From the NCBI GenBank assembly GCA_016783565.1, contig JADHWI010000001.1:1-64000 (forward strand): a DNA stretch of 64,000 nucleotides, given 5' to 3'. Under the pieces are notes generated by a model, which ran no database searches, had not been told where the DNA came from, and worked only from the letters and a program-made list of their open reading frames with translations. Positions 1 through 64,000 of the stretch are shown here, piece by piece. This DNA is from Kiritimatiellia bacterium. Lineage in GTDB: Bacteria > Verrucomicrobiota > Kiritimatiellia > UBA8416 > JADHWI01. The position numbers and the translations under genes were made by a program. Numbering within the stretch: position 1 is the first letter of the stretch; each line of letters opens with the position of its first letter.

Positions 1-44
1 GTTGGGGACTTGACGACCGAAGTAATACGTGCGACAGTAATACC

Positions 45-269
45 ATGAAAGTCACAACAAAAGGTCAGGTGACGATACCTGCGCGGATTCGTGAGTACCT
101 GGATATCGCACCGCACAGCGATGTCGACTTCCGCATTAGCGGTAACGCCGTCGTCTTGGTCAAGCATGAAGGGGGTGACGATGCCGGCGGGAGGTTTGGT
201 GCATTGCGCGGTGTACTTAAGGGAACTCGCACCACAAAAGAGTGGATGAAAGCAACCAGGGGGAACTGA
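45..269 (+). CDS. vapB: VapB-type antitoxin, AbrB/SpoVT fold (cassette 1)
   Basis: This 74-residue protein opens with MKVTTKGQVTIPARIRE, the swapped-hairpin AbrB/SpoVT DNA-binding fold typical of VapB/MazE antitoxins. Members bind their own promoter and neutralise the partner toxin through a C-terminal tail, here the basic stretch after residue 50 (GTRTTKEWMKATRGN). The stop overlaps the PIN-toxin start by one base (TGATG), so translation is coupled. No clear Shine-Dalgarno sequence precedes the ATG. It is the first gene of the proposed integron cassette array, where toxin-antitoxin pairs are common cargo. The family call is secure; the cognate pairing is inferred from the overlap. Confidence 0.88.
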   Translation: MKVTTKGQVTIPARIREYLDIAPHSDVDFRISGNAVVLVKHEGGDDAGGRFGALRGVLKGTRTTKEWMKATRGN

Positions 270-679
270 TGCCGGTACTGGTTGACACCAATGTAATCAT
301 TGATGTTCTCACTGACGACCCGCAATGGGCCGACTGGTCAATCGAGCAACTTGAGGCCAACGCCGGCACCGGGTTGACTATCAACCCGGTGGTATATGCT
401 GAGTTGTGTTTCGGCAGTCCCTCTGTTGATTTCGTCGATGATGTCATCAGGAGATTTGCGCTCATCTACCAGGAAGTCCCTCGGCAGGGGCTATTCCGGG
501 CGGCGAAGGCATTTGCCCGCTACAAAGGGAGAAAGGGGACGAAGACGTCAGTGCTTCCCGACTTCTTCATCGGTGGGCATGCTGAAGCCATCGGTATTCC
601 GCTGCTGACACGAGACACCAAGAGGCTGGGCACCTACTTCCCGAGCGTCACACTGATCTGTCCCCAACAACCGGATTGA
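269..679 (+). CDS. vapC: VapC-type PIN-domain toxin (cassette 1)
   Basis: A PIN-domain ribonuclease of about 136 residues. The acidic Mg2+-binding positions are visible as LVDTNVIIDVL near the start, the glutamate of YAELCFG, and PDFFIGGHA followed by TRDTKRLGTYFP near the C-terminus. VapC toxins cleave tRNA or rRNA when released from VapB. The ORF track begins nine codons earlier at 242, but the ATG at 269 overlaps the antitoxin stop and opens with the conserved PIN strand, so I prefer it. The stop codon (677-679) lies inside the L'' box of the first attC-like site, as is common for cassette genes. Confidence 0.9.
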   Translation: MPVLVDTNVIIDVLTDDPQWADWSIEQLEANAGTGLTINPVVYAELCFGSPSVDFVDDVIRRFALIYQEVPRQGLFRAAKAFARYKGRKGTKTSVLPDFFIGGHAEAIGIPLLTRDTKRLGTYFPSVTLICPQQPD

Positions 680-739
680 ACGCGACTCCGCTAAGGCCGC
701 GGACGGCCTCGCCGGAGAGGTTCATCCGAGGCGTTGAAC
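662..739 (+). other. attC-like site 1 (integron recombination site)
   Basis: An imperfect palindrome with the attC layout: R'' CCCCAAC (662-668), L'' CGGATTGAAC (672-681), L' GTTCATCCG (720-728), R' GTTGAAC (733-739). L'' and L' pair perfectly apart from one extra T, the extrahelical base expected in attC. The R' box fits GTTRRRY and lies 18 bp before the next start codon. The GC-rich centre can fold into an inner hairpin. Confidence 0.7.
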
Positions 740-757
740 ACAGATGAAAGGAAAGAA

Positions 758-1330
758 ATGAACGGAACAAACGCATTGCTTGCAGTCACGATACTGGCGG
801 GGTTGATAGTCCCTGCGTCAACTCTAGCCGAAGACAATCATGCATGTCATTCGTGCGCTGCCGGCGAAATTGAGTTCGGATTCTCGGTCGGGTATGTGCG
901 TCTCGACGAGGATCGAGAGCACCACGAAGAGACCGAGCACGATGACCATGACGAACACTATGGCGAGCATGAAACCACAGATGATGGTATTGCGCTCCAC
1001 GTCCACGTTGGAAAACGCTTGGGGGAAGATGGCATACTCGCCCATCTCTCGCTTGGCATCGCAGGCGAGGTAATTTTCGCTGACCATGAGCACTACGCGC
1101 TCATGGGATTCGCCTCCATTTACCCATGGCGAGGCCTGGTGCTCAGCGTCGGCCCGGGGATTGAGTGGGCCGAGCACGAGGGGGAATGGGAATCAGAATT
1201 CTCCACTCACCTGGAGACGGCCTACGTCTTCGACGTAGGGGCGTGGCACATTGGCCCAGTTGTTGACTACTCGAAGACGGATCATGGAGAACACTTCACC
1301 GCTGGGATCCATTTCGGGGTCCACCTATAG
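758..1330 (+). CDS. Exported histidine-rich protein, probable metal-linked outer-membrane protein
   Basis: About 190 residues with an N-terminal signal peptide (ALLAVTILAGLIVPASTLA). A short CHSC motif follows, then a stretch rich in His, Glu and Asp (roughly residues 45-75: EHHEETEHDDHDEHYGEHE). The second half has alternating strands with Gly and aromatics (GFASIYPWRGLVLSVGPGIEW, HFTAGIHFGVHL) and a near C-terminal aromatic, like a small outer-membrane barrel. A role in binding or sensing divalent metal is only suggested by composition. The start is the ATG at 758, preceded by GGAAAG; the track's TTG at 734 lies inside the R' box of attC site 1. I do not recognise the family. Confidence 0.65.
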   Translation: MNGTNALLAVTILAGLIVPASTLAEDNHACHSCAAGEIEFGFSVGYVRLDEDREHHEETEHDDHDEHYGEHETTDDGIALHVHVGKRLGEDGILAHLSLGIAGEVIFADHEHYALMGFASIYPWRGLVLSVGPGIEWAEHEGEWESEFSTHLETAYVFDVGAWHIGPVVDYSKTDHGEHFTAGIHFGVHL

Positions 1331-1332
1331 GT

Positions 1333-1412
1333 GTCCAACAAGATGCCGACACATACCTTGAACAACCGCGCTACGCACGACCTTCCAAGGATGGTCAGGC
1401 ACGACGTTCGGT
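1333..1412 (+). other. attC-like site 2
   Basis: R'' GTCCAAC (1333-1339, matches RYYYAAC), spacer AAGA, L'' TGCCGAC (1344-1350), L' GTCAGGCA (1394-1401), spacer CGAC, R' GTTCGGT (1406-1412). The L boxes pair with a single unpaired base and the pairing resumes with CCTTG/CCAAGG towards the centre. The R' box keeps GTT but departs from the RRRY tail. It sits between the His-rich gene stop and the next start 14 bp downstream. Confidence 0.65.
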
Positions 1413-1425
1413 AAGGAGAGAAAGA

Positions 1426-1860
1426 ATGACACGAAATACATGTTTGATCGTTTTACTGCTGTGCCTGTGTAGTTGTGGTGGTGCACCCCCCCCAATAGAA
1501 TTGCCAAGTATTTTGGATGTATCGCTCATGTTTGCAGGTGTTGACAATGCTGACCCTGGCATTCCTGATGTTCCCAAATTTGAGGTAACACCAAGTGATT
1601 ATGGCAAAATCCTTGTTCTCTTTGCTGATCGGCAAAGAGATGGTCGTCCAAGCGCGCGGCGAGGACTGGGTCACATTGACGTCAAAACAACAGACGGTCG
1701 CACCATCGACATTGAACTGTACTCGACAGGAGCCGGGCCAGGTGCGTATCGGATTGGAGATATATATTATCGTGGATCCACAGATGCTGAAATCATTGCT
1801 GTGCTGAAAGAGTGTAACCAGCGAAGCAATACCGCACAAAGCAATGGAGGCGATTCCTAA
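1426..1860 (+). CDS. Small hypothetical lipoprotein
   Basis: A 144-residue protein with a type II signal peptide: MTRNTCLIVLLLCLCSCGG, cysteine 17 being the probable lipid anchor. The mature part is short and mostly beta-predicted (KILVLFADRQRDGRP, TTDGRTIDIELYSTG, GAYRIGDIYYRGSTD), ending in a low-complexity polar tail. A GGAGAG Shine-Dalgarno lies just upstream. Its 3' end runs into attC-like site 3, whose L'' box and inner hairpin include the last codons and the stop. No family is recognised; membrane anchoring is the only supported property. Confidence 0.7.
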   Translation: MTRNTCLIVLLLCLCSCGGAPPPIELPSILDVSLMFAGVDNADPGIPDVPKFEVTPSDYGKILVLFADRQRDGRPSARRGLGHIDVKTTDGRTIDIELYSTGAGPGAYRIGDIYYRGSTDAEIIAVLKECNQRSNTAQSNGGDS

Positions 1861-1899
1861 AACCGCGGTTTCAGGAACACCTCATTGCAGCCGTTCGCC
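1831..1899 (+). other. attC-like site 3
   Basis: L'' GCAATGGAGG (1841-1850) pairs with L' CCTCATTGC (1880-1888) perfectly except for one extra G. Between them lies a near-perfect hairpin TTCCTaAAACC/GGTTTcAGGAA (1854-1877). R' is GTTCGCC (1893-1899); the R'' partner ACCGCAC (1831-1837) is degenerate. The lipoprotein stop codon is inside the inner hairpin. Confidence 0.65.
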
Positions 1900-1925
1900 A
1901 TACTGAAGAAAAGGAAAGATTAAAA

Positions 1926-2609
1926 ATGAAACGATTATTCATTGCAGCACTATTTATGACTACTATCGCACTGCAGTCACTATTTGCAGGAGATGGGAAA
2001 AAATCTGAATTACCCAAAGTCTTAATTATTGGAGATTCCATATCCATTGGATATACCCCCCACGTTAAGAAAGCCTTGGAGGGCAAGGCGGTAGTAAAGC
2101 ATCACAGAGGCAATGCAGGACCTACCATACGGGGACTTGCCAACATAGAGAAATGGCTGGGTGATACCAAGTGGGATGTCATCCATTTCAACTGGGGACT
2201 TTGGGACATGTACGGATGGGAGTACTGGAAGCAGGATCGCTCACCCGCGAAGTATAAAGAAAGGCTCGAGAAACTTGTCAGCCGTCTGAAAGACACTGGA
2301 GCCATACTTATTTGGGCCACCACAACGCCCGCTTGTCCCATGCCTGAGATAAGCATGGTAAAGAGATTCAAAGAAGGCAGCGCTGTTGTTTCCCCTGAAA
2401 CGGAAAAGAAGTACCTTGAGGTGGCCAGGGAGGTAATGAAGAAACACAACATCACTATGAATGACTTGCATAAACTGATAAAAGACAAGCGAAAGCTATA
2501 TGCGAAGGCAGACAATGATGTCCACTACAACACGGCAGGCCAAAAGAAACTGGCAGAGCGAGTCGCGATTGCAATACAAGAGAGCTTAAAAGGCGAACAA
2601 ACAAATTGA
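1926..2609 (+). CDS. Secreted SGNH/GDSL hydrolase (probable carbohydrate esterase)
   Basis: A 227-residue protein with a signal peptide (MKRLFIAALFMTTIALQSLFA) and SGNH blocks. Block I is VLIIGDSISIGY with the nucleophile Ser near residue 38. The region GNAGPTIRGLANIEKW contributes the oxyanion Gly, and FNWGLWDMYG stands where block III (GxND) is expected. The C-terminal NDVHYN stands where DxxH is normal, so the exact Asp of the catalytic pair is displaced or supplied by a neighbouring Asp. Family members deacetylate polysaccharides or cleave other esters. Its neighbours, a beta-helix protein and a sulfatase further along, fit glycan breakdown. Codon use is more AT-rich than the core genes, consistent with transfer. 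Confidence 0.82.
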   Translation: MKRLFIAALFMTTIALQSLFAGDGKKSELPKVLIIGDSISIGYTPHVKKALEGKAVVKHHRGNAGPTIRGLANIEKWLGDTKWDVIHFNWGLWDMYGWEYWKQDRSPAKYKERLEKLVSRLKDTGAILIWATTTPACPMPEISMVKRFKEGSAVVSPETEKKYLEVAREVMKKHNITMNDLHKLIKDKRKLYAKADNDVHYNTAGQKKLAERVAIAIQESLKGEQTN

Positions 2610-2660
2610 CCACTACAAATCAAACGCCGTTTGATTTGAGGGTCATTCAAAGCGTTCGAT
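2592..2660 (+). other. attC-like site 4, with long central hairpin
   Basis: R'' GGCGAAC (2592-2598) and R' GTTCGAT (2654-2660) pair over CGAAC/GTTCG. L'' TGACC (2607-2611) pairs with L' GGTCA (2641-2645), with equal 8-nt spacers. The centre is a perfect 10-bp hairpin, CAAATCAAAC-GCC-GTTTGATTTG (2616-2638). The SGNH hydrolase stop TGA is the first three bases of the L'' match, and the beta-helix gene starts 10 bp after R'. Confidence 0.75.
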
Positions 2661-2669
2661 GGAGAGAGA

Positions 2670-3893
2670 ATGAAATCTACACTGATCGCTATGGCAACTG
2701 CATTCTTGCTGCCTGCGTACCACGGTCATGCAGGGGATTACTACGCGATTCCGGGCAAGGGAAATGCTGAGAATCCGGGTACAATGTCGCATCCCTGGGG
2801 AACGCTGGAACAAGCTGCACGAGAAGGGAAACTCACCAAGTTGAGGGGTGGCGACCGAGTTCTCCTTGGTTCCGGCTATCACGGCCATGTGCAGTTTCAG
2901 GGAGAGAACAAGACAATGGTCGTCATAGAGCCGATGAAGGGACAGAAGCCAGAACTTGGAAGACTGACCATCACAAAAGGCTCAAACTGGACCGTCAGGA
3001 GGTTGACAATAAGCCCTTCCTGCGGAGACAAGAAATATAAAGGAAGCATTGTGACCATTGCGGAGGGAGGCTCCTCACACACCGTTATTCTTGAAGATTG
3101 CTTTGTCCACACAACAACCAACACCTCAAAATGGGGCCCAGCAGATTGGACGGGAGCAAACTCAGGCATATTCATGGGAAGGCACGGAAAGAACCTTACG
3201 TTGAGAAACAACTACGTTCTTAACACCCGGTTTGGCATATCCTTGTGCGCTTACGATTCCCTTTGTGAGGGAAATGTTGTCTCCGATTTCTCAGGTGACG
3301 GCATCCGAATAACTCGAGACGGTATTACTGTGCAGCTGAATGTCATCAAGAATGTATACGTTGGCGAGGAAGATGGAGACAAGAACCATGATGACGCCAT
3401 TCAGTGCTTCCTATTCAACAAAGGAACAGGCACGGTTCGAAACGTTGATGTTCGACACAACCTGATCATGAACCAGGAGGAGGAAGGCCGTCCTTATGCT
3501 ACCATTTTCCAGGCCATAGGATTCTTCGATGGTCCGCTGGTGAACTTCCGTGTTGAGGGAAACGTAATCGGCGTTAAGCACTGGCACGGAGTGAGCCTGT
3601 ATGATGCCCAGAACTGCACCATAATCAACAATGTAGTCTTCAATCCTTGGGGCGGTCGGTTTACCCCATGGGTCATGCTGGGCTCAAAGCAGAATAAGGC
3701 GCGCGGCAACACGGTCACCGGAAACTACGCCCACAAGTTCAACTTCAAGGCGGATCCGTCAGTCAAGAGCTCGGACAACAAAGAGGTAACAGACAAGGTG
3801 TTCCTGGCGGCGAGGAGAAGATTGATTGATACAATCAACAAGAGATTCGAAGATCGACATCCTGTCGCCGGGCGAAGAAGACTCAAGAGGTAA
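2670..3893 (+). CDS. Secreted right-handed parallel beta-helix protein (polysaccharide lyase/hydrolase-like)
   Basis: A 407-residue exported protein. A signal peptide (LIAMATAFLLPAYHGHA) is followed by a PGxGNAENPGT...PWGTLEQAA segment typical of the N-terminal cap of beta-helix proteins. Next come regular coils of N-rich turns (NLTLRNNYVLNTRFGIS, GNVVSDFSGDGIRI, NTVTGNYAHKFNF), as in pectate-lyase-fold and DUF1565 proteins. Such folds usually bind or cleave acidic polysaccharides. No catalytic residues can be assigned with confidence. The start has a GGAGAG Shine-Dalgarno and lies 10 bp after attC-like site 4, next to an SGNH esterase, suggesting glycan-degrading cassette cargo. Confidence 0.78.
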   Translation: MKSTLIAMATAFLLPAYHGHAGDYYAIPGKGNAENPGTMSHPWGTLEQAAREGKLTKLRGGDRVLLGSGYHGHVQFQGENKTMVVIEPMKGQKPELGRLTITKGSNWTVRRLTISPSCGDKKYKGSIVTIAEGGSSHTVILEDCFVHTTTNTSKWGPADWTGANSGIFMGRHGKNLTLRNNYVLNTRFGISLCAYDSLCEGNVVSDFSGDGIRITRDGITVQLNVIKNVYVGEEDGDKNHDDAIQCFLFNKGTGTVRNVDVRHNLIMNQEEEGRPYATIFQAIGFFDGPLVNFRVEGNVIGVKHWHGVSLYDAQNCTIINNVVFNPWGGRFTPWVMLGSKQNKARGNTVTGNYAHKFNFKADPSVKSSDNKEVTDKVFLAARRRLIDTINKRFEDRHPVAGRRRLKR

Positions 3894-3922
3894 ACCTATC
3901 AAGAATCAGACTCATCGATCGG

Positions 3923-3941
3923 GACAATTTACCTTATTGTC
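3923..3941. repeat. Inverted repeat downstream of the beta-helix gene
   Basis: GACAAT and ATTGTC flank a 7-nt loop, extendable to CGGGACAAT/ATTGTCGCG with one mismatch. There is no T-tract, so it is a weak terminator candidate. The surrounding 3894-4159 gap holds no recognisable gene or attC pair; the ORF at 3988-4215 lacks any protein-like pattern. Confidence 0.35.
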
Positions 3942-4159
3942 GCGTAGCCGCGCCAAAAGGTGATTGTAAACATTCGGATCAATAGATTTGATGTTCCGCA
4001 ATAGTTCTGGTATGAATATAGTTATGAATAAAAGCATAACGAGACTTGGTAAAATAGGAGACAAAAGGAACGATGACTTCGTACCTGGTTCGCCAAGTTC
4101 TCGCTTGGACCTTGTATGGCCTCTGACGGAGGAAGTCGCATCTTTAAGTCAACATCACG

Positions 4160-4618
4160 ATGTTAAACGAAGACTACAAAGAAATGTTACAGTCGTTAAT
4201 CGGCGAGAACGTTAAATTTATTCTCGTCGGTGCATACGCTCTCGCTGCTCATGGCTACCCCCGTGCAACCATGGATATTGATATATGGGTAATGCCAGCT
4301 CCTGACAATGCTGATGCTGTTTTAAAAGCATTAAATAAATTTGGGGCACCCCTTCACGGGTTGACATCCGATGATCTTCTAAAGCCGGATACCATTTTCC
4401 AGATTGGTGTGGCCCCGAGAAGAATAGATATTATCACTGGAGTTTCGGGACTGGATTTTGAGTCTGCATTTGCAAACTCAATACGAACAGAAATTGAAGG
4501 CTTAATGATTAACATCCCCTCACTAGATGACCTTATCTGCAACAAGAAAGCATCAGGAAGATCAAAAGATATAGCCGATGCTGAAGCATTAGAGAGCCTT
4601 AAATTATCCGATCTCTGA
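4160..4618 (+). CDS. AbiEii/MNT-like nucleotidyltransferase-fold protein
   Basis: A 152-residue protein with a nucleotidyltransferase core. FILVGAYALAAHGYPRATMDIDIWV carries the G-x-x-A-L and hxD-hD elements of the AbiEii/DUF6036 group, and later SLDDLICNKKASGRSKDIADAEAL matches the helical K/R-DxxD region. Relatives act as the nucleotidyltransferase partner in toxin-antitoxin or abortive-infection pairs. GAYAL replaces the usual GGxAL. No HEPN or second component is adjacent: the next gene encodes an RHH antitoxin-like protein in its own unit. The start overlaps an AACATC-AC-GATGTT palindrome. Codon use is AT-rich compared with the core, pointing to acquisition. Confidence 0.72.
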   Translation: MLNEDYKEMLQSLIGENVKFILVGAYALAAHGYPRATMDIDIWVMPAPDNADAVLKALNKFGAPLHGLTSDDLLKPDTIFQIGVAPRRIDIITGVSGLDFESAFANSIRTEIEGLMINIPSLDDLICNKKASGRSKDIADAEALESLKLSDL

Positions 4619-4638
4619 TATGAACCTGACTGTTCATA
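4619..4638. repeat. Short hairpin just after the nucleotidyltransferase gene
   Basis: A perfect 7-bp stem TATGAAC/GTTCATA with a 6-nt loop, beginning one base after the stop codon. There is no T-run. It may be a weak terminator or mRNA 3' stabiliser. Confidence 0.4.
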
Positions 4639-4687
4639 GCCGCGCTTTCATCGCGCCTACTTCAGCAGGTTATGTTTGCCGCAACTA

Positions 4688-4726
4688 TGTGTGCTATTGT
4701 GTTCACCTAGTAGACATAGGCACACA
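4688..4726 (+). promoter_or_regulatory. Spaced inverted repeat, probable operator of the RHH gene
   Basis: TGTGTGCTAT and ATAGGCACACA form an inverted repeat (10 of 11 positions, one inserted G) about 20-57 bp before the RHH start. RHH antitoxins commonly bind such repeats to repress themselves. The sequence shows the repeat; the regulatory role is inferred. Confidence 0.45.
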
Positions 4727-4745
4727 CTACAACAGAAGCTTAACC

Positions 4746-4916
4746 ATGTCTCAGACCGTAACACTCAAACTTGACGATGCCGTCTATCAGAAGTTCAAAG
4801 GGTTGGCCGCTCACGTCAACCGGCCCCTCTCAAATTTTATTCAGACGGCTGCACTTCGCTTCGTAGAGGAGCACGAGGTCGTTGACGAATACGAAATGGC
4901 TGAAATCAAAGCTTAA
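4746..4916 (+). CDS. Ribbon-helix-helix antitoxin-like protein, toxin absent
   Basis: A 56-residue protein: MSQTVTLKLDDAVYQKFKG forms the N-terminal ribbon, followed by two helices (HVNRPLSNFIQTAALRFVEE) and an acidic tail (EHEVVDEYEMAEI) like those that wrap around RelE/ParE toxins. The ORF track extends it to 4620, but the RHH ribbon starts at the ATG at 4746, behind an inverted repeat that looks like its operator. No RelE/ParE-type toxin follows; the next 215 bp hold only repeats. It is either an orphan antitoxin left after toxin loss or an independent small regulator. Confidence 0.7.
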   Translation: MSQTVTLKLDDAVYQKFKGLAAHVNRPLSNFIQTAALRFVEEHEVVDEYEMAEIKA

Positions 4917-4933
4917 AAAATAGGGACACACCC

Positions 4934-4957
4934 TTTATGCTATCAATTAAGCATAAA
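4934..4957. repeat. Perfect 8-bp inverted repeat after the RHH gene
   Basis: TTTATGCT-ATCAATTA-AGCATAAA, a perfect 8-bp stem 17 bp after the stop. It is AT-rich without a following T-tract, so it is a possible weak bidirectional terminator. Nothing else is recognisable in 4917-5048. Confidence 0.5.
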
Positions 4958-5048
4958 TGACCCGTAACAGGTGGCGTATTTAATCATTCTGCACCAAGGG
5001 ACTTCTGGACCATGATTTCGGCAAAACAAGATTCTCGATGCGATTTCT

Positions 5049-5101
5049 GAACAACGAAGATTTTCAGCGTTATCCAGAAACGCATCAGAATGACGTTGGA
5101 C
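5049..5101 (+). other. attC-like site 5 (weaker)
   Basis: R'' GAACAAC (5049-5055), spacer GAAG, L'' beginning ATTTTCA, an inner GCGTT/AACGC stem, L' TCAGAAT (5085-5091), spacer GAC, R' GTTGGAC (5095-5101, a full GTTRRRY match). The L pairing is imperfect, so confidence is lower than for sites 1-4. It precedes the phosphoesterase start by 30 bp. Confidence 0.4.
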
Positions 5102-5131
5102 ATGTAGATGAATATCGGAAGGAAGTGAGAA

Positions 5132-6013
5132 ATGATTGATCAGCTCAGCAGAAGATTGTTTATTAAGAGCTCAGTATTTGCTGCAGGTGCGGCGGCGCTA
5201 GGGATAGTGGAGCTTACCTATGCCACGCAAGGAGATTCGTGTCGCTGGGCACTACTTTCAGATACGCATATTCCGGCTGATAAAACCGAAAAGTACCGCG
5301 GTTACTCAATGATTGATAACATGGATAATGTTGTCCCCGGTGTTGCCGTGTCAAAACCTGATGGTATTGGAATTACCGGCGATATTGCGCGTCTGTCAGG
5401 CAAATCGGAGGACTATCTGGTTGTAAAAGAGTATGTCGACAAACTCACTCTGGTGGCGCCCGTCTTTATGGCTCTTGGAAATCATGACCACTTTAAGAAC
5501 TTTAACGCGGCTTTTCCCTCAACATCCGGAGAAAAAGCACAAGTCAAGGGTAAGCACGTCACTGTAGTTAATTCAGGGCCTGTGCGTTTGATCTTTCTGG
5601 ATTCACTTCAAATCACAAACTATGTCGCCGGGCGACTGGGACAGGCACAGCGCAATTGGCTGCAGAAATATTTGACTAAATCGGATAAAAAACCAACGAT
5701 TCTTCTCTTGCATCATTCCTTTGGCGGAGGCGACGGTGATTTACAGGATGACTTAAGGTTCTTCAAAGTAATACAACCGCATCGCAATGTGAAAGCGGTT
5801 ATTTATGGACACTCGCATTGCTACCGCTTTTCCAAGCAAGATGATCTGGATTTGATCAACCTTCCGTCTACCGCTTACGTCTTCAACAATAAGTTTCCCG
5901 TTGGCTGGGTGGATGCTGAATTTTCAGCTACAGGAGCATCATTGAAACTCAGGGCAATCGCGGGCAATAAAGCAGACGAAGGTAAAGTCACAAAGATTAA
6001 GTGGCGAAGCTGA
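5132..6013 (+). CDS. Tat-exported calcineurin-like metallophosphoesterase
   Basis: A 293-residue protein with a twin-arginine leader (SRRLFIKSSVFAAGAAALG) and the full metallophosphoesterase motif set: SDTHIPA (metal-binding D and H, residues about 44-46), TGDIARLSG, GNHDH, LLHHSF and YGHSH. It probably acts as a periplasmic phosphodiesterase or monoesterase with two metal ions; the substrate is unknown. AAGGAAGTGAG upstream gives a good Shine-Dalgarno. It is 293 residues long, near the size of CpdA/Icc-type enzymes, but the Tat leader suggests an exported purple-phosphatase-like role. It lies in the accessory array next to exported sulfatase and esterase genes. Confidence 0.87.
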   Translation: MIDQLSRRLFIKSSVFAAGAAALGIVELTYATQGDSCRWALLSDTHIPADKTEKYRGYSMIDNMDNVVPGVAVSKPDGIGITGDIARLSGKSEDYLVVKEYVDKLTLVAPVFMALGNHDHFKNFNAAFPSTSGEKAQVKGKHVTVVNSGPVRLIFLDSLQITNYVAGRLGQAQRNWLQKYLTKSDKKPTILLLHHSFGGGDGDLQDDLRFFKVIQPHRNVKAVIYGHSHCYRFSKQDDLDLINLPSTAYVFNNKFPVGWVDAEFSATGASLKLRAIAGNKADEGKVTKIKWRS

Positions 6014-6114
6014 TTGCATTAGAATACAAAAAAGCTACTACAAAAGGAGCCAAAACACTGCAGAGCTACGTCGCTAAACGCGCCGAGTCTGAGTGTGAAC
6101 ATTCAACACAGAAA

Positions 6115-6465
6115 ATGAAGAAGAACATAGCAGCAATACTGATTACGTTCACCGTGGGGCTGATCTTCGCCTTGACCATGGCCGTATCAAACATGCGAGT
6201 CCCTCATCGCGGCTTTCCTTTTCTATTGGATCTTCTTCACTTCAGCTTGCCACGGTGGGCGAGGATGCCCGCATACTTCGCTGGGCCAACCGTTGGCATT
6301 ATCCTTCAAATCACTAGTCTGGTGTTTGTCATCCGCAAACGTTTCTCGGGACTCTCGAGGCGCCAGCGCATAATATGTTGCATTGTTTGGTCACTGCTCC
6401 TTGTGATATTCTTGCTGGTGTGTGGATACTTTACGATGGCTTCGGTCGTGTCGTGGTTTGGATAG
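6115..6465 (+). CDS. Small hypothetical membrane protein, three predicted TM segments
   Basis: 116 residues from the ATG at 6115 (MKKNIAAILITF). Three hydrophobic segments are visible: IAAILITFTVGLIFALTMAV, PTVGIILQITSLVFVI, and IICCIVWSLLLVIFLLVCGYF. Basic loops (RKRFSGLSRRQR) suggest orientation by the positive-inside rule. The track's longer version from 6001 overlaps the phosphoesterase stop and adds a polar stretch without protein-like features, so I use the internal start. I recognise no family and infer no function. Confidence 0.55.
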   Translation: MKKNIAAILITFTVGLIFALTMAVSNMRVPHRGFPFLLDLLHFSLPRWARMPAYFAGPTVGIILQITSLVFVIRKRFSGLSRRQRIICCIVWSLLLVIFLLVCGYFTMASVVSWFG

Positions 6466-6479
6466 AAAGGACTATGTGT

Positions 6480-6660
6480 CGAATCGGGTGCCTGTGACTG
6501 ACTGAGAAATCCTCAGCCAGCCACAGGTCCCACACCACCAATCATGCGGGTCCGCACTTGACGGTTCCGATCAGGCGATCAGGGTTGCCCCCCCCGCTCG
6601 GTTACCCTCACGAAGTTGGCTTCACGTAGTCGTTCACGTTTTCACGTGCGGTCCTCCTAC
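6480..6660 (-). mobile_element. Structured non-coding segment, possible group II intron remnant
   Basis: On the minus strand this stretch has a GNRA-type hairpin (CACGT-GAAA-ACGTG, 6635-6648) and then a GTGCGGACCCGCATG...GGTGGTGTGGG segment. It ends with a 16-bp stem CCTGTGGCTGGCTGAG/CTCAGTCAGTCACAGG (two G-U pairs). The order and wording resemble the 3' structural end of bacterial group II introns, from memory only. No reverse transcriptase is present, so at most a remnant remains. Orientation opposite to the cassettes would fit attC-targeting group IIC introns. An eight-C run (plus strand) lies within. Confidence 0.35.
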
Positions 6661-6685
6661 AGGAAACTTGCACCCCGTTTACAAC

Positions 6686-6702
6686 ACGCCCATGCTGGGC
6701 GT
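6686..6702. repeat. 7-bp hairpin in the 6466-6843 gap
   Basis: ACGCCCA-TGC-TGGGCGT, a perfect stem with a 3-nt loop, between the intron-like segment and the second VapBC pair. The remainder of 6703-6790 shows no feature I can name. Confidence 0.4.
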
Positions 6703-6793
6703 ACACAAAGCATTGCACAGCGACGTGGTAAACCGCGCGCGTGAACGCAGCCGTTGTGCCCGAAAGAATAGGCTAGACGCATGCGCCAACCAT

Positions 6794-6810
6794 TGCATAC
6801 TATATATGCA
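6794..6810 (+). promoter_or_regulatory. Palindromic operator candidate upstream of vapBC 2
   Basis: A perfect palindrome TGCATA-CTATA-TATGCA, with a second half-site TATATGCA at 6825-6832, directly before the antitoxin gene. VapB-type antitoxins autorepress through such AT-rich palindromes overlapping the promoter. The repeat is seen; its function is inferred. Confidence 0.5.
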
Positions 6811-6843
6811 CACACACAGGAAACTATATGCATGGAGAAACCT

Positions 6844-7038
6844 ATGAGAACAACCCTTGATCTCCCCGCTCCCCTCATTGCTGAGGCGATGAAGGCCACG
6901 CACCAGCGCACGAAGACTGCCGTCATCGTGACTGCACTCGAGGATCTCGTGCGCAAGAGTCGTATCCATGGTATCACGAAGTTCAAAGGGAAAGTTGACC
7001 TCGATATAGACCTGAATACGCTACGGAAGCGCTCATGA
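6844..7038 (+). CDS. vapB: VapB-type antitoxin (DUF2191-like), second TA module
   Basis: A 64-residue protein, MRTTLDLPAPLIAEAMKATHQRTKTAVIVTALEDLV..., with the N-terminal ribbon and helices of the RHH VapB/DUF2191 group. Its basic/hydrophobic tail (KFKGKVDLDIDLNTLRKRS) is of the type that occupies the VapC active site. The ATG at 6844 is chosen because GGAG sits 6 nt upstream; the track's longer forms start within the operator-like repeat. It overlaps vapC by four bases (ATGA). It belongs to the cassette array as its second TA pair and is unrelated in sequence to the AbrB-type antitoxin at 45-269. Confidence 0.85.
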   Translation: MRTTLDLPAPLIAEAMKATHQRTKTAVIVTALEDLVRKSRIHGITKFKGKVDLDIDLNTLRKRS

Positions 7039-7412
7039 GCGTGCTGATCGATAGCTCCATATGGGTTGAGTACTTCCGTGGTTCAGCGAACGACGGAAGA
7101 CTCGACTTCTTGATTGAAGAGAATCTTATTGTAGTGAACGACCTCATTCTTGCCGAATTGATTCCGGCGTTGCACCTGAGGCGACAACGCAAATTGATTG
7201 GCCTTATGCGAGAGATCGTCTGTCCGCCTTTGGAAGTGGACTGGGATGATCTTATCCAAATGCAGATCGCTTGTCTAAAGAATGGGATCAACAAGGTTGG
7301 CATCCCTGACCTCATGATCGCACAACATGCGATTCAGAATCATCTGGAACTGTACACACGGGCCAAGCACTTCAAACTCATAGCACGACATGTCCCGTTG
7401 GCCCTGCATTGA
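7035..7412 (+). CDS. vapC: VapC-type PIN-domain toxin, second TA module
   Basis: A 125-residue PIN-domain nuclease. The conserved acids are seen in VLIDSSIWVEYFRG (first Asp), NDLILAELIPAL (Glu) and VGIPDLMIAQHAI (third Asp). The C-terminal YTRAKHFKLIARH replaces the canonical T-x-D-x-DF stretch, so the fourth acidic position is lost or shifted, as in many VapCs. The four-base overlap with the antitoxin indicates coupled translation. The stop is 12 bp before the next attC-like site, so the pair forms a self-contained cassette. Confidence 0.9.
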   Translation: MSVLIDSSIWVEYFRGSANDGRLDFLIEENLIVVNDLILAELIPALHLRRQRKLIGLMREIVCPPLEVDWDDLIQMQIACLKNGINKVGIPDLMIAQHAIQNHLELYTRAKHFKLIARHVPLALH

Positions 7413-7424
7413 GACCACGAGAGG

Positions 7425-7493
7425 GCACAACAAAGTTGCTAGTAAGGCCGCGCGATGCGAGCCCTCACAGGTCCGGTGAGCACTACGTTAGGT
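7425..7493 (+). other. attC-like site 6
   Basis: R'' GCACAAC (7425-7431), spacer AAAG, L'' TTGCT (7436-7440), L' AGCA (7479-7482), spacer CTAC, R' GTTAGGT (7487-7493, full GTTRRRY match). The L boxes pair over TGCT/AGCA with one extra T. GC-rich pairing (GGC/GCC, CGC/GCG) fills the centre. The next ORF begins at 7501. Confidence 0.5.
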
Positions 7494-7512
7494 AAACAAC
7501 ATGGAGACAAAG

Positions 7513-8439
7513 ATGATATGTAGGAATGTTGCGGTCTGTGTCGCATGCGCTTTACTTCTATCCGGCTTTACCGGGTGTACAGCGAACCGCGCCGGATGGG
7601 AATTGAAAAAGATCGGTGAGATCGGCGATTTCAACTGGCCTGAAGCGATTCGCGTGGACCACGAAGCCAAGCGCGTATTCGTCGCAAATATCGAAACCTC
7701 GACAAAGGGGGGCTGGGAAGCCGACGGGAAAGGCTTCATCTCTGTGCTGTATCCTGACGGTTCGGTGATCGAGCGAAAATGGCGGAGCAGCAATGCGGAC
7801 TTTACATTCAATGCACCCAAGGGCATGACGATACTTAACGAGCATCTGTATATCGCGGATATCTCGAGATTATTGGTCTGCCCGTTAGATGCAGAGAAAC
7901 CTATCCGCGTGATAGATATTCCCGGCGCGCAATGGCTAAACGATATCTCGACAGATGGGAATGACTTATATGTGTCCGATACAAAATCTGCCAAGGCTTA
8001 CAGAGTCGATCTCATCACCGGCACACATAATGAAATTAAAGCTCCTGAGTGGATCAACGGTATTACATCGCACAAGGGCCATCTTTACTGTGTCAGCATT
8101 AAGCTGCACGAGCTTTATGAACTCGACCCTTCCGGGGAGCGAGATCCCATTCCTTTTGGCCTGAAAGAGTACTTTGTTGGTCCGGACGGAATTGAAGTAC
8201 TAAAGGACGATTCGTTTATCATCTCAGACGTGAAGGGTGATAGACTGCTTCATGTCACAGCTGACAGAAAGTACGTCAGTACTCTAGCGGAGGTGCCCTG
8301 TCCTGCTGATATCGCAATTGACCCCAAGCGCAACCTACTCTATGCACCATCATTGTTCGAGAACAAGGTGACAATATTCAAACTAACGAGTCTACCTAAT
8401 ACAAAACCTAACAAGCCGGATGCAAATAGCCGCGACTGA
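7513..8439 (+). CDS. Lipoprotein with SMP-30/NHL-type beta-propeller
   Basis: About 308 residues from the ATG at 7513, which has GGAG 7 nt upstream; an ATG at 7501 is also possible. The lipobox is LLSGFTGC. The rest resembles an SMP-30/gluconolactonase-type six-bladed propeller: repeated blades such as PEAIRVDHEAKRVFVAN, GMTILNEHLYIADISRLL, NDISTDGNDLYVSDTKS, VGPDGIEVLKDDSFIISD and ADIAIDPKRNLLYAPS. Conserved Asn/Asp positions of the SMP-30 metal site appear plausible (WLNDIST, GPDGIEV). It may be a periplasmic lactonase or merely a binding scaffold. It lies 30 bp before a sulfatase but is separated from it by an attC-like site. Confidence 0.78.
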   Translation: MICRNVAVCVACALLLSGFTGCTANRAGWELKKIGEIGDFNWPEAIRVDHEAKRVFVANIETSTKGGWEADGKGFISVLYPDGSVIERKWRSSNADFTFNAPKGMTILNEHLYIADISRLLVCPLDAEKPIRVIDIPGAQWLNDISTDGNDLYVSDTKSAKAYRVDLITGTHNEIKAPEWINGITSHKGHLYCVSIKLHELYELDPSGERDPIPFGLKEYFVGPDGIEVLKDDSFIISDVKGDRLLHVTADRKYVSTLAEVPCPADIAIDPKRNLLYAPSLFENKVTIFKLTSLPNTKPNKPDANSRD

Positions 8440-8454
8440 TCCGCGGCGTTCGCT
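8406..8454 (+). other. attC-like site 7 (compact)
   Basis: R'' ACCTAAC (8406-8412, full RYYYAAC match), spacer AAGC, L'' CGGATGCA (8417-8424), L' TGATCCG (8437-8443), spacer CGGC, R' GTTCGCT (8448-8454). The L boxes pair perfectly with one extra G. The stop codon of the propeller gene is the first three bases of L'. At 49 bp it is near the lower size limit for attC. Confidence 0.68.
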
Positions 8455-8469
8455 ATAATAGGAGATATT

Positions 8470-9924
8470 ATGATAAGAGTTTTACCTGACCGACGCAAAT
8501 TTCTCGGGACCATCACCGCTCTTGGAGTCATGGCAGTGGTGCCCCTTGGCCTCACGGCGCCTGAGCCCAAGATGCCGGCCAGACCCAATATTCTGCTTTG
8601 CCTCGCAGACGATTGGGGCTGGCCACATGCTGGAGCATATGGCGACAAGGTCGTCAAAACACCGACATTCGACCGCCTGGCAAAGGAAGGCGTTCTTTTT
8701 GAACATGCCTTTGTTTCCAGTCCTTCGTGTACTCCCTGTCGTAATGCACTCCTCACCGGGCAGCAGTTTTACCGCCTTGACGAAGGGGCAAATCTCTGGA
8801 GCACATTGGATGTGCGGCATCAGAACTTCATGTTCCTCCTGCGGAAGTCGGGGTATCAGATTGGCCACTGGCGCAAAGCATGGGGACCGGGCAATTTCAG
8901 AAAAGGAGGGTACACCGAGCATCCTTGTGGCCCCGACGGCGATTTCAGGTCTTTCATGAAGAAGCGCAACAAGGACAGACCCTTCTGCTTCTGGTTCGGA
9001 ACCAGCGATCCTCATCGTGGCTATGCCAAGGGAAGCGGCGCTAAGAGCGGAATCGATATCGACAAAGTACATGTGCCAAACTTCTACCCGAACACAAGAG
9101 AGGTACGCAGTGACATTGCGGACTACTATTTCGAAGTGCAGCGTTGGGACAGCGATGTTGGCAAGGCTATCAAGCTGCTGGAGGAAGCTGGCGAACTGGA
9201 CAGCACGATCATTGTCATGACCGGTGACCACGGCATGCCGTTCCCCCGCTGCAAAGGCAACCTGTACGACTGGGGGGCACGCGTACCGTTGGCAATCCGG
9301 TGGGGAAACGAAGTCAATGCCAACCGTACTGTAACTGATTTCATTTCATTTACGGATCTTGCCCCAACATTTTTGGATGCCGCTGGTGTTGAGGTGCCAA
9401 GTGAGATGACAGGGCATTCACTGTTTCCCATTCTTCAATCTGAGAACGCAGGACGTGTGGACCGCGAACGCGATTACATGGTCTTCGGCAGGGAACGACA
9501 TACGCTTGCGCAGAAAAAGCCTTCCATGGCCGGTTATCCAGCTCGCGCCATTCGTACGGACAAATGGTTGCTTATTCTGAACCTGGAGCCAGATCGTTGG
9601 CCTGCAGGTGTGCCAGACGGGTCCACCCACAAGATAGGAAAGCACGCCGACTGTGATGATGGGCCGACAAAGTCATTCATCATGCAGATGAAGAATGACT
9701 CCGATAAGAATACGTTCTATGATCTCTGCTTCGCCAAACGAGGAGCAGTCGAGCTGTATGATTGTGAAAAGGATCCCGACCAGACACATAACCTGGCAGA
9801 TGATCCCAAGCACAGTAAAACCATCAAGAAGCTGTGCTCACACCTGGTTGAGTATCTAAAGACAACCGAGGACCCGCGCTTTACAGACAAGCCGGTAAGA
9901 TTTGAGGAGTATCCTTACAGGTAG
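8470..9924 (+). CDS. Type I (formylglycine) sulfatase with Tat-like leader
   Basis: A 484-residue sulfatase. The leader DRRKFLGTITALGVMAVV is a twin-arginine signal. RPNILLCLADDWGW carries the calcium-binding aspartates, and SPSCTPCRNALLTG is the C-x-P-x-R motif (Cys87) converted to formylglycine by a maturase not in this window. IVMTGDHGMPFPRCKGNLYDWG supplies the C-terminal metal and substrate residues. It should hydrolyse sulfate esters on exported or imported polysaccharides. Such enzymes are abundant in Planctomycetes, Verrucomicrobia and Kiritimatiellae. AGGAG lies 7 nt before the ATG. It is flanked by attC-like sites on both sides, so it is a candidate cassette, unusually large for one. 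Confidence 0.94.
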   Translation: MIRVLPDRRKFLGTITALGVMAVVPLGLTAPEPKMPARPNILLCLADDWGWPHAGAYGDKVVKTPTFDRLAKEGVLFEHAFVSSPSCTPCRNALLTGQQFYRLDEGANLWSTLDVRHQNFMFLLRKSGYQIGHWRKAWGPGNFRKGGYTEHPCGPDGDFRSFMKKRNKDRPFCFWFGTSDPHRGYAKGSGAKSGIDIDKVHVPNFYPNTREVRSDIADYYFEVQRWDSDVGKAIKLLEEAGELDSTIIVMTGDHGMPFPRCKGNLYDWGARVPLAIRWGNEVNANRTVTDFISFTDLAPTFLDAAGVEVPSEMTGHSLFPILQSENAGRVDRERDYMVFGRERHTLAQKKPSMAGYPARAIRTDKWLLILNLEPDRWPAGVPDGSTHKIGKHADCDDGPTKSFIMQMKNDSDKNTFYDLCFAKRGAVELYDCEKDPDQTHNLADDPKHSKTIKKLCSHLVEYLKTTEDPRFTDKPVRFEEYPYR

Positions 9925-9947
9925 ATGCTTCAGGAACAGGAAAAAGA

Positions 9948-10010
9948 AGCGAACCAAAGCATTCAAAATATCGGATCTAACGTGCCAAATCCTCAAGCTA
10001 GACGTTAGGC
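9948..10010 (+). other. attC-like site 8
   Basis: R'' AGCGAAC (9948-9954), L'' AGCATT (9958-9963), L' AAGCT (9995-9999), spacer AGAC, R' GTTAGGC (10004-10010, full GTTRRRY match). The L boxes pair with one extra A. A second, shorter pairing CTAACGT/ACGTTAG (9977-10008) competes. The downstream gene starts 8 bp later. Confidence 0.55.
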
Positions 10011-10017
10011 CACAGAC

Positions 10018-10560
10018 ATGAAAGACCGAGCAATGAAACGGATCAGCATCTCAATTCTGTGCATCGCCTGCGTAGGCGTCGCTTGCCAGCGCGACGTGAA
10101 ACAGGAGGTGCCACGGCAAGCGCATCCGGAGCCGCACACGTCACCACCCGCGGCAACGTCAGTATCTGAGGCACAACCTGCCGAGCCGACTCCCGTAGCG
10201 CCCCATGACTGGGAGTCTCCGCTGGAGGAGAACCTTGCCCATCTGCAGTCCCTTCTCCAATCAGAAAGTAGCTGGCGAGAGACCGGCACCGACCGCAAGC
10301 TAAGTCGGAATTGTACGATCTATCGCCACGCGACAGAACCCCTTACCGTGTGGATAGACGAGCAGATCGGAGTGGCCCTCCGGGCAGAGGCTGACACAGG
10401 CTTTGTCTGCGCCCTCAAGTCCATAAAGAAACATGACGACGGGACGTGGTTCGTGAGGCGCGTGGAACTCAAGCAATACGCAACCCGGGAGAAGGTGGAA
10501 CTCGATTTCACACTCGAGAACTCACCGACCCTTACAACCGCGTGGAGAGCTACAAACTGA
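10018..10560 (+). CDS. Hypothetical lipoprotein
   Basis: 180 residues (175 if the ATG at 10033 is used). The signal peptide ends in a lipobox (CIACVGVAC). A Pro/Glu/Ala-rich linker of about 40 residues follows (QEVPRQAHPEPHTSPP...), then a compact domain with WIDEQIGVALRAEADTGFVCAL and GTWFVRRVELKQY. I recognise no family. The C-terminus (LENSPTLTTAWRATN) may be altered because the stop codon lies in the inner stem of the last attC-like site. It probably sits in the periplasm anchored to a membrane. Confidence 0.65.
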   Translation: MKDRAMKRISISILCIACVGVACQRDVKQEVPRQAHPEPHTSPPAATSVSEAQPAEPTPVAPHDWESPLEENLAHLQSLLQSESSWRETGTDRKLSRNCTIYRHATEPLTVWIDEQIGVALRAEADTGFVCALKSIKKHDDGTWFVRRVELKQYATREKVELDFTLENSPTLTTAWRATN

Positions 10561-10607
10561 CCCGCGCGAACGCAGCTCAGTTTGAGCCTCACGCAGGGAC
10601 GTTCGGA
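10527..10607 (+). other. attC-like site 9 (array-terminal)
   Basis: L'' GCGTGGAG (10540-10547) pairs with L' CTCACGC (10588-10594) with one extra G. An inner 8-bp stem CAAACTGA/TCAGTTTG lies between. R' is GTTCGGA (10601-10607). The R'' box is not clear. The sulfatase relic starts at the next base, 10608. Confidence 0.42.
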
Positions 10608-10736
10608 CACAGCCCCAATGCTCCATGGCGCGGAATGAAAGCTGACGCCTTTGGAGGAGGACATAGAGTGCCATTCGTTGTGCGCTGGCCGGACAAGATT
10701 GCCACAGGCAGTGTCAATGACCAGACGATATGCCTT
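10608..10736 (+). pseudogene. Sulfatase gene relic
   Basis: One frame reads HSPNAPWRGMKADAFGGGH then RVPFVVRWPDKIATGSVNDQ, matching the conserved late-sulfatase segment (RGxKxxxxxGGHRVPFIVRWPGK...GSVxD). The start and catalytic motifs are missing and the similarity ends abruptly at an AT-rich palindrome (TATAATA/TATTATA, 10736-10760). It begins exactly after the R' box of attC-like site 9. It is a dead cassette fragment, distinct from the intact sulfatase upstream, whose equivalent region reads YDWGARVPLAIRW. Confidence 0.75.
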
Positions 10737-10808
10737 ATAATATTTAATTATTCTATTATAGCTGGGTAGAAATGCTTCAAGTGTAAATCTCCGAATGTGA
10801 TCGCGGCC

Positions 10809-11999
10809 TCACTTATCCACGCGAATACGACGGCGAATAAAGGTGGGCACATCAAGGTCTTCACCATTCAGAATGGTGGGTGCCACATCCTTGAATCGGC
10901 CCCGGCCACCCCGATCAAGCGGAAGGCTTGCCTGCTGGCTCTTCTTGCGACCACCGGAAACTGATCGTCCCTGCGGCCGAGCACTTTCCACAGTGCTCTT
11001 TCGTTTTGGCACATTAATCTCTACAGGAGAGTCTTCCACTTGCGGCGCGGTAATGACCGATTTAGTCGCACGCTTCTTCCCCACGACCAAAGATACAGAG
11101 ACACGACCGACCCATGCATCGTCAACCGAGGTACCCACACATACCCGACATTCAGGCTTCACTGCCTTTGAAATCCCGTTGAGCACCTCTCCGACTTCTT
11201 TGAGCGTTACATCCGGCCCCACAACCAGGCTTACTAACACAAGTCTGGCCTGATTTAACTGCTTCCCCCCTTGCAGAGCGGGTCCTTCAAGCAAATCCTT
11301 CAGCACGGCAACAACGCGTTCTTCGCCAGTAGCTTCTGCATAAGCCAGAATACAACTCCCCTCTGTATCGTTACCGATCCGCTTAAGATCAGCAAAATCC
11401 ATGTTGATGCAGCCCGGCCGGGACAGTGTCTGCCACAAGGCGAGCACTGCAGCGGCGAGTTTTTTATTCGCAGCATCGAACAACGCGGGAAGATCATTGG
11501 CATCCACCTCTTCGAACAACGCATCATTGGGCACCGTAATCAGAACATCGCAAACGGCTTCCAGTTCTTCAACGGCACGATTGGCAACCGCCTTACGCGA
11601 TCCCCCTTCGAAAGAAAAAGGCAACGTCGCAAAACAAAGGGTCATAATCCCTGCATCCTGCAATGCTTGCACCGCAGCAACACTTCCCCCGCTTCCAACA
11701 CCTCCACCCAACCCGGTCACAATCAGCACTGCGGCAACATCCTGCGCCGCTTCAAGTAATTCCGTCACGCCAGTATCCATGGCCTGCCGCCCCATGCGGT
11801 CATCACCACCTGCACCAAATCCTTCCGTAAGGGCTTCACCCACCTGAAGACAAATCGGAGCCTTTGATTCAGCAAGCGAACACGTATCGGTATCCACCGC
11901 CAACAACGGCAACTCCTCATCCACAAGTGCCGCCACGGCTCCCATCAATCGTGAACCCGCGCCACCCATTCCCATCACACTGAACCGTTGATCACTCAT
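10809..11999 (-). CDS. ftsZ: Cell-division protein FtsZ, divergent nucleotide-binding loops
   Basis: About 396 residues. FtsZ forms the GTP-dependent division ring. Seen: an N-terminal loop VMGMGGAGSR (usual GGGGGN), LAVDTD, the signature loop TGLGGGVGSGG (usual GGGTGTGA, first Thr replaced by Val), LPFSFEG, ITVPNDAL, and an intact T7 synergy loop INMDFADL. After a basic linker rich in Ser, Arg and Lys, the C-terminal peptide DVPTFIRRR matches the FtsA/ZipA-binding tail. The ATG at 11999 is preferred over the track's TTG at 12008; the SD GGGG is 12 nt upstream. It is last in the HTH-murCB-ddl-ftsQ-ftsA-ftsZ operon. Divergent FtsZ is known in Verrucomicrobia and Lentisphaerae. Confidence 0.93.
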   Translation of the reverse strand: MSDQRFSVMGMGGAGSRLMGAVAALVDEELPLLAVDTDTCSLAESKAPICLQVGEALTEGFGAGGDDRMGRQAMDTGVTELLEAAQDVAAVLIVTGLGGGVGSGGSVAAVQALQDAGIMTLCFATLPFSFEGGSRKAVANRAVEELEAVCDVLITVPNDALFEEVDANDLPALFDAANKKLAAAVLALWQTLSRPGCINMDFADLKRIGNDTEGSCILAYAEATGEERVVAVLKDLLEGPALQGGKQLNQARLVLVSLVVGPDVTLKEVGEVLNGISKAVKPECRVCVGTSVDDAWVGRVSVSLVVGKKRATKSVITAPQVEDSPVEINVPKRKSTVESARPQGRSVSGGRKKSQQASLPLDRGGRGRFKDVAPTILNGEDLDVPTFIRRRIRVDK

Positions 12000-12041
12000 G
12001 ATCCGCAATTACCCCAAATCCATATTGAATAAAAATCAAAT

Positions 12042-13244
12042 CTAACCGCCCACAAGGCTGCTAAGCCATTGTTTGAATAGTGGTTTGCGCCTCTTTTCGC
12101 TGTATACTTTGAATCCGTACTGAACCAACCCACTACAGGTGGCATATTCCGGTCCATCCGTAACCGTGGCCACACCGGTTACACCCCGAGGACGACCGAT
12201 CTCGCAGGGTAATTGAAAAATTTCTTCTGCCAGGCCAAGAACACCCTTGAGATGCGCGCCCCCGCCCGTCAGCACTACCCCGGCCCCGAGATGATGCAAG
12301 GCCTGCTCCTTTACCAACCGATCCCGCACGATGGTCAACAGTTCCTCCATGCGTGCATGAATCACGCTATGCAGTGAACTCAAATTCACCGAACGACCCG
12401 GGAAGCCGACTTCCGGCGCCATGGATACCCGCTGCGATCGATTGACCGTCCCCGTCATCGCACATCCGGACTCTCGCTTAAGCCGTTCCGCCTGGCTCGT
12501 AGAAATATTGAAAGCCATGGCCACATCATTCGTCACATGATCGCCACCGACGCCAACCACACCCGCCGCCGCCGGCACACTCGATGCATAGGCCATATAG
12601 TCCGTAGCTCCACCACCCAGATCGATAACCACAACCCCGCCACGTTTATGCTCGGGTGTCAACACGGACATCCCTGAACAGAGACCGCTGAACACCACAT
12701 CGTCAACACCGACAGAAAGGCTTTGAACCAGACGAATGGAGGTCTCCAACCGATTGCGCACGCAATGCAACACCAGCATATCATGGGAAAGACGGGCACC
12801 CGACATCCCTTCAGGTTTCATCACACGATCCTGATCGTCCAGGGAATAATACTGATCCAGTGAATGCAAAATATCGCGATCCGTGGGGAGATTGACCGCC
12901 TTGGCCACTTCGCGTACCTGCTCCACATCGTCGTCGCCAATGATGCCGTCCTTACTCAAAATGGGAACCGTGCCGCGATTGCTCATGCTGTGGACATGTA
13001 CACCCGAGATCGCCAGAACGACTTCACGAATAGAGACTTTGCCATTCTCTTCAGCCATATCCAATGCCCGTCGCACACAGGCGGATGCATTGTTCATGTC
13101 CACAATCTCGCCCTTACGAATGCCTTTTGAAGGACATTCTCCGGTACCCGTGATCATGATATAGTTGTCTTCACGTGTTTCGCCAACCAGCGCAACAATC
13201 TTCGAAGTACCTATTTCCAAAGCCACTATTGGTGGTGCCGCCAT
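12042..13244 (-). CDS. ftsA: Cell-division protein FtsA
   Basis: An actin-like ATPase that tethers FtsZ to the membrane. From the ATG at 13244 (AGGGAG upstream) it has about 400 residues. IVALEIGTSKIVALVGE is the phosphate-1 loop, the SHS2-like 1C region follows (ISGVHVHSMSNRG), VVVIDLGGGATDYMAY is phosphate-2, and GVVLTGGGAHLKGV is the adenosine motif. The C-terminus (KRRKPLFKQWLSSLVGG) is a basic amphipathic helix typical of the membrane-targeting sequence. The gap to ftsZ is 42 bp. It looks standard compared with the divergent FtsZ. Confidence 0.95.
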   Translation of the reverse strand: MAAPPIVALEIGTSKIVALVGETREDNYIMITGTGECPSKGIRKGEIVDMNNASACVRRALDMAEENGKVSIREVVLAISGVHVHSMSNRGTVPILSKDGIIGDDDVEQVREVAKAVNLPTDRDILHSLDQYYSLDDQDRVMKPEGMSGARLSHDMLVLHCVRNRLETSIRLVQSLSVGVDDVVFSGLCSGMSVLTPEHKRGGVVVIDLGGGATDYMAYASSVPAAAGVVGVGGDHVTNDVAMAFNISTSQAERLKRESGCAMTGTVNRSQRVSMAPEVGFPGRSVNLSSLHSVIHARMEELLTIVRDRLVKEQALHHLGAGVVLTGGGAHLKGVLGLAEEIFQLPCEIGRPRGVTGVATVTDGPEYATCSGLVQYGFKVYSEKRRKPLFKQWLSSLVGG

Positions 13245-13268
13245 CCCACAAAATCTCCCTACCATACG

Positions 13269-14156
13269 CTAGCGCGTATAGATTCTATCATGATACGTTC
13301 CGTCAAAACGGGTCTCATTTGCCCCTTCAGGTTTCTGCATCGCCTGCACCCATCGTCCAAGCTTGCGCAACAACTCCATGCGAGATTCTGGAGTCCTCGC
13401 ACCCATGCCACTCCAGGTTAGATGAATCTGCCGCATCACACCTTCGTAATCGGCTCGCAACACCAGGTGTTCTCGCTTTCCAATATCTACCTCCTTGACA
13501 TCCAGACCAAGTTGCGGATTGCGACACACGTCCACCAACTGAACCGCTGCCACCGACATGCCGCTGATTCGCGATCCCGGCTGCAATGCATCTCCCTTAT
13601 ACCCCACCAATGCCGGAAGGTGTCGCACCGTGCGCGCCGAAGAGAACACCGCACCATCTTTATCCGTGACAAGCGACTGTCGCCACCCGACCACAATGCG
13701 TGCAATCGGCACACGTGGTACGGTTTCCACAATCAACACATCCGGCAAAGACCGTGTAATCTTGATTGCGCGATAGGCGTGTGCACGCGCCAGAAACTTC
13801 CGCTGCAACTCAGCAGGATCAAATGAGAACAGATTGCTGCCTTCCTTGATCCCCTGCTCCCCCCTGATAAAATCATGCGCCGCCGTGCCTTCATCACGAA
13901 TCTGAAGACGCGTGATCGTAAAACGGTCATTCCCCGAAAACAACAGGTAGCCAATGCCCTTAAACCCAAACCAAATGCCCACCACCACCGCTACCACAAG
14001 CAGCGGAACCAGTATCAGCACCGCAATTTGTTTGCCATGACGCGAATCACCACGCTTGGATTTGCGTTGCCGCACGTTCAGCGTCTTTGCATGGCCACGT
14101 CGGCGCTTCACCGTACCCAGCTTCTTTCCCGAAATTATCTCGTCATCAAACCACAT
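13269..14156 (-). CDS. ftsQ: Cell-division protein FtsQ/DivIB
   Basis: 295 residues: a basic cytoplasmic tail (about 40 residues, KRRRGHAKTLNVRQRKSKR), one TM helix (AVLILVPLLVVAVVVGIWFGF), then a POTRA domain (FTITRLQIRDEG...GSNLFSFDPAELQRKF) and the FtsQ beta domain with VIVETVPRVPIARI-type strands. It links cytoplasmic ring proteins to periplasmic septal wall synthesis. The ATG at 14156 is preferred to the TTG at 14165. Stop of ddl to this start is 27 bp, and its stop is 24 bp before ftsA, consistent with one operon. Confidence 0.92.
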   Translation of the reverse strand: MWFDDEIISGKKLGTVKRRRGHAKTLNVRQRKSKRGDSRHGKQIAVLILVPLLVVAVVVGIWFGFKGIGYLLFSGNDRFTITRLQIRDEGTAAHDFIRGEQGIKEGSNLFSFDPAELQRKFLARAHAYRAIKITRSLPDVLIVETVPRVPIARIVVGWRQSLVTDKDGAVFSSARTVRHLPALVGYKGDALQPGSRISGMSVAAVQLVDVCRNPQLGLDVKEVDIGKREHLVLRADYEGVMRQIHLTWSGMGARTPESRMELLRKLGRWVQAMQKPEGANETRFDGTYHDRIYTR

Positions 14157-14183
14157 TGGTCTCAACCTATCACATCGTCCTGA

Positions 14184-15077
14184 TCACCCATCATATGCAG
14201 CCGTCTGCATAATACGATGACACAACTCATGAAACTCTATACCGGCCGCCCCGGCCGCTTTTGGCAATAAACTATTTGGCGTAAATCCCGGAATACTATT
14301 CAACTCCAACACAAACATCCGGCCATCAGGATGCAAACGAAAATCCACACGCCCAAAGCCCCGACAAGCCAAAGCAGCAAACACATCTCTCGCAACCGAT
14401 TGCAACGCAACTACTTGAGGCTCATCCAGAGGTGCAGGCACTAAATACTCGCTGCCTCCCGCATACTTTGCCGAATAGTCATACCACGCATCCGGTGCTC
14501 GAATCTCAACCGGGGGCAACGCTTGCCCATCAACAATACCCACCGTCAATTCACGCCCCTCGATATACTGCTCCACAAGGGCAATCCCACCATATTGCAG
14601 CGTATCAGCCAGACAGTCGTCCCACGCGGCCTCTTCAACCACACGATGAAGGCCAATACTGGATCCCTCTGTCACCGGCTTGAGAACCACAGGCAACGGG
14701 AGCGTTCGAGTATCTCCTGCCCGCAGAATCTCATAAGGTGCGGTCAGGATGCCTGACTGAACAAAGGCTTTCTTGCTGAGCACTTTGTCCATAGACCGAC
14801 AACTGGAATCAGCCCCGGATCCCGTATAAGGAATATGACGTTCATCCAGAATCGCCTGAACGCCCCCATCTTCACCAAATGCACCATGCAACGCAATAAA
14901 TACCGCCTCAGCACCGTCCAACGTGGGGACGGTCCTCTCATCCAGCACCACCGGTAACACCTCATAGCCGGCTTGTTCCAGCCCCTGCGAAACAGCCCGA
15001 CCAGACTGGAGAGAAATCTCGCGCTCCGAAGATGGCCCTCCCATCAATACCGCAACTTTCTCAAACCGCTTCACCAT
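14184..15077 (-). CDS. ddl: D-alanine--D-alanine ligase
   Basis: An ATP-grasp enzyme of about 297 residues joining two D-Ala for the peptidoglycan stem peptide. VAVLMGGPSSEREISLQSGRAV is the N-terminal signature. FIALHGAFGEDGGVQAILD carries the HGxxGEDG motif, and YTGSGADSSCRSMDKVLSKKAF and GFGRVDFRLHPDGRMFVLELNSIPGFT give the late ATP/Mg site. The start overlaps the murCB stop (TGATG), implying coupled translation; a GTG one codon earlier is possible. Position 3 in the wall/division operon. Confidence 0.96.
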   Translation of the reverse strand: MVKRFEKVAVLMGGPSSEREISLQSGRAVSQGLEQAGYEVLPVVLDERTVPTLDGAEAVFIALHGAFGEDGGVQAILDERHIPYTGSGADSSCRSMDKVLSKKAFVQSGILTAPYEILRAGDTRTLPLPVVLKPVTEGSSIGLHRVVEEAAWDDCLADTLQYGGIALVEQYIEGRELTVGIVDGQALPPVEIRAPDAWYDYSAKYAGGSEYLVPAPLDEPQVVALQSVARDVFAALACRGFGRVDFRLHPDGRMFVLELNSIPGFTPNSLLPKAAGAAGIEFHELCHRIMQTAAYDG

Positions 15078-17437
15078 CACCTCATCAAACCAAAAAATCG
15101 TATCTCAGTCTCCAGCTCCACCCCATACCGCATGGCCACAGCCATCTGCATCTGCTGCATCAGGGCCAACACATCCGACGCGCAAGCACTCTTATCAACG
15201 CTCAGAAAGTTCGCTTGGGAAGGCGCTGTCCCAGCCCCTCCCAATTGCACACCTTTATACCCGGCACCCTCCAGAAGCCGACCTGCAAAATCCCCCGGGG
15301 GATTCTTGAAAACAGAACCTGCCGATCGCTGCGATGCCATCCATACACGACGTTCAGACACCTCCTTGCGCCGCGCTTGAATCACCTTCCGGTCACCCGC
15401 CGGAAGCTGTAAAGCGACTTCAACACACAGCGCATCCCGCAACGCGTCGCACGTTCTGTATGCGAGTCCCATCCGCTCTCGAGAGACTATATGCTCACGA
15501 CCGTCACTTTTCAAACAACGAATCCATAAAAGGTGATCTCCAATCTCCGAACCGTGTGCACCGGCGTTCATACGACAGGCCCCACCTACGGTGCCCGGAA
15601 TCCCCTCCAGATTCTCCAAGCCTGCCAACCCGTTCTCCTCGGCCCAGTCCAGCAGACGCGACAGAGACACCCCCGCTCCAATACGTATCACCTCTCCATC
15701 TTGCACAATATGGCGAAACGCCTCACCCCGCAACCGAACAACCACCCCCGATACCCCAAGATCACTGGCCAACACATTGAATCCGCCACCCAGCAGTCTC
15801 AACGGCAAACCGTTCTCTTCTGTCCAGCGCAACAAAACGGCCAGATCATAAATGCTTCCCACGTCCACAAGGCAATCTGCCTCGCCCCCCACACCAAAAC
15901 TGGTGATACGGCGCATCGGAAAACCCTGACGCACCTCAGAGTCCCTCAATGCCTCAATCGGCAAAGCCACAACGGTCTCACCATGCCCTTCACGTTGAAA
16001 TCCAACCTGCTCCGCTTCCAGGGCTTGCTGCATATCAAACGCCAACCGTTCCACATCCCCAGCTCCCGTCACCAGCAACATATCGCCCGGCTGCAGCGTC
16101 CGACGGTAATACTCTCCGGCCTCCTCCACAGAATCGGCCAGCATCAGGCGTTTCGGGCCGTGCTGCGGCGCCCCGTAAAAACGGGCATAAAGATCCGCCG
16201 TCGTCCCGCCCGGCAACGGCGATTCAGAGGCTGCATACACAGGCACCAGAATAACTTCATCCACACCATCAAAAGCAGAAGGGAAATCCGCCCCCAAGGC
16301 TCGCGTACGGGTGTAGCGGTGCGGCTGATAAACCATGCGTAAACGCTGCGACTTTTGCAAACCAGCCATCTTCACCAGTGCGACAATCTCAGAGGGATGA
16401 TGCGCATAGTCGGACACCACGGTCACACCGTCTCGACACGCCACCCTTTCGAAACGACGGCGAGGCAAACTTAATGCATTCAACCCTTCGCGAATATGCT
16501 CCGGACTCACTCCCAATTCCAGAGCCACGCCTATTGCCGCAACCGCGTTCATCACATTGTGAACACCCGCAACCGGAATCGCAAAAACACCCAGATCACG
16601 CCCCTCACATAACAGCGTAAAGGTCGACACACGGGTCTCGCAGTTTATACCACTCACCCGCAGGCTGACCCCCTCTGATTCACCGTAAGAACGCGCACCC
16701 GGCACCGAGGCGCACAAAGCAGCGGCACGCGGATCATCCCCCCCGTATATCACTCGCCTTTGCGACTGAGAAATGAATCCAGAGAAACAGGACTCGAAAT
16801 CTGCCACGTTTTCGAAATGCTCCATGTGATCAAATTCGATATTGGTCACAATGGCAATATCCGGCGAATACAGCGCGACCGTTCCGTCGCTTTCGTCGGC
16901 TTCCACCACAAGCACCTCTGCTGCGTCCGAGCCCGCCACGCCACCCAGCGACTCAATCTCACCACCAATACACCAGGCCGTTTTCACATCGCAGGCATTC
17001 AGGAGCTGTGCCACGAACGTACTCGTAGTCGTCTTACCATGTGTGCCGCTGACCGCCACAGACGTGACACCCTCCAGCAAACGCGGTAGCACTTCGCCGC
17101 GCCGAAAAACCGGCAATGCACATTGACGAGCAGCACAAATCTCATCGTGTTGTTCATTGACCGCTGCGGTTCGAACCACCCAATCCACGTCCTGCGTGAC
17201 ATGACTTGCATCATGCCCCTCAATCACCTCTATCCCGCGACTGGACAACCAGCGTCCGATTCGCGTTTCCGCAGTGTGATCACATCCGCTGACACGGCAA
17301 CCACGCTGTTTAAGCAGAACAGCCAGACCAGCCATCCCAATACCACAGATCCCTACCAGGTGCACATGCCCCCCGGTAACCAGGCAGCTTTGGAGCTCAT
17401 CATCAACTGTCTTCATCATTGCATCGCGTTTAAGCAT
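15077..17437 (-). CDS. murC/murB: MurC-MurB fusion (UDP-MurNAc--Ala ligase / UDP-GlcNAc-enolpyruvate reductase)
   Basis: About 786 residues carrying two consecutive peptidoglycan enzymes. The N-terminal MurC half has HLVGICGIGMAGLA, the ATP loop VAVSGTHGKTTTST, EADESDGT, FDHMEHF and SDYAHHPSEI. The C-terminal MurB half has the FAD motif LGGGFNVLASD, GIPGTVGGACRMNAGAHG, the proton-donor serine in SVFKNPPG and a late Glu in LETEIRFFG. MurB makes UDP-MurNAc and MurC adds L-Ala, so the fusion joins successive steps. The start at ATG 17437 has GGAAGG 5 nt upstream; the track's start at 17527 would overlap the HTH gene. Murein gene fusions are known in PVC bacteria. Confidence 0.95.
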   Translation of the reverse strand: MLKRDAMMKTVDDELQSCLVTGGHVHLVGICGIGMAGLAVLLKQRGCRVSGCDHTAETRIGRWLSSRGIEVIEGHDASHVTQDVDWVVRTAAVNEQHDEICAARQCALPVFRRGEVLPRLLEGVTSVAVSGTHGKTTTSTFVAQLLNACDVKTAWCIGGEIESLGGVAGSDAAEVLVVEADESDGTVALYSPDIAIVTNIEFDHMEHFENVADFESCFSGFISQSQRRVIYGGDDPRAAALCASVPGARSYGESEGVSLRVSGINCETRVSTFTLLCEGRDLGVFAIPVAGVHNVMNAVAAIGVALELGVSPEHIREGLNALSLPRRRFERVACRDGVTVVSDYAHHPSEIVALVKMAGLQKSQRLRMVYQPHRYTRTRALGADFPSAFDGVDEVILVPVYAASESPLPGGTTADLYARFYGAPQHGPKRLMLADSVEEAGEYYRRTLQPGDMLLVTGAGDVERLAFDMQQALEAEQVGFQREGHGETVVALPIEALRDSEVRQGFPMRRITSFGVGGEADCLVDVGSIYDLAVLLRWTEENGLPLRLLGGGFNVLASDLGVSGVVVRLRGEAFRHIVQDGEVIRIGAGVSLSRLLDWAEENGLAGLENLEGIPGTVGGACRMNAGAHGSEIGDHLLWIRCLKSDGREHIVSRERMGLAYRTCDALRDALCVEVALQLPAGDRKVIQARRKEVSERRVWMASQRSAGSVFKNPPGDFAGRLLEGAGYKGVQLGGAGTAPSQANFLSVDKSACASDVLALMQQMQMAVAMRYGVELETEIRFFGLMR

Positions 17438-17481
17438 TTTGCCTTCCGGGTATTCGGGGTGCCACACAGTCCACTCCCATT

Positions 17482-17676
17482 TCAGGATCGCCGTGCACGA
17501 AGCGCCTGCGCATGACGATCCGGGCAATACCCCAGTTCATCCATGACAGCCTCGATCTTCCGGCGCAACTCAGGGCTTACATAGCCACGTTCCGTCACGA
17601 CCCGCGATACTGTGTTCTGCCCCACCCCAGCGCGTTCTGCAATGTCTTTCTGCGTTATATTCTTTTTCTTCATCAT
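17482..17676 (-). CDS. Stand-alone LacI-type DNA-binding domain
   Basis: A 64-residue protein (63 from the second ATG). ITQKDIAERAGVGQNTVSRV is a LacI helix-turn-helix, then GYVSPELRRKIEAVMDELGY and the hinge helix AQALRARRS, where it stops. The sugar-binding/dimerisation domain (about 270 residues) is absent, and no continuation exists in other frames. The stop lies 44 nt before the murC-murB start, so it heads the wall/division operon. A perfect palindrome sits at its start. It may be a functional mini-regulator of the operon or a recent truncation; intact reading frame and placement favour function. Confidence 0.85.
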   Translation of the reverse strand: MMKKKNITQKDIAERAGVGQNTVSRVVTERGYVSPELRRKIEAVMDELGYCPDRHAQALRARRS

Positions 17677-17678
17677 TC

Positions 17679-17692
17679 TGGTTACGTAACCA
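17679..17692 (-). promoter_or_regulatory. LacI-type operator palindrome
   Basis: TGGTTACGTAACCA, a perfect 14-bp palindrome with the central CG step typical of LacI-family operators, ending 3 bp before the first ATG of the HTH gene. Binding there would block initiation of the HTH-murCB-ddl-ftsQAZ transcript. The palindrome is seen; the regulator match is inferred. Confidence 0.6.
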
Positions 17693-17851
17693 TTTATATG
17701 AATCCCACTCCGTTAAAGGAATGGGATTAGTGGAATGGACGGTCTCCATAAAAAATTGGAGGCTTGACGTAACGATATGAAACGAAGCATTGAGCTGTCT
17801 ATAGGACTATGACCTAAATTGCGCAAAAAGTTTTCAGCCATTTCAAGGGCG

Positions 17852-18154
17852 TCAATGCCGTTTCTTCCGATCGCTGGACACGTGATGCGAAAACTGCATC
17901 ACCGAGAACCAGACCAGCACCAACCCCACCGGAAACAAGGAAAAACCGACAATCACGGGCAAGAGCGGGAAAGGCACAACCCCGTCCGACACGCCCTGCA
18001 CCACCATTTCACGAACTGCTGCCGTTCGATACATCATCACAAAAACAGAAACAATCGCGCCAAACAGCGGGCCCATAGCCAGCATAATCCCAACAATAAG
18101 GCTTGTGGTCAGCCCCTTGTGAGGACGGTCTTCAACTTTCTGTATCTCCAGCAT
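17852..18154 (-). CDS. Small hypothetical membrane protein, two TM segments
   Basis: About 100 residues: a short polar N-terminus (MLEIQKVEDRPHKGLTT), TM1 SLIVGIMLAMGPLFGAIVSVFVMMY, a loop with RTAAVREMVVQGVSDG, TM2 LPVIVGFSLFPVGLVLVWFSVM, and a basic tail HHVSSDRKKRH. The spacing of two helices around a loop with small residues recalls MotA/TolQ/ExbB fragments, but similarity is not enough to name it. It is isolated between the HTH gene and yceH, on the minus strand. The intervening 17693-17851 contains no recognised feature. Confidence 0.55.
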   Translation of the reverse strand: MLEIQKVEDRPHKGLTTSLIVGIMLAMGPLFGAIVSVFVMMYRTAAVREMVVQGVSDGVVPFPLLPVIVGFSLFPVGLVLVWFSVMQFSHHVSSDRKKRH

Positions 18155-18343
18155 TCCCAATCCACTCCACGTTTTTCGTATTAATATTTAAATATACCGC
18201 ACCTCCCCCACCCGCACAAGCCCAGCGATTCCCCATTGCTATCACAGCCGCCGTGTGCTTGACTTCCTCAATAATTTGTCACGCAGGTACCGGAACTGCA
18301 TAGACTCCATTTACACTCAGCATGAAGAAAGGACGATTACGTG

Positions 18344-19012
18344 ATGGCGCTCATACTTTCCCCTATAGAAGCTCGCGTACTGGGCTGCCTGATAGAAAAA
18401 GAAATTGCCACGCCGGATTATTATCCATTGACTCTGAATGCACTCGTCGCGGCATGCAACCAGAAATCCAATCGCGCTCCGACCATGGCGCTTACCGACA
18501 AGGATGTCGTATCGGCGCTGGATGCAATGCGTTATGATCATAAATTGGCCATGCAGGTCACATCCACCGCAAGCCGAGTACCAAAGTATCGCCACAACCT
18601 GCAGTCGCACTGGGATTTTTCAATACAGGAACGCGCGATACTGTGCGAACTGCTGCTGCGAGGGCCCCAAACCGTAGGCGAACTCCGCACACACACCTCT
18701 CGGCTCCACGCATTCGTAGACACCACGGCCGTGGACGAGACCCTGACCAGCCTGACCGAATGGGGCGAAGGCCCGCTTACCGTCAAACTACCTCGGGAGC
18801 CGGGACGCAGGGAATCCCGCTGGGCACACCTCCTCTGTGGTGATATCGAAATCGACCCCCAGCCATCAGCCTCGCCACCGGAAGCGGCACGAGTTGCGCT
18901 ACAGGCCGAAAACGACAGAATTTCATCCCTGGAAGCCGAAGTCGCAACCTTACGAGAGACACTTGATAACATTGCCAGAGAATTCTCTACATTCAAAAAA
19001 CAGTTCGACTAA
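18344..19012 (+). CDS. yceH: YceH/DUF480 family protein
   Basis: 222 residues with the characteristic opening LSPIEARVLGCLIEKEIATPDYYPLTLNALVAACNQKSNR, two winged-helix domains (second about ERAILCELLLRGPQTVGELRTH), and a C-terminal coiled coil (RISSLEAEVATLRETLDNI). The family is widespread and conserved, with no established biochemical role; the tandem winged helices suggest DNA or RNA binding. GTG at 18341 and ATG at 18344 are adjacent; AAGGA upstream serves either. It is monocistronic, with a strong promoter for rplM starting 79 bp after it. Confidence 0.9.
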   Translation: MALILSPIEARVLGCLIEKEIATPDYYPLTLNALVAACNQKSNRAPTMALTDKDVVSALDAMRYDHKLAMQVTSTASRVPKYRHNLQSHWDFSIQERAILCELLLRGPQTVGELRTHTSRLHAFVDTTAVDETLTSLTEWGEGPLTVKLPREPGRRESRWAHLLCGDIEIDPQPSASPPEAARVALQAENDRISSLEAEVATLRETLDNIAREFSTFKKQFD

Positions 19013-19090
19013 ACAGTCAAAGCTTCCCGAGGAGTTCAGCCACAAACTGGATGCCTTGAATAATGGTTTATTTTTTTCGAACAACAGGTG

Positions 19091-19120
19091 TTGACAGGGG
19101 GGGGCACGGTGCGGTATTGT
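19091..19120 (+). promoter_or_regulatory. Sigma70-type promoter for rplM-rpsI
   Basis: A consensus -35 TTGACA (19091-19096), an 18-bp spacer that begins with eight consecutive G, and -10 TATTGT (19115-19120), about 38 bp before the rplM start. Strong promoters are expected for ribosomal protein operons. Confidence 0.7.
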
Positions 19121-19157
19121 CCGCGGGTCTTTTTGAATCGACAGGGGAATTGTGTGC

Positions 19158-19589
19158 ATGAAGAGTTTTATTGCAAAGAATCCGGGCACTGCCCGTGAAT
19201 GGATAGTTGTAGACGCAACGGACAAACCGTTGGGACGTCTTGCATCTAAGGTCGCCGACGTCTTACGCGGCAAAGACAAACCCACATTCACGCCGCACGT
19301 TGACTCCGGCTCGTTTGTTGTGGTCATCAATGCGGAAAAGGTCAAATTGAGCGGCCGCAAAGAAGATCAGAAGATTTACCAACATTACACAGGGTACCGT
19401 AGCGGCCTGAAGGAAACCACCGCATCCGTGATGCGCGAACGGCATCCTGAACGCATGATTGAGCTCGCTGTACGTGGCATGCTGCCAAAAAACAAGCTGA
19501 GCCGCAAAATCCTGCGACACCTGAAGGTATACGCTGGTGCGGAACATCCGCATGAGGCGCAAGGCGTAAAGGCCGTGGAATTAGTCTAA
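19158..19589 (+). CDS. rplM: Ribosomal protein L13 (uL13)
   Basis: 143 residues from the ATG at 19158 (the track's GTG two codons earlier is closer to the AGGGGAA Shine-Dalgarno). The family pattern is clear: [52 protein letters not shown]-like [48 protein letters not shown]13 is an early-assembling large-subunit protein. It is paired with rpsI 58 bp downstream, the usual bacterial rplM-rpsI operon. Confidence 0.98.
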
Positions 19590-19647
19590 GACAAGAACAA
19601 GAGGATTCGGGCTTACACAAATAGAGCCCCATACCGGAGAATGCATC

Positions 19648-20046
19648 GTGGTTGATACGACAGCCCAAATCGCAGCAACAGGTCGCCGCAAGACGGCAGT
19701 TGCCAGAGTAACATTGACCCCCGGGACCGGGCACTACAAAGTGAACAAGAAAGCCCTTCCTGATTATTTCTGCAGTGAAGCACTGATTGGCTATATCATG
19801 CAGCCACTCCAACTCACAAACATGCAGGACAAGTTTGATATTTCGGTGAAATGCCGCGGTGGCGGTATTGCCGGACAGGCCGGCGCACTGCGCCACGGCC
19901 TCGCCCGGGCACTGGTTCTGGCTGATGCGTCGTTGCGCGAAGTGCTCAAGAACAGTGGTTGCCTGACACGCGACCCTCGCATGAAAGAGCGCAAGAAACC
20001 GGGACAGCCCGGCGCACGGAAGCGATTCCAGTTCTCCAAACGATAA
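19648..20046 (+). CDS. rpsI: Ribosomal protein S9 (uS9)
   Basis: 132 residues starting with GTG. Seen: [44 protein letters not shown], and the conserved basic C-terminus [25 protein letters not shown], whose last Lys/Arg reach the P-site tRNA. It is second in the rplM-rpsI operon. A plausible GGAGAA Shine-Dalgarno precedes the GTG. Confidence 0.98.
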
Positions 20047-20160
20047 ACGCGACAACAATAGCTTGGGCACGTTCTGTTCGCCTGAGATTGTTCCGCACTA
20101 TCCGGTCCGCCCGGCCTCAACAGCTTTATTGAGGCCTCACGAATCGGGAGTAGTCATTTT

Positions 20161-21690
20161 ATGCCGATGCGATTTCTCAAGAAGCTTGGCCGTCGGCTAT
20201 CCAGCAGCGGCAAGCGCACGTCTCACACTGTTCAATCTGAACCGCGGACCCCGCCATCCAAGAAACAGTCGGACCATAGCGACGCAACTCCACGGCATAC
20301 CCCGCATCGCAAACAGCGAAAGCGCCCCAGAAACAAGCCGAAGACGCAACAGAAACCCTGGTCCATTGAGGATTTCGTCGTGGAACCGCAGGAAGGAATA
20401 ACCCGCTTTCACGACCTCGATATCCCAACGCCCCTGATGCATGCTATTGCCGATCTTGATTTCAAATACTGCACCCCCGTTCAGGCCAAGACCCTGCCGC
20501 ACGCCAAAGAAGGGCGCAACGTGGCAGGAAAAGCCCAAACCGGAACCGGAAAAACCGCAGCATTTCTCATTCTTGTGTTTTCGCGATTCATCAACTTCTC
20601 CCGGCCTCAAAAGGCCAAACCAGGAACGCCACGTGCATTAATTCTTGCTCCTACACGTGAACTGGTCATGCAGGTCGTCAGAGACGCCGAAGGACTCGGG
20701 AAATACTGTAAATTCAAAACACTCGGTGTATATGGCGGCATGGATTACAATCGCCAGGAACGCGCATTAACCGAGGGCATCGTTGATGTCATTGCCGCCA
20801 CCCCAGGTCGTCTTCTTGATTTCTGCCGACGCGGCGTTATCGACCTGAAGCAGGTCGAAGTTCTGGTCATTGACGAGGCGGATCGTATGTTGGACATGGG
20901 ATTTATTCCTGACGTTAAAGCGATCGTGGGACGAACCCCGAAACGTGAGCACCGTCAGACCATGTTGTTCAGCGCGACCCTTACGGATGACGTCATGCGA
21001 CTGGCTTCGCAATGGATGCCCAATCCCGTGATCGAAGAAGTCGATCCCGAGCACGTTGCCGCAGAAACCGTGGATCAGATCATTTACACCATTACGTCAT
21101 CCGAGAAATTCAAAGTACTCTACAACCTGCTGAAAAAATGGGATCGCACTCGCACCCTGATCTTCACCAACCGGCGTACAACCGCTCAACGCTTATGCGA
21201 TGAGCTGAGTCGTTATGACGTGCATTGTGCCGTACTTTCCGGAGCCGTGGATCAGAAAAAGCGCGTGCGCATACTGGAATCGTTCCGTTCTGGCGAAACC
21301 GATGTGGTCGTCGCCACGGATGTGGCTGGGCGCGGGTTGCATATCGAAGATATCTCACATGTCATTAATTTCGATCTTCCCTACGAACAAGACGACTACG
21401 TACACCGTATCGGACGCACGGGCCGCGTCGGCACCAACGGAACAGCAGTATCTTTTGCGTGCGAAGATGAATCATTCATTATACCGGATATTGAAGAATA
21501 CATCGGGCACTCTCTCCCCTGCCGACAGGCCGAGCCCGAACTGCTCGAACCCCTTCCTGCCCCCAAACGCGCTGCGCCCGTACGTGAAAACCGCGGTCGC
21601 GGAGGACATCCTCCGTCGCGAGGGCGATCCGGTTCACGTTCCGGTCCACGTTCCGGCTCGCGCCGACGATCACCACAACGCTCACGCTAG
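20161..21690 (+). CDS. DEAD-box ATP-dependent RNA helicase (RhlE/DeaD-like)
   Basis: 509 residues. After a basic N-terminal extension of about 80 residues come all helicase motifs: FHDLDIPTPLMHAIADLDF with YCTPVQAKTLP (Q motif), AQTGTGKT (I), APTREL (Ia), TPGRLLD (Ib), VIDEADRMLDMGF (II), FSATL (III), IFTNRR (IV), VATDVAGRGLHIEDI (V) and HRIGRTGR (VI). A C-terminal tail rich in Arg, Gly and Ser (RGRGGHPPSRGRSGS...) likely binds RNA nonspecifically. Such proteins remodel rRNA during ribosome assembly or mRNA during decay; the location after rplM-rpsI fits ribosome biogenesis. Confidence 0.95.
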   Translation: MPMRFLKKLGRRLSSSGKRTSHTVQSEPRTPPSKKQSDHSDATPRHTPHRKQRKRPRNKPKTQQKPWSIEDFVVEPQEGITRFHDLDIPTPLMHAIADLDFKYCTPVQAKTLPHAKEGRNVAGKAQTGTGKTAAFLILVFSRFINFSRPQKAKPGTPRALILAPTRELVMQVVRDAEGLGKYCKFKTLGVYGGMDYNRQERALTEGIVDVIAATPGRLLDFCRRGVIDLKQVEVLVIDEADRMLDMGFIPDVKAIVGRTPKREHRQTMLFSATLTDDVMRLASQWMPNPVIEEVDPEHVAAETVDQIIYTITSSEKFKVLYNLLKKWDRTRTLIFTNRRTTAQRLCDELSRYDVHCAVLSGAVDQKKRVRILESFRSGETDVVVATDVAGRGLHIEDISHVINFDLPYEQDDYVHRIGRTGRVGTNGTAVSFACEDESFIIPDIEEYIGHSLPCRQAEPELLEPLPAPKRAAPVRENRGRGGHPPSRGRSGSRSGPRSGSRRRSPQRSR

Positions 21691-21995
21691 CGCGCATCAT
21701 TCATGAAGAATCGTCGTGCGATGGCGCAGGACGCAGGTCAGTGCGGATCTGGACGTGAAATGCCGATGACGCTGTATCGACATACCACGAATTGGCGTTT
21801 TGTGGATAAGTACCGCAATGGCAATGCCATAAGCCGGCGCAGCAGGCAGTTGGCGAAATGTCCGGGCCGGACCGAACTGATCGATTCCCATCAATTCCCT
21901 CTCTTTTTGTGTTCGACTTTAACCGGACAATGACCGATAGTTTTCGCTTTGCCCAGATATCACAGGCAATCTGCGGAAAGGATGTGCTCAAGCAC
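21691..21995. other. 305-bp gap before argJ, no supported gene
   Basis: The stretch has small ORFs on both strands without protein-like composition or good ribosome-binding sites. The argJ frame stays open through much of it, which could mean a longer N-terminus (ATG at 21930 or 21858), but the homologous region starts near 22020. A CCGGGCCGG segment (21867-21875) is the only local symmetry noted. I see no terminator or promoter I would name. Confidence 0.5.
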
Positions 21996-23213
21996 ATGAC
22001 AGACGAGATGAAAACAGTAGAAAATGGGGGTATAACGAGCCCTGAAGGCTTCACGGCTGGAGCCGTGAATGCAGGCATCCGGTCCGATCGCTCGGACATG
22101 GCCCTTCTTCTGTCCGAAACCGATGCATCCACCGCCGGAGTCTTCACCACAAACCGCGTTTTTGCAGCCCCCGTGGCCTTGTGTCGCAAAACGCTCAGCC
22201 ACGGAAAAGCCCGGGCCATCCTCATCAATAGCGGCAATGCCAATGCCTGCACGGGCACGCAAGGCATGGATGACGCACAAAAGATGGCGACCCTGACGGC
22301 TTCCGAGTTGGGCGTTTCCAAAGAAAGCGTATTCGTCTGCTCCACCGGAACCATTGGCATTCCGTTACCCATGGATAAAATTGAAGCCGGCATTCCTCTT
22401 GCGGCCGCTGCGCTCAGCGCAAAAGGTGGTCACGATGCCGCATGCGCCATCATGACAACAGATACCGTTCCCAAGGAAACGGCCGTTTCCATCCACATCG
22501 ACGGTCATACGGTTCATATCGGCGGTATGGCCAAGGGATCAGGAATGATTGAACCCAACATGGCAACCATGCTGGCATTCATTACCACGGATGCGCTTGT
22601 CCCATCCAGCGCCCTGCAATCATGCTTGTCTGATTGCGTATCACGGACTTTCAATACGATCACAGTAGATGGCGACCAAAGCACGAACGATACGGTCCTC
22701 CTACTGGCAAACGGTGCTGCAGGCAACGCACCTCTTACGCCGGATCATCCCCAATGGAAGACCTTTACAGAAGCCGTGGAACAAGTCTGCATGACGCTCG
22801 CACGAGCCATTGTGAAAGATGGAGAGGGGGCTACGAAACTGGTTTCCATCACCGTGCAGAACGCTGCTACACATGCAGAGGCTACGGCGGCAGCAAAGGC
22901 CATAGCCAACTCACTATTGTGCAAAACCGCCTGGTTCGGGGGCGATCCGAACTGGGGCCGCGTCATCGCCGCTGTAGGCTATTCCGGCGCCGAGGTGCAG
23001 CAGGACCAGATCGACATCCAATTTTCCGGGCTTCCTGCCGTTACGGGCGGACAACTCTCCCCTGAAACCTCTTTGGAAGCCCTGGCTGCCGTGTACGCCA
23101 GGGATGCATTTGAGATTACCGTCGATCTGCATATCGGCGATGGATCTGCAACCGTACTAACCTGCGATTGCAGCTATGACTATGTGCGAATCAATGCCGA
23201 TTATATGACATGA
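21996..23213 (+). CDS. argJ: Bifunctional glutamate N-acetyltransferase/amino-acid acetyltransferase
   Basis: About 405 residues from the ATG at 21996 (GGAAAGGA 13 nt upstream). ArgJ recycles the acetyl group from N-acetylornithine to glutamate, and many forms also use acetyl-CoA. Seen: GGITSPEGFTAGAVNAGIR near the start, AILINSGNANACTG, CSTGTIGIPLPMD, and the self-cleavage/nucleophile site KGSGMIEPNMATMLAF (Thr of MATML). VDGDQSTNDTV and a C-terminal CDCSYDYVRINADY complete it. It opens the arginine cluster argJ-argB-argD-argG. argB follows 7 bp later. Confidence 0.95.
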   Translation: MTDEMKTVENGGITSPEGFTAGAVNAGIRSDRSDMALLLSETDASTAGVFTTNRVFAAPVALCRKTLSHGKARAILINSGNANACTGTQGMDDAQKMATLTASELGVSKESVFVCSTGTIGIPLPMDKIEAGIPLAAAALSAKGGHDAACAIMTTDTVPKETAVSIHIDGHTVHIGGMAKGSGMIEPNMATMLAFITTDALVPSSALQSCLSDCVSRTFNTITVDGDQSTNDTVLLLANGAAGNAPLTPDHPQWKTFTEAVEQVCMTLARAIVKDGEGATKLVSITVQNAATHAEATAAAKAIANSLLCKTAWFGGDPNWGRVIAAVGYSGAEVQQDQIDIQFSGLPAVTGGQLSPETSLEALAAVYARDAFEITVDLHIGDGSATVLTCDCSYDYVRINADYMT

Positions 23214-23220
23214 GGACAAT

Positions 23221-24099
23221 GTGGACACCCTGATCAAAAAAGCTGCGGTACTGATTGAAGCCCTGCCTTACATTCAGAGTTTCCGTGATGAAATCGTGGT
23301 CGTCAAAATGGGCGGAAGCGCGATGGAAGATCCCACCCATGTTGAAGGGGTTCTCGCCGATGTGGTCTTCATGGAATGCGTTGGCATGAAACCTGTTATC
23401 GTGCACGGCGGTGGCAAAGCGATCTCGCGCGGCATGCGTAAAGCCGGCATTAATTCACGCTTTCTACATGGTCTACGCGTGACGTGCGAAAAATCCATTG
23501 CCGTGGTAGAGCGCGTGATCAAAGGCGAAGTCAACGCCTCTCTTGTTTCTGTGCTAAAAGACAAGGGGGCGCACGTGCAGAGCTTGCATGGCGACACTAT
23601 CTTCAGCGTGGAACGTAAAACAGGAAAAGACCCTGCTACCGGCGAACCGCTGGACTGGGGCTTCGTGGGAGAACCGGGAGAAGTCGATACCGCACCCATT
23701 CAGGACATGCTTTCCCGGGACATCATCCCCGTCATCACCCCCCTGGGAAAAGGTCCAAACGGAAAAACGCATAACATCAATGCTGATGTCGCCGCTGCAG
23801 CCGTAGCAAAATCGCTCAAAGCCAGAAAGCTCGCCTTTCTATCCGATGTGCCGGGGCTACTGTGTAATCCGGAAGATCCCACCAGTTTGTTGGCAACCCT
23901 CCACGTCAGTGACGTTGAGGATTTGATTAGTAAAGGAGTCATAGCAGGAGGAATGCTCCCTAAAGTCCAAAGCGGTATTGCAGCACTGCGGGCAGGCGTC
24001 CGCAAGGTGCATTTGATCGACGGACGGCTGATGCATTCGCTGCTGCTGGAAATATTCACCGATAAAGGTGTGGGAACGGAGATGATAAACGATGAGTAA
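23221..24099 (+). CDS. argB: Acetylglutamate kinase
   Basis: 292 residues starting at GTG (GAGGAC upstream). An amino-acid kinase fold: VVVKMGGSAMED (phosphate loop), PVIVHGGGKAISRGM (substrate loop), NINADVAAAAVAKSLKARKLAFLSDVPGLL, and KGVIAGGMLPKVQSG, which is the NAG/ATP-binding end. It phosphorylates N-acetylglutamate, the committed step when ArgJ recycles acetyl groups, and is often the arginine feedback target. It overlaps argD by eight bases. Confidence 0.97.
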   Translation: MDTLIKKAAVLIEALPYIQSFRDEIVVVKMGGSAMEDPTHVEGVLADVVFMECVGMKPVIVHGGGKAISRGMRKAGINSRFLHGLRVTCEKSIAVVERVIKGEVNASLVSVLKDKGAHVQSLHGDTIFSVERKTGKDPATGEPLDWGFVGEPGEVDTAPIQDMLSRDIIPVITPLGKGPNGKTHNINADVAAAAVAKSLKARKLAFLSDVPGLLCNPEDPTSLLATLHVSDVEDLISKGVIAGGMLPKVQSGIAALRAGVRKVHLIDGRLMHSLLLEIFTDKGVGTEMINDE

Positions 24100-25294
24100 G
24101 AGTCAAGATGTAATCGATATGTTTTCCGAGTACGTTATGCCAACCTATGCGCCCTCGCTAGTGCTGACCAAAGGGAAAGGCACTCGCATCTGGGATGCAG
24201 ACGGAATGGTCTATCTGGATTTTATTGCAGGAATTTCTGTTCTCAACGTAGGACATTGCCATCCGCGTGTGGTAGATGCCATCAAGCTGCAGGCCGGAGA
24301 ACTGATGCACGTCTCTAACCTGTTCTACACGGAGAACCAGGCACGATTGGCCGCAAAATTGTCCACACTATCGCTCGGCGGAAAATGCTTCTTCGGCAAT
24401 TCGGGCGCTGAGGCAAACGAAGGCCTCATCAAGCTGGCGCGCCTCTGGGGGCACGAAAAGGAAAAGTTCGAAATTATCTCCATGAATAATTCTTTCCATG
24501 GCCGAACGCTGGCAACCGCCGCCGCCACGGGACAGGAAAAGATCCGCAAGGGATTCGATCCCATGCCAGAAGGATTCTACCAAATCGATTACAACGATCT
24601 TGACGGCGTGCGTGCAATGATCACGGATAACACCGCAGCCGTCCTTCTTGAAGCCATCCAGGGCGAAGGCGGCGTCATTCCTGCCGACGAAGCATTCATG
24701 ACCGGCGTTCGTGAACTGTGCGACGAACACGACCTGCTGATGCTTTGCGACGAAGTGCAGTGCGGCATGGGACGCACCGGAGACTGGTTTGGATTCCAGG
24801 GCTACGGTGTGCGGCCGGATGCCTTCTCGGTGGCCAAATCCCTCGGCAGCGGCTACCCGATCGGCGCCGTGGTCAGCGGCCCGAAACTGGCGGACGTTTT
24901 CCAGCCAGGCACCCACGCCAGCACGTTCGGCGGCACACCGTTGGCCTGTGCCGCAGCTCTGGCCACCATCGCCGTGATTGAGGAAGAAAACCTGATCACA
25001 AAAGCCACTGTCACCGGAGCCACATTCCGGGCGGGCCTGGAAGCACTGATCGCGAAGTATGAACCCGTCACGGAAGTGCGCGGTAAAGGTCTGATGCTTG
25101 GGCTGGTTCTAGATCAAGCAGCCAAGCCACTGACCGACATCATGCAGACTCAGGGCCTGTTGGCGCTTCCGACAGCCGAAAATGTAGTTCGATTCCTTCC
25201 TCCGCTGAATGTGAAAGAATCGGAGATTGAAGAAGCGCTGGAAATCCTTGATGACAGCTTGGCCGAATGGCTCGGCATTGACACTGAAGAATAG
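24092..25294 (+). CDS. argD: Acetylornithine aminotransferase
   Basis: 400 residues, PLP class III aminotransferase. Seen: YLDFIAGISVLNVGHCHPRVV, FFGNSGAEANEGLIKLAR (phosphate loop), NSFHGRTLATAAATGQ, LLEAIQGEGGVIPA, LCDEVQCGMGRTGDWF, and FSVAKSLGSGYPIGAVV with the PLP lysine. It converts N-acetylglutamate semialdehyde to N-acetylornithine. The start overlaps argB by eight bases, so they are translationally coupled. A standard arginine operon member; no argF/argC/argH is seen in this window. Confidence 0.96.
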   Translation: MSKSQDVIDMFSEYVMPTYAPSLVLTKGKGTRIWDADGMVYLDFIAGISVLNVGHCHPRVVDAIKLQAGELMHVSNLFYTENQARLAAKLSTLSLGGKCFFGNSGAEANEGLIKLARLWGHEKEKFEIISMNNSFHGRTLATAAATGQEKIRKGFDPMPEGFYQIDYNDLDGVRAMITDNTAAVLLEAIQGEGGVIPADEAFMTGVRELCDEHDLLMLCDEVQCGMGRTGDWFGFQGYGVRPDAFSVAKSLGSGYPIGAVVSGPKLADVFQPGTHASTFGGTPLACAAALATIAVIEEENLITKATVTGATFRAGLEALIAKYEPVTEVRGKGLMLGLVLDQAAKPLTDIMQTQGLLALPTAENVVRFLPPLNVKESEIEEALEILDDSLAEWLGIDTEE

Positions 25295-25312
25295 CAGAGC
25301 GAGACACGCAAC

Positions 25313-26545
25313 ATGAATCTGACCGACCTGCAAAACGAGAAGGTGGCCGTCTGTGTATCCGGCGGTCTGGACAGCAAGACCATTGCGCGCAAGTTTGTCG
25401 ATCTAAACATCGAGGTGCTTTGCTTCACGGCAGATCTTGCGCAAGCAGATGAGGAAGACATCAAGGGCGTCGCCGATAAAATGGCGCCCTGCGGTGTCGA
25501 CACCATCGCTGTAGATCTCAAGGACGCTATGGGTATTGCTTGTTTCGAGGTGATACAGGCCCAGGCACAATATGACGGCGGCTATTGGAACTCCACCGGT
25601 ATTGCACGTGCCGTCACGGTGAAGGGACTCATCCCCGTCATGCAGGAGCATGGATGCACCGTGTTGGCACATGGTGCCACCGGCCGCGGAAACGACCAGA
25701 TGCGGTTCGAACGGTACACCAATGTGCTGGCCCCGGAGATGAAGGTGTACGCCCCTTGGCGTGACGCCGCCTTGTTGACCGAGTTTCCCGGGCGTAAGGA
25801 GATGGCTGACTACCTGACACAAGCAGGAATTGAAGCCTTTCCGGGCGGTCAGAAACGCTACTCGACAGACGCCAACCTTGCGGGCTTGTCGTACGAAGCC
25901 GAGGACCTGGAAAGCCTGACCACGCCGTGTTCAATTGTAGAACCCCAGATGGGAGTCTGGCCAGCAGACGCACCGGATGCACCAGAGCAGTTCGTAGTCC
26001 GGTTTGAGAAAGGCAACGCTGTCGAAATCAACGGTGCGGCCGTCGCGCCGCTTGATGCCATGGTGATTGCAAACCGAATCGGCGGACGCAATGGCGTGGG
26101 CATGAAGAACGCGCTGGAAAACAGAATTATCGGAACCAAAAGTCGCGGGGTCTATGAGTCCCCCGGTATGGAGCTGCTAGCCTCCTGCCTGCGTTTTGTA
26201 TACCAGGCCACGATGGATCGACGCGCCACAGCCTTGTTCGCATCGCTCTCGCGACTGATTGCCGACCAGATCTATGATGGACGCTTTTTTGATCCGAGCA
26301 CCACGGCCTCCCTTGCTGCCATCAAAACCCTGGCACAGTGGGCCACAGGAACGGTGACGGTGGATCTTTACAAGGGACATGTACTGTTCCATGCGCTCAC
26401 GGATTGCCCTCACTCCATTTACAACGAGGAAGACTCCTCCATGGAGGCCAGCCAGGGGCTCAACCCCGTAAGCTCACAGGGCTATGCCGAGATTCAGAGT
26501 GTGGAAGCCCACGCCCTGGCGCTGGCAGGACAAATTCGCGCTTAA
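25313..26545 (+). CDS. argG: Argininosuccinate synthase
   Basis: 410 residues. It joins citrulline and aspartate using ATP. The N-type ATP pyrophosphatase loop reads VAVCVSGGLDSKTI, where most ArgG proteins have AYSGGLDTS; LAHGATGRGNDQMRFE gives the second signature, and YSTDANLAGLSYEAEDLE the substrate loop. The substitutions and length resemble a divergent ArgG subfamily rather than a broken gene. It follows argD by 18 bp and ends the arginine cluster; a hairpin follows. Confidence 0.92.
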   Translation: MNLTDLQNEKVAVCVSGGLDSKTIARKFVDLNIEVLCFTADLAQADEEDIKGVADKMAPCGVDTIAVDLKDAMGIACFEVIQAQAQYDGGYWNSTGIARAVTVKGLIPVMQEHGCTVLAHGATGRGNDQMRFERYTNVLAPEMKVYAPWRDAALLTEFPGRKEMADYLTQAGIEAFPGGQKRYSTDANLAGLSYEAEDLESLTTPCSIVEPQMGVWPADAPDAPEQFVVRFEKGNAVEINGAAVAPLDAMVIANRIGGRNGVGMKNALENRIIGTKSRGVYESPGMELLASCLRFVYQATMDRRATALFASLSRLIADQIYDGRFFDPSTTASLAAIKTLAQWATGTVTVDLYKGHVLFHALTDCPHSIYNEEDSSMEASQGLNPVSSQGYAEIQSVEAHALALAGQIRA

Positions 26546-26575
26546 AACTTTTGTAACGCAGACTCGCAATCTCTG

Positions 26576-26606
26576 AGAAGCCCTCGCTTGTAAAGCCAGG
26601 GCTTCT
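26576..26606 (+). terminator. Hairpin after argG
   Basis: A 9-bp perfect stem AGAAGCCCT/AGGGCTTCT with a 13-nt loop, 30 bp after the argG stop. No T-tract follows (TCAGAAT), so it may act with Rho or as an mRNA end stabiliser. Confidence 0.5.
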
Positions 26607-26646
26607 TCAGAATCATACACATGCTCTGCATCAGGACATATAGACG

Positions 26647-27459
26647 ATGAGTGCTGTATCCCGAACAGAACGACCGGCCGTACTCACTATCGCAGGGTCA
26701 GACAGCGGTGGCGGCGCAGGCATCCAGACCGATCTCAAGACGTTTCATGCTCTCGGTGTTTTTGGCACATCAGCCATTACCTGTATTACCGCACAGAACC
26801 CGGATGGTGTTGCAGGCGTTGCACCCATAGATCCTGAGATGGTCGCGCTGCAAATTCACACTGTGTGCGACGGATTTCCAGTGTCTGCGGCAAAGACGGG
26901 TATGTTATTCTCCGCCGGAATTATCCGCAGCGTTGCAGAAATTCTGAAGAAAACCTCGATTCCAAACCTGGTTGTCGATCCGGTCATGATTGCCACTTCA
27001 GGCGCCTCACTACTCAAGTCGGATGCGGTCGATGCGCTCCGCACCGTCCTGCTCCCCATCGCATCGGTCGTGACCCCGAACATCCCGGAGGCCGAAGTAC
27101 TGTGTGGGCACAACATCTCAACGCAGGATGCGCTACGAGAAGCTGCAGAGGAGATTTCTCAGACCTACAACATAGCCTGCGCTCTAAAAGGCGGTCACTT
27201 GGATTCCGAGCAGGTACTGGACGTTCTCTTTGCCGGAGGCAAACTTCACGAATGGGAATCCCCGCGACTGGATGTGCCGGAAACACATGGGACCGGATGC
27301 ACATTTGCCGCCGCCCTGACCGCATCGCTGGCCAAAGGCATGACATTGCCACAGGCCACGGCTACTGCAAAACATTTCGTTGCCGATGGCCTGCGCAATG
27401 CCATCCGTGTGGGCTCACACTACCCGCTGGGCATATACCGACCCGAGAAAAAACCGTAA
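26647..27459 (+). CDS. thiD: Hydroxymethylpyrimidine (phosphate) kinase
   Basis: 270 residues of the ribokinase-like ThiD family. Seen: VLTIAGSDSGGGAGIQTDLKTFHALGVFGTSAITCITAQNP at the N-terminus, NLVVDPVMIATSGASLL, TPNIPEAEVLCG, and THGTGCTFAAALTASLAKG, the anion hole with catalytic Asp position replaced locally by Cys (GTGCTFAAA is normal for ThiD). It phosphorylates HMP and HMP-P for thiamine synthesis. It is monocistronic after the argG hairpin, with no thiE or other thi gene nearby. Confidence 0.95.
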   Translation: MSAVSRTERPAVLTIAGSDSGGGAGIQTDLKTFHALGVFGTSAITCITAQNPDGVAGVAPIDPEMVALQIHTVCDGFPVSAAKTGMLFSAGIIRSVAEILKKTSIPNLVVDPVMIATSGASLLKSDAVDALRTVLLPIASVVTPNIPEAEVLCGHNISTQDALREAAEEISQTYNIACALKGGHLDSEQVLDVLFAGGKLHEWESPRLDVPETHGTGCTFAAALTASLAKGMTLPQATATAKHFVADGLRNAIRVGSHYPLGIYRPEKKP

Positions 27460-27574
27460 GCCATCGGCACGTTCCGTCAAATAGCAACAAGACCTCTTCT
27501 CTTGATTCTTGCGTCCACAAAGAAAGCCCTATATCGTCAAATAATAAACACGTATCAAATCAGGAGAAATGCTT

Positions 27575-27721
27575 ATGTTTCCGCTGGAACAAGACACACT
27601 GCTATTCATGAAGCTCTTCGTGTTCTTCACATGTGTCTGCTTCTGGATCAAACTGGGTGTCGATGCGCTTTTTCGCCGACACGGCATCGGGCGCCATTTC
27701 ACAGATCGACACCATCGTTAA
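27575..27721 (+). CDS. Small membrane protein, 48 residues (not in ORF track)
   Basis: ATG at 27575 with AGGAG 8 nt upstream, stop TAA at 27719-27721. The product begins MFPLEQDTLLFMKLFVFFTC and continues VCFWIKLGVDALFRRHGIGR with a His/Arg-rich end (HFTDRHHR). One hydrophobic helix (LLFMKLFVFFTCVCFWIKLG) is followed by a basic tail, as in many small membrane proteins. The good ribosome-binding site is the main support. It ends 9 bp before the convergent LRR gene. No homologue is known to me. Confidence 0.5.
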   Translation: MFPLEQDTLLFMKLFVFFTCVCFWIKLGVDALFRRHGIGRHFTDRHHR

Positions 27722-27730
27722 AGATCCACA

Positions 27731-28576
27731 TTAAAACTGGACCATGCAATCAGGCAAAGCCTCCCGAATGCGCTGTACCTCGTTGGTGGAAAAGGAGTTG
27801 CCACTTAGACGCAGCAATTGAAGCTCGCTGAGTGCCGCCAGATCTTCCGGCAAGCGTCCAAGTTTATTTCGCTGAAGATCCAACCGTTTCAATGACTGCA
27901 TCTCGAGAATACAAGCCGGAAACTCACTGATCTGATTAGAAGCCAGTTGCAGATCGGTCAAGGAATCCAACGCTGAAAGCGATGCCGGCAGATTAGTCAA
28001 AGCATTCCCTCCAAGATAAAGTCGTTCCAGAGCACTCAGCTCACCGAGCGCCTCGGGTAACCCGGCAAGCTTATTCCGGTTCAGTCGTAACCAGCGAAGA
28101 GAAGCCAACGATCCGAGCGCTTCAGGCAAGGCTTCGATCCGGTTGCCATCCAGGTTCAAGTACGTTAACGACTGCAACGCGGCCAGTTCTCCCGGCAATT
28201 CGGTCAGTTGATTTTCGGAAAGGTACAATGTGGTCAGGCTGGAAAGCTTGCTCAGCTCGTCCGGCACGCTTGAAAGCGTGTTCTCACCAAGATCCAACTC
28301 AACAAGCCCGGAAAGGCGCCCCACTGTGGGGGACACTTCCTTCAGCCCCGTCTTACGCAACCGCAAATGGTTCAGTGCTTCCAACGTTTCCAACCCCGCA
28401 GGCCAGTTCGTCACCGAAGTTTCACTTAGATCTACAAATTCAACTGCCGCCGCATTTTCAAGCGCGTCCGACATGCTGCGATACACGGTCGGCCGGTCCG
28501 GCGCACGGGAAGGTAAACATCCCGCAATCAGGATTACCGCCGGCAACAGACAGACATAAACAAAAAACTTTCTCAT
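27731..28576 (-). CDS. Leucine-rich-repeat lipoprotein
   Basis: 281 residues. The signal peptide ends in LLPAVILIAGC (lipobox). It then has about nine 23-residue leucine-rich repeats of the LxxLxLxxNxLxxLPxxLxxL type (LTTLYLSENQLTELPGELAAL, LTYLNLDGNRIEALPEALGSL, and so on). Repeats are regular and the solenoid is capped by a short C-terminal segment. LRR solenoids bind proteins or peptides; a surface or periplasmic binding role is likely. The 23-residue type is that of bacterial and plant intracellular LRRs. It stands alone, convergent with thiD and the small ORF. Confidence 0.88.
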   Translation of the reverse strand: MRKFFVYVCLLPAVILIAGCLPSRAPDRPTVYRSMSDALENAAAVEFVDLSETSVTNWPAGLETLEALNHLRLRKTGLKEVSPTVGRLSGLVELDLGENTLSSVPDELSKLSSLTTLYLSENQLTELPGELAALQSLTYLNLDGNRIEALPEALGSLASLRWLRLNRNKLAGLPEALGELSALERLYLGGNALTNLPASLSALDSLTDLQLASNQISEFPACILEMQSLKRLDLQRNKLGRLPEDLAALSELQLLRLSGNSFSTNEVQRIREALPDCMVQF

Positions 28577-28738
28577 CTTATAACTCTTTCATTTAACGAC
28601 ATTAAAAAGACGTACTGCATATAGTCCTTCATACCTGCAAAACGCACGCGATACACTTTACGAATAGAATTTAAATACTTTTTTTCACGCGAATTATATG
28701 CTTGCCACTACAAGATGGCAACCCATACGATACGCAAC

Positions 28739-29467
28739 ATGAAAACAAGCTCATATTTAATTCAGTCGGTATCCCTTCTTTGTATTCTCGCAACCGCACA
28801 TGTGGCGCAAGCAGCGCCCGTGGCAGACAGCAGTTCCGATCTGGACTACCTTATTAAAGCCAAGGACCTGTCCAAGATTGCGATTGGCGCTTACGTGATG
28901 GGTGTTCAACGTAAAGTCGATACACCGGTTGCCGTGGAGGCTAAAATGGAAGCGGTCCGCAGCATGGGCTATTTAAGCTACCATATCCTGCCATGGCTAT
29001 CCATCTATGGCGCTGTAGGTGCAGGCGAATATGAACTGGATGCCGTCGGTACCTCTTCCGGAACAGATGGTCAATGGGGTTTTGGTGTGCGCGCTAATCT
29101 TTTGGATCACTTCATTAAAGATCCCACGCTTCTCGAACATCGCATCGAATTGCGCTCGGGCGCCAATTATACATCCGTAGACACCAAGCTTGGCGGCCAA
29201 AGCGAAGAATGGGGCGAATTCTCTGCTTCACTTACACTGCACCTCGTGAACGATGTTGTAGGCAACAAAGAACTCATGCCCTCATCCATCGGAATTTATG
29301 TCGGCCCCGTCTACTCCACCTATCTTGATGGTGATGTCGAAGAAGATACGAGCGTCGGACTGACCGGTGGCCTGGAAATTGTCATCAGCGAAAACGTATC
29401 CATTGGGCTCGGCGTCGAATACTTTGACAACGCCACGGCCGTTGGAAGCATCGACCTGAGATTCTGA
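28739..29467 (+). CDS. Outer-membrane beta-barrel protein, hypothetical
   Basis: About 242 residues from the ATG at 28739. A signal peptide (YLIQSVSLLCILATAHVAQAAP) is followed by alternating hydrophobic strands with aromatic girdles (SYHILPWLSIYGAVGAGEYEL, GQWGFGVRANLLDHF, EHRIELRSGANYTSVD, GGLEIVISENVSIGLGVEYFDNATAVGSIDLRF). The last residue is Phe, as in BamA-inserted barrels. It resembles OmpW/OmpA-like small barrels but no signature fixes a family. It is convergent with the omptin-like gene, which ends only 6 bp away. Confidence 0.7.
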   Translation: MKTSSYLIQSVSLLCILATAHVAQAAPVADSSSDLDYLIKAKDLSKIAIGAYVMGVQRKVDTPVAVEAKMEAVRSMGYLSYHILPWLSIYGAVGAGEYELDAVGTSSGTDGQWGFGVRANLLDHFIKDPTLLEHRIELRSGANYTSVDTKLGGQSEEWGEFSASLTLHLVNDVVGNKELMPSSIGIYVGPVYSTYLDGDVEEDTSVGLTGGLEIVISENVSIGLGVEYFDNATAVGSIDLRF

Positions 29468-29473
29468 GTTCCG

Positions 29474-30439
29474 TTAAAAGAAACGGCCCACTCCCAGCCG
29501 AGCCATCACCTGCTCGCTATCGACTTCGTGTTCAATTTGGCCCAGCAGCGCCCCATCCTGATACTGGACCTGATCCCCATCAACATCGATCCCGACATAA
29601 CGAACGGACGCATTGGCATACCACCCATGCGTAAAGGGATACCGTGCACTGGCCTGCACAAGAAAGCCGGTTCCATCATCTTCTGAAAGCGACACCTTCG
29701 AACGCAACAGGTGGTGATCTTCGTCTTCGACCTGCGTATAGGGAGAAAAACCAGCACGCAGGTCGAACCGCAAGAGCGGATCCACAATCCAGCTCCACTC
29801 GACACCCACATACGGCATGTCAACCGTTGCCTCATACGTGGCCACCGTCCCACTCACACGATCAGGAGGAATCCTACCCGATGATGCAGGGTACCACTGA
29901 TCCAAGTCAGACATCACGTAGTCGAAAGACTGGTAAAGGTAACCCGCGCCAAGAGCCAGCACGCCATAGGATCCACGTGCAACCACAACACCCAGCCAGG
30001 CCTCGACTTCCCACACATCCAATTCGGCCGAACTTTCGGAAAAAATATCCAACTCGCCTGATTGCGTTAATACGCCCCAGTCCGAATTATACATTGTGCC
30101 GGCATCATCACTTAACGAAACTGCCCCGCGAACGCTTGCACGCCACAGTCCCTCGATCTCCGTACTCGCCTGCCCCGAAACCAACAGTACCTCCACAGGG
30201 AATTCAAGTTCACTAAGCGGAAAAGGCACGGATTCTGTACTGCCATCAGGAAAAACAACCGCCCCCCCAATGCGATAGGTCAGATCTCCCCCCCACCCCT
30301 CCAACCCCACATCGAAATCCATCATGGATCCCTCGTCCGTTGAACGAAGAAAGCTACCTTTCGCCTGTCCGCGAGCAACCGTGAGACAAGACATGACCAC
30401 AACAAATCCAAACATACATGCAAAAACAGACTTCTTCAT
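29474..30439 (-). CDS. Omptin-family outer-membrane barrel, divergent catalytic pair
   Basis: 321 residues with a signal peptide ending near ARGQA and a terminal Phe. The pattern follows OmpT: GTMYNSDWG at the first active-site loop (OmpT has DQDW), SYGVLALGAGYLYQSFDY, DMPYVGVEW (OmpT MPYIGL), and VEDEDHHLLRSKVSLSEDD (OmpT DNDEHY...RSKVKDQN). Thus Asp120, Asp241 and His243 match OmpT Asp85, Asp210 and His212, while Asn118 replaces Asp83. Omptins are outer-membrane proteases cleaving at basic residues. The lost Asp may reduce or change activity. Family assignment is from motif comparison by memory. Confidence 0.72.
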   Translation of the reverse strand: MKKSVFACMFGFVVVMSCLTVARGQAKGSFLRSTDEGSMMDFDVGLEGWGGDLTYRIGGAVVFPDGSTESVPFPLSELEFPVEVLLVSGQASTEIEGLWRASVRGAVSLSDDAGTMYNSDWGVLTQSGELDIFSESSAELDVWEVEAWLGVVVARGSYGVLALGAGYLYQSFDYVMSDLDQWYPASSGRIPPDRVSGTVATYEATVDMPYVGVEWSWIVDPLLRFDLRAGFSPYTQVEDEDHHLLRSKVSLSEDDGTGFLVQASARYPFTHGWYANASVRYVGIDVDGDQVQYQDGALLGQIEHEVDSEQVMARLGVGRFF

Positions 30440-30711
30440 ACCGCGTCTCCTCTCTTTGTCGCTCTACCCTCTGAATCGTAACACAAACACCTCGACAACT
30501 GCAAAGTGTACATGACATACCCTTCATCATTATCATTCTTACAACGCAGATGGCTCTGAATGCGCACGCCATCTTTGCGAAATAATGTTCTTTCACCACT
30601 TAGAAACGCAGTTCAGAGGCCCGCCTTTATGCTTGTATCCCCATTGTGGGGCGTCTACTCTTTCTGTTTCGCTTTTGTAACCAAGGACATAAAAGAGAAG
30701 AACAACACGTA

Positions 30712-32001
30712 ATGAAGAGCGCAAAAATAGGCTTGGCTGGTTTTGGAACGGTTGGGGCAGGCGTGGTCGAAGGACTCACCACACATGCGGACATCATGGC
30801 ATCACGCATCGGCATCCGCCCTACGCTAGGTGGTATCGCAGACTTGGATATTGAAACAGATCGTGGCATTGCAGTCGATGCTGACATCCTGACAACAGAT
30901 GCATTCGGCATGATCGATGATCCCGAAATTGCCATCATTGTGGAATTAATTGGAGGCACGGGCATCGCAAAAGAGATTGTGTGTCGCGCCTTGCGTGCCG
31001 GAAAAGCCGTTGTTACCGCGAACAAGGCCTTATTGGCCGAGCATGGCGACGAGCTATTCTCCCTGGTCAACGAAACAGGCTCTAACTTGTATTTCGGAGC
31101 CAGCGTGGGAGGCGGTATTCCCATTATCCGAGCGCTACAGGAAAGCTTCGTTGTCAACCAGTTTCGCGGCTTGCGCGGCATTCTAAACGGAACGTGCAAC
31201 TACATCCTTACCCGGATGGAGACCGAGCACCTTCCCTTTGATGAAGCCCTGCAGGAAGCACAGGAAGCTGGATTTGCCGAAGCGGACCCCACCCTTGACA
31301 TTAACGGGTTTGATACCGCCCACAAAGCCGCAATCCTGGCCCGCCTGGCTTACGGAATCTCTGTGCCTATGGACACCATTTGCGTAGAAGGCATTCGTGG
31401 GCTGGCCGCAGAAGATATTGCCTATGCCTCGGACCTTGGATACCGAATCAAGCTTCTGGCCATCCTCGCGAGCCACGACAAAACCGTTGAAGTTCGGATT
31501 CATCCGGCCCTCGTTCCCAAACAACATATGCTAGCCTCTGTCAACGGCGCCTTCAATGCAGTCATGGTTGAGGGCGATTTTCTGGGTTCAGGCATGCTTT
31601 ATGGTCAGGGCGCGGGACAGAAACCCACCGCCAGCACCGTACTGGGCGACATTGGTGATGCCTTGCGTGACTGTTCTTCCGGGATGCATCGCACCTTGCC
31701 AACCCCGTCAGACGACGCTCCGCCATTGTGCGACATCGAAAACATCGTGACCCGCTATTACCTGCGCGTCAATGTGCTCGACAAACCAGGCACGCTTTCA
31801 CGGGTTTCCTCAATTCTTGGTGAGCACGGAATCAGCATTGACTCCGTTATGCAAAAAACCGAAGAACACCAGGGCGAACACGTACCTGTTGTAATCGTGA
31901 CGCACGGAGCACAGGAAGGCAATATTACCCACGCCGTACGGCTGATCGACGAAGCAGACATTGTGGGTGCACCCACTGTACGGCTGCGCATCGAACAGTA
32001 A
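30712..32001 (+). CDS. hom: Homoserine dehydrogenase with C-terminal ACT domain
   Basis: 430 residues from the ATG at 30712 (AAGAGAAG upstream); the track's start at 30646 adds an unrelated tail. KIGLAGFGTVGAGVVEGL is the NAD(P) fold, VTANKALLAEHGDELF and FGASVGGGIPIIRAL the active centre, and RGILNGTCNYILTRME and EAGFAEADPTLDINGFDTAHKA the signature. An ACT domain (YYLRVNVLDKPGTLSRVSSIL) suggests threonine feedback. It reduces aspartate semialdehyde to homoserine. It is followed by lysC and cimA, a grouping for aspartate-family and isoleucine synthesis. Confidence 0.96.
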   Translation: MKSAKIGLAGFGTVGAGVVEGLTTHADIMASRIGIRPTLGGIADLDIETDRGIAVDADILTTDAFGMIDDPEIAIIVELIGGTGIAKEIVCRALRAGKAVVTANKALLAEHGDELFSLVNETGSNLYFGASVGGGIPIIRALQESFVVNQFRGLRGILNGTCNYILTRMETEHLPFDEALQEAQEAGFAEADPTLDINGFDTAHKAAILARLAYGISVPMDTICVEGIRGLAAEDIAYASDLGYRIKLLAILASHDKTVEVRIHPALVPKQHMLASVNGAFNAVMVEGDFLGSGMLYGQGAGQKPTASTVLGDIGDALRDCSSGMHRTLPTPSDDAPPLCDIENIVTRYYLRVNVLDKPGTLSRVSSILGEHGISIDSVMQKTEEHQGEHVPVVIVTHGAQEGNITHAVRLIDEADIVGAPTVRLRIEQ

Positions 32002-32111
32002 TACAACACCCCCATCACAGCCGGGGAACATTGTAATAACAAAAAGATCCATTTCTCTTCATACAAGATATAAGAGCGACTCAACCACAACAGGCATTAA
32101 AGGTTCAGAAT

Positions 32112-33476
32112 ATGATGAAGGTATGTAAATTTGGTGGCAGCTCCGTTGCCGACGCTGAAACCGTCGCACATGTTTGCGACATTGTCCTGGCAGATCCCGA
32201 TCGACGCATCGTTGTCGTTTCGGCACCTGGCAAACGCGATGCCACAGATACCAAAGTGACCGACATGCTGATCGCGTGTGCTGAACTCGCACTCGCTGGC
32301 GCTCCAACCGAAGCGCATGTGCATGGTATCACGGAGCGCTTCCGAAATATCCAGGTCGGGCTTGACGTACCGGAAGATATCGCCGCCATCATTCACGCAG
32401 ATCTGCAGGCACGCGTGGCGCAAGTCGACAAAATGCCAGCCGCCATGTTCATGGACCTGATGAAAGCAGGGGGCGAAGATAACTCTGCCAAGGTTATTGC
32501 CGCCGTTCTTCGGCATCGAGGCGCCAAGGCCCGCTACGTGAACCCCGGCGAAGCCGGGCTGCTCCTTACCGCAGATTTCGGCGATGCACAGCTCCTCCCC
32601 GCTTCATACGAAAAACTGGCATCTCTGGGAGAAGGGGATGACATCGTGGTCTTTCCAGGGTTCTTTGGCCAAACACCCGAAGGCGACATTGCCACGTTTC
32701 CACGTGGCGGGTCCGACATCACCGGTTCCATTCTCGCCGCAGCCGTTAAGGCCGATAGTTACGAGAATTTCACCGACGTGGATTCTGTATTCGCCGCCGA
32801 CCCGCGCATTGTGCCAAACGCCATCGCCATCACGGAGCTCTCGTTTCGTGAAATGCGGGAGCTGGCCTATGCGGGCTTCTCCGTCGTTCATGACGAAGCC
32901 ATCATCCCGGCCGTCCATGCCGGCATCCCCATTTATGTCAAAAATACCCATAGCCCGGAAAACCCCGGAACGCGCATTGTGCCGCAGCATGATTCAAGCA
33001 CCAGTCGCGTAGTCGGCATTGCCAGCAGTTCTGGCTTTTGCACCATCTCCGTTCGCAAGGTTCTTATGAACCGGGAAATCGGCTTCGGAAGACGCCTCCT
33101 TCACATTCTTGAAGACGAAGGTATCTCTTATGAACATACGCCGTCCGGCATCGACGATATGTCCATCGTTCTAAAAGAGAAAAATCTGGACAGCGATCGC
33201 GAAAGTCAGGTCCTGGCACGTATCCGTCAGGATCTGGATGTGGATGACGTCAGCGTGGAACGCGGGCTGGCGCTGCTCATGATCGTGGGTGAAGGCATGC
33301 GATATGCCGTCGGCATGGCAGCGACCGCTACGGCGGCCCTGGCAAAAGCCAAAGTAAACATTGAGATGATGAACCAGGGATCGTCAGAGATCAGCATGAT
33401 GTTCGGTATAAAAGCAGAAGCCCGGGAACGTGCGGTTCGTTCGCTGTACCAGGCTTTCTTCGAACCCCCGGAGTAA
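32112..33476 (+). CDS. lysC: Aspartate kinase (monofunctional, two ACT domains)
   Basis: 454 residues (453 from the second ATG). VCKFGGSSVADAETVAHVCDIV is the kinase start, RYVNPGEAGLLLT and FFGQTPEGDIATFPRGGSDITGSILAAA the substrate part, and VDSVFAADPRIV the ATP part. Two ACT modules follow (SSSGFCTISVRKVLMNREIGFG and LLMIVGEGMRYAVGMAATAT). It phosphorylates aspartate, the entry to Lys, Met, Thr and wall diaminopimelate synthesis; ACT domains mediate feedback. The cimA start is 5 bp after the stop. Confidence 0.96.
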   Translation: MMKVCKFGGSSVADAETVAHVCDIVLADPDRRIVVVSAPGKRDATDTKVTDMLIACAELALAGAPTEAHVHGITERFRNIQVGLDVPEDIAAIIHADLQARVAQVDKMPAAMFMDLMKAGGEDNSAKVIAAVLRHRGAKARYVNPGEAGLLLTADFGDAQLLPASYEKLASLGEGDDIVVFPGFFGQTPEGDIATFPRGGSDITGSILAAAVKADSYENFTDVDSVFAADPRIVPNAIAITELSFREMRELAYAGFSVVHDEAIIPAVHAGIPIYVKNTHSPENPGTRIVPQHDSSTSRVVGIASSSGFCTISVRKVLMNREIGFGRRLLHILEDEGISYEHTPSGIDDMSIVLKEKNLDSDRESQVLARIRQDLDVDDVSVERGLALLMIVGEGMRYAVGMAATATAALAKAKVNIEMMNQGSSEISMMFGIKAEARERAVRSLYQAFFEPPE

Positions 33477-33481
33477 CAACC

Positions 33482-35071
33482 ATGAGCAAGAAACGAATCA
33501 GTCTGTATGACACCACGTTGCGCGATGGCGCACAAGCCCAGGGCGTCTCCTTCTCTGCATCAGGAAAAATTCTCCTGGCCAAGCGACTGGATTCATTTGG
33601 TATCGACTATATCGAAGGCGGGTTCCCGGGTTCCAACCCCAAGGATATGGCGTTTTTCCATGCCATCCGAAAAGAAGAACTCAAGCACGCACGCATTGTT
33701 GCATTCGGGAGCACGCGACGCGCCGGAAAACGCGCCAAGGATGATCCTTTTACCCGAAGCCTGCTGGAAGCGGATACGCCGACGGTAACGATTTTCGGGA
33801 AAACATGGAAATTACACGTCCGTGACGTACTGCGCACCAGCATCAAAGAAAACCTGGCCATGATCTCAGACACGATCGCCTATCTTAAGGACAACGGTAA
33901 GGAAGTCTTCTTTGATGCCGAGCATTTCTTCGACGGTTTTAATGACGACCCAGATTTTGCCATGAACGTCCTGGAGGCGGCACAATCTGCGGGTGCCGAT
34001 GCCATCATCCTGTGCGACACCAATGGCGGCTCGCTGTGTGAAGACGTGTATGCCGCAACCCGGACGGTGGGTTCTCGGCTGAACATTCCCGTCGGAATCC
34101 ATACGCACAACGACATCGGCCTCGCCGTGGCCAATGCCCTCTCAGCCGTACGCGCCGGTGCGGTACAAGTGCAAGGCACGATAAACGGATATGGAGAACG
34201 CTGCGGCAACGCCAACCTGTGTACGGTTATCCCCACACTCAAACTAAAGATGGGACACGGCTGCATAGATCTGCGCAAAATGAAAAGTCTGCGATCGCTG
34301 TCGATCTTTGTAGATGACTTGATCAACGTACGACACGATGTTCGCGCACCCTATGTGGGGCAAAATGCCTTCGCACACAAGGGCGGCCCCCACGTAAACG
34401 CTGTAAAAAAGAACCCCATAACCTTTGAGCATATCACTCCCGAGAAAGTCGGAAACGAACGCCATGTCCTGGTCTCGGAACTCTCAGGGGGCAGCAACAT
34501 CCTACTCAAAGCCGCCGAAGTGGGCGCCGCGGGGTTGAGCAAATCCAAGACCGCAGCCGGCGAGATCCTGAATGCCCTCAAATCGCTGGAGCACAAAGGC
34601 TATGCCTTTGAGGCCGCAGACGCCTCGTTCCGCATCCTTATTCAAAAAGTCCTCAAGCAGCACAAAGCCTTCTTTGAACTCGAAGGGTTTCGCGTTGTCG
34701 TGGAAAAACGCGGCAAAGATGAGCCCTGCATCTCTGAAGCCACCCTGAAAGTACGCGTGAACGACGAAATTGAACATACCGTTGCAGAGGGCGATGGCCC
34801 GGTAAACGCTCTTGACGGGGCACTGCGCAAAGCCCTGACGCGCTTCTACCCGGAAATCGCAAACGTGCACCTGACGGACTTCAGGGTTCGCATTCTCGAT
34901 CCAGAGGAAGCCACGGCCGCCATTACCAGGGTTTTAATCGAATCCAGTGACGGCACCGATTCCTGGGGCACCGTAGGCGTATCCGAAAACATTATTGAAG
35001 CATCTTGGGAAGCCTTGGTAGACAGTGTTGAATACAAACTATTCAAAGAAGAAAAAAACGGAAAACGATAA
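33482..35071 (+). CDS. cimA: (R)-citramalate synthase
   Basis: 529 residues. A LeuA-like TIM barrel starts at LYDTTLRDGAQAQGVSFSASGK; metal and substrate residues appear in GADAIILCDTNGG and IHTHNDIGLAVANALSAVRAGAVQVQGTINGYGERCGNANL. The C-terminal LeuA-dimer regulatory domain (EATLKVRVNDEIEHTVAEGDGPVNALDGALRKAL) ends the protein. CimA condenses pyruvate and acetyl-CoA to citramalate for threonine-independent isoleucine synthesis. The length (about 530) and the TTLRDGAQAQG motif match CimA better than LeuA. It is in one unit with hom, lysC and valS. Confidence 0.93.
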   Translation: MSKKRISLYDTTLRDGAQAQGVSFSASGKILLAKRLDSFGIDYIEGGFPGSNPKDMAFFHAIRKEELKHARIVAFGSTRRAGKRAKDDPFTRSLLEADTPTVTIFGKTWKLHVRDVLRTSIKENLAMISDTIAYLKDNGKEVFFDAEHFFDGFNDDPDFAMNVLEAAQSAGADAIILCDTNGGSLCEDVYAATRTVGSRLNIPVGIHTHNDIGLAVANALSAVRAGAVQVQGTINGYGERCGNANLCTVIPTLKLKMGHGCIDLRKMKSLRSLSIFVDDLINVRHDVRAPYVGQNAFAHKGGPHVNAVKKNPITFEHITPEKVGNERHVLVSELSGGSNILLKAAEVGAAGLSKSKTAAGEILNALKSLEHKGYAFEAADASFRILIQKVLKQHKAFFELEGFRVVVEKRGKDEPCISEATLKVRVNDEIEHTVAEGDGPVNALDGALRKALTRFYPEIANVHLTDFRVRILDPEEATAAITRVLIESSDGTDSWGTVGVSENIIEASWEALVDSVEYKLFKEEKNGKR

Positions 35072-35075
35072 CGCA

Positions 35076-37754
35076 ATGGAAAAACGATACGACCCAAAAC
35101 TAATCGAACAGAAGTGGTACGATTTCTGGACGCAAAACGGCACCTTCCACGGCGATTCCTCAGCAGGTGGCGACCCATACTGCATCATGATTCCACCGCC
35201 GAATGTAACCGGCATTCTGCACATGGGACATGCCTTGAACAACACCATCCAGGACATCCTCGTCCGCTGGCGAAAAATGCAGGGACGCAACGTTGTCTGG
35301 ATGCCCGGCACGGACCATGCCGGCATTGCCACGCAGAACGTTGTTGAACGCGCATTGCGCAACGAAGGCAAGAGCCGCGAGGATCTCGGGCGTGATGCCT
35401 TTATCGATCGCGTCTGGGAATGGAAAGAAGAATACGGCAGCACTATCACCCGTCAACTACGCAGCCTGGGGTGCGCATGCGACTGGGAACGTGAGCGTTT
35501 TACAATGGATGAAGGCCTGAGCGATGCTGTCACTGAAGTCTTTGTGCGCCTGTTTGAAAAGGGTTTGATCTATCGCGCCCACTACATCATCAACTGGTGT
35601 CCCCGCTGCCATACAGCACTCTCGGACGAGGAATCCGAACACCAGGATCTGGACGCTCATCTTTACTACATTCGCTATCCGGTTCTGGATGCGCAGGGCA
35701 ATGCGGATGGTCATATCGTGGTCGCCACAACCCGGCCGGAAACCCTCCTTGGTGATGTGGCCGTGGCCGTGAATCCCAACGATGACCGCTATGCCGATCT
35801 CGACAGCAAGCAGATCATGCTGCCGGTGCTCAACCGTCAGTTACAGGTCATTCGCGATGAATTCGTGGATCCAGAATTCGGCACAGGCATCGTCAAAGTG
35901 ACTCCCGCGCACGATCCGAACGACTTTGAAATGGGGCAACGTCATGATCTGACGCCCATCAACGTCATGAACGGCAACGGCACCATGAACGAAGAGGCCG
36001 GACCTTATAACGGAATAGATCGCTTCGAATGCCGCAAAAAGATCATGGCACAATTAGAAGACGAAGGCCTGGTCGAAAAAGTCGAACCGCACAAACATGC
36101 AGTGGGACACTGCTACCGCTGCGATACGGTTGTAGAACCGCGCCTCTCACCGCAATGGTTTGTCAAGATGCAACCCCTTGCAGAGCCGGCCATCGAGGCC
36201 GTCAACAGCGGCAAGGTTGAATTCGTTCCCGGTCGGTGGACCAAGGTATACCTCGAATGGATGGAAAACATCCGGGACTGGTGCATTTCACGACAGATCT
36301 GGTGGGGACATCGCATCCCCATCTTCTATTGCGACGCATGTGACCACGTCTGGGCATCCAAGACACAACCCGAATCATGCCCTGAATGCAACGAAACGAA
36401 AATAAGGCAGGATGAAGACGTACTGGACACGTGGTTCTCATCATGGCTATGGCCGTTCAGCACCTTCGGGTGGCCACAAAACACGGATGATCTGAAGTTT
36501 TACTACCCCACTCATGACTTGGTCACCGCCTCGGAAATCATTTTCTTCTGGGTTGCCCGCATGATCATGGCCGGATACGAATTCATCGGCGACATTCCCT
36601 TCCAGACCGTCTACATTCACGGCACCGTGCGCGACGATACGGGGCGCAAGATGAGCAAAAGCCTCGGCAATTCGATCGATCCACTATCGATCATTGAGGA
36701 ATTCAGTGCCGACGCGCTGCGCTTCAGCCTGATGATGATTACGGCCACCGGACAGGACGTATTCCTCTCCAACGATAAATTTGAAATTGGGCGCAACTTC
36801 GGAACCAAAATCTGGAATGCCGCACGCTTCATGCAAATGCATACGGAAAAGACCGACATCCCCTGTCGTTTTGACCGTGAACTGACGTGCAACCCCGAAC
36901 GGTTAGCCCCTGATGACATCTACATCCTGTCGCGACTCGATAAAGCCATTGCAGTCTGTAACGAAAACCTGCAGAAGTACCGGTTCAACGATGTCGCACA
37001 TGAACTTTATGAATTTATCTGGCACCAGTTCTGCGACTGGTACGTTGAATATGCCAAGGATGTGCTCTATGGCGATGATGCCGACAGACGGGCACAAGTC
37101 CTGGGTGTGATGCACCACGTCTTCTCGCAGGCTATGCGCCTGCTGCACCCCGTCATGCCGTTTATCACCGAAGAACTCTGGCATGCGATGCAATACGGCG
37201 ACGCGGATGACTCCATCATGCTTGCCGACTGGCCATCCACGCAAGAAAAGCTTCCCGGAGTGGACCTTGACGAGAAACTCGTGCGCTATGTAGATGACAA
37301 GCACGATCTCATCCGCATGGGTCGTGCCCTGAAATCCGACTACAACATCCAGGCTGCGACCGAAACGAATTACGTGTTAAAGCCCGCCACAGAAGAAGCA
37401 ACGCAGTTGATACAGGCAGATATAAACGCGCTGAAATCGGCACTGCGGGCCGGCAGCATCACGATCGACACCGACGCCAGCCCACGGGGCATGGCCAGCG
37501 CCGTAGGACGCCTGGGCACCATGTACATGGATCTGGCGGGTGTGATCGACCTGGATGCAGAACGCCAACGGTTGTCTGAACAGATCAACAAATTGAGCGC
37601 AGATATCCAACGCGCAGACAAAAAGCTCGGAAACGAGAACTTCGTCACACGCGCGCCTGCCGATGTGGTCGAACGACAAAAGGCCCTGCGTGCTGAAATG
37701 GCCGAGAAACACGACAAACTTCAGCAGCAGGTTGCCACGCTGTCTCAGGCTTGA
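35076..37754 (+). CDS. valS: Valyl-tRNA synthetase
   Basis: 892 residues from the ATG at 35076, 4 bp after the cimA stop. Class I synthetase: PPPNVTGILHMGHALN (HIGH site), an editing domain (TTRPETLLGDVAVAV), the zinc-like CDACDHVW...CPECNET pair, and GRKMSKSLGNSIDP (KMSKS). The anticodon domain and a C-terminal coiled coil (DLDAERQRLSEQINKLSADIQRADKK) complete it. The track's earlier start (35025) overlaps cimA. Co-location with isoleucine/valine-linked genes is plausible but not required. Confidence 0.97.
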   Translation: MEKRYDPKLIEQKWYDFWTQNGTFHGDSSAGGDPYCIMIPPPNVTGILHMGHALNNTIQDILVRWRKMQGRNVVWMPGTDHAGIATQNVVERALRNEGKSREDLGRDAFIDRVWEWKEEYGSTITRQLRSLGCACDWERERFTMDEGLSDAVTEVFVRLFEKGLIYRAHYIINWCPRCHTALSDEESEHQDLDAHLYYIRYPVLDAQGNADGHIVVATTRPETLLGDVAVAVNPNDDRYADLDSKQIMLPVLNRQLQVIRDEFVDPEFGTGIVKVTPAHDPNDFEMGQRHDLTPINVMNGNGTMNEEAGPYNGIDRFECRKKIMAQLEDEGLVEKVEPHKHAVGHCYRCDTVVEPRLSPQWFVKMQPLAEPAIEAVNSGKVEFVPGRWTKVYLEWMENIRDWCISRQIWWGHRIPIFYCDACDHVWASKTQPESCPECNETKIRQDEDVLDTWFSSWLWPFSTFGWPQNTDDLKFYYPTHDLVTASEIIFFWVARMIMAGYEFIGDIPFQTVYIHGTVRDDTGRKMSKSLGNSIDPLSIIEEFSADALRFSLMMITATGQDVFLSNDKFEIGRNFGTKIWNAARFMQMHTEKTDIPCRFDRELTCNPERLAPDDIYILSRLDKAIAVCNENLQKYRFNDVAHELYEFIWHQFCDWYVEYAKDVLYGDDADRRAQVLGVMHHVFSQAMRLLHPVMPFITEELWHAMQYGDADDSIMLADWPSTQEKLPGVDLDEKLVRYVDDKHDLIRMGRALKSDYNIQAATETNYVLKPATEEATQLIQADINALKSALRAGSITIDTDASPRGMASAVGRLGTMYMDLAGVIDLDAERQRLSEQINKLSADIQRADKKLGNENFVTRAPADVVERQKALRAEMAEKHDKLQQQVATLSQA

Positions 37755-37760
37755 ATCTGT

Positions 37761-38828
37761 CTATTTTTCCACGGGATCAGCTGAGGAAGAATTCTTCAGG
37801 TCCTCTGCCGTCATTTTGACATTAATCGTCAGACTGGAGTCGACGACCTTGACAGAAAACTTTTCGGCGGAATCTGCGTTTGACGACTTTGCCATGGCCA
37901 TTTTCACCATTGGCATAACCATCCCGTTAACGGTTCCAAGCGCCTGGTTGGCATTGCCAGAGTCACCAAGATCCATGATCAGGGTGACATCCATAACATC
38001 CGAGCTTTCAATCGCCATGGCAAGTGTCTGCAGTTTCTTGAAGGGGGCAATCATACCGACCATCATGGCTTGTTTCTCATCTTTTTCCATCGCCTCAATA
38101 TGCGCCGTAAGATCTTTTTTCATCTTGTCGGAAAGAACAAAGCCGGCCACCATTTGCGCTTTCTGATTCCAGGCCGCACAGACTTTGGTGATCGCCTTTG
38201 GCGTCGGATGATGTTTGCCGCCATCCGCCCGCTTTGCAGCGGCCAGCAAACTGGGCGAATTAATGGATACCAGGACCAATTTTCCGTCTTGCGCGGTCGT
38301 GGCATACATCTTGGGTGCTTCATCATCCTCAGAGGTTGCAACGACCACATCTCGTCCCTCTGCCTTAATCGTTTCAAAACTCATGGTATCATTTGTCGAC
38401 ACGGACTGTAGTCCCGCTACAACCGTATCGAGGTCGACAGCCTTTTTCAGACCAATTGCCAGCACACCGTCAACCTTCTCAACCTCTGCCGCCATATCTT
38501 CAGCGTCAAAATCAATCGCGTCGAGCTCAACCGCAAACAACATCGCCTCAAAATCCTCTTCGGCCAGCCCCGTCGCTTCTACAATGGCTTCTTGTATCGC
38601 CTTATCCTCTGCCGACTTCTCCTTGCGTGAAGCGGCATACAATGCAGATTCGCGGAGCCCCTTCAAATCTGCACGAATCACCAGATCTGCACCTTCCACC
38701 ATCCCGGCTCCAACGGATACTCCCGCATCGGAAGACTCAGCGCCGCCGGTCGCCTCTTTCTTGCCACATCCTGTCAAGACCATGACCGCCAAGAGTGCTG
38801 CACCCGATTGTACTGCAAATTTTTTCAT
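37761..38828 (-). CDS. Hypothetical lipoprotein of about 355 residues
   Basis: From ATG 38828 (GGAG 9 nt upstream, inside the longer track ORF). The lipobox is LLAVMVLTGC. The mature protein is acidic, with a DUF-like pattern: ADLVIRADLKGLRESALY, FEAMLFAVELDAIDFDAE, DGVLAIGLKKAVDLDTVVAGLQ, NQKAQMVAGFVLSDKMKKDLTAH, and VMDVTLIMDLGDSGNANQALGTVNGMVMPMV. This resembles exported proteins of PVC bacteria that contain a two-lobed unknown domain; I cannot name it. It converges on valS with 6 bp between stops. A periplasmic location is inferred. Confidence 0.75.
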   Translation of the reverse strand: MKKFAVQSGAALLAVMVLTGCGKKEATGGAESSDAGVSVGAGMVEGADLVIRADLKGLRESALYAASRKEKSAEDKAIQEAIVEATGLAEEDFEAMLFAVELDAIDFDAEDMAAEVEKVDGVLAIGLKKAVDLDTVVAGLQSVSTNDTMSFETIKAEGRDVVVATSEDDEAPKMYATTAQDGKLVLVSINSPSLLAAAKRADGGKHHPTPKAITKVCAAWNQKAQMVAGFVLSDKMKKDLTAHIEAMEKDEKQAMMVGMIAPFKKLQTLAMAIESSDVMDVTLIMDLGDSGNANQALGTVNGMVMPMVKMAMAKSSNADSAEKFSVKVVDSSLTINVKMTAEDLKNSSSADPVEK

Positions 38829-38973
38829 GCCATTTTTCTCCATATCTATGTGAATGAGACCGACCTATTATTGGCCGGATTAAACGTGGACCATACGAGC
38901 TATCAGTGAACGAATCAAGCACTCTAACCCAGAAAGAAAGAGCGACTTCAGAAAAACTCTTGAACGGGGGTTC

Positions 38974-39000
38974 TTGACATCAGCGGAGCGGTTTGATAAT
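38974..39000 (+). promoter_or_regulatory. Promoter for ispE, near-leaderless transcript
   Basis: TTGACA (38974-38979) is a consensus -35, and GATAAT (38995-39000) or TAATTG (38997-39002) gives a -10 at 15 or 17 bp. Transcription would start near 39007, only a few bases before the ATG at 39012, and no Shine-Dalgarno is seen. Confidence 0.5.
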
Positions 39001-39011
39001 TGCCCGCGTTC

Positions 39012-39962
39012 ATGCTTACGCAAGAAAAGACGATAACCATTGAAGCACCGGCAAAAGTTAACCTTTCGCTGGAGGTGCTTGGTCGCCGTGATAACGGGTA
39101 TCACGACATAAGAAGCACATTGCTTCCTGTGTCGCTTGTTGACCGGATCACCCTGACGCTAACCGCGTCGGAGATCGTCCGTGAGATTGCTGATGATGGG
39201 TTGATTGATGCGGAGCTGTTAAAACTGGAGCCGCCCGATCAAGGGTTAACAGTTCGAGCCGCACACCTATTGAAGGAACGGACTGGTGTGCAGAAGGGCG
39301 TGCGGATAAGCATACAAAAAAATATCCCGATTGGAGGCGGGCTGGGTGGAGGAAGTTCCGATGCCGCAGCCGTTCTGGTAGGACTCAATGCCCTGTGGAA
39401 CTGTCAATTAGAGCGTTCGGAGCTTCAGGAACTGGGCGGACAACTCGGATGTGACGTGCCGGCATTAATACAAGGGGGAGCCGTCTCTGTTAGCGGAACC
39501 GGGACAGAAGTAGCCGAAATTCCGATGCATGGGCTCAATGAAAACGCCAGTTGGTGGATGGTTATTGCCAATCCAAACGTGGCTGTATCGACCAGAGATA
39601 TTTACGAACGGCACGGGGGAAGCTTGACGAAAGCCGATGAGGCTTATAAGAATATACTCTTTTCGCTGAAAAGGGGCGATGTATGCCTTGCGGCCAGCAG
39701 TCTGTACAATGGATTACAGACAACGGTATTGGGCAAATACCCACTTATCGGCATGATATTAGAAGAAATGACCAAGGCAGGAGCGCTGGGATCCCTGGTA
39801 TCAGGGAGTGGCGCATCTACATTTGGTCTCGCACGCGATGAATCGCATGCGTTGAAAATAGAGAAACGTTTAAAAGAACGTATGGATTGCGCAGTATGGA
39901 CTTGCGTGGCAAGGACATTGCCCGATGGTGTAATGGTAGCACACGGCCCTTTGGAGGCCTGA
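39012..39962 (+). CDS. ispE: 4-diphosphocytidyl-2-C-methyl-D-erythritol kinase
   Basis: 316 residues from the ATG at 39012; the track's TTG at 39000 is unlikely. A GHMP kinase: IEAPAKVNLSLEVLGRRDNGYHD at the start, IPIGGGLGGGSSDAAAVLVGLN (ATP loop) and SLVSGSGASTFGLA at the C-terminal lobe. It phosphorylates CDP-ME in the MEP isoprenoid pathway. The protein is longer than usual, and its last 14 codons (from PDGVM) plus stop lie inside the tRNA-Gln gene. The ispE, tRNA-Gln, prs, rplY, pth order occurs in many bacteria. Confidence 0.94.
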   Translation: MLTQEKTITIEAPAKVNLSLEVLGRRDNGYHDIRSTLLPVSLVDRITLTLTASEIVREIADDGLIDAELLKLEPPDQGLTVRAAHLLKERTGVQKGVRISIQKNIPIGGGLGGGSSDAAAVLVGLNALWNCQLERSELQELGGQLGCDVPALIQGGAVSVSGTGTEVAEIPMHGLNENASWWMVIANPNVAVSTRDIYERHGGSLTKADEAYKNILFSLKRGDVCLAASSLYNGLQTTVLGKYPLIGMILEEMTKAGALGSLVSGSGASTFGLARDESHALKIEKRLKERMDCAVWTCVARTLPDGVMVAHGPLEA

Positions 39963-39992
39963 GTCTAGGTTCGAGTCCTAGTCGGGCAACCA
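39919..39992 (+). tRNA. tRNA-Gln (anticodon UUG), overlapping the ispE end
   Basis: A 74-nt cloverleaf with encoded CCA. Acceptor TGCCCGA/TCGGGCA, D arm GTGT...GCAC with GGTA loop, anticodon loop CTTTGGA (anticodon TTG), and T arm CTAGG-TTCGAGT-CCTAG. The anticodon stem has four good pairs and an outer C-T mismatch. Its first 44 nt are also the last codons and stop of ispE on the same strand. Confidence 0.92.
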
Positions 39993-40058
39993 GCTCGGCG
40001 ATGGCATGACCTTGAACAACGCAACACGTGCAATTCAGTAGTTGAAGGACGTACACGG

Positions 40059-40997
40059 GTGACAAATAACATGAGAATATTCACGGGCAACGCGAACCCG
40101 GAGCTGGCAAGAAAGATTGCCGCAAGCTTGGATATGCCGTTGGGCGAAGCTGATATACAGCGTTTCCCGGATGGCGAGATCATGGTCAAAATCAAAGAGA
40201 ACATCCGCGGAAAGGATGTCTTCGTGGTTCAACCAACCTCGTTTCCTCCCAATGAAACGCTGATGGAACTGCTCATCATGATCGATGCCATGCGCAGAGC
40301 TTCAGCGGAACGGATCACAGCGGTTATGCCGTTTTACGGTTACAGTCGCCAGGATCGAAAAGATCAACCCCGCGTACCCATCACGGCCAAACTCGTGGCC
40401 AACCTCCTCGTTGCAGCAGGTGCAGATCGTCTGTTGACCATCGATTTACATGCCCAGCAAATTCAAGGGTTCTTTGACATTCCCGTCGACCACCTGTATG
40501 CTTCGCCGGTTTTCTTGAAGTATTTCAGAGAAAAAGAACTCAAGGATTTGGTTGTAGTATCTCCGGATACCGGCGGCGTGAAAGCCGCATATGCCTATTC
40601 GCGAGAACTGGAATGTGGATTTGCTGTAGTGGCAAAACAACGACGAAGCAGTGAAGAGGTGGAAGCGTTGACGCTGGTCGGTGACGTTGAAGGTCAGACG
40701 GCCATCATGGTAGACGACATGACAACGACTGCGGGCACGTTATGCTCCGCAGCCAACATGATCGCCAATAATGGCGCAAAAGAAATCTTTGCCTGCGTGA
40801 GTCACGGAATGATTACAGAGGCAGGAATTGACCGGTTGAAAGACTCACCGATCAAAGAGCTTCTTGTTACGGACACTGTACCGGTAAGGAAATCCGATGG
40901 ATTTCCAATCATTGTACTATCCGTAGCAGAATTGCTCGGAGAGGCGATTCTCAGGATTCATGAGAATCGCTCGGTCACGTCGTTATTCAGATTGTAA
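40059..40997 (+). CDS. prs: Ribose-phosphate pyrophosphokinase
   Basis: 312 residues starting at GTG (AAGGA upstream); an ATG four codons in is possible. Seen: RIFTGNANPELARKIAASLDMPLGE, FPDGEIMVKI, VMPFYGYSRQDRKDQPR (ATP site), LLTIDLHAQQIQGFF and MVDDMTTTAGTL, the PRPP loop. It makes PRPP for nucleotide, His and Trp synthesis. It follows tRNA-Gln by 66 bp and is followed by rplY, a conserved order. Confidence 0.97.
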   Translation: MTNNMRIFTGNANPELARKIAASLDMPLGEADIQRFPDGEIMVKIKENIRGKDVFVVQPTSFPPNETLMELLIMIDAMRRASAERITAVMPFYGYSRQDRKDQPRVPITAKLVANLLVAAGADRLLTIDLHAQQIQGFFDIPVDHLYASPVFLKYFREKELKDLVVVSPDTGGVKAAYAYSRELECGFAVVAKQRRSSEEVEALTLVGDVEGQTAIMVDDMTTTAGTLCSAANMIANNGAKEIFACVSHGMITEAGIDRLKDSPIKELLVTDTVPVRKSDGFPIIVLSVAELLGEAILRIHENRSVTSLFRL

Positions 40998-41032
40998 ACA
41001 AGACGAGAAGAAGAACAGATTGGAAAAGGAAC

Positions 41033-41698
41033 ATGGCAGAAACAACCGTCATTAAAGCCGAATTAAGAGATGTCAAAGGATCAGCAGCCGCCCGTCGGTT
41101 GCGCCGCGCTGGAATTATCCCGGCCGTTGTCTGCGTCAAGGACGGCGACTCCATCTCCATACAGTTGAACCAACACGACTTCAACATGATGCTCACGCAC
41201 CATCAAGGCGACAGCATGATCGCAGATTTGGACATCAGCGGAAAGAAGACATTGAAAGTGTTGCTTTCTGAAGTCCAGCGCGACAGCGTGACCGGACAAA
41301 CCGAACATGCGGACTTCCTTGAAGTCGCCATGGACCAGAAGATGCATGTGAAAGTGCCGATCGAACTGGTAGGCGAACCGACAGGCATTCAGCAGGGCGG
41401 CGTACTGGAACATGGCCTGCGCGAACTGGAAATTGAAGTGCTTCCGGGCGACATGGTTGAATCCATCGAGGCGGACATCAGCGAATTGAACATTGGGGAT
41501 TCATTGCTGGTATCCGATATTCCGATCCGCGATACGCTCACGATCCTTACGGATGCCGAGCTTTCCATTGCTTCCGTTGCTCAACCCAGAGCAGAAGAAG
41601 AGGAAGAAGAGGAAGAAACGGAAGCTGCAGAAGGTGCAGAACCGGAAGTGATTGGTGAAGAGAAAGCTGAAGAAGAGGGAGGGAAAGAGAACGGGTAA
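41033..41698 (+). CDS. rplY: Ribosomal protein L25, TL5/CTC long form
   Basis: 221 residues: L25 domain (VIKAELRDVKGSAAARRLRRAGIIPAVV...), the TL5 beta domain (MHVKVPIELVGEPTGIQQGGVLEHGLRELEIEVLP), and a very acidic tail (EEEEEEETEAAEGAEPE...). It binds 5S rRNA. The long CTC form is the common one outside Enterobacteria. It lies between prs and pth with 35 and 17 bp gaps. The acidic repeats explain the opposite-strand leucine/serine-rich ORFs. Confidence 0.96.
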   Translation: MAETTVIKAELRDVKGSAAARRLRRAGIIPAVVCVKDGDSISIQLNQHDFNMMLTHHQGDSMIADLDISGKKTLKVLLSEVQRDSVTGQTEHADFLEVAMDQKMHVKVPIELVGEPTGIQQGGVLEHGLRELEIEVLPGDMVESIEADISELNIGDSLLVSDIPIRDTLTILTDAELSIASVAQPRAEEEEEEEETEAAEGAEPEVIGEEKAEEEGGKENG

Positions 41699-41715
41699 CC
41701 CCCGCCTCGTAAACT

Positions 41716-42291
41716 GTGAAGATTGTTGTTGGTCTCGGCAACCCCGGAAAAGCATACGATCGGACACCGCACAATATCGGGTTCGACGTAATAGACCGGT
41801 TGGCAGAGCAACACGAGTGCAAGAGTCGCAGAATGTTGCGGTTCAAAGCCCGTGTTGCAAGGGCGAAGATTGAAGGCGAGGATACACTGCTCGTCAAACC
41901 GCAAACGTTCATGAATTTGAGCGGTCAGGCGGTCGCTCCTCTGGCGCGATACTACAAGGTCGCACCAGAAGACGTCATTGTCGTGGTCGACGATGCCGAC
42001 CTTCCGGCCAGATGCTTACGCATCCGACCGAATGGTGGCAGTGGAGGGCACCGGGGATTACAGTCCATTATGGACAACATGAGCAACCGTGGGTTCCCCC
42101 GGTTACGCGTGGGAATTGGCAGAAGGGAAAAGGACAAGACTTTAACTCGGCACGTGCTGAGCAAATTCAATGCCGACGAGTACAAAGCCATGCAAGGGGT
42201 TATTGATAGAGCCGCAGATGCGGTCATGAGCATACTGACAAGCGGTATCAATACCGCCATGAATGAATTTAACGGTCAAGTAGAGGATTAA
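41716..42291 (+). CDS. pth: Peptidyl-tRNA hydrolase
   Basis: 191 residues starting at GTG. IVVGLGNPGKAYDRTPHNIGFDVID holds the catalytic His and Asn, then LVKPQTFMNLSGQAV, VVVDDADLP and GGSGGHRGLQSIMDNM. It frees tRNA from stalled peptidyl-tRNA. The pair rplY-pth is conserved. rpsF follows 85 bp later. Confidence 0.97.
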   Translation: MKIVVGLGNPGKAYDRTPHNIGFDVIDRLAEQHECKSRRMLRFKARVARAKIEGEDTLLVKPQTFMNLSGQAVAPLARYYKVAPEDVIVVVDDADLPARCLRIRPNGGSGGHRGLQSIMDNMSNRGFPRLRVGIGRREKDKTLTRHVLSKFNADEYKAMQGVIDRAADAVMSILTSGINTAMNEFNGQVED

Positions 42292-42376
42292 GCCAAGGCT
42301 GAACCTGGCACATAAAAGAGTGTGCAAACAGGCACAGCAAGGCACAAAGACAGTAGTCAAAACAGGAGATGTACAG

Positions 42377-42745
42377 TTGAATACGTATGAAGCTATGATG
42401 ATTTTCTCTAACGTTTTAAAGGATAACGATCTGGATGCCGCAATGACCCGAGCACAAGAGGAAATTGAGCGCAACGGAGGCAAGGTCCAGCACGTCAAGG
42501 TGGTTGGCAAACGTACGTTTGCCCGGATCATGAACAAAAAGGAGTCCGGCGTGTATGTCTGGATGGCCTTTGATGCAGCCCCGGAATCCATCGTTTCCCT
42601 GAACAAGCGGTTCAAATTGAATGATGATCTATTTCGAGTACAGATTCTGAAGGCCGACGAAAACACCTTGACCAAGTACGCGCCAAAGCCCGAAGCAAAA
42701 GCAGAGGACGACGCGCCAAAAGACAAAGTAGTTGCTCAGGCCTAA
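42377..42745 (+). CDS. rpsF: Ribosomal protein S6, TTG start
   Basis: 122 residues. The TTG at 42377 is chosen because AGGAG lies exactly 8 nt upstream and translation begins NTYEAMMIFSNVL, the S6 N-terminus; the track's ATG at 42320 adds 19 unrelated residues. VVGKRTFARIMNKKESGVYVWMAFD and LNKRFKLNDDLFRVQILK are typical. A short acidic tail follows. S6 pairs with S18 in the 30S platform; the order rpsF-ssb-rpsR-rplI follows. Confidence 0.95.
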   Translation: MNTYEAMMIFSNVLKDNDLDAAMTRAQEEIERNGGKVQHVKVVGKRTFARIMNKKESGVYVWMAFDAAPESIVSLNKRFKLNDDLFRVQILKADENTLTKYAPKPEAKAEDDAPKDKVVAQA

Positions 42746-42778
42746 CGATTCTCTCGAGCTCTGAAAGGACAGAACAAC

Positions 42779-43258
42779 ATGCCATCAATGAACCGCGTTT
42801 ACCTGGCCGGGAACCTGACCAAGGACCCGGAAGTCAAGTACTTGCCGGACGGCACTGCCGTAGCGGACCTCAGCGTGGCCATTAATGAATCGTACCGGAA
42901 CCGGACCACAGGAGAGAATGTCGAGAAAACATGCTATGTGGATGTAGTCGCATGGCAAAAACAAGCTGAAACCTGCGGAAAATATCTATCAAAGGGATCT
43001 CCCGTACTGGTGGAAGGCCGCCTGCATCTGGATAAATGGGAAGCACAGGATGGCACCAAGCGCAGTCGCTTGCGTGTCCGTGCGCAACGCGTTCAGTTTC
43101 TTGGCTCGCCGCGAAAGGCTGAATTCTCCGATACAACGGTCAGCGCTCCTGCCGGAACGCCCGTCACTACGGAAACAAACAATACAAACACGGAACAACC
43201 GGCCCCACCCCCCGGACCGTCTGACAACTTGGGTGATGATGATAACCTGCCCTTTTAA
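42779..43258 (+). CDS. ssb: Single-stranded DNA-binding protein
   Basis: 159 residues. The OB fold reads MNRVYLAGNLTKDPEVKYLPDGTAVADLSVAINESYRN, then YVDVVAWQKQAETCGKYLSKGSPVLVEGRL and DGTKRSRLRVRAQRVQFLG. A flexible Pro/Thr/Asn linker leads to the acidic tip DDDNLPF that recruits repair and replication partners. It lies in the usual place between rpsF and rpsR; dnaB is three genes later. Confidence 0.97.
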   Translation: MPSMNRVYLAGNLTKDPEVKYLPDGTAVADLSVAINESYRNRTTGENVEKTCYVDVVAWQKQAETCGKYLSKGSPVLVEGRLHLDKWEAQDGTKRSRLRVRAQRVQFLGSPRKAEFSDTTVSAPAGTPVTTETNNTNTEQPAPPPGPSDNLGDDDNLPF

Positions 43259-43282
43259 GGGCCTGTCCACTGGAGGACATTA

Positions 43283-43516
43283 ATGAAAAGAATGCAGAAG
43301 AAACGCAGACCACGATTAGAGATGACGCTCAAGAAACAGTCTCGACATCTCGAGGGTATAAAAAACATTGGGTCCCAGGATTACGATCTACTGAGACGCT
43401 TTGTAACAGAACACGGGAAGATTATTCCCTCACGCCTGACAGGCGCATGTGCGAAACAACAACGGCAGATCAAGCGAGGCGTTCGTCGTGCTCGTCAAAT
43501 GGGCCTCATGGCCTGA
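43283..43516 (+). CDS. rpsR: Ribosomal protein S18
   Basis: 77 residues; basic throughout, with the S18 core IGSQDYDLLRRFVTEHGKIIPSRLTGACAKQQRQIKRGVRRARQMGLM. It has the usual T-G-x-C-x-K-x-Q-R-x pattern. GGAGGACATTA gives a strong ribosome-binding site. It forms a heterodimer with S6. Confidence 0.97.
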   Translation: MKRMQKKRRPRLEMTLKKQSRHLEGIKNIGSQDYDLLRRFVTEHGKIIPSRLTGACAKQQRQIKRGVRRARQMGLMA

Positions 43517-43588
43517 GTCAGCCAAACAAACACAAACCATAATACCGCCGCGTCATTTCACGCGATGGAAGATTTGAGGAAAAAAACA

Positions 43589-44038
43589 ATGGCTCAAGAA
43601 GTGCTTCTCATGGATAATGTCCCCAACCTGGGGTCCGAAGGCGATATCGTCACAGTGGCTGACGGTTATGCTCGCAACTATCTGTTGCCGAAAGATCTCG
43701 CTGCACCTGTAACGGAGGCGACACGCCGCCGTCTCGTTAAGCTGCAAGCGCAGCGCGCAGTACTGCGTGCTGAGCAAAAGAAAGAATCACAGGCCGTCGC
43801 AGATCGCCTGAAACAGGCATCCTGCACAATTGCTGTCAAAGCGGGAGAAGATCAGAAACTCTACGGATCAGTATCCACTGCAGATATTGCTGACGCACTC
43901 AATCAGCAGGGAATTGAGATTGATCGCCACGCCGTTATCCTTGAGAATCCCATCAAGGAATTGGGCTGCTACGACATCACCGTTAAGCTACCGCACGATG
44001 TCACAGCGACAATCAAGGTGTGGGTAGTCGAGGAGTAA
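43589..44038 (+). CDS. rplI: Ribosomal protein L9
   Basis: 149 residues from the ATG at 43589; the track's start at 43565 adds eight residues before the conserved EVLLMDNVPNLGSEGDIVTVADGYARNYLLPKDLA. GAGGA lies upstream. The N-domain, long connecting helix and C-domain (VSTADIADALNQQGIEIDRHAVIL) are all recognisable. It closes the rpsF-ssb-rpsR-rplI set; dnaB starts 6 bp after its stop. Confidence 0.96.
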   Translation: MAQEVLLMDNVPNLGSEGDIVTVADGYARNYLLPKDLAAPVTEATRRRLVKLQAQRAVLRAEQKKESQAVADRLKQASCTIAVKAGEDQKLYGSVSTADIADALNQQGIEIDRHAVILENPIKELGCYDITVKLPHDVTATIKVWVVEE

Positions 44039-44044
44039 AAACCC

Positions 44045-45487
44045 ATGGCGAACGAATCCGCGTCCCCTCCCAACCGGATCGACCGGATTCCACCGTATAG
44101 CGAAGAAGCCGAACGTGGCGTCCTGGGCTCCGTGCTTCTGGACGCCATGCGCGTTCTCGACCTATGCGTTGAAAGTCAGCTCGAAGCCGAATCGTTCTAC
44201 GTTCCCGCGCATCGGGTCATTTATACGACCCTGACCGAAATGATGCAGCAGGGCTCTGCGATCGATATCCTGACACTCACGGAGCGCTTGCGCGCCACAG
44301 ATCGTCTGGACTCCGTGGGCGGCGATGCCTCTCTCGATAGTCTCATCGACTCCACACCCACCGCTGCACATGCCGAATACTATATCGACATCGTGCGACA
44401 AAAACATCTTCTGCGGTCAATTATCACCTGTGCGCAAAAGGCTCAGCAGGAATGTTACGAATCCACTGATTCTGCCGATGTCATGCTCAGCCGTGCCGAA
44501 CAGGCCTTCCTGGACATTACCGAAAAACAACACGGTGTCATGGCGGCCTGGGACTCTGCCGTCAAAAGCACCATGTCTCAAATTGATACGATTCTGACCA
44601 GTCGCCGCGGCCTAACCGGAATCTCCAGCGGGTTTGCAAACCTGGACAAGAAGTTACTCGGACTGCGGGGCGGGGAAATGATCGTGCTTGCGGCACGACC
44701 CTCTATGGGCAAAACCTCGCTGGCCATGAACATTGTAGAAAATGTAGCGCTGGGCGTCGGGGATCCGGATGGACAGGCTCATCCCGTCGGCATTTTCAGT
44801 CTCGAAATGTCACAGGAATCCCTCGTCATGCGCATGCTGTGCTGCCACGCCGGAGTGTCATCCTTTGACCTCACGCGTGGTTTCCTCTCTAAATCAGCAC
44901 ATAAAAAATTGACTAATTCTGCATCCGTTCTGATGAAAATCCCCATCTTTCTGGACGACACCGGTGGACTCGACGTCACGGAACTGCGCGCGCGTGCGCG
45001 CCGCATGAAGAAGAAGAATGACGTTCAGCTTATTGTTATCGACTACCTCCAACTGCTCCATTCGCGCGAATACGCACGACAGGGCCGACAGATTGAGACC
45101 TCGCATATCTCTGGAAACATCAAAGCCATGGCTAAAGAACTGAAGATTCCTATTCTGGTGCTCAGTCAGCTTAGCCGTGCCCCGGAACAACGCGACAAGA
45201 GCGGAAAACCCAAACTCTCAGACCTGCGTGATTCCGGAGCAATCGAACAAGATGCCGATGTAGTCTGCATGTTGCGTAGACCCTGCAAATATCCAGACGA
45301 CGAAGAATCAGAGGATGAGACCCTGGCTATTATTGATGTCGCCAAACAACGAAACGGGCCAACCGGAGAAGTCCGGCTGAATTTTGAAGATACCCTGACA
45401 CGATTCCGTGATCGAGAGCACGGGGTGGATGGCTCCGACGAGATGGCTGACTTTGTTCCTGCAGACGAGGAGATGGACCCCGCATGA
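44045..45487 (+). CDS. dnaB: Replicative DNA helicase
   Basis: 480 residues. N-domain PPYSEEAERGVLGSVLLDAMRVLD; RecA-like core with SSGFANLDKKLLGLRGGEMIVLAARPSMGKTSLAMNIVENV (Walker A), GIFSLEMSQESLVMRML, LIVIDYLQLL (Walker B), and ILVLSQLSRAPEQRDKSGKPKLSDLRDSGAIEQDADVV. It is the hexameric fork helicase. The rplI-dnaB order is common. The stop overlaps bamA by four bases. Confidence 0.97.
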   Translation: MANESASPPNRIDRIPPYSEEAERGVLGSVLLDAMRVLDLCVESQLEAESFYVPAHRVIYTTLTEMMQQGSAIDILTLTERLRATDRLDSVGGDASLDSLIDSTPTAAHAEYYIDIVRQKHLLRSIITCAQKAQQECYESTDSADVMLSRAEQAFLDITEKQHGVMAAWDSAVKSTMSQIDTILTSRRGLTGISSGFANLDKKLLGLRGGEMIVLAARPSMGKTSLAMNIVENVALGVGDPDGQAHPVGIFSLEMSQESLVMRMLCCHAGVSSFDLTRGFLSKSAHKKLTNSASVLMKIPIFLDDTGGLDVTELRARARRMKKKNDVQLIVIDYLQLLHSREYARQGRQIETSHISGNIKAMAKELKIPILVLSQLSRAPEQRDKSGKPKLSDLRDSGAIEQDADVVCMLRRPCKYPDDEESEDETLAIIDVAKQRNGPTGEVRLNFEDTLTRFRDREHGVDGSDEMADFVPADEEMDPA

Positions 45488-47826
45488 AGCAATACACCCT
45501 CACCCTCTTTCTAGTCCTTCTAAGTGCAACGTGCATTCCCCTGCAAAGCCGTGCGGCTTCACGAACGGTACGCGAAATCCGCTTTGTCAATCATGCTCAG
45601 GGCACCCTTAACACCAGTGTCATCAATGCACACACCAAGGCTCGTACGGGAGAAGAACTCGGACGCAATACCATTGCTCATGATGTCCGCGCCTTGCTGG
45701 ATACAGGACTGTTTTCCGACGTCAAAGTCTCTATCATCCCTCACGACGATGGCGTCATACTGGTCTACGGGTTTGTCAACCGCTGGACGCTTATGGAGCC
45801 TATCGAAGTCAAAGGCCAGGACCGTTTGCGTGCCCGACGCATTCGCAACCTGGTTAACCTGTCACCGGGTGATCTTGTTGACGATCAGGTTCTCGGAGCA
45901 CATACCCGTGCTCTCGTCGATGAATATGCTCGTTACCACTACAACCACGCCAAGATCTCCTGGACCATTCATCCCGTAAACAAGGATCTGTCCCAAGCAC
46001 GCGTGAGGCTGACCATTAACGAAGGCCGCAAAGAAAAGGTGCGAAAATTCGGCATTCAGGGCAATCAGAGCATCAAACGTCGCGACCTTCTTGACACCGT
46101 ACACTACCCCAACTGGTGGAATCCATTCCGATTCTTCAAGAGCCTTGATTACGAGGCTGACGATCTAACCACATACCGGGTGGCTATGCAGGATGCCTAT
46201 CGGGATCGCGGTTATCTGGATACACACATCGCACCACTTCAGGTCACCCGCATCCCGGGCAAGAAACCCGTGATTCAGGTAAAGGTGCAGGAAGGCGAAC
46301 CCTATTATGTGGGGAAGGTCACCATCAGCGGCATCACGCTGTTTCCGCAACCAGACGTGGCACGAGCGGCTGCACGCGTCATAAAACCGGGCAACGTGGC
46401 ATCCATGCGAGCAATTGGCCATGCTGCATCCGCCATTCGCGATTATTACGAGTCAAAAGGCTACCTGCGCACTCGCGTTGCACACACCTTGACTCCGCAT
46501 GAGGACAACCATACAACGGACATTCATTTCACGGTGAAAGAGGGTGTGCTGACTCATCTTCGCAACATACTGATTCAGGGAAACGATCGTACGCGCGATA
46601 AAGTACTGCGCCGCGAGCTGCTCGCTTATCCCGGGGAAATCTATGACGGTGTCAAAGTGCGGCGAAGCGAGAATCGGCTGCGTAACCTCGGCTTCTTCTC
46701 TCGGGTGGATGCGCTGCCCCTGGACACCGCATGGGAGAACCAGAAGGATTTGCTTATTGATGTGGAAGAGAAACCAACCGGCCAGTTCATGGTCGGTGCC
46801 GGCTTTTCAAGCATCGACAAAGCCATCGGGTTCCTTGAAGTTTCGCAGGGGAATTTTGATCTCAAAAACTGGCCCCGCTTTACAGGCGGAGGCCAGAAGC
46901 TCCGACTGCGCGGTGAACTCGGAAAAAGACGGACCGAATTTGATATCTCATTTGTTGAGCCCTGGTTCCTGGACCGAAAACTGGCACTCGGGTTCGACCT
47001 GTACCGCAGTGAAGTCGACTACGATGAATATGATCTCAAGCGCACAGGCTTCTCCCCTTCCCTGGCCAAATCACTGCCGGGACGCAACCGCATCGAACTG
47101 CGCTACCGCATCGAAACCCGGGAAGTGACAGACACCTCCGACACCAATCAATATGTCGTAGTGGAAAGCGAAGAGCCCTACAGCTTTAACCGCGTTGAGG
47201 ACACCATGCAAAGTTCATTCCGGCTGACGTTTTTGCACGACACCCGGAATCGCTCCTTTGTTCCCACACGTGGAACACGCGCCTCCGTCTTCTATGAGAT
47301 GGCCGGTGGGCTTTTTGGCGGGGATGCCGAACTCTACCGAATCGGAACACGTTGGAACCAATTTTTCTCGCCCTGGTTGAGCCATGTCATCTCTCTCCGT
47401 TTCCGGTACGAAGTCGTGGAAGAGTATGGCGATTCATATGATTTGAGCATTTCGGATCGGCTTTTTCTTGGCGGCGGTCGCAGCTTGCGTGGCTTTGAAT
47501 ACCGAGACGTGGGGCCCAAGGCCGTTCCTGTAGGTTCCAGCGCCACCACCGATTATCGTCCAGTGGGAGGAAAGAGCCTCGCATTTGCCAGTGCAGAGTA
47601 TACGATACCCATCGTTAAAGGTATCCGTCTCGCAGGCTTCGTGGACGCAGGCAATGTCTGGACAGATGCCTATGAAATACAACCAGATGACATTGCATCA
47701 ACTGCGGGCATTGGGTTTCGTTTCGACCTGCCGGGATTCCCCATTCGCATTGACCGTGCCTGGGTTATTGACTCGGATGACGAACTGACCGAGGAAGATC
47801 CCTGGGTATTCTGGATCGGATATTAA
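45484..47826 (+). CDS. bamA: Outer-membrane assembly factor BamA
   Basis: 780 residues. Signal peptide (LTLFLVLLSATCIPLQSRA), then five POTRA-like repeats (first VREIRFVNHAQGTLN, later KVTISGITLFPQPDV and LRNILIQGNDRTRDKVLRRELLAYPGE), then a 16-strand Omp85 barrel with VEEKPTGQFMVGAGFSS, the VRGF-like SLRGFEYRDVGPK loop, and terminal WVFWIGY. It inserts beta-barrel proteins, so it should handle the two barrels encoded at 28.7-30.4 kb. It begins in the dnaB stop (ATGA) and heads bamA-ompH-lpxD. Confidence 0.95.
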   Translation: MKQYTLTLFLVLLSATCIPLQSRAASRTVREIRFVNHAQGTLNTSVINAHTKARTGEELGRNTIAHDVRALLDTGLFSDVKVSIIPHDDGVILVYGFVNRWTLMEPIEVKGQDRLRARRIRNLVNLSPGDLVDDQVLGAHTRALVDEYARYHYNHAKISWTIHPVNKDLSQARVRLTINEGRKEKVRKFGIQGNQSIKRRDLLDTVHYPNWWNPFRFFKSLDYEADDLTTYRVAMQDAYRDRGYLDTHIAPLQVTRIPGKKPVIQVKVQEGEPYYVGKVTISGITLFPQPDVARAAARVIKPGNVASMRAIGHAASAIRDYYESKGYLRTRVAHTLTPHEDNHTTDIHFTVKEGVLTHLRNILIQGNDRTRDKVLRRELLAYPGEIYDGVKVRRSENRLRNLGFFSRVDALPLDTAWENQKDLLIDVEEKPTGQFMVGAGFSSIDKAIGFLEVSQGNFDLKNWPRFTGGGQKLRLRGELGKRRTEFDISFVEPWFLDRKLALGFDLYRSEVDYDEYDLKRTGFSPSLAKSLPGRNRIELRYRIETREVTDTSDTNQYVVVESEEPYSFNRVEDTMQSSFRLTFLHDTRNRSFVPTRGTRASVFYEMAGGLFGGDAELYRIGTRWNQFFSPWLSHVISLRFRYEVVEEYGDSYDLSISDRLFLGGGRSLRGFEYRDVGPKAVPVGSSATTDYRPVGGKSLAFASAEYTIPIVKGIRLAGFVDAGNVWTDAYEIQPDDIASTAGIGFRFDLPGFPIRIDRAWVIDSDDELTEEDPWVFWIGY

Positions 47827-47843
47827 CCAAAAGGAAAAAAACA

Positions 47844-48425
47844 ATGAACATGCGTAAACTGATTATCTTGAGTTTTCTGGCAGCACTGCTGACTCCACTT
47901 TCACACAGCTTGGCGGAGAATACCAAAATTGGCGTTGTCGATATGGCTAAAATCTTCAACACCCATCCTGACACACGTACCGCCGAAGAGGCGATCGAGC
48001 AGAAAGTGAAAGAATTTGAGCAAGAACGCAAAACCCTTCTCGAGAAATTTCAATCCGAGAAAGAGGCATACGATGCGGCTCGTAAAGATGCTCAGAACAA
48101 AGCCTGGAGTCAAAGTGTTCGCACCGAAAAAGAAACTCTTGTTGCAGCCAAACGAGAAGTACTGCGCGATCTGGAGCAACAAATGCGAGAGACATTTGAA
48201 TTCCGACAAAAACAGGTATCTGATCAGCGCCTTCGCTCCCGCCAACGAATTATAGAAAAGATCAAGACGCTCATTTCCGCATACGCCGCTAAAGAAGGCT
48301 ACACGATGATTCTCGACTTCAGCGAGACCGGCGCATCCGGGTTGACCTCCGTCGTATACCATGATGGGGCTAACAATATTACCGATGCCATCCTGATGCT
48401 CACGCGGACGAACGAAGAGGAGTAA
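47844..48425 (+). CDS. ompH: OmpH/Skp-family periplasmic chaperone
   Basis: 193 residues: signal peptide (KLIILSFLAALLTPLSHSLA), then the TKIGVVDMAKIFNTHPDTRTAEE start of the Skp core, long coiled-coil arms (EQKVKEFEQERKTLLEKFQSEKEAYDAA...), and a C-terminal return to the trimer core (YTMILDFSETGASGLTSVVYHD). It holds unfolded barrel proteins for BamA. Neighbours bamA and lpxD form the standard envelope cluster. Confidence 0.93.
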   Translation: MNMRKLIILSFLAALLTPLSHSLAENTKIGVVDMAKIFNTHPDTRTAEEAIEQKVKEFEQERKTLLEKFQSEKEAYDAARKDAQNKAWSQSVRTEKETLVAAKREVLRDLEQQMRETFEFRQKQVSDQRLRSRQRIIEKIKTLISAYAAKEGYTMILDFSETGASGLTSVVYHDGANNITDAILMLTRTNEEE

Positions 48426-48432
48426 GTCGATC

Positions 48433-49482
48433 ATGGATCTCAAAACCATTGCTGAAGAAATAGGCGGTCAAATTGAAGGCGGTCAGAACCTGGAAATCCT
48501 TGGATTGTCATCACTTGATGATGCCAAAGAAGGGGATCTATCATTCCTCATCAGCACAAAATATACAGATGCCGTGGCCTCCACGCACGCCTCAGCCGTC
48601 CTTGTGAATCAAGAATGGGAAGGCGAGTGCTCGGCAATCCTTGTTCGTGTGGACAATCCTAATGCGGCCTTCACAAAAGCCGCGCTACTCCTGAGCCCGC
48701 CACCCCCTCACTATACACAAGGCATACATGACACGGCCGTTGTTGCGGACGACGCAAAACTGGCGTCGGACGTCAGCGTGGGACCCCTTTGCGTCATTGA
48801 AAGTGGTGCATCCATTGCATCCGGAACAGTTCTTGTTGCCTCATGCTACATCGGTCACGGCTGTCACATCGGAGAAAATTGTCTGTTCTATCCGCACGTC
48901 ACATTGCGGGAACGCACCATTGTGGGCGACCGGGCGATCATTCACAGCGGCGCACAACTGGGTAGCGATGGCTTCGGTTATACACCCGTTGACGGGACGT
49001 GGGTCAAAGTGCCGCAAGTCGGTTACGTAGAACTGGGCGACGATGTTGAAATCGGTGCGAATACAACGATCGACCGCGCCCGTTTTGGCCGTACTATTAT
49101 CGAAGACGGCGTCAAACTCGACAACCTGGTACAAGTGGCACATAACGTGCGAATCGGTGCACACACAGCGCTTGCATCACAGGTCGGCATTGCGGGAAGT
49201 TGCAACATAGGATCAGGCGTACAAATGGCCGGACAAGTCGGCATCGCAGGACATCTGAACGTGGGCGATAATACCCTTGTCGGCGGTCAGGCGGGCATCA
49301 CAAAGAATATCCCCCCCGACAGTTTCGTTGTTGGATATCCTGCCCGCCCATTCAGAGAGGCACGACGTATAGATGCGCTGGTCCACCGACTTCCGAAACT
49401 CAAGGCACGAATTGATGCATTGGAAAAAAACATGCAAACGCTGATCACAAACGAAACAAACAAGGATGAGACGTCAGCATGA
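48433..49482 (+). CDS. lpxD: UDP-3-O-acylglucosamine N-acyltransferase
   Basis: 349 residues. N-terminal uridine-binding domain (GLSSLDDAKEGDLSFLISTKY), then left-handed beta-helix hexapeptide repeats (AKLASDVSVGPLCVIESGASIASGTVL...), with the catalytic His in VQVAHNVRIGAHT and acyl-binding GSDGFGYT. A C-terminal coiled coil follows. It makes lipid A, showing an LPS-type outer membrane. It overlaps galE by four bases. Confidence 0.95.
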   Translation: MDLKTIAEEIGGQIEGGQNLEILGLSSLDDAKEGDLSFLISTKYTDAVASTHASAVLVNQEWEGECSAILVRVDNPNAAFTKAALLLSPPPPHYTQGIHDTAVVADDAKLASDVSVGPLCVIESGASIASGTVLVASCYIGHGCHIGENCLFYPHVTLRERTIVGDRAIIHSGAQLGSDGFGYTPVDGTWVKVPQVGYVELGDDVEIGANTTIDRARFGRTIIEDGVKLDNLVQVAHNVRIGAHTALASQVGIAGSCNIGSGVQMAGQVGIAGHLNVGDNTLVGGQAGITKNIPPDSFVVGYPARPFREARRIDALVHRLPKLKARIDALEKNMQTLITNETNKDETSA

Positions 49483-50450
49483 AGGTGTTCGTTACAGGCG
49501 GAGCAGGCTACATCGGCAGCGTCACCACAGAACTCTTACTGAACAAAGGGCACGACGTCGTGGTATTCGACAGCCTGGAACGTGGTCACCGGTCAGCCAT
49601 TGATGATCGCGCCACGTTTGAGCAGGGAAACCTCCGCGACAAAGAAGCCATCTGTACCGTCATGCAACAGACCAAACCCGATGCTGTCCTGCATTTCGCA
49701 GCCTACGCATTGGTTGGGGAATCGATGGAAGATCCCGGCATGTATTACCGCAACAATGTCATCGGAGGCATCAACCTTGCGGATGCAATGCAAAAGGCAG
49801 AAATCAACAAGATCGTCTTTTCCTCAACCTGCGCAACCTATGGCCAGCCTGATCGTGTGCCCATCACGGAAGACACGCTTCAGCGCCCGGAAAATCCCTA
49901 TGGCGAGTCGAAATTGGCTTTTGAAAAAGCGCTTCGTTGGTACCAGGATATCCATGGCATCCAATCCGTCTTTCTGCGCTATTTCAACGCCTGCGGCGCC
50001 ACGGAGAAATTCGGAGAAGACCACGCACCTGAAACACACCTGATCCCGCTCATTCTACAGGTTGCCCTTGGACAACGTGAACACATTTCGATCTTCGGCG
50101 AAGACTATGAGACCCCTGACGGAACCTGCCTGCGCGACTACATCCATATTGTCGATCTGGCACAGGCACACATCCTGGCCTTGACGGGCGATCATTCCGG
50201 TCCATTCAACCTTGGGACAGGAACAGGATACTCCGTCAAAGAGGTCATTGATATGGCCCGCGAAGTGACCGGCCATGAAATCCCGGCCGTCATTGCCCCC
50301 CGCCGCCCCGGCGATCCTCCTCGACTTGTTGCAGGCAACGAAAAAGCAAAAACTATTCTCGGATGGAAACCGAAGCTTGATGACTTGCGAAAGATCATCG
50401 AAAGTGCATGGCAATGGCACCAGGAACACCCGAATGGGTATGAAGACTAA
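49479..50450 (+). CDS. galE: UDP-glucose 4-epimerase
   Basis: 323 residues, extended SDR. FVTGGAGYIGSVTTELLL is the NAD loop, FSSTCATYGQP and NPYGESKLAFEKAL provide the catalytic Ser/Thr and Tyr-x3-Lys, and CLRDYIHIVDLAQAHILAL, FNLGTGTGYSVKEVI are family markers. It supplies UDP-galactose for surface glycans, consistent with its place right after lpxD. Translation is coupled by the four-base overlap. Confidence 0.93.
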   Translation: MKVFVTGGAGYIGSVTTELLLNKGHDVVVFDSLERGHRSAIDDRATFEQGNLRDKEAICTVMQQTKPDAVLHFAAYALVGESMEDPGMYYRNNVIGGINLADAMQKAEINKIVFSSTCATYGQPDRVPITEDTLQRPENPYGESKLAFEKALRWYQDIHGIQSVFLRYFNACGATEKFGEDHAPETHLIPLILQVALGQREHISIFGEDYETPDGTCLRDYIHIVDLAQAHILALTGDHSGPFNLGTGTGYSVKEVIDMAREVTGHEIPAVIAPRRPGDPPRLVAGNEKAKTILGWKPKLDDLRKIIESAWQWHQEHPNGYED

Positions 50451-50485
50451 ACCCACGGCAACCCACTGCCGAACAAAATTAAGAG

Positions 50486-51037
50486 ATGGCAGTGCCTACA
50501 GTACGTGAAGATAATGAACCGAAAGATTTACTCGCTGCAGAAGTGGGATCTCTGCTGCGGAAGCAAAAGCTGAAGCTGGCAACCGCAGAATCGTGTACGG
50601 CGGGGCTGATCGCTCACCGCATTGCCCGCATTAGCGGCAGCTCGGACTATCTTCTGGGTGGGATCATTGCCTATGCCAATGCGATCAAAGTTCGCCTGCT
50701 TGCGGTTCAGGCTACTGACATCGAGGTACAAGGGGCCGTCAGCGAGACCGTGGCAAGGCAAATGGCCTTGGGTGCTTGCACCGCAACTGATGCCGACGTC
50801 GCAGTTGCCATCTCAGGGATTATGGGCCCCACGGGTGGGTCAAAGGAGAAACCGGTAGGGTTAGCCTATATCAGCGTGGCAACACCGGAACAATGTAATG
50901 TCAAACAGATACAAAACAGTGGGACAAGAGAAGAGTTGCAGTGGGTAAGTAGCGACGCTGCACTTGTGTTCCTACGAGACATCTTAACTAAACGAGGAGA
51001 TGAAAATGGCGAAAGAACCAGAAAAAGAATATCCTAA
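50486..51037 (+). CDS. pncC: CinA C-terminal-type nicotinamide-nucleotide amidase
   Basis: 183 residues. Only the CinA C-terminal domain is present: [58 protein letters not shown] and [26 protein letters not shown]. It deamidates NMN in pyridine nucleotide salvage. The last 11 codons overlap recA by 32 bases. A cinA-recA arrangement is widespread, often in one transcript. Confidence 0.92.
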
Positions 51038-52016
51038 AGAACTCAACGCCGTGCTGGCTCAAATCAAGAAAGAATTTGGCGAAGGCGCCATCATGCGCAT
51101 GGGTGACGCATCGGCCTTGGACAAAATCCCCTGCATTTCCACTGGCTCTTTCTCTCTGGATATGGCATTGGGCACCGGGGGGCTCCCGCGTGGCCGCGTT
51201 GTGGAAATCTTTGGACCGGAATCCTCAGGAAAAACAACCCTGACGCTTCATCTGATCGCCAACGCACAGAAATCCGGGGGACTGGCTGCATTTGTGGATG
51301 CCGAACATGCCATGGACCCGGGATATGCCAGCAAGATTGGCGTCAACCTTGATGACCTTCTGGTCTCTCAGCCCGGTTCGGGAGAAGAAGCATTAACAAT
51401 CACCGAAACACTCGTCCGTAGCGCGGCTCTGGATATCGTGGTCGTAGACTCTGTGGCAGCCCTGACACCGCGCGCAGAACTGGACGGTAACATGGGCGAT
51501 GCCCACGTTGGTTTGCAGGCACGCCTGATGTCTCAAGCAATGCGAAAATTGACAAGTGCCATTGCGCAGTCCAAAACCCTATGCATTTTCACTAACCAGA
51601 TCCGCGAGAAAATCGGCGTCATGTTCGGTAATCCCGAGACAACACCAGGCGGCAGAGCACTGAAGTTCTACTCCTCCGTCCGTCTCGATATTCGCCGCAT
51701 CGGTGCCATCAAGGACAGCGCAGGCAATGTGACCGGAAACCGCACGCGTGTTAAAGTGGTCAAAAACAAAGTAGCGCCCCCGTTCACGCAGGCTGAATTT
51801 GACATTCTCTATGCCCAGGGAATCACTTGGGAAGGTTCAGTGCTGGATTCAGCCATGAAATTCAACCTTATTGAGAAGCGCGGCTCTTGGCTGGCCTATG
51901 ACGGCGAACAACTCGGGCAGGGACAGCAGGCCGCACGAATGCATCTGGAGGAGAACCCCGAGCTTACAGAGAAGCTGATCGCTGCAGTCAAAGCAAAAAT
52001 GGCAGAACAGAAATAG
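51006..52016 (+). CDS. recA: Recombinase RecA
   Basis: 336 residues from the ATG at 51006, with GAGGAG 7 nt upstream (the ATG at 51000 is too close). [26 protein letters not shown] is Walker [21 protein letters not shown] Walker B, and the L2 loop reads [37 protein letters not shown]. It runs homologous recombination and LexA cleavage. The short C-terminal tail is less acidic than in E. coli. No LexA box search could be done by eye with confidence. Confidence 0.98.
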
Positions 52017-52072
52017 GGGTTTGCAGGCCCACTGCCCTACCCAACTTACAGAAACAACAAGGAATGTGACAC

Positions 52073-53866
52073 ATGACCGCTGACGAACTCCGCAGTATGT
52101 ACCTGGGATTCTTCAAAGAAAAGGGGCACTCCGTTATCTCGGGTGCCTCATTGATCCCGGAAAATGACCCGACGGTTCTCTTTACCACCGCCGGCATGCA
52201 CCCACTCGTGCCATACCTTCTGGGAGAAACCCATCCTGCCGGAACACGCCTGTGCGACTGCCAGAAATGCATCCGAACCGGAGACATTGATTCCGTCGGC
52301 GACAGTACACACCTCACCTTCTTTGAGATGCTCGGCAATTGGTCTCTAGGCGACTACTTCAAAGAAGAAGCGATCACATGGTCCTATGAGTTCCTGACAT
52401 CTCAGCAATACCTTGGGTTTGACGCCGGAAAACTTTTCATTTCCGTCTTCGAAGGCAATGAGACGGTCCCTATGGACGAAGAATCTATTGGCATATGGCA
52501 GAAACTGGGTATCCCGCGGGAACACATCGTAGCACTCCCCATGGAAGACAACTGGTGGGGGCCTGCCGGAGAAACAGGTCCCTGTGGCCCGGATACGGAA
52601 ATGTTCATCGACACCGGCAAGACAGCCTGCGGACCGGATTGCCGCCCGGGTTGCTCCTGCGGTAAGTTCTTCGAGATCTGGAACGATGTATTCATGCAGT
52701 ACCGCAAGACTGCCGAGGGAACATACGAGCCGTTGAGCCAGCAGAACGTGGACACCGGCATGGGCGTGGAACGCACCATCGCCATGCTACAGGGCAAACC
52801 ATCCGTGTTCGGAACTGAACTGTTCACCCCCATCACCAACGCCATCAGCGATGGCTGTGGCCGCCACATGGATCAGGATGATGCAACCGGTCATGCGTTC
52901 CGCGTTGTGGCCGACCATATTCGTAGCTCCGTGTTTGTGCTCGGTGATCCCAGGGGCGTCGTACCGTCCAATCTCGGTCAAGGATACGTACTGCGCCGCT
53001 TGATCCGCCGCGCCGTACGTTACGCACTGCAACTGGGATTGGAAACCGGATTCTCAAAAAATATTGCCGAAACAATCGTAGACACCTACAAGCATGCCTA
53101 CCCGGAGCTGGAAACAAACCGGGACCGGATTCTGGGAGAATTGATAGCCGAAGAAAAGCGATTTGAAAAGACGCTCAACCGCGGCACGCTCGAATTAGAC
53201 AAAGTGCTTGAGAATATGCTCAAGCACAACCAGACTATGGTCTCCGGCCGCGTGGCGTTCCGGCTGTTCGACACCTACGGATTCCCGCTCGAATTCACAG
53301 AGGAGATTTGCTCAGAACGCGGATTGAGCGTAGACCGCAAAGGGTTCGACAAGGCTTTTGCCAAACATCGCGAACTATCCAAAAAGGGCGCAGACAAAGC
53401 ATTCAAGGGCGGCCTGCAGGATCACTCCGAGGCCACAACACGCCTGCATTCAGCCACGCACTTGTTGCACAAGGCTCTGCGCATGGTTCTGGGAGATCAC
53501 GTGGAGCAAAAGGGATCCAACATTACCGCCGATCGGCTGCGTTTTGATTTCTCGCACCCTGCCAGGATGACAGACGAAGAGAAGCAACGCGTGGAAGATA
53601 TCGTCAACGAAACGATTCAAAAAGATCTTCCGGTCTCGATGCAGGTTATGACTGTGGGAGAGGCACGTACCAACGGTGCCATGGCCCTGTTCTCAGACAA
53701 ATATGACGAACAGGTCAAAGTCTATACCATTGGCGACTTCTCAATGGAAGTCTGCGGGGGGCCCCATGTCGAACGCACCGGCGAATTAGGACGATTCCGC
53801 ATTAAGAAAGAAGGGTCTTCGAGTGCCGGAGTGCGGCGTATCCGCGCTGTACTCGAAACTCCCTGA
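52073..53866 (+). CDS. alaS: Alanyl-tRNA synthetase, short form lacking C-Ala
   Basis: 597 residues against about 870 in most bacteria. The catalytic core is complete (MYLGFFKEKGHSVISGASLIPENDPTVLFTTAGM, LTFFEMLGNWSLGDYFKEE, WNDVFMQYRK, NVDTGMGVERTIAML). The editing domain keeps zinc ligands HSATHLLHKALR and CGGPHV. Missing are the beta-barrel segment normally before the editing domain (the core runs through KHRELSKKGADKAFKGGLQD straight to HSATH) and the C-terminal C-Ala domain. The gene ends cleanly, so this is a reduced architecture, not a frameshift. It still should charge tRNA-Ala and may edit Ser/Gly. Confidence 0.95.
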   Translation: MTADELRSMYLGFFKEKGHSVISGASLIPENDPTVLFTTAGMHPLVPYLLGETHPAGTRLCDCQKCIRTGDIDSVGDSTHLTFFEMLGNWSLGDYFKEEAITWSYEFLTSQQYLGFDAGKLFISVFEGNETVPMDEESIGIWQKLGIPREHIVALPMEDNWWGPAGETGPCGPDTEMFIDTGKTACGPDCRPGCSCGKFFEIWNDVFMQYRKTAEGTYEPLSQQNVDTGMGVERTIAMLQGKPSVFGTELFTPITNAISDGCGRHMDQDDATGHAFRVVADHIRSSVFVLGDPRGVVPSNLGQGYVLRRLIRRAVRYALQLGLETGFSKNIAETIVDTYKHAYPELETNRDRILGELIAEEKRFEKTLNRGTLELDKVLENMLKHNQTMVSGRVAFRLFDTYGFPLEFTEEICSERGLSVDRKGFDKAFAKHRELSKKGADKAFKGGLQDHSEATTRLHSATHLLHKALRMVLGDHVEQKGSNITADRLRFDFSHPARMTDEEKQRVEDIVNETIQKDLPVSMQVMTVGEARTNGAMALFSDKYDEQVKVYTIGDFSMEVCGGPHVERTGELGRFRIKKEGSSSAGVRRIRAVLETP

Positions 53867-53895
53867 CGTAACCCTATGAGGAGGAGGGTGCGAAG

Positions 53896-54285
53896 ATGAC
53901 ACCCACATTGGAAGCACGATGTCCCGCTTGTGGAGAACAAACGTTTATTCGGCGCGAACCCATCTACGACGGATTTCAGAAAGTGGGCGATAAGCGCTTT
54001 TGTTCGGACTGTGGATACGAATTTGAAGAGGAAGAAACGCCGCAGTCACCCAAAGCAAATCCGCTGAAAGACATCTTTGGAGATGATACAGACAACGATG
54101 ACCCGGACATCTTCTCAGATACAGAACGGCAGCGATGCTGCCGCTACTGCAAACACTACATTGTCAATCCATTCACACAGAGGTGCGGTTTGCACGAGCG
54201 CGACGTTGACGCCACCGACCTCTGCAAAGACTTTGAACGCCCTCCCCCGGAAGAGGAAAAAGCAAAGGCTCCCCCTGCATCCTGA
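53896..54285 (+). CDS. Double zinc-ribbon hypothetical protein
   Basis: 129 residues. The first ribbon is CPAC...FCSDCGYEFE; a Pro/Asp-rich linker with GDDTDNDDPDIFSDTE follows, then a second ribbon CCRYCKHYIVNPFTQRCGLHERDVDATDLCKDFE. It lacks a signal peptide, so it is cytoplasmic. Ribbons of this type bind nucleic acid or act as structural modules. It is 30 bp after alaS behind a strong GGAGGAGGG. I know no function. Confidence 0.72.
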   Translation: MTPTLEARCPACGEQTFIRREPIYDGFQKVGDKRFCSDCGYEFEEEETPQSPKANPLKDIFGDDTDNDDPDIFSDTERQRCCRYCKHYIVNPFTQRCGLHERDVDATDLCKDFERPPPEEEKAKAPPAS

Positions 54286-54470
54286 GCTTTATATTCTGTC
54301 TCACAACGGTGTAACAGAATGACTCACCAGTGCGACAGCATGTGCCGTTTGAATCAACGTTCAAGCTTCTTTATATGTGCTTTCGCGAATGGAACGAGAC
54401 CTGCTAATATATTTTCAAACGATAGTTGCATAAAATATAATAAAATACGAAAAACTGCAGGAGGTATTGA

Positions 54471-55934
54471 ATGAGCCATCACCATAAGAACATTGCTGTC
54501 TGGTCAAGCATGCTGATTCTGACGGTTTCCATGGGCTTCATGAGCCAGGAAACACGTGCCGAGGAAAATCATGTACAGATTCTGAAGGAGACAGGATCCG
54601 CATTTACAACGATCGCGAAGAAAGCAATCGCCGCGGTCGTTTTTATCGAAGTAGAAAAGGACGTTGCCAGCGGCATGTCAGGGCATCACGGTACCTACAA
54701 CAACCCGTTTGAATTCTTCGGGGAGGAGTTCTTTGAGCGCTACTTTGGACAACCCCACCCGCCCCGCCAACCCCGCCACTACCGGCAGATGGGCCAAGGC
54801 TCCGGGTTCCTCATCAGTAAAGACGGTGACATACTCACCAACAACCATGTTGTCGGCGATGCCGACCGTATTACCGTCACCCTGCACGACGGTCGCAAGT
54901 TCCAGGCAGAAAAGGTCGGATCAGATGCCAAGTCCGAGGTGGCCGTCATCCGAATCAAAGGTGACGACTTCCCCTTCCTCACACTGGGTGACTCCGATGT
55001 GCTTGAGATTGGCGAATGGGTTATCGCTGTCGGCAATCCCTTCGGACTCACAGAAACCGTCACAGCCGGCATCGTCAGCGCCAAAGGCCGAAGCAATATC
55101 GGGATTGCTGACTACGAGAATTTCATACAAACCGATGCCGCCATCAACCCGGGGAACTCCGGAGGCCCGCTCCTGAACATCCGCGGCGAAGTCATCGGTG
55201 TCAACACAGCCATATACAGCCAAAGCGGCGGATACATGGGCATCGGTTTTGCCATTCCCATCAACATGGCTCGATCCATCAAAGATCAGCTTCTGACTAA
55301 CGGAAAAGTGGTTCGTGGATATTTGGGCGTTTATATCCAAACCGTGGATAAAGACATGGCGAGTTCTTTCGGACTGGACGCGGCCGAGGGCATTCTGATT
55401 TCCCAGGTCATGGAAGACAGTGCAGCCGAGAAGTCCGGTCTGAAGGAAGGCGATATCATCACACACGTGGATGGCAAAAAAGTTAAAGAAACCGGCACGT
55501 TCCGCAACAGCATTGCAGCCTTGTCACCAGGCACTGAAGTTAAGCTAACCCTCTTCCGGGACAGAAAGAAAAAAACGATCAAAGCAGTCACAGGAGAACT
55601 TCCGGGAGAAGAACCGGAAGCAACCGAAACCGCAGCAGATACAACGGAAAAGATAGGACTTTCCGTGACGGAACTCACCCCCGAGATCGCACGACAACTG
55701 CGTCTTGATCAAGAAACCAAAGGCGTACTCATCACTGAGGTCAAACTGGGAGGGGCGGCATGGAACGCGGGCCTACGACAGGGCATGTTGGTGACCAGCG
55801 TCAACCGACAGAACATCGACACCCTGGAATCCTTCAACCAGGCACTGGCCGATGCCAGCGATGCTGAGGTCATTCTACTGAAGATAACCGATGGCCGCGG
55901 CAGCCGCTACGTCACCGTGCGCGTTACGGAATAA
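54471..55934 (+). CDS. degP: HtrA/DegP-type periplasmic serine protease
   Basis: 487 residues: signal peptide (AVWSSMLILTVSMGFMSQETRA), a trypsin-like core with the catalytic His in ILTNNHVVGDADRI, Asp in KSEVAVIRIKGDDFPFL and Ser in INPGNSGGPLLN, and two PDZ domains (GYLGVYIQTVDKD...AEKSGLKEGDI and GLSVTELTPEIARQLRLDQ...GLRQGMLVTSVNR). It degrades or refolds damaged envelope proteins. GGAGG lies 7 nt before the ATG. The AT-rich region upstream holds TATAAT-like hexamers. Confidence 0.96.
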   Translation: MSHHHKNIAVWSSMLILTVSMGFMSQETRAEENHVQILKETGSAFTTIAKKAIAAVVFIEVEKDVASGMSGHHGTYNNPFEFFGEEFFERYFGQPHPPRQPRHYRQMGQGSGFLISKDGDILTNNHVVGDADRITVTLHDGRKFQAEKVGSDAKSEVAVIRIKGDDFPFLTLGDSDVLEIGEWVIAVGNPFGLTETVTAGIVSAKGRSNIGIADYENFIQTDAAINPGNSGGPLLNIRGEVIGVNTAIYSQSGGYMGIGFAIPINMARSIKDQLLTNGKVVRGYLGVYIQTVDKDMASSFGLDAAEGILISQVMEDSAAEKSGLKEGDIITHVDGKKVKETGTFRNSIAALSPGTEVKLTLFRDRKKKTIKAVTGELPGEEPEATETAADTTEKIGLSVTELTPEIARQLRLDQETKGVLITEVKLGGAAWNAGLRQGMLVTSVNRQNIDTLESFNQALADASDAEVILLKITDGRGSRYVTVRVTE

Positions 55935-55946
55935 AGGGTTCTGACC

Positions 55947-56639
55947 ATGTTTATGTACTTTGACTACATGTTGTTCATGCTGCCGGCTATGCTGCTGGCG
56001 GGACTGGCGACGCTCTTCACAAAGACGACGTTCAACCGCTACAGTCGTGTAGCGTCGCGACGCGGCATGAGTGGAGCCCAAGCCGCTCAAGCACTGATGA
56101 ACTCGCAGGGCATTCACGACGTCACGATCGAGCCGGTACGGGGCTTTCTCTCAGATCATTATGATCCGAGAAGCCGGACGCTTCGTTTATCTCCGGATGT
56201 CTACCAATCCCGATCGTTATCGGCTATCGGCGTAGCCTGCCACGAGGCCGGTCATGCGTTACAACACGCATCACGCTATGCACCCCTCATGCTGCGATCC
56301 AGCCTTGTCCCCATGACGCAAGTCGGAACCAACCTGTCATATTTCCTGTTCATGGGCGGGCTATTCCTTCGCATTGCGCCATTGATGAAGATTGGGGCGC
56401 TCTTGTTCGGATTAGCCGTACTCTTCTCACTCGTCACCTTACCCGTCGAGTGGGATGCATCCGCGCGAGCCAAGCGACTGATGGTTTCCTGCGGAATCGT
56501 CAGTGAGCAAGAGAGCAGCTCCGCCGGCCGTGTACTCAACGCGGCATTCATGACATACGTCGCCGCCGCCGTCACATCACTGATGACACTTCTATACTAC
56601 CTGCTGCGATCCGGCCTGCTTGGCGGCAGCGACGATTAA
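55947..56639 (+). CDS. YugP-type neutral zinc metallopeptidase
   Basis: 230 residues. An N-terminal TM segment (YMLFMLPAMLLAGLATLF) is followed by ATLFTKTTFNRYSRVASRRGMSGAQAAQALM, LSDHYDPRSRTLRLSPDVYQSRSLSAIGVACHEAGHALQHA with the HEAGH zinc site, and two to three further TM helices. This matches the Zn_peptidase_2/YugP family of integral-membrane proteases of unknown substrate. It lies 12 bp after degP, possibly co-transcribed as an envelope quality-control pair. Confidence 0.92.
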   Translation: MFMYFDYMLFMLPAMLLAGLATLFTKTTFNRYSRVASRRGMSGAQAAQALMNSQGIHDVTIEPVRGFLSDHYDPRSRTLRLSPDVYQSRSLSAIGVACHEAGHALQHASRYAPLMLRSSLVPMTQVGTNLSYFLFMGGLFLRIAPLMKIGALLFGLAVLFSLVTLPVEWDASARAKRLMVSCGIVSEQESSSAGRVLNAAFMTYVAAAVTSLMTLLYYLLRSGLLGGSDD

Positions 56640-56670
56640 CGTGTCCACTCACAATGGCCCGCAAAGAAGC

Positions 56671-56699
56671 TTGCGTTTTCAAGACCAATATCCTATACA
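56671..56699 (+). promoter_or_regulatory. Promoter of tRNA-Ala
   Basis: -35 TTGCGT (56671-56676), 17-bp spacer, -10 TATACA (56694-56699). The predicted start near 56706 is about 12 bp before the tRNA 5' end. Confidence 0.65.
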
Positions 56700-56717
56700 T
56701 GCCCCCCTCATTTTTGT

Positions 56718-56793
56718 GGGGCGGTAGCTCAGTTGGTAGAGCACCACGTTCGCAACGTGGGGGTCGGCGGTTCGAACCCGCTCCGCTCCACCA
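56718..56793 (+). tRNA. tRNA-Ala (anticodon CGC)
   Basis: A 76-nt cloverleaf with encoded CCA. Acceptor GGGGCGG/CCGCTCC includes the G3-U70 wobble that defines alanine identity. D arm GCTC-AGTTGGTA-GAGC, anticodon stem CCACG/CGTGG with loop TTCGCAA (anticodon CGC), T arm CGGCGG-TTCGAAC. All parts are canonical. Confidence 0.97.
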
Positions 56794-56826
56794 GCCTACG
56801 CTCGCAGCGCAGCAAGAGCGGAGGCT
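56793..56826. repeat. Hairpin repeat directly after tRNA-Ala
   Basis: AGCCTaCGCTC/GAGCGgAGGCT, an 11-bp stem with one mismatch and a 12-nt loop, starting at the last base of the CCA end. Similar GCTC/GAGC palindromic tails are a feature I associate with Verrucomicrobia genomes, from memory. No T-tract follows. The rest up to 56900 continues as CGTAGC/GAAGGC-type words without a gene. Confidence 0.5.
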
Positions 56827-56900
56827 GCCACGCCGTAGCTGCCAAGAGCAGAAAGCGATCGACACGAAGGCGGGCTCTCATGCAACCTTCATCTTTAATT

Positions 56901-56929
56901 TTGACAGTCTACGTCTCCACAATTAGTCT
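56901..56929 (+). promoter_or_regulatory. Promoter candidate for the yidD-TPR unit
   Basis: TTGACA (56901-56906), 17-bp spacer, TAGTCT (56924-56929), about 45 bp before the YidD-like start. Confidence 0.5.
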
Positions 56930-56973
56930 CGCAACCAGACACAGGTAACTCAATTTCAATAAAGTGAGCCAGA

Positions 56974-57456
56974 ATGAATCGGTGGTTACTCTCTAGTCTG
57001 ACACTTTTACTCTTGGTCCCTTTGGGGATATCCGCGGAAGAGAATGTTTCTCTTGTCGAAAGATTGATATCCGCAAATTCAGGAATTCATACGCTGCATT
57101 GCGATGCCCCCTGGTCTTTCAATCGGTCGCAGCTCAGGCAAACCAAGAGAACCCAGCACTTTCAGTCCGAGGAAATCCGCACCACGGCCTCGTATGCCTG
57201 CGGCCTCTGGCTGACATTCTACCAGCAACACTTGTCCGCCATCATGCGCTCAAAGTGCGCCATGGTCCCCTCCTGCTCGACTTACAGCCGGCAAGCCGTC
57301 AGGAAGCACGGAGTCCTTATCGGTATTGTGATGTCAGCGGACCGGCTGTTGCACGAAGGTAACGAATTTCAGACGTCCGAGGCCGTCAGGAAGGGGCCTC
57401 GTATAGTCTTCCTGGATGCGCTTGAACACAACGACTTCTGGTGGACCAAGAAATGA
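56974..57456 (+). CDS. Exported YidD-like protein
   Basis: 160 residues. A signal peptide (LLSSLTLLLLVPLGISA) precedes about 50 uncertain residues and then a YidD/haemolytic domain: LTFYQQHLSAIMRSKCAMVPSCSTYSRQAVRKHGVLIGIVMSADRLL, with the CxMxPSCSxY motif. Standard YidD is about 70-90 residues, cytoplasmic, and helps YidC insertion. Here an N-terminal export signal and extension suggest an envelope role. The gene overlaps the TPR gene by four bases (ATGA), indicating a fixed partnership. Confidence 0.82.
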   Translation: MNRWLLSSLTLLLLVPLGISAEENVSLVERLISANSGIHTLHCDAPWSFNRSQLRQTKRTQHFQSEEIRTTASYACGLWLTFYQQHLSAIMRSKCAMVPSCSTYSRQAVRKHGVLIGIVMSADRLLHEGNEFQTSEAVRKGPRIVFLDALEHNDFWWTKK

Positions 57457-58349
57457 AAATCTCCCGTTTGCTAGGATTCTGCGTGCTTCTGTCTCTGGCC
57501 GTGCCAGCCTTTGCTGCACAGTCCGGGCCACCCGCATCGGCCTTTGCAGACGAGTTGTTCCTGCAAGGGGACTACTTTCGGGCGATCACGGAGTACAAAC
57601 GCGTAGTGTTTGAAGACCCGTCAAATATGGATGCCGCGCTACGCTGCGCGGAGTCCTACCTACTGGCCGGACATTTTGAGGAAGCCGAGCGGGCATACAG
57701 GGAACTCTCCATTCATGCCGTCGATACCGCAGTCATCACCACGGCGCTGCGTAAGCTCGCGGAAGCGCTCAAGAAACAGGGAAGCTATGCCGATGCCGCC
57801 CAAACGCTTTTGGAATGTCTCGAGAGGGTTGACGCCGACCAACGGGACGCAGTTCAAGCTGAACTCTTCTGGTGCCGACTGTACGCCGAAGATCTCCCGG
57901 CCGCGCAAGCATCCGTACGCGCGATAAACGATGAGCACCTCCAGTCTCGCCTGTCCCGCGCGGAATCCACTGCGTCTGAATTTCAACGCAAGAGTCCGAC
58001 GACTGCCGGTTGTCTCTCGGCCGTCATTCCCGGCTCTGGACAGCTATACGTCGGGCGCAAAAGGGACGCTTTGATCTCCTTCACGGTTAATGCCGCTTTC
58101 ATATGGGCCGCAATCGAAGCATACGACGAAGATCTGGACTTCACGGGCACCGCATTCGCCATTGTCGAACTGTCCTGGTATGCCGGCAATATTTACAGCG
58201 CCGTGAACGGCGCTCACAAACACAATCGTTTCGTGCGAGAGCGAGAGATCCGTTCGCTGGAGTCAGAATTCGGCGACATTGTCAGTCAAAAAGACACGGA
58301 GCTCCGGTCGCCTATTGTTCCGCTCGTCGCGTTGAGCTTCCGCTTCTGA
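57453..58349 (+). CDS. Exported TPR protein with C-terminal PGxGQ membrane domain
   Basis: About 298 residues from the ATG at 57453, which overlaps the YidD-like stop. Signal peptide (LLGFCVLLSLAVPAFA); TPR units (ASAFADELFLQGDYFRAITEYKRVVFEDPSN, DAALRCAESYLLAGHFEEAERAYREL, ALRKLAEALKKQGSYADAAQTLLECL), then GCLSAVIPGSGQLYVGRKRDALISFTVNAAFIWAAIEAY, a DUF5683-like PGxGQ two-helix domain. The TPR part probably binds a partner protein at the membrane. The tail (LRSPIVPLVALSFRF) ends in Phe. Confidence 0.8.
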   Translation: MKISRLLGFCVLLSLAVPAFAAQSGPPASAFADELFLQGDYFRAITEYKRVVFEDPSNMDAALRCAESYLLAGHFEEAERAYRELSIHAVDTAVITTALRKLAEALKKQGSYADAAQTLLECLERVDADQRDAVQAELFWCRLYAEDLPAAQASVRAINDEHLQSRLSRAESTASEFQRKSPTTAGCLSAVIPGSGQLYVGRKRDALISFTVNAAFIWAAIEAYDEDLDFTGTAFAIVELSWYAGNIYSAVNGAHKHNRFVREREIRSLESEFGDIVSQKDTELRSPIVPLVALSFRF

Positions 58350-58451
58350 GGCCCATCCGCCTCATGACACAAAACGGTCATACCAAGGTGCCGCACCCAA
58401 CATTGCGCTCGGTTCATAGGGGAGACTGATCTGCGCCTTTCGCGCGGGGCC

Positions 58452-58526
58452 GCGACAAGAATCCGGGGGCAACAGGGAAGAAAACATGCGCTCCGGAAGC
58501 ATATGCTAACGCCGGATTCTTGTCGC
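58452..58526. repeat. 75-bp palindromic element with perfect 15-bp arms
   Basis: GCGACAAGAATCCGG (58452-58466) and CCGGATTCTTGTCGC (58512-58526) are perfect inverted repeats around a 45-bp centre that holds a smaller ATGC...GCAT hairpin. It lies between the TPR gene and the terminator of the opposite gene. It may be a terminator for the plus-strand unit, a REP-like element or a small MITE; no T-run is seen. Confidence 0.6.
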
Positions 58527-58560
58527 ATTGCACTGGCTACCACCCAAGACTGCAAAGATC

Positions 58561-58594
58561 AAAAAAAGAGCGGCTGCCCAAGAGGCAGCCGCTC
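58561..58594 (-). terminator. Intrinsic terminator of the small PGCG-protein gene
   Basis: A perfect 11-bp stem GAGCGGCTGCC/GGCAGCCGCTC with a 5-nt loop; read on the minus strand it is followed by seven T. It begins 24 bp after the stop of the 58618-58899 gene, so it terminates that transcript. Confidence 0.9.
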
Positions 58595-58617
58595 ACTTCT
58601 AACCACTGTCGATCGGT

Positions 58618-58899
58618 TTACCGGGGCGCCGACCAGAAATCAATTCTGAGCGCATCGCGTTCGGCGTTGCCGTTAACGGCGTCCATCATGGAAGTGACCT
58701 GAACACAAGGACAGATCCAACCCGCGATACATTCCACGAATGGAAAACTACCTTTCCATCCGCCGTTGTACCACTCACCGCAACCGGGCAGCACCACGGA
58801 AAGCAAACCGGCCGCAGCCGGATCGGCGGCCGTGGCCGTTCCCTCCACAATCCCCAGAGCCATGATCGCTATCACCACAATTAACAGAACCTTTTTCAT
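58618..58899 (-). CDS. Small exported protein with PGCGxxYNG motif
   Basis: 93 residues. A signal peptide (VLLIVVIAIMALGIVEGTATA) is followed by AAGLLSVVLPGCGEWYNGGWKGSFPFVECIAGWICPCVQVTSMMDAVNG, a compact two-helix segment similar in plan to the PGSGQLYVG domain of the TPR gene. Four Cys (GCGE, EC, CPC) may pair. AAGGAG lies before the ATG, and an intrinsic terminator follows. It is a single-gene unit, possibly working with the YidD/TPR pair. The function is unknown. Confidence 0.72.
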   Translation of the reverse strand: MKKVLLIVVIAIMALGIVEGTATAADPAAAGLLSVVLPGCGEWYNGGWKGSFPFVECIAGWICPCVQVTSMMDAVNGNAERDALRIDFWSAPR

Positions 58900-59015
58900 C
58901 TACAACTCCTTCCTCTAGTGTTGCTATATCGCTGTGTAACCCATTGGCTCGATTCTACTATCAACCATGCACGCGCACAAGAAACATTCTGACAAAAAGA
59001 AAAAAATGGACGTTA

Positions 59016-59771
59016 TCAGTTCCCCCTTAGAATCTCGGTATTTTCCGGCAAAGAGAGGTGGAACACCTCGTCCACGCGCGGGACTTTCCGCTGAATCCCA
59101 GAGAACGCAATCCGGCTGTCAACCATGGTTCCCGCTGCCCGGTGCATAGTCTTAACGCGACGGGGAAACCACACATTCCCCTCGACCTGAACGAACTCGG
59201 TCGACCGGGTCTGGAGCATAAGTTTTCCGTCCTCATCGAAAATGGTGCTTGAGAGTATAACCTGCCGCTTCGGATCTACAACGATCTCAAAGCGGGGGGG
59301 GGCTCCCATGATCGTGACCGTACCCTCCTTGTCCCGCGTCACCGACGTCACCTGCGGAATCATGCCGGAAAAGTCGCCCGCTCGCAGCCCCATCACAGCG
59401 ACGCGAGAAAGAGCTTGCGATACCCGCACCACTCGCTCGCTTTCCGAGAGCTTGTTCAAAGCAGTGACCATGGCCTTCTTGGCCTCAGGAATATATTCCG
59501 TCATTGTGCCCTGGTTGATCACAACGATGCGACGCAGCGGGTCCGCATAGTCCACCCGGATGCGGTCGGGGTGCACATACCGGAATGTCCACTCATCGGC
59601 AATCCGTTGTCCCTCCCCCGTCGATGTCCTTCGCGCCGTGTACATCAGGGATGGCAATGCGTCAACTCCCTGTACCGACGCCAGAATGCGGTCCGCTTCT
59701 TCCTGCGGCTGCCCCGCCCATGCGGGCACCCCGAGAGCCATAAGCAAAATATAAATAACCATCCGACGCAT
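59016..59771 (-). CDS. LolA-like outer-membrane lipoprotein carrier
   Basis: About 251 residues from the ATG at 59771. Signal peptide (MVIYILLMALGVPAWA); EEADRILASVQGVDALPSLMYTARRTSTG, then RYVHPDRIRVDYADPLRRIVVINQGTMTEYIP is the LolA/DUF4292-type F/Y-P-x-x-hR-hxY-xxP pattern. Half-barrel strands follow (GTVTIMGAPPRFEIVVDPKRQVILSSTIFDEDGKLMLQTRST). It may shuttle lipoproteins; the many lipoproteins in the window make this useful. It could also be a paralogous sensor of the RseB fold. No promoter seen. Confidence 0.78.
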   Translation of the reverse strand: MRRMVIYILLMALGVPAWAGQPQEEADRILASVQGVDALPSLMYTARRTSTGEGQRIADEWTFRYVHPDRIRVDYADPLRRIVVINQGTMTEYIPEAKKAMVTALNKLSESERVVRVSQALSRVAVMGLRAGDFSGMIPQVTSVTRDKEGTVTIMGAPPRFEIVVDPKRQVILSSTIFDEDGKLMLQTRSTEFVQVEGNVWFPRRVKTMHRAAGTMVDSRIAFSGIQRKVPRVDEVFHLSLPENTEILRGN

Positions 59772-59885
59772 TGTCATGTCTCGAACCATAGCAGACACCC
59801 TTCCCTAAGCGCCAGAATAAGAATTATCAAATGCCTGCATCTCCGGGTTGCGCGCGGTACCTCGGCCAGGTCAACCTACACAGCT

Positions 59886-60077
59886 ATGGCTTCAGATGAC
59901 ATTGCCATACCCGTGCGTACGTCGGAGTTGGCAAATGTTGCGGCTGTAAACCTGACAGCGTTGGAGTTATCCGTCAGCAAAGTGGCAACATTAACAGAGA
60001 ACCTGCGCGGTGCGCTCGTAGAAACGGAGTACATCAGAGTAGTAAGCCGCGGCGACATGAACCGTATTCAGCTTTAA
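59886..60077 (+). pseudogene. Relic of a CsgG/LpoB-like protein gene
   Basis: The frame reads IAIPVRTSELANVAAVNL then SVSKVATLTENLRGALVETE and YIRVVSRGDMNRIQL before a stop. Intact family members read like IAVLDLEARGVSxxEVxxLTDRLRxELVxTGxFxVVERGxMDEIL. Conserved positions remain but VLDL has become AVNL, and the remaining two thirds of the protein is missing. The ORF track joins it to upstream antisense sequence of the LolA-like gene (59415), which I reject. It is probably a decayed fragment. Confidence 0.5.
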
Positions 60078-60157
60078 GCGATGCGACATGTTTGGGAAGC
60101 ACAGTGCCACCCGGGGTGGCGAAATAGTGCGTGGGTGTAACGCTGTCGGCGTCATGA

Positions 60158-60279
60158 ATGTGGGTATGGGAGTATGTGGGTTTTCTAAACCAGTGAAAGT
60201 GGCGGAGGCAATTCTGTCCCGACCTCCATGGGGAAGTCGGGATGCCCTCTCACAACCTCACACACTCACATACCCACAT
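60158..60279. repeat. MITE-like imperfect palindrome of about 122 bp
   Basis: The ends ATGTGGGTATG and CATACCCACAT are perfect 11-bp inverted repeats, extendable to about 26 bp with four mismatches. A central hairpin TCCCGAC/GTCGGGA is also present. No transposase is present. It occupies most of the 60078-60349 gap between the relic and the next ORF. The rest of that gap shows no other feature. Confidence 0.6.
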
Positions 60280-60349
60280 ACGTTTTGAGGTAAACAGGTT
60301 TTGTCACCACAATTTTGTGCTATTCTCATTGGTTGATATCGCAGTGCAG

Positions 60350-60475
60350 ATGGCTCGTATTCTTAAAGAAATTATTGAGGGCGACACGGAAATCAGTCAG
60401 GATATCCATGCGATGCCGGTCCTGACTCTTCGATATTGTTTTTATAAGCCAACAAGCGCAAGAAGCCATGGATAA
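60350..60475 (+). CDS. Possible 41-residue peptide upstream of the DUF3820 gene
   Basis: MARILKEIIEGDTEISQDIH then AMPVLTLRYCFYKPTSARSHG. Its stop overlaps the start of the next gene by eight bases, a coupling arrangement. No strong Shine-Dalgarno and no known family. Treat as tentative. Confidence 0.3.
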   Translation: MARILKEIIEGDTEISQDIHAMPVLTLRYCFYKPTSARSHG

Positions 60476-60698
60476 CGATATAGGGAAACCAGATCCTGAT
60501 GCGCTGCTGGAGCTGGCGACGTATCGCATGCCGTTCGGCAAGCACAAGGGCATGCGACTCGTGGATCTACCAGAACCCTACGTGGTCTGGTTTTCCCGGA
60601 AGGGGTTTCCAAAAGGTAAACTCGGTCGATTAATGCAAGAAGTGTATGAGATCAAGGTGAACGGCCTGGAATACTTGTTCGACCCCTGGCGCGACTGA
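60468..60698 (+). CDS. DUF3820 family small protein
   Basis: 76 residues. YRMPFGKHKGMRLVDLPEPYVVWFSRKGFPKGKLGRLMQEVYEIKVNGLEYLF is the complete DUF3820 domain (FGKxKGxxLxDLPExYLxWFxxKGFPxGxLGxLM). The family is small, conserved, linked in some databases to quorum-sensing-regulated factors or nuclease-associated domains, without clear function. A short N-terminal addition is present. It lies alone before the glutaredoxin unit. Confidence 0.88.
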   Translation: MDNDIGKPDPDALLELATYRMPFGKHKGMRLVDLPEPYVVWFSRKGFPKGKLGRLMQEVYEIKVNGLEYLFDPWRD

Positions 60699-60806
60699 CT
60701 GCCAGACACGCCATGGCCTTTACTCTCAGTTTTTAGTTAAAACCTGACTTTCCTTTGTGATAGCATCGTACCCGTGACAATACCCAATACGGATATGGAG
60801 AATAAA

Positions 60807-61103
60807 ATGACCCAGACACCAAAGATTGAGATCTTCTTCTCGCAGATGTGTGGCCTATGCCATGAAGCTATGGACTTCTTTCGCTCAAGAGGATTATCCT
60901 TCGAAACCTATGAAGTCCATTGGAAAGGCGAAGACCTTCTTGATTCGGAAAATGCTCGAGAATTAAAAAAACGTGTGCCAAACGTAGAATTTGTCCCTCA
61001 AATCTTCATTGATGGGCACCATATCGAAGGCTATCGATCGCTTGAGGAACTGATCAAGACGGGCGAAATCGAATCGATCCTATCTAATGGAGATATGGCA
61101 TGA
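60807..61103 (+). CDS. Glutaredoxin-like protein with CGLC centre
   Basis: 98 residues from the ATG at 60807 (GGAG 6 nt upstream); the track's GTG at 60774 is less likely. KIEIFFSQMCGLCHEAMDFFRSRGLSFETYEVHWKG is the thioredoxin fold with C-G-L-C instead of the usual CPYC; the cis-Pro is in VEFVPQIFIDGHHIEGYRSLEELIKTGE. It should reduce disulfides or bind glutathione or a Fe-S cluster. It overlaps the LOG-family gene by four bases. Confidence 0.88.
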   Translation: MTQTPKIEIFFSQMCGLCHEAMDFFRSRGLSFETYEVHWKGEDLLDSENARELKKRVPNVEFVPQIFIDGHHIEGYRSLEELIKTGEIESILSNGDMA

Positions 61104-61981
61104 ATGACAACTCTCACGCAGGCCTTGCAAAAAACCTCGAAGAAATTCTGGCGTCTCCTTCTTATCGAACGGCATACGAAGATGTGGACCTTTTCAAACG
61201 CGATGAGCTCCGACACATCCGCCTTGAAGTGGAGTTGTTGAAACCCGAACTTGTGCAACAGGATGAAGACATCGTCTCAACCATTGTCGTTTTCGGCAGT
61301 GCCCGAACACCAGATCTCGCCGAAGCGCAAAAAGCACTCATGCACGCACAGCTCGTATTCGAGAAATCACCAGACGATGAATCAGGAGCCGAGCTTCGCC
61401 GCGCAGAAAAGCGGATGGAACACGCAGGATATTACGAACAGGCACGCGAACTCGGACGTATTGTATCTTCAACATGTCAACTTGACGGACGCTGCGAATA
61501 TGTAGTGGTTACCGGCGGAGGTCCGGGTATCATGGAAGCTGCTAATCGCGGTGCATACGAAGTTGGAGCCAAAAGTATTGGCCTCAACATTACGCTGCCA
61601 TTTGAACAAAAACCAAATCCGTATATCTCTCCGGAACTCTGTTTTCAGTTCAGATATTTCGCAGCACGCAAAATGCACTTTTTAATGCGCGCCAAAGCAC
61701 TGGTAGCATTCCCCGGTGGATTTGGAACCATGGATGAACTTTTTGAAGCACTGACTCTGATTCAGACACGCAAGATGAAACGCATTCCTGTCGTATTGGT
61801 GGGCAAAGCATTCTGGGATCGCATCATTAACTTTGACGCATTTGTAGAGGAAGGGGTCATCTCTCCCGAGGACCTGAAACTGTTCCACATCGTAGAAACC
61901 GCTCAGCACGTCTGGGATGTCATCGCCCAATACTACATGGATGAAATCGAGCCGGAACATCCGCGAACCGTAGAATTCTAA
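61100..61981 (+). CDS. LOG-family protein (putative nucleotide 5'-monophosphate nucleosidase)
   Basis: 293 residues. IVSTIVVFGSARTPDLAEAQ, VVTGGGPGIMEAANRGAYEVGAKSIGLNITLPFEQ and FPGGFGTMDELFEALTLIQTRKMKRIPVVLVG are the LOG motifs (GGGxGxM and PGGxGTxxE). Relatives are cytokinin-riboside phosphohydrolases or PpnN-like nucleotidases; many are mislabelled lysine decarboxylases. The N-terminal 70 residues are an extra helical segment as in PpnN-type proteins. It is coupled to the glutaredoxin gene. Confidence 0.9.
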   Translation: MNDNSHAGLAKNLEEILASPSYRTAYEDVDLFKRDELRHIRLEVELLKPELVQQDEDIVSTIVVFGSARTPDLAEAQKALMHAQLVFEKSPDDESGAELRRAEKRMEHAGYYEQARELGRIVSSTCQLDGRCEYVVVTGGGPGIMEAANRGAYEVGAKSIGLNITLPFEQKPNPYISPELCFQFRYFAARKMHFLMRAKALVAFPGGFGTMDELFEALTLIQTRKMKRIPVVLVGKAFWDRIINFDAFVEEGVISPEDLKLFHIVETAQHVWDVIAQYYMDEIEPEHPRTVEF

Positions 61982-62007
61982 TCGCACAACGGCCCGGAAC
62001 CCGCAGT

Positions 62008-63291
62008 CTACCCTGCGAGCACCTTGTTACTCGACATGGCCGCAAGCATACCTCGCACGGACTCTTCCAAATCCAACGTGACGCGGCTCACCTCACTCCG
62101 CTTATCGGCGTGATATGCTTCAGCATGCGTCTTCAGGTCCACAGGGTCTCCCACACGAATGCACGCCTTACGTGGCCCCCACATACGCCGCTCCCCCAGC
62201 ACCTCCATCTCAAGCAGACAGAGAACATCCATAATTCGCTCAACCGTCATGCGCTCCCGAATATAATCGGCATATATTGCAATAAACTGTAACACGCGCC
62301 ATAGATCATCATACAACCTGCCGGCTGTAGCACGTCTCTCCCGAACAAGCATATTCTCATAGGCCGTCGTGGCTCCGTCCTGCTGCACAATCCTGTCGAC
62401 CGAATTGAATGCCCGGCGCACACGGTCCAGCAATGCCTCGCTCGGCAAGGGTTCAACCCCCAGTTGAATTTCAATGCGCGACACGACAAACTCTTTCATT
62501 GCTTGGATGCGTGTATTAAAGTCAGCCCCCTCCGGCGGCACTACACTATGTTTCTTTTCGTTTGCAATCAGGACTGCTTCGCTCACGCGCCGTATACGCT
62601 CAGGAATATCACCCGGTGCACGTTCTTTTCCCGCAAGCACCCGATCCTCCAGGCGAGTGAGCGAGGCATCAATCTCGGGCGTCATGTCTTTGAGGTACTG
62701 ATATTTTATCGCGATGGGCACACAGTACAATGAGGCTGAAGCATCCTGCTTCGCCGAGTCTTCATACGCCTTGAAAGCCAATTGCGTGACCCCCTCCTGA
62801 AACGGGATCACGGTGTCGTTCTGCCAAACCGTCTGCCCTTCGGGAAAAATCACCAGCCAACGTTTACCCTCGGAAAGAATACGGCGTGTCATCTGAAAGG
62901 ATGCGCGGTCCGCAGTGCCGCGAATGATCGAGTAAGCGCCCATTCGCTGCATCACCCATCCTGTCAGCCATGATGTCTCAAAAGCTTCCATGGCAGCCAG
63001 ATAGTTAAAGTCCACGCCAAGCTGCCGGGACATCTGCATCACAAGCAAGGGTTCGTGTCCCCCCGAATGGCTTGGCATCAATAAGCAACGGTTCCCCTGC
63101 AACGCCCGTAACCGGTTAAGCCCATCTCCCTGCACCTCAATCTCTGTTACTTTTAGCTGCGAGCGTATCCGAGCCGGCAACACCGTTGACCGACAAATGG
63201 CGCGTACCAAGCGGTTCTCTTTCGGGGGACGGAACGTAAAAGGCTTCGGACGACTGCGCGGATTTGCAGAAAGTATTTTGAAAACATCCAT
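62008..63291 (-). CDS. PlsC-like acyltransferase domain protein
   Basis: About 427 residues from the ATG at 63291 (AAGGAG upstream). A glycerolipid acyltransferase core is visible: CLLMPSHSGGHEPLLVMQMS in place of the HX4D motif, here H-x4-E; FNYLAAMEAFE; and LVIFPEGQTVW for FPEGTR. The second half (residues 200-427) is a long helical region without known family (RIRRVSEAVLIANEKKHS, LLDRVRRAFNSVDRI, ...). It may transfer acyl chains to a lipid or other acceptor. HX4E is rare and could lower activity. The neighbouring EF-hand gene is divergent. Confidence 0.75.
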   Translation of the reverse strand: MDVFKILSANPRSRPKPFTFRPPKENRLVRAICRSTVLPARIRSQLKVTEIEVQGDGLNRLRALQGNRCLLMPSHSGGHEPLLVMQMSRQLGVDFNYLAAMEAFETSWLTGWVMQRMGAYSIIRGTADRASFQMTRRILSEGKRWLVIFPEGQTVWQNDTVIPFQEGVTQLAFKAYEDSAKQDASASLYCVPIAIKYQYLKDMTPEIDASLTRLEDRVLAGKERAPGDIPERIRRVSEAVLIANEKKHSVVPPEGADFNTRIQAMKEFVVSRIEIQLGVEPLPSEALLDRVRRAFNSVDRIVQQDGATTAYENMLVRERRATAGRLYDDLWRVLQFIAIYADYIRERMTVERIMDVLCLLEMEVLGERRMWGPRKACIRVGDPVDLKTHAEAYHADKRSEVSRVTLDLEESVRGMLAAMSSNKVLAG

Positions 63292-63426
63292 AATCACTCC
63301 TTCCTCAGAAAACGAATCGTACTGGCGACGCCCGCTTAATGCAAGTCAGCCGAGCCCTCATCATTTTGACTTAATTGATGCGCAATAGACTTGATGCTCC
63401 TTTCCTGCAACCGTAATCTATCGATC

Positions 63427-64000
63427 ATGCCAACAAACAAACACTCTGCCATGCGATTCCGACAATTTGGTCGGACGTGCCAACTCCGCATAGAAAACGC
63501 ACAGGATCTTCACCATGTTCTGAACCTGGATGATGCACTGTGGGTGGCTACCAGCGTACCTTCGCCGGCATTCGCCGATACAGGCGATCTTGTCGCGGTC
63601 ATGGATCGCGACGGTTCCGGACGGATTACCAGTGATGAATTGAGAGCGGCCATTGCATGGTTCCTCAATAGTGTAAACAACCCTGAGGACGTCACAACCG
63701 GCGAGGAATGTTTAGCCCTTGAGAACATTAACCAGGACAGTCCCGATGGTTCTGCACTGCTCTCCTCTGCCGAATACATACTCAAAGCCCAGGGCAAAGC
63801 GGATGCAAAAAAGATCACCCTGCAAGAGGTCGCAGAGTTTTTGGACAAACTTACCGAACAACCATTAAATGGTGACGGAATTGTAGTGCCGGATGCAGCG
63901 AACAACGACGCATTGATCGTGTTCCTGAGAGATGCCGTTGCCTGTGTCAACGCCATGACGGATGCCAGCGGAAAACGAGGAGTCAACCGCAGCCAGTTGG
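63427..64000 (+). CDS. EF-hand protein, partial (runs off the window)
   Basis: An open frame from the ATG at 63427 to the window end, at least 191 codons, absent from the ORF track because no stop is reached. It begins MPTNKHSAMRFRQFGRTCQL and has a clear EF-hand calcium loop, MDRDGSGRITSDELRAAIAW (about residues 59-78). A second loop-like segment ENINQDSPDGSALLSSAEYI and a third, PLNGDGIVVPD, may follow. No signal peptide is visible. The rest is acidic and helical. Large EF-hand proteins occur in PVC genomes; the full size cannot be judged. Confidence 0.72.
   Translation, partial: MPTNKHSAMRFRQFGRTCQLRIENAQDLHHVLNLDDALWVATSVPSPAFADTGDLVAVMDRDGSGRITSDELRAAIAWFLNSVNNPEDVTTGEECLALENINQDSPDGSALLSSAEYILKAQGKADAKKITLQEVAEFLDKLTEQPLNGDGIVVPDAANNDALIVFLRDAVACVNAMTDASGKRGVNRSQL

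Follow-up and report, generated by a model that had tools for sequence, protein, structure and literature searches.

The window analysed here comprises the first 64,000 nucleotides of contig JADHWI010000001.1 of a Kiritimatiellia bacterium (GCA_016783565.1), a draft assembly of 2.42 Mb in 77 contigs that is ~85% complete. On the minus strand of the window, a gene for a 64-residue LacI-type protein stands upstream of cell-wall and division genes (Table 1). The gene begins with ATG, ends with TGA and encodes the sequence MMKKKNITQKDIAERAGVGQNTVSRVVTERGYVSPELRRKIEAVMDELGYCPDRHAQALRARRS. Its stop is separated by 44 bp from the start of the following gene (17437) on the same strand, and this interval contains a Shine-Dalgarno-like GGAAGG. 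The preliminary description of an operon-like run of murCB, ddl and ftsQAZ on one strand held for the gene order, with the correction that murC and murB are a single fused gene. The LacI-type gene is preceded by a leader, directly upstream of which lies gene X (17852-18160 of the window, same strand), encoding a ~100-aa orphan with apparent membrane segments that gave no match in Pfam, NCBIfam or PHROG. A search of the interval between gene X and the murC-murB fusion gave no convincing sigma-70 promoter, and no terminator-like sites were found in 17300-18400.

Table 1. Positions of genes and leader features at the LacI-type locus, numbered from the first nucleotide of the window.
Feature	Position	Strand	Basis or remarks
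ftsZ	10809..12008	-	Pfam
ftsA	12042..13265	-	Pfam
ftsQ-like	13269..14165	-	Position; no Pfam match
ddl (D-Ala-D-Ala ligase)	14184..15080	-	Position and sequence
murC-murB fusion, 786 aa	15077..17437	-	ORF list, Pfam
LacI-type DNA-binding domain, HTH and hinge helix, 64 aa	17482..17676	-	ORF, Pfam, HP62 alignment
Palindrome TGGTTACGTAACCA	17679..17692	none	Perfect 14-mer with CG centre, candidate operator, 2 bp upstream of ATG
Leader cassette	17679..17834	-	~156 bp; copy 2 at G000:C42:180-329, 75% identical, then repeat-element insertion
Hairpin P2	17701..17728	-	Stem of 11 bp and loop of 6 nt, within the presumed leader
Invariant CGTCCATTCCACT	17729..17741	-	Identical in both copies; 5' part paired with the palindrome by RNAalifold
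Hairpin P1	17743..17762	-	Short inverted repeat CCTCC ... GGAG in the leader
38-bp block AAAACTTTTTKCGCAATTTAGGTCATAGTCCTATAGAC	17797..17834	-	One base differs between the copies

The domain content of the short protein was defined by Pfam and by alignment to proteins of known structure. The LacI family (PF00356) matched residues 10-53 with E = 2e-17 and 63 bits (cut-off, 27 bits), and the Pfam scan gave no match to the MraZ domain (PF02381). The strongest PDB matches were isolated Lac headpieces, and residues 5-63 aligned without gaps to residues 2-60 of LacI in the Lac repressor headpiece HP62 (E = 2.5e-12). Since this ungapped match to the 62-residue headpiece runs from end to end, the protein stops directly after the hinge helix, and the earlier claim of a LacI head without a sensor that ends at this helix was borne out. 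Hinge residues A53, Q54 and L56 of LacI correspond to A56, Q57 and L59, with N50 replaced by D and V52 by H (H55); in the recognition helix, Y17-Q18 is replaced by Q-N and the TVSR motif is retained. The effector and dimerisation core is absent from the 64-mer, and no relic of it was found between the TGA and murC. Judged from these alignments, the protein is by architecture a LacI-family variant in which the DNA-reading parts are intact and the core domain is missing.

The perfect 14-bp, CG-centred palindrome that the preliminary description had placed at the gene's own start was found there, 2 bp from the ATG. A perfect 14-bp palindrome is by itself nothing unusual: the 64-kb window has five (3.5 expected from shuffles), of which two are centred on CG (0.7 expected). 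The weight of the observation therefore rests on position and recurrence. The exact TGGTTACGTAACCA recurs once elsewhere in the genome, at G000:C42:180-193; the chance expectation for any given 14-mer in 2.42 Mb is ~0.01 by simple arithmetic and, from their sequence, the two sites are of common origin. A regulon built from near-matches was rejected, as sites with up to two mismatches were fewer than those found with a reversed control pattern, so that only the two exact sites count. In the dominant subgroup of LacI proteins, which carries TVSR, the Arg is associated with a G in the sixth position of the half-site, and a hinge Leu goes together with a CG centre (Camas et al., PMC2978694). A sequence test of TGGTTACGTAACCA against these two rules found G at position 6 of the half-site and CG at the centre. 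Position 3 of the half-site is T, where A is usual in LacI-family sites.

Both exact palindromes belong to copies of the leader cassette. Conservation between the two copies is patchy, the 14-mer, CGTCCATTCCACT and the 38-bp block being kept and the stretch between them being poorly alike. The source genome has no third copy, and none of the 345 other class genomes yielded the cassette, whether searched with BLAST, with a covariance model or by pattern. The 38-bp block may be a promoter of the leader or a site for a regulator. As a wider motif the block was rejected, because a search tolerating two mismatches found it in none of the 345 other class genomes. It was also rejected as coding sequence: one frame is open in both copies, but the alignment has gaps of 1, 2 and 6 bases and the residues further downstream are unrelated. 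One exact 18-mer of the block occurs in viral contigs, with flanks that show no similarity.

A phosphoribosyltransferase gene (pyrE-like) lies divergent to copy 2 of the leader, which points away from it. Copy 2 is broken by an insertion belonging to a repeat family, and what it originally preceded has been lost at the contig end. The family measures ~195 bp, has inverted ends of the CACTGGCATCCCAT type and at least 10 matches (G000:C42:1-139 in L147; C11, C26, C51, C53, C56:94145 and 108034, C67, C68 and C72), and looks like a REPIN or MITE. Because the stretch common to C11 and C42 is this repeat, present at 10 or more places, a join between these contigs is undecidable. The contig that contains L147 also carries a Y1_Tnp-like ORF (IS200-like, below the cut-off; L147:3012-3704).

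It could be that the 156-bp segment is itself a low-copy repeat or the end of a mobile element, with the palindrome and the second copy being parts of it that are unrelated to the HTH gene. One edge of the two-copy repeat coincides exactly with the palindrome, and in the assembled contig C42 copy 2 has no HTH gene beside it; both observations would be consistent with such an origin. However, the 2.42-Mb assembly contains the segment just twice, searches of the 345 other class genomes found it in none, and the repeat with at least 10 matches itself interrupts copy 2, 40 bp past the palindrome. An element end is regarded as quite improbable.

The leader may instead act as RNA. Under this explanation a structured 5' UTR, consisting of the two hairpins and a stem formed in part by one half of the palindrome, would control the operon; the palindrome would be mainly an RNA element and the HTH protein secondary. 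Copy 1 folds far better than its shuffles (z = -4.3 on the minus strand and -4.8 on the plus strand), and P2 persists in copy 2, where one pair has changed on both sides and two G-U-compatible substitutions preserve pairing only on the minus strand, which is the operon strand. Taken from the alignment, the retention of P2 is suggestive of RNA structure. However, note that only two sequences are compared and that the pair counts have no significance, shuffles matching them in 238 of 500 cases, and that P1 and the overall folding energy of copy 1 favour the plus strand. In addition, a search of 17400-18400 against Rfam 15 gave nothing above the gathering score, the single match being at chance level (E = 0.64), and a DNA-binding dimer needs a perfect inverted repeat too. 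On balance, control by an RNA leader seems rather unlikely.

The occurrence of LacI-type domains was determined in the source genome and in its relatives. In its own assembly the 64-mer is the sole LacI-type domain; a second, weak match was to a short HTH protein of a different type. Matches were obtained in 23 of 57 genomes, the source genome counted, with frames of at least 300 residues in nearly every case, and two shorter frames among the relatives adjoin contig ends. Among the listed best PF00356 matches from 346 genomes of the class, the 64-mer has the shortest frame (76 codons from stop to stop), followed by frames of 101, 141 and 211 aa. The 101-aa frame (G307) was rejected as a second short LacI protein, as it looks like a frame-broken full-length gene. 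The best 80 protein matches from 85,462 species were all of the full-length LacI type and continued for at least 229 residues, two of them being cut by a contig end, and the highest identity of the 64-mer to any full-length protein was ~50%. An origin from a phage or plasmid was rejected, the matches being ordinary lacI/treR-like genes at less than 60% identity.

The neighbourhood of murC was also compared. A LacI-type HTH was found at 0 of 29 relative loci, with flanks of up to ~1.5 kb and several loci cut by contig ends, and the sole genome of the same family is likewise without one. Full-length LacI homologues at the same place, which the preliminary description took as the sign of a simple truncation, therefore did not occur at these loci. 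In the same-family genome, a Phd/YefM-VapC-like toxin-antitoxin pair, recognised by sequence inspection only, lies divergently upstream of murCB (L062 3077-3711). Conservation of the 64-residue length and of the palindrome in relatives had also been put forward as a check, and neither was found. The searched genomes include no second member of the source genus and, as far as their sequences go, the arrangement is unique to the source genome among them; it is without comparative support, and its weight is limited to that of a single draft genome. Literature searches brought up no description of a LacI gene reduced to its headpiece and none of a dcw operon under a LacI-type regulator, a negative result that counts only weakly as evidence that neither exists.

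One interpretation of these data is that a deletion removed the effector domain from a LacI gene, which persists before murCB as a passenger with little or no function. The 64-aa form is kept in no relative searched, the close protein matches are all of the full-length type, and a lone Lac head is a weak dimer (PMC9743208). However, the residues of both HTH and hinge are intact, the frame ends cleanly without a trace of the core, and the 14-bp palindrome is exact in both leader copies. Moreover, a best full-length identity of ~50% argues that any truncation was not recent; a recent truncation in situ was rejected on this ground and for want of a LacI gene near murC in relatives. A remnant is considered unlikely.

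The preliminary description had also set the locus apart from MraZ-controlled dcw clusters, which was not supported. MraZ is present on another contig (C41), where its gene heads the other half of a split dcw cluster and is followed by ftsI, two Mur ligase genes, mraY, murD and ftsW (L212:6919-18401). A murG gene was not seen in this half. Because the MraZ of the genome heads the other dcw half, the LacI head would add to MraZ and not replace it, and it would govern the second dcw half only, if anything.

The reading preferred here is that of an autorepressor. Two 64-aa heads would meet cooperatively on TGGTTACGTAACCA beside their own start codon, with one recognition helix per half-site; the paired hinge helices would fold at the central CG, and the L59 leucines would wedge into the minor groove. 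The bound heads would block transcription of HTH-murCB-ddl-ftsQ-ftsA-ftsZ, presumed to be a single transcript. Lacking both an effector pocket and a core dimer, the protein would bind according mainly to its own concentration. The expression level of the division and late-wall operon would thereby be under homeostatic negative feedback, with no response to sugars or nucleotides. In favour of autorepression are the complete HTH and hinge, the agreement of TGGTTACGTAACCA with the two LacI-family site rules, its place beside the start codon with murCB shortly downstream and no terminator-like site found, the lack of a core relic before murC, the retention of the exact 14-mer in a leader copy otherwise just 75% identical, and an assembly with no other LacI-type protein as a possible reader of the palindrome. 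Against it, V52 of LacI corresponds to H55, leaving no Cys for a disulfide, and a same-length homologue is absent among the searched genomes, hence there is no sign of selection on the short form. The T at half-site position 3 and the failure to find a convincing sigma-70 promoter also count against it. In NMR work on the truncated Lac DNA-binding domain, a V52C disulfide link was used to ensure dimerisation (PMC9743208). The use of such a link for the truncated Lac head in structural work is the main weakness of the autorepressor reading.

Weighing these points, and from sequence analysis, we give about an even chance to a genuine lineage-specific, sensor-less LacI-type repressor that exerts concentration-driven autorepression on the murCB-ftsZ operon. 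The fuller proposal, in which the headpiece-only repressor and the duplicated structured leader together set murCB-ftsZ expression by concentration feedback beside MraZ, is more tentative. The 64-mer is directly testable in vitro, because it has only 64 residues and a defined 14-mer candidate site.

Parts of this arrangement have counterparts in known systems. In Verrucomicrobium spinosum murC and murB are fused and the dcw genes are dispersed (PMC12283558), which resembles the murCB fusion and split dcw genes of the source genome; unlike here, no LacI-type HTH is reported in the available part of that study. The closest structural counterpart is the Lac headpiece HP62 (PDB 1l1m, 1osl, 2kei and others), with near-identical limits and an ungapped alignment, but HP62 is a laboratory fragment, several of its structures being of the V52C covalent dimer, whereas the 64-mer is a natural gene product without that Cys. 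With MraZ it shares the character of a small DNA-binding protein encoded by the first gene of a wall and division operon; however, the two families are unrelated, and the source genome has both.

LacI-family proteins are the textbook case of ligand-switched repression, and their core is thought to be necessary for dimerisation. The LacI/GalR repressors (PF00356 plus a periplasmic-binding-like core) resemble the present system in the HTH, the TVSR helix, the A/Q/L hinge and a CG-centred palindrome at the own start. In contrast to them, the 64-mer has no effector and dimerisation core and stands before murCB-ftsZ and not before a sugar or nucleotide operon. If the autorepressor reading is true, specific operator binding would be sustainable without the LacI core, and the division genes, including ftsZ, would be headed by a rare dedicated regulator other than MraZ.
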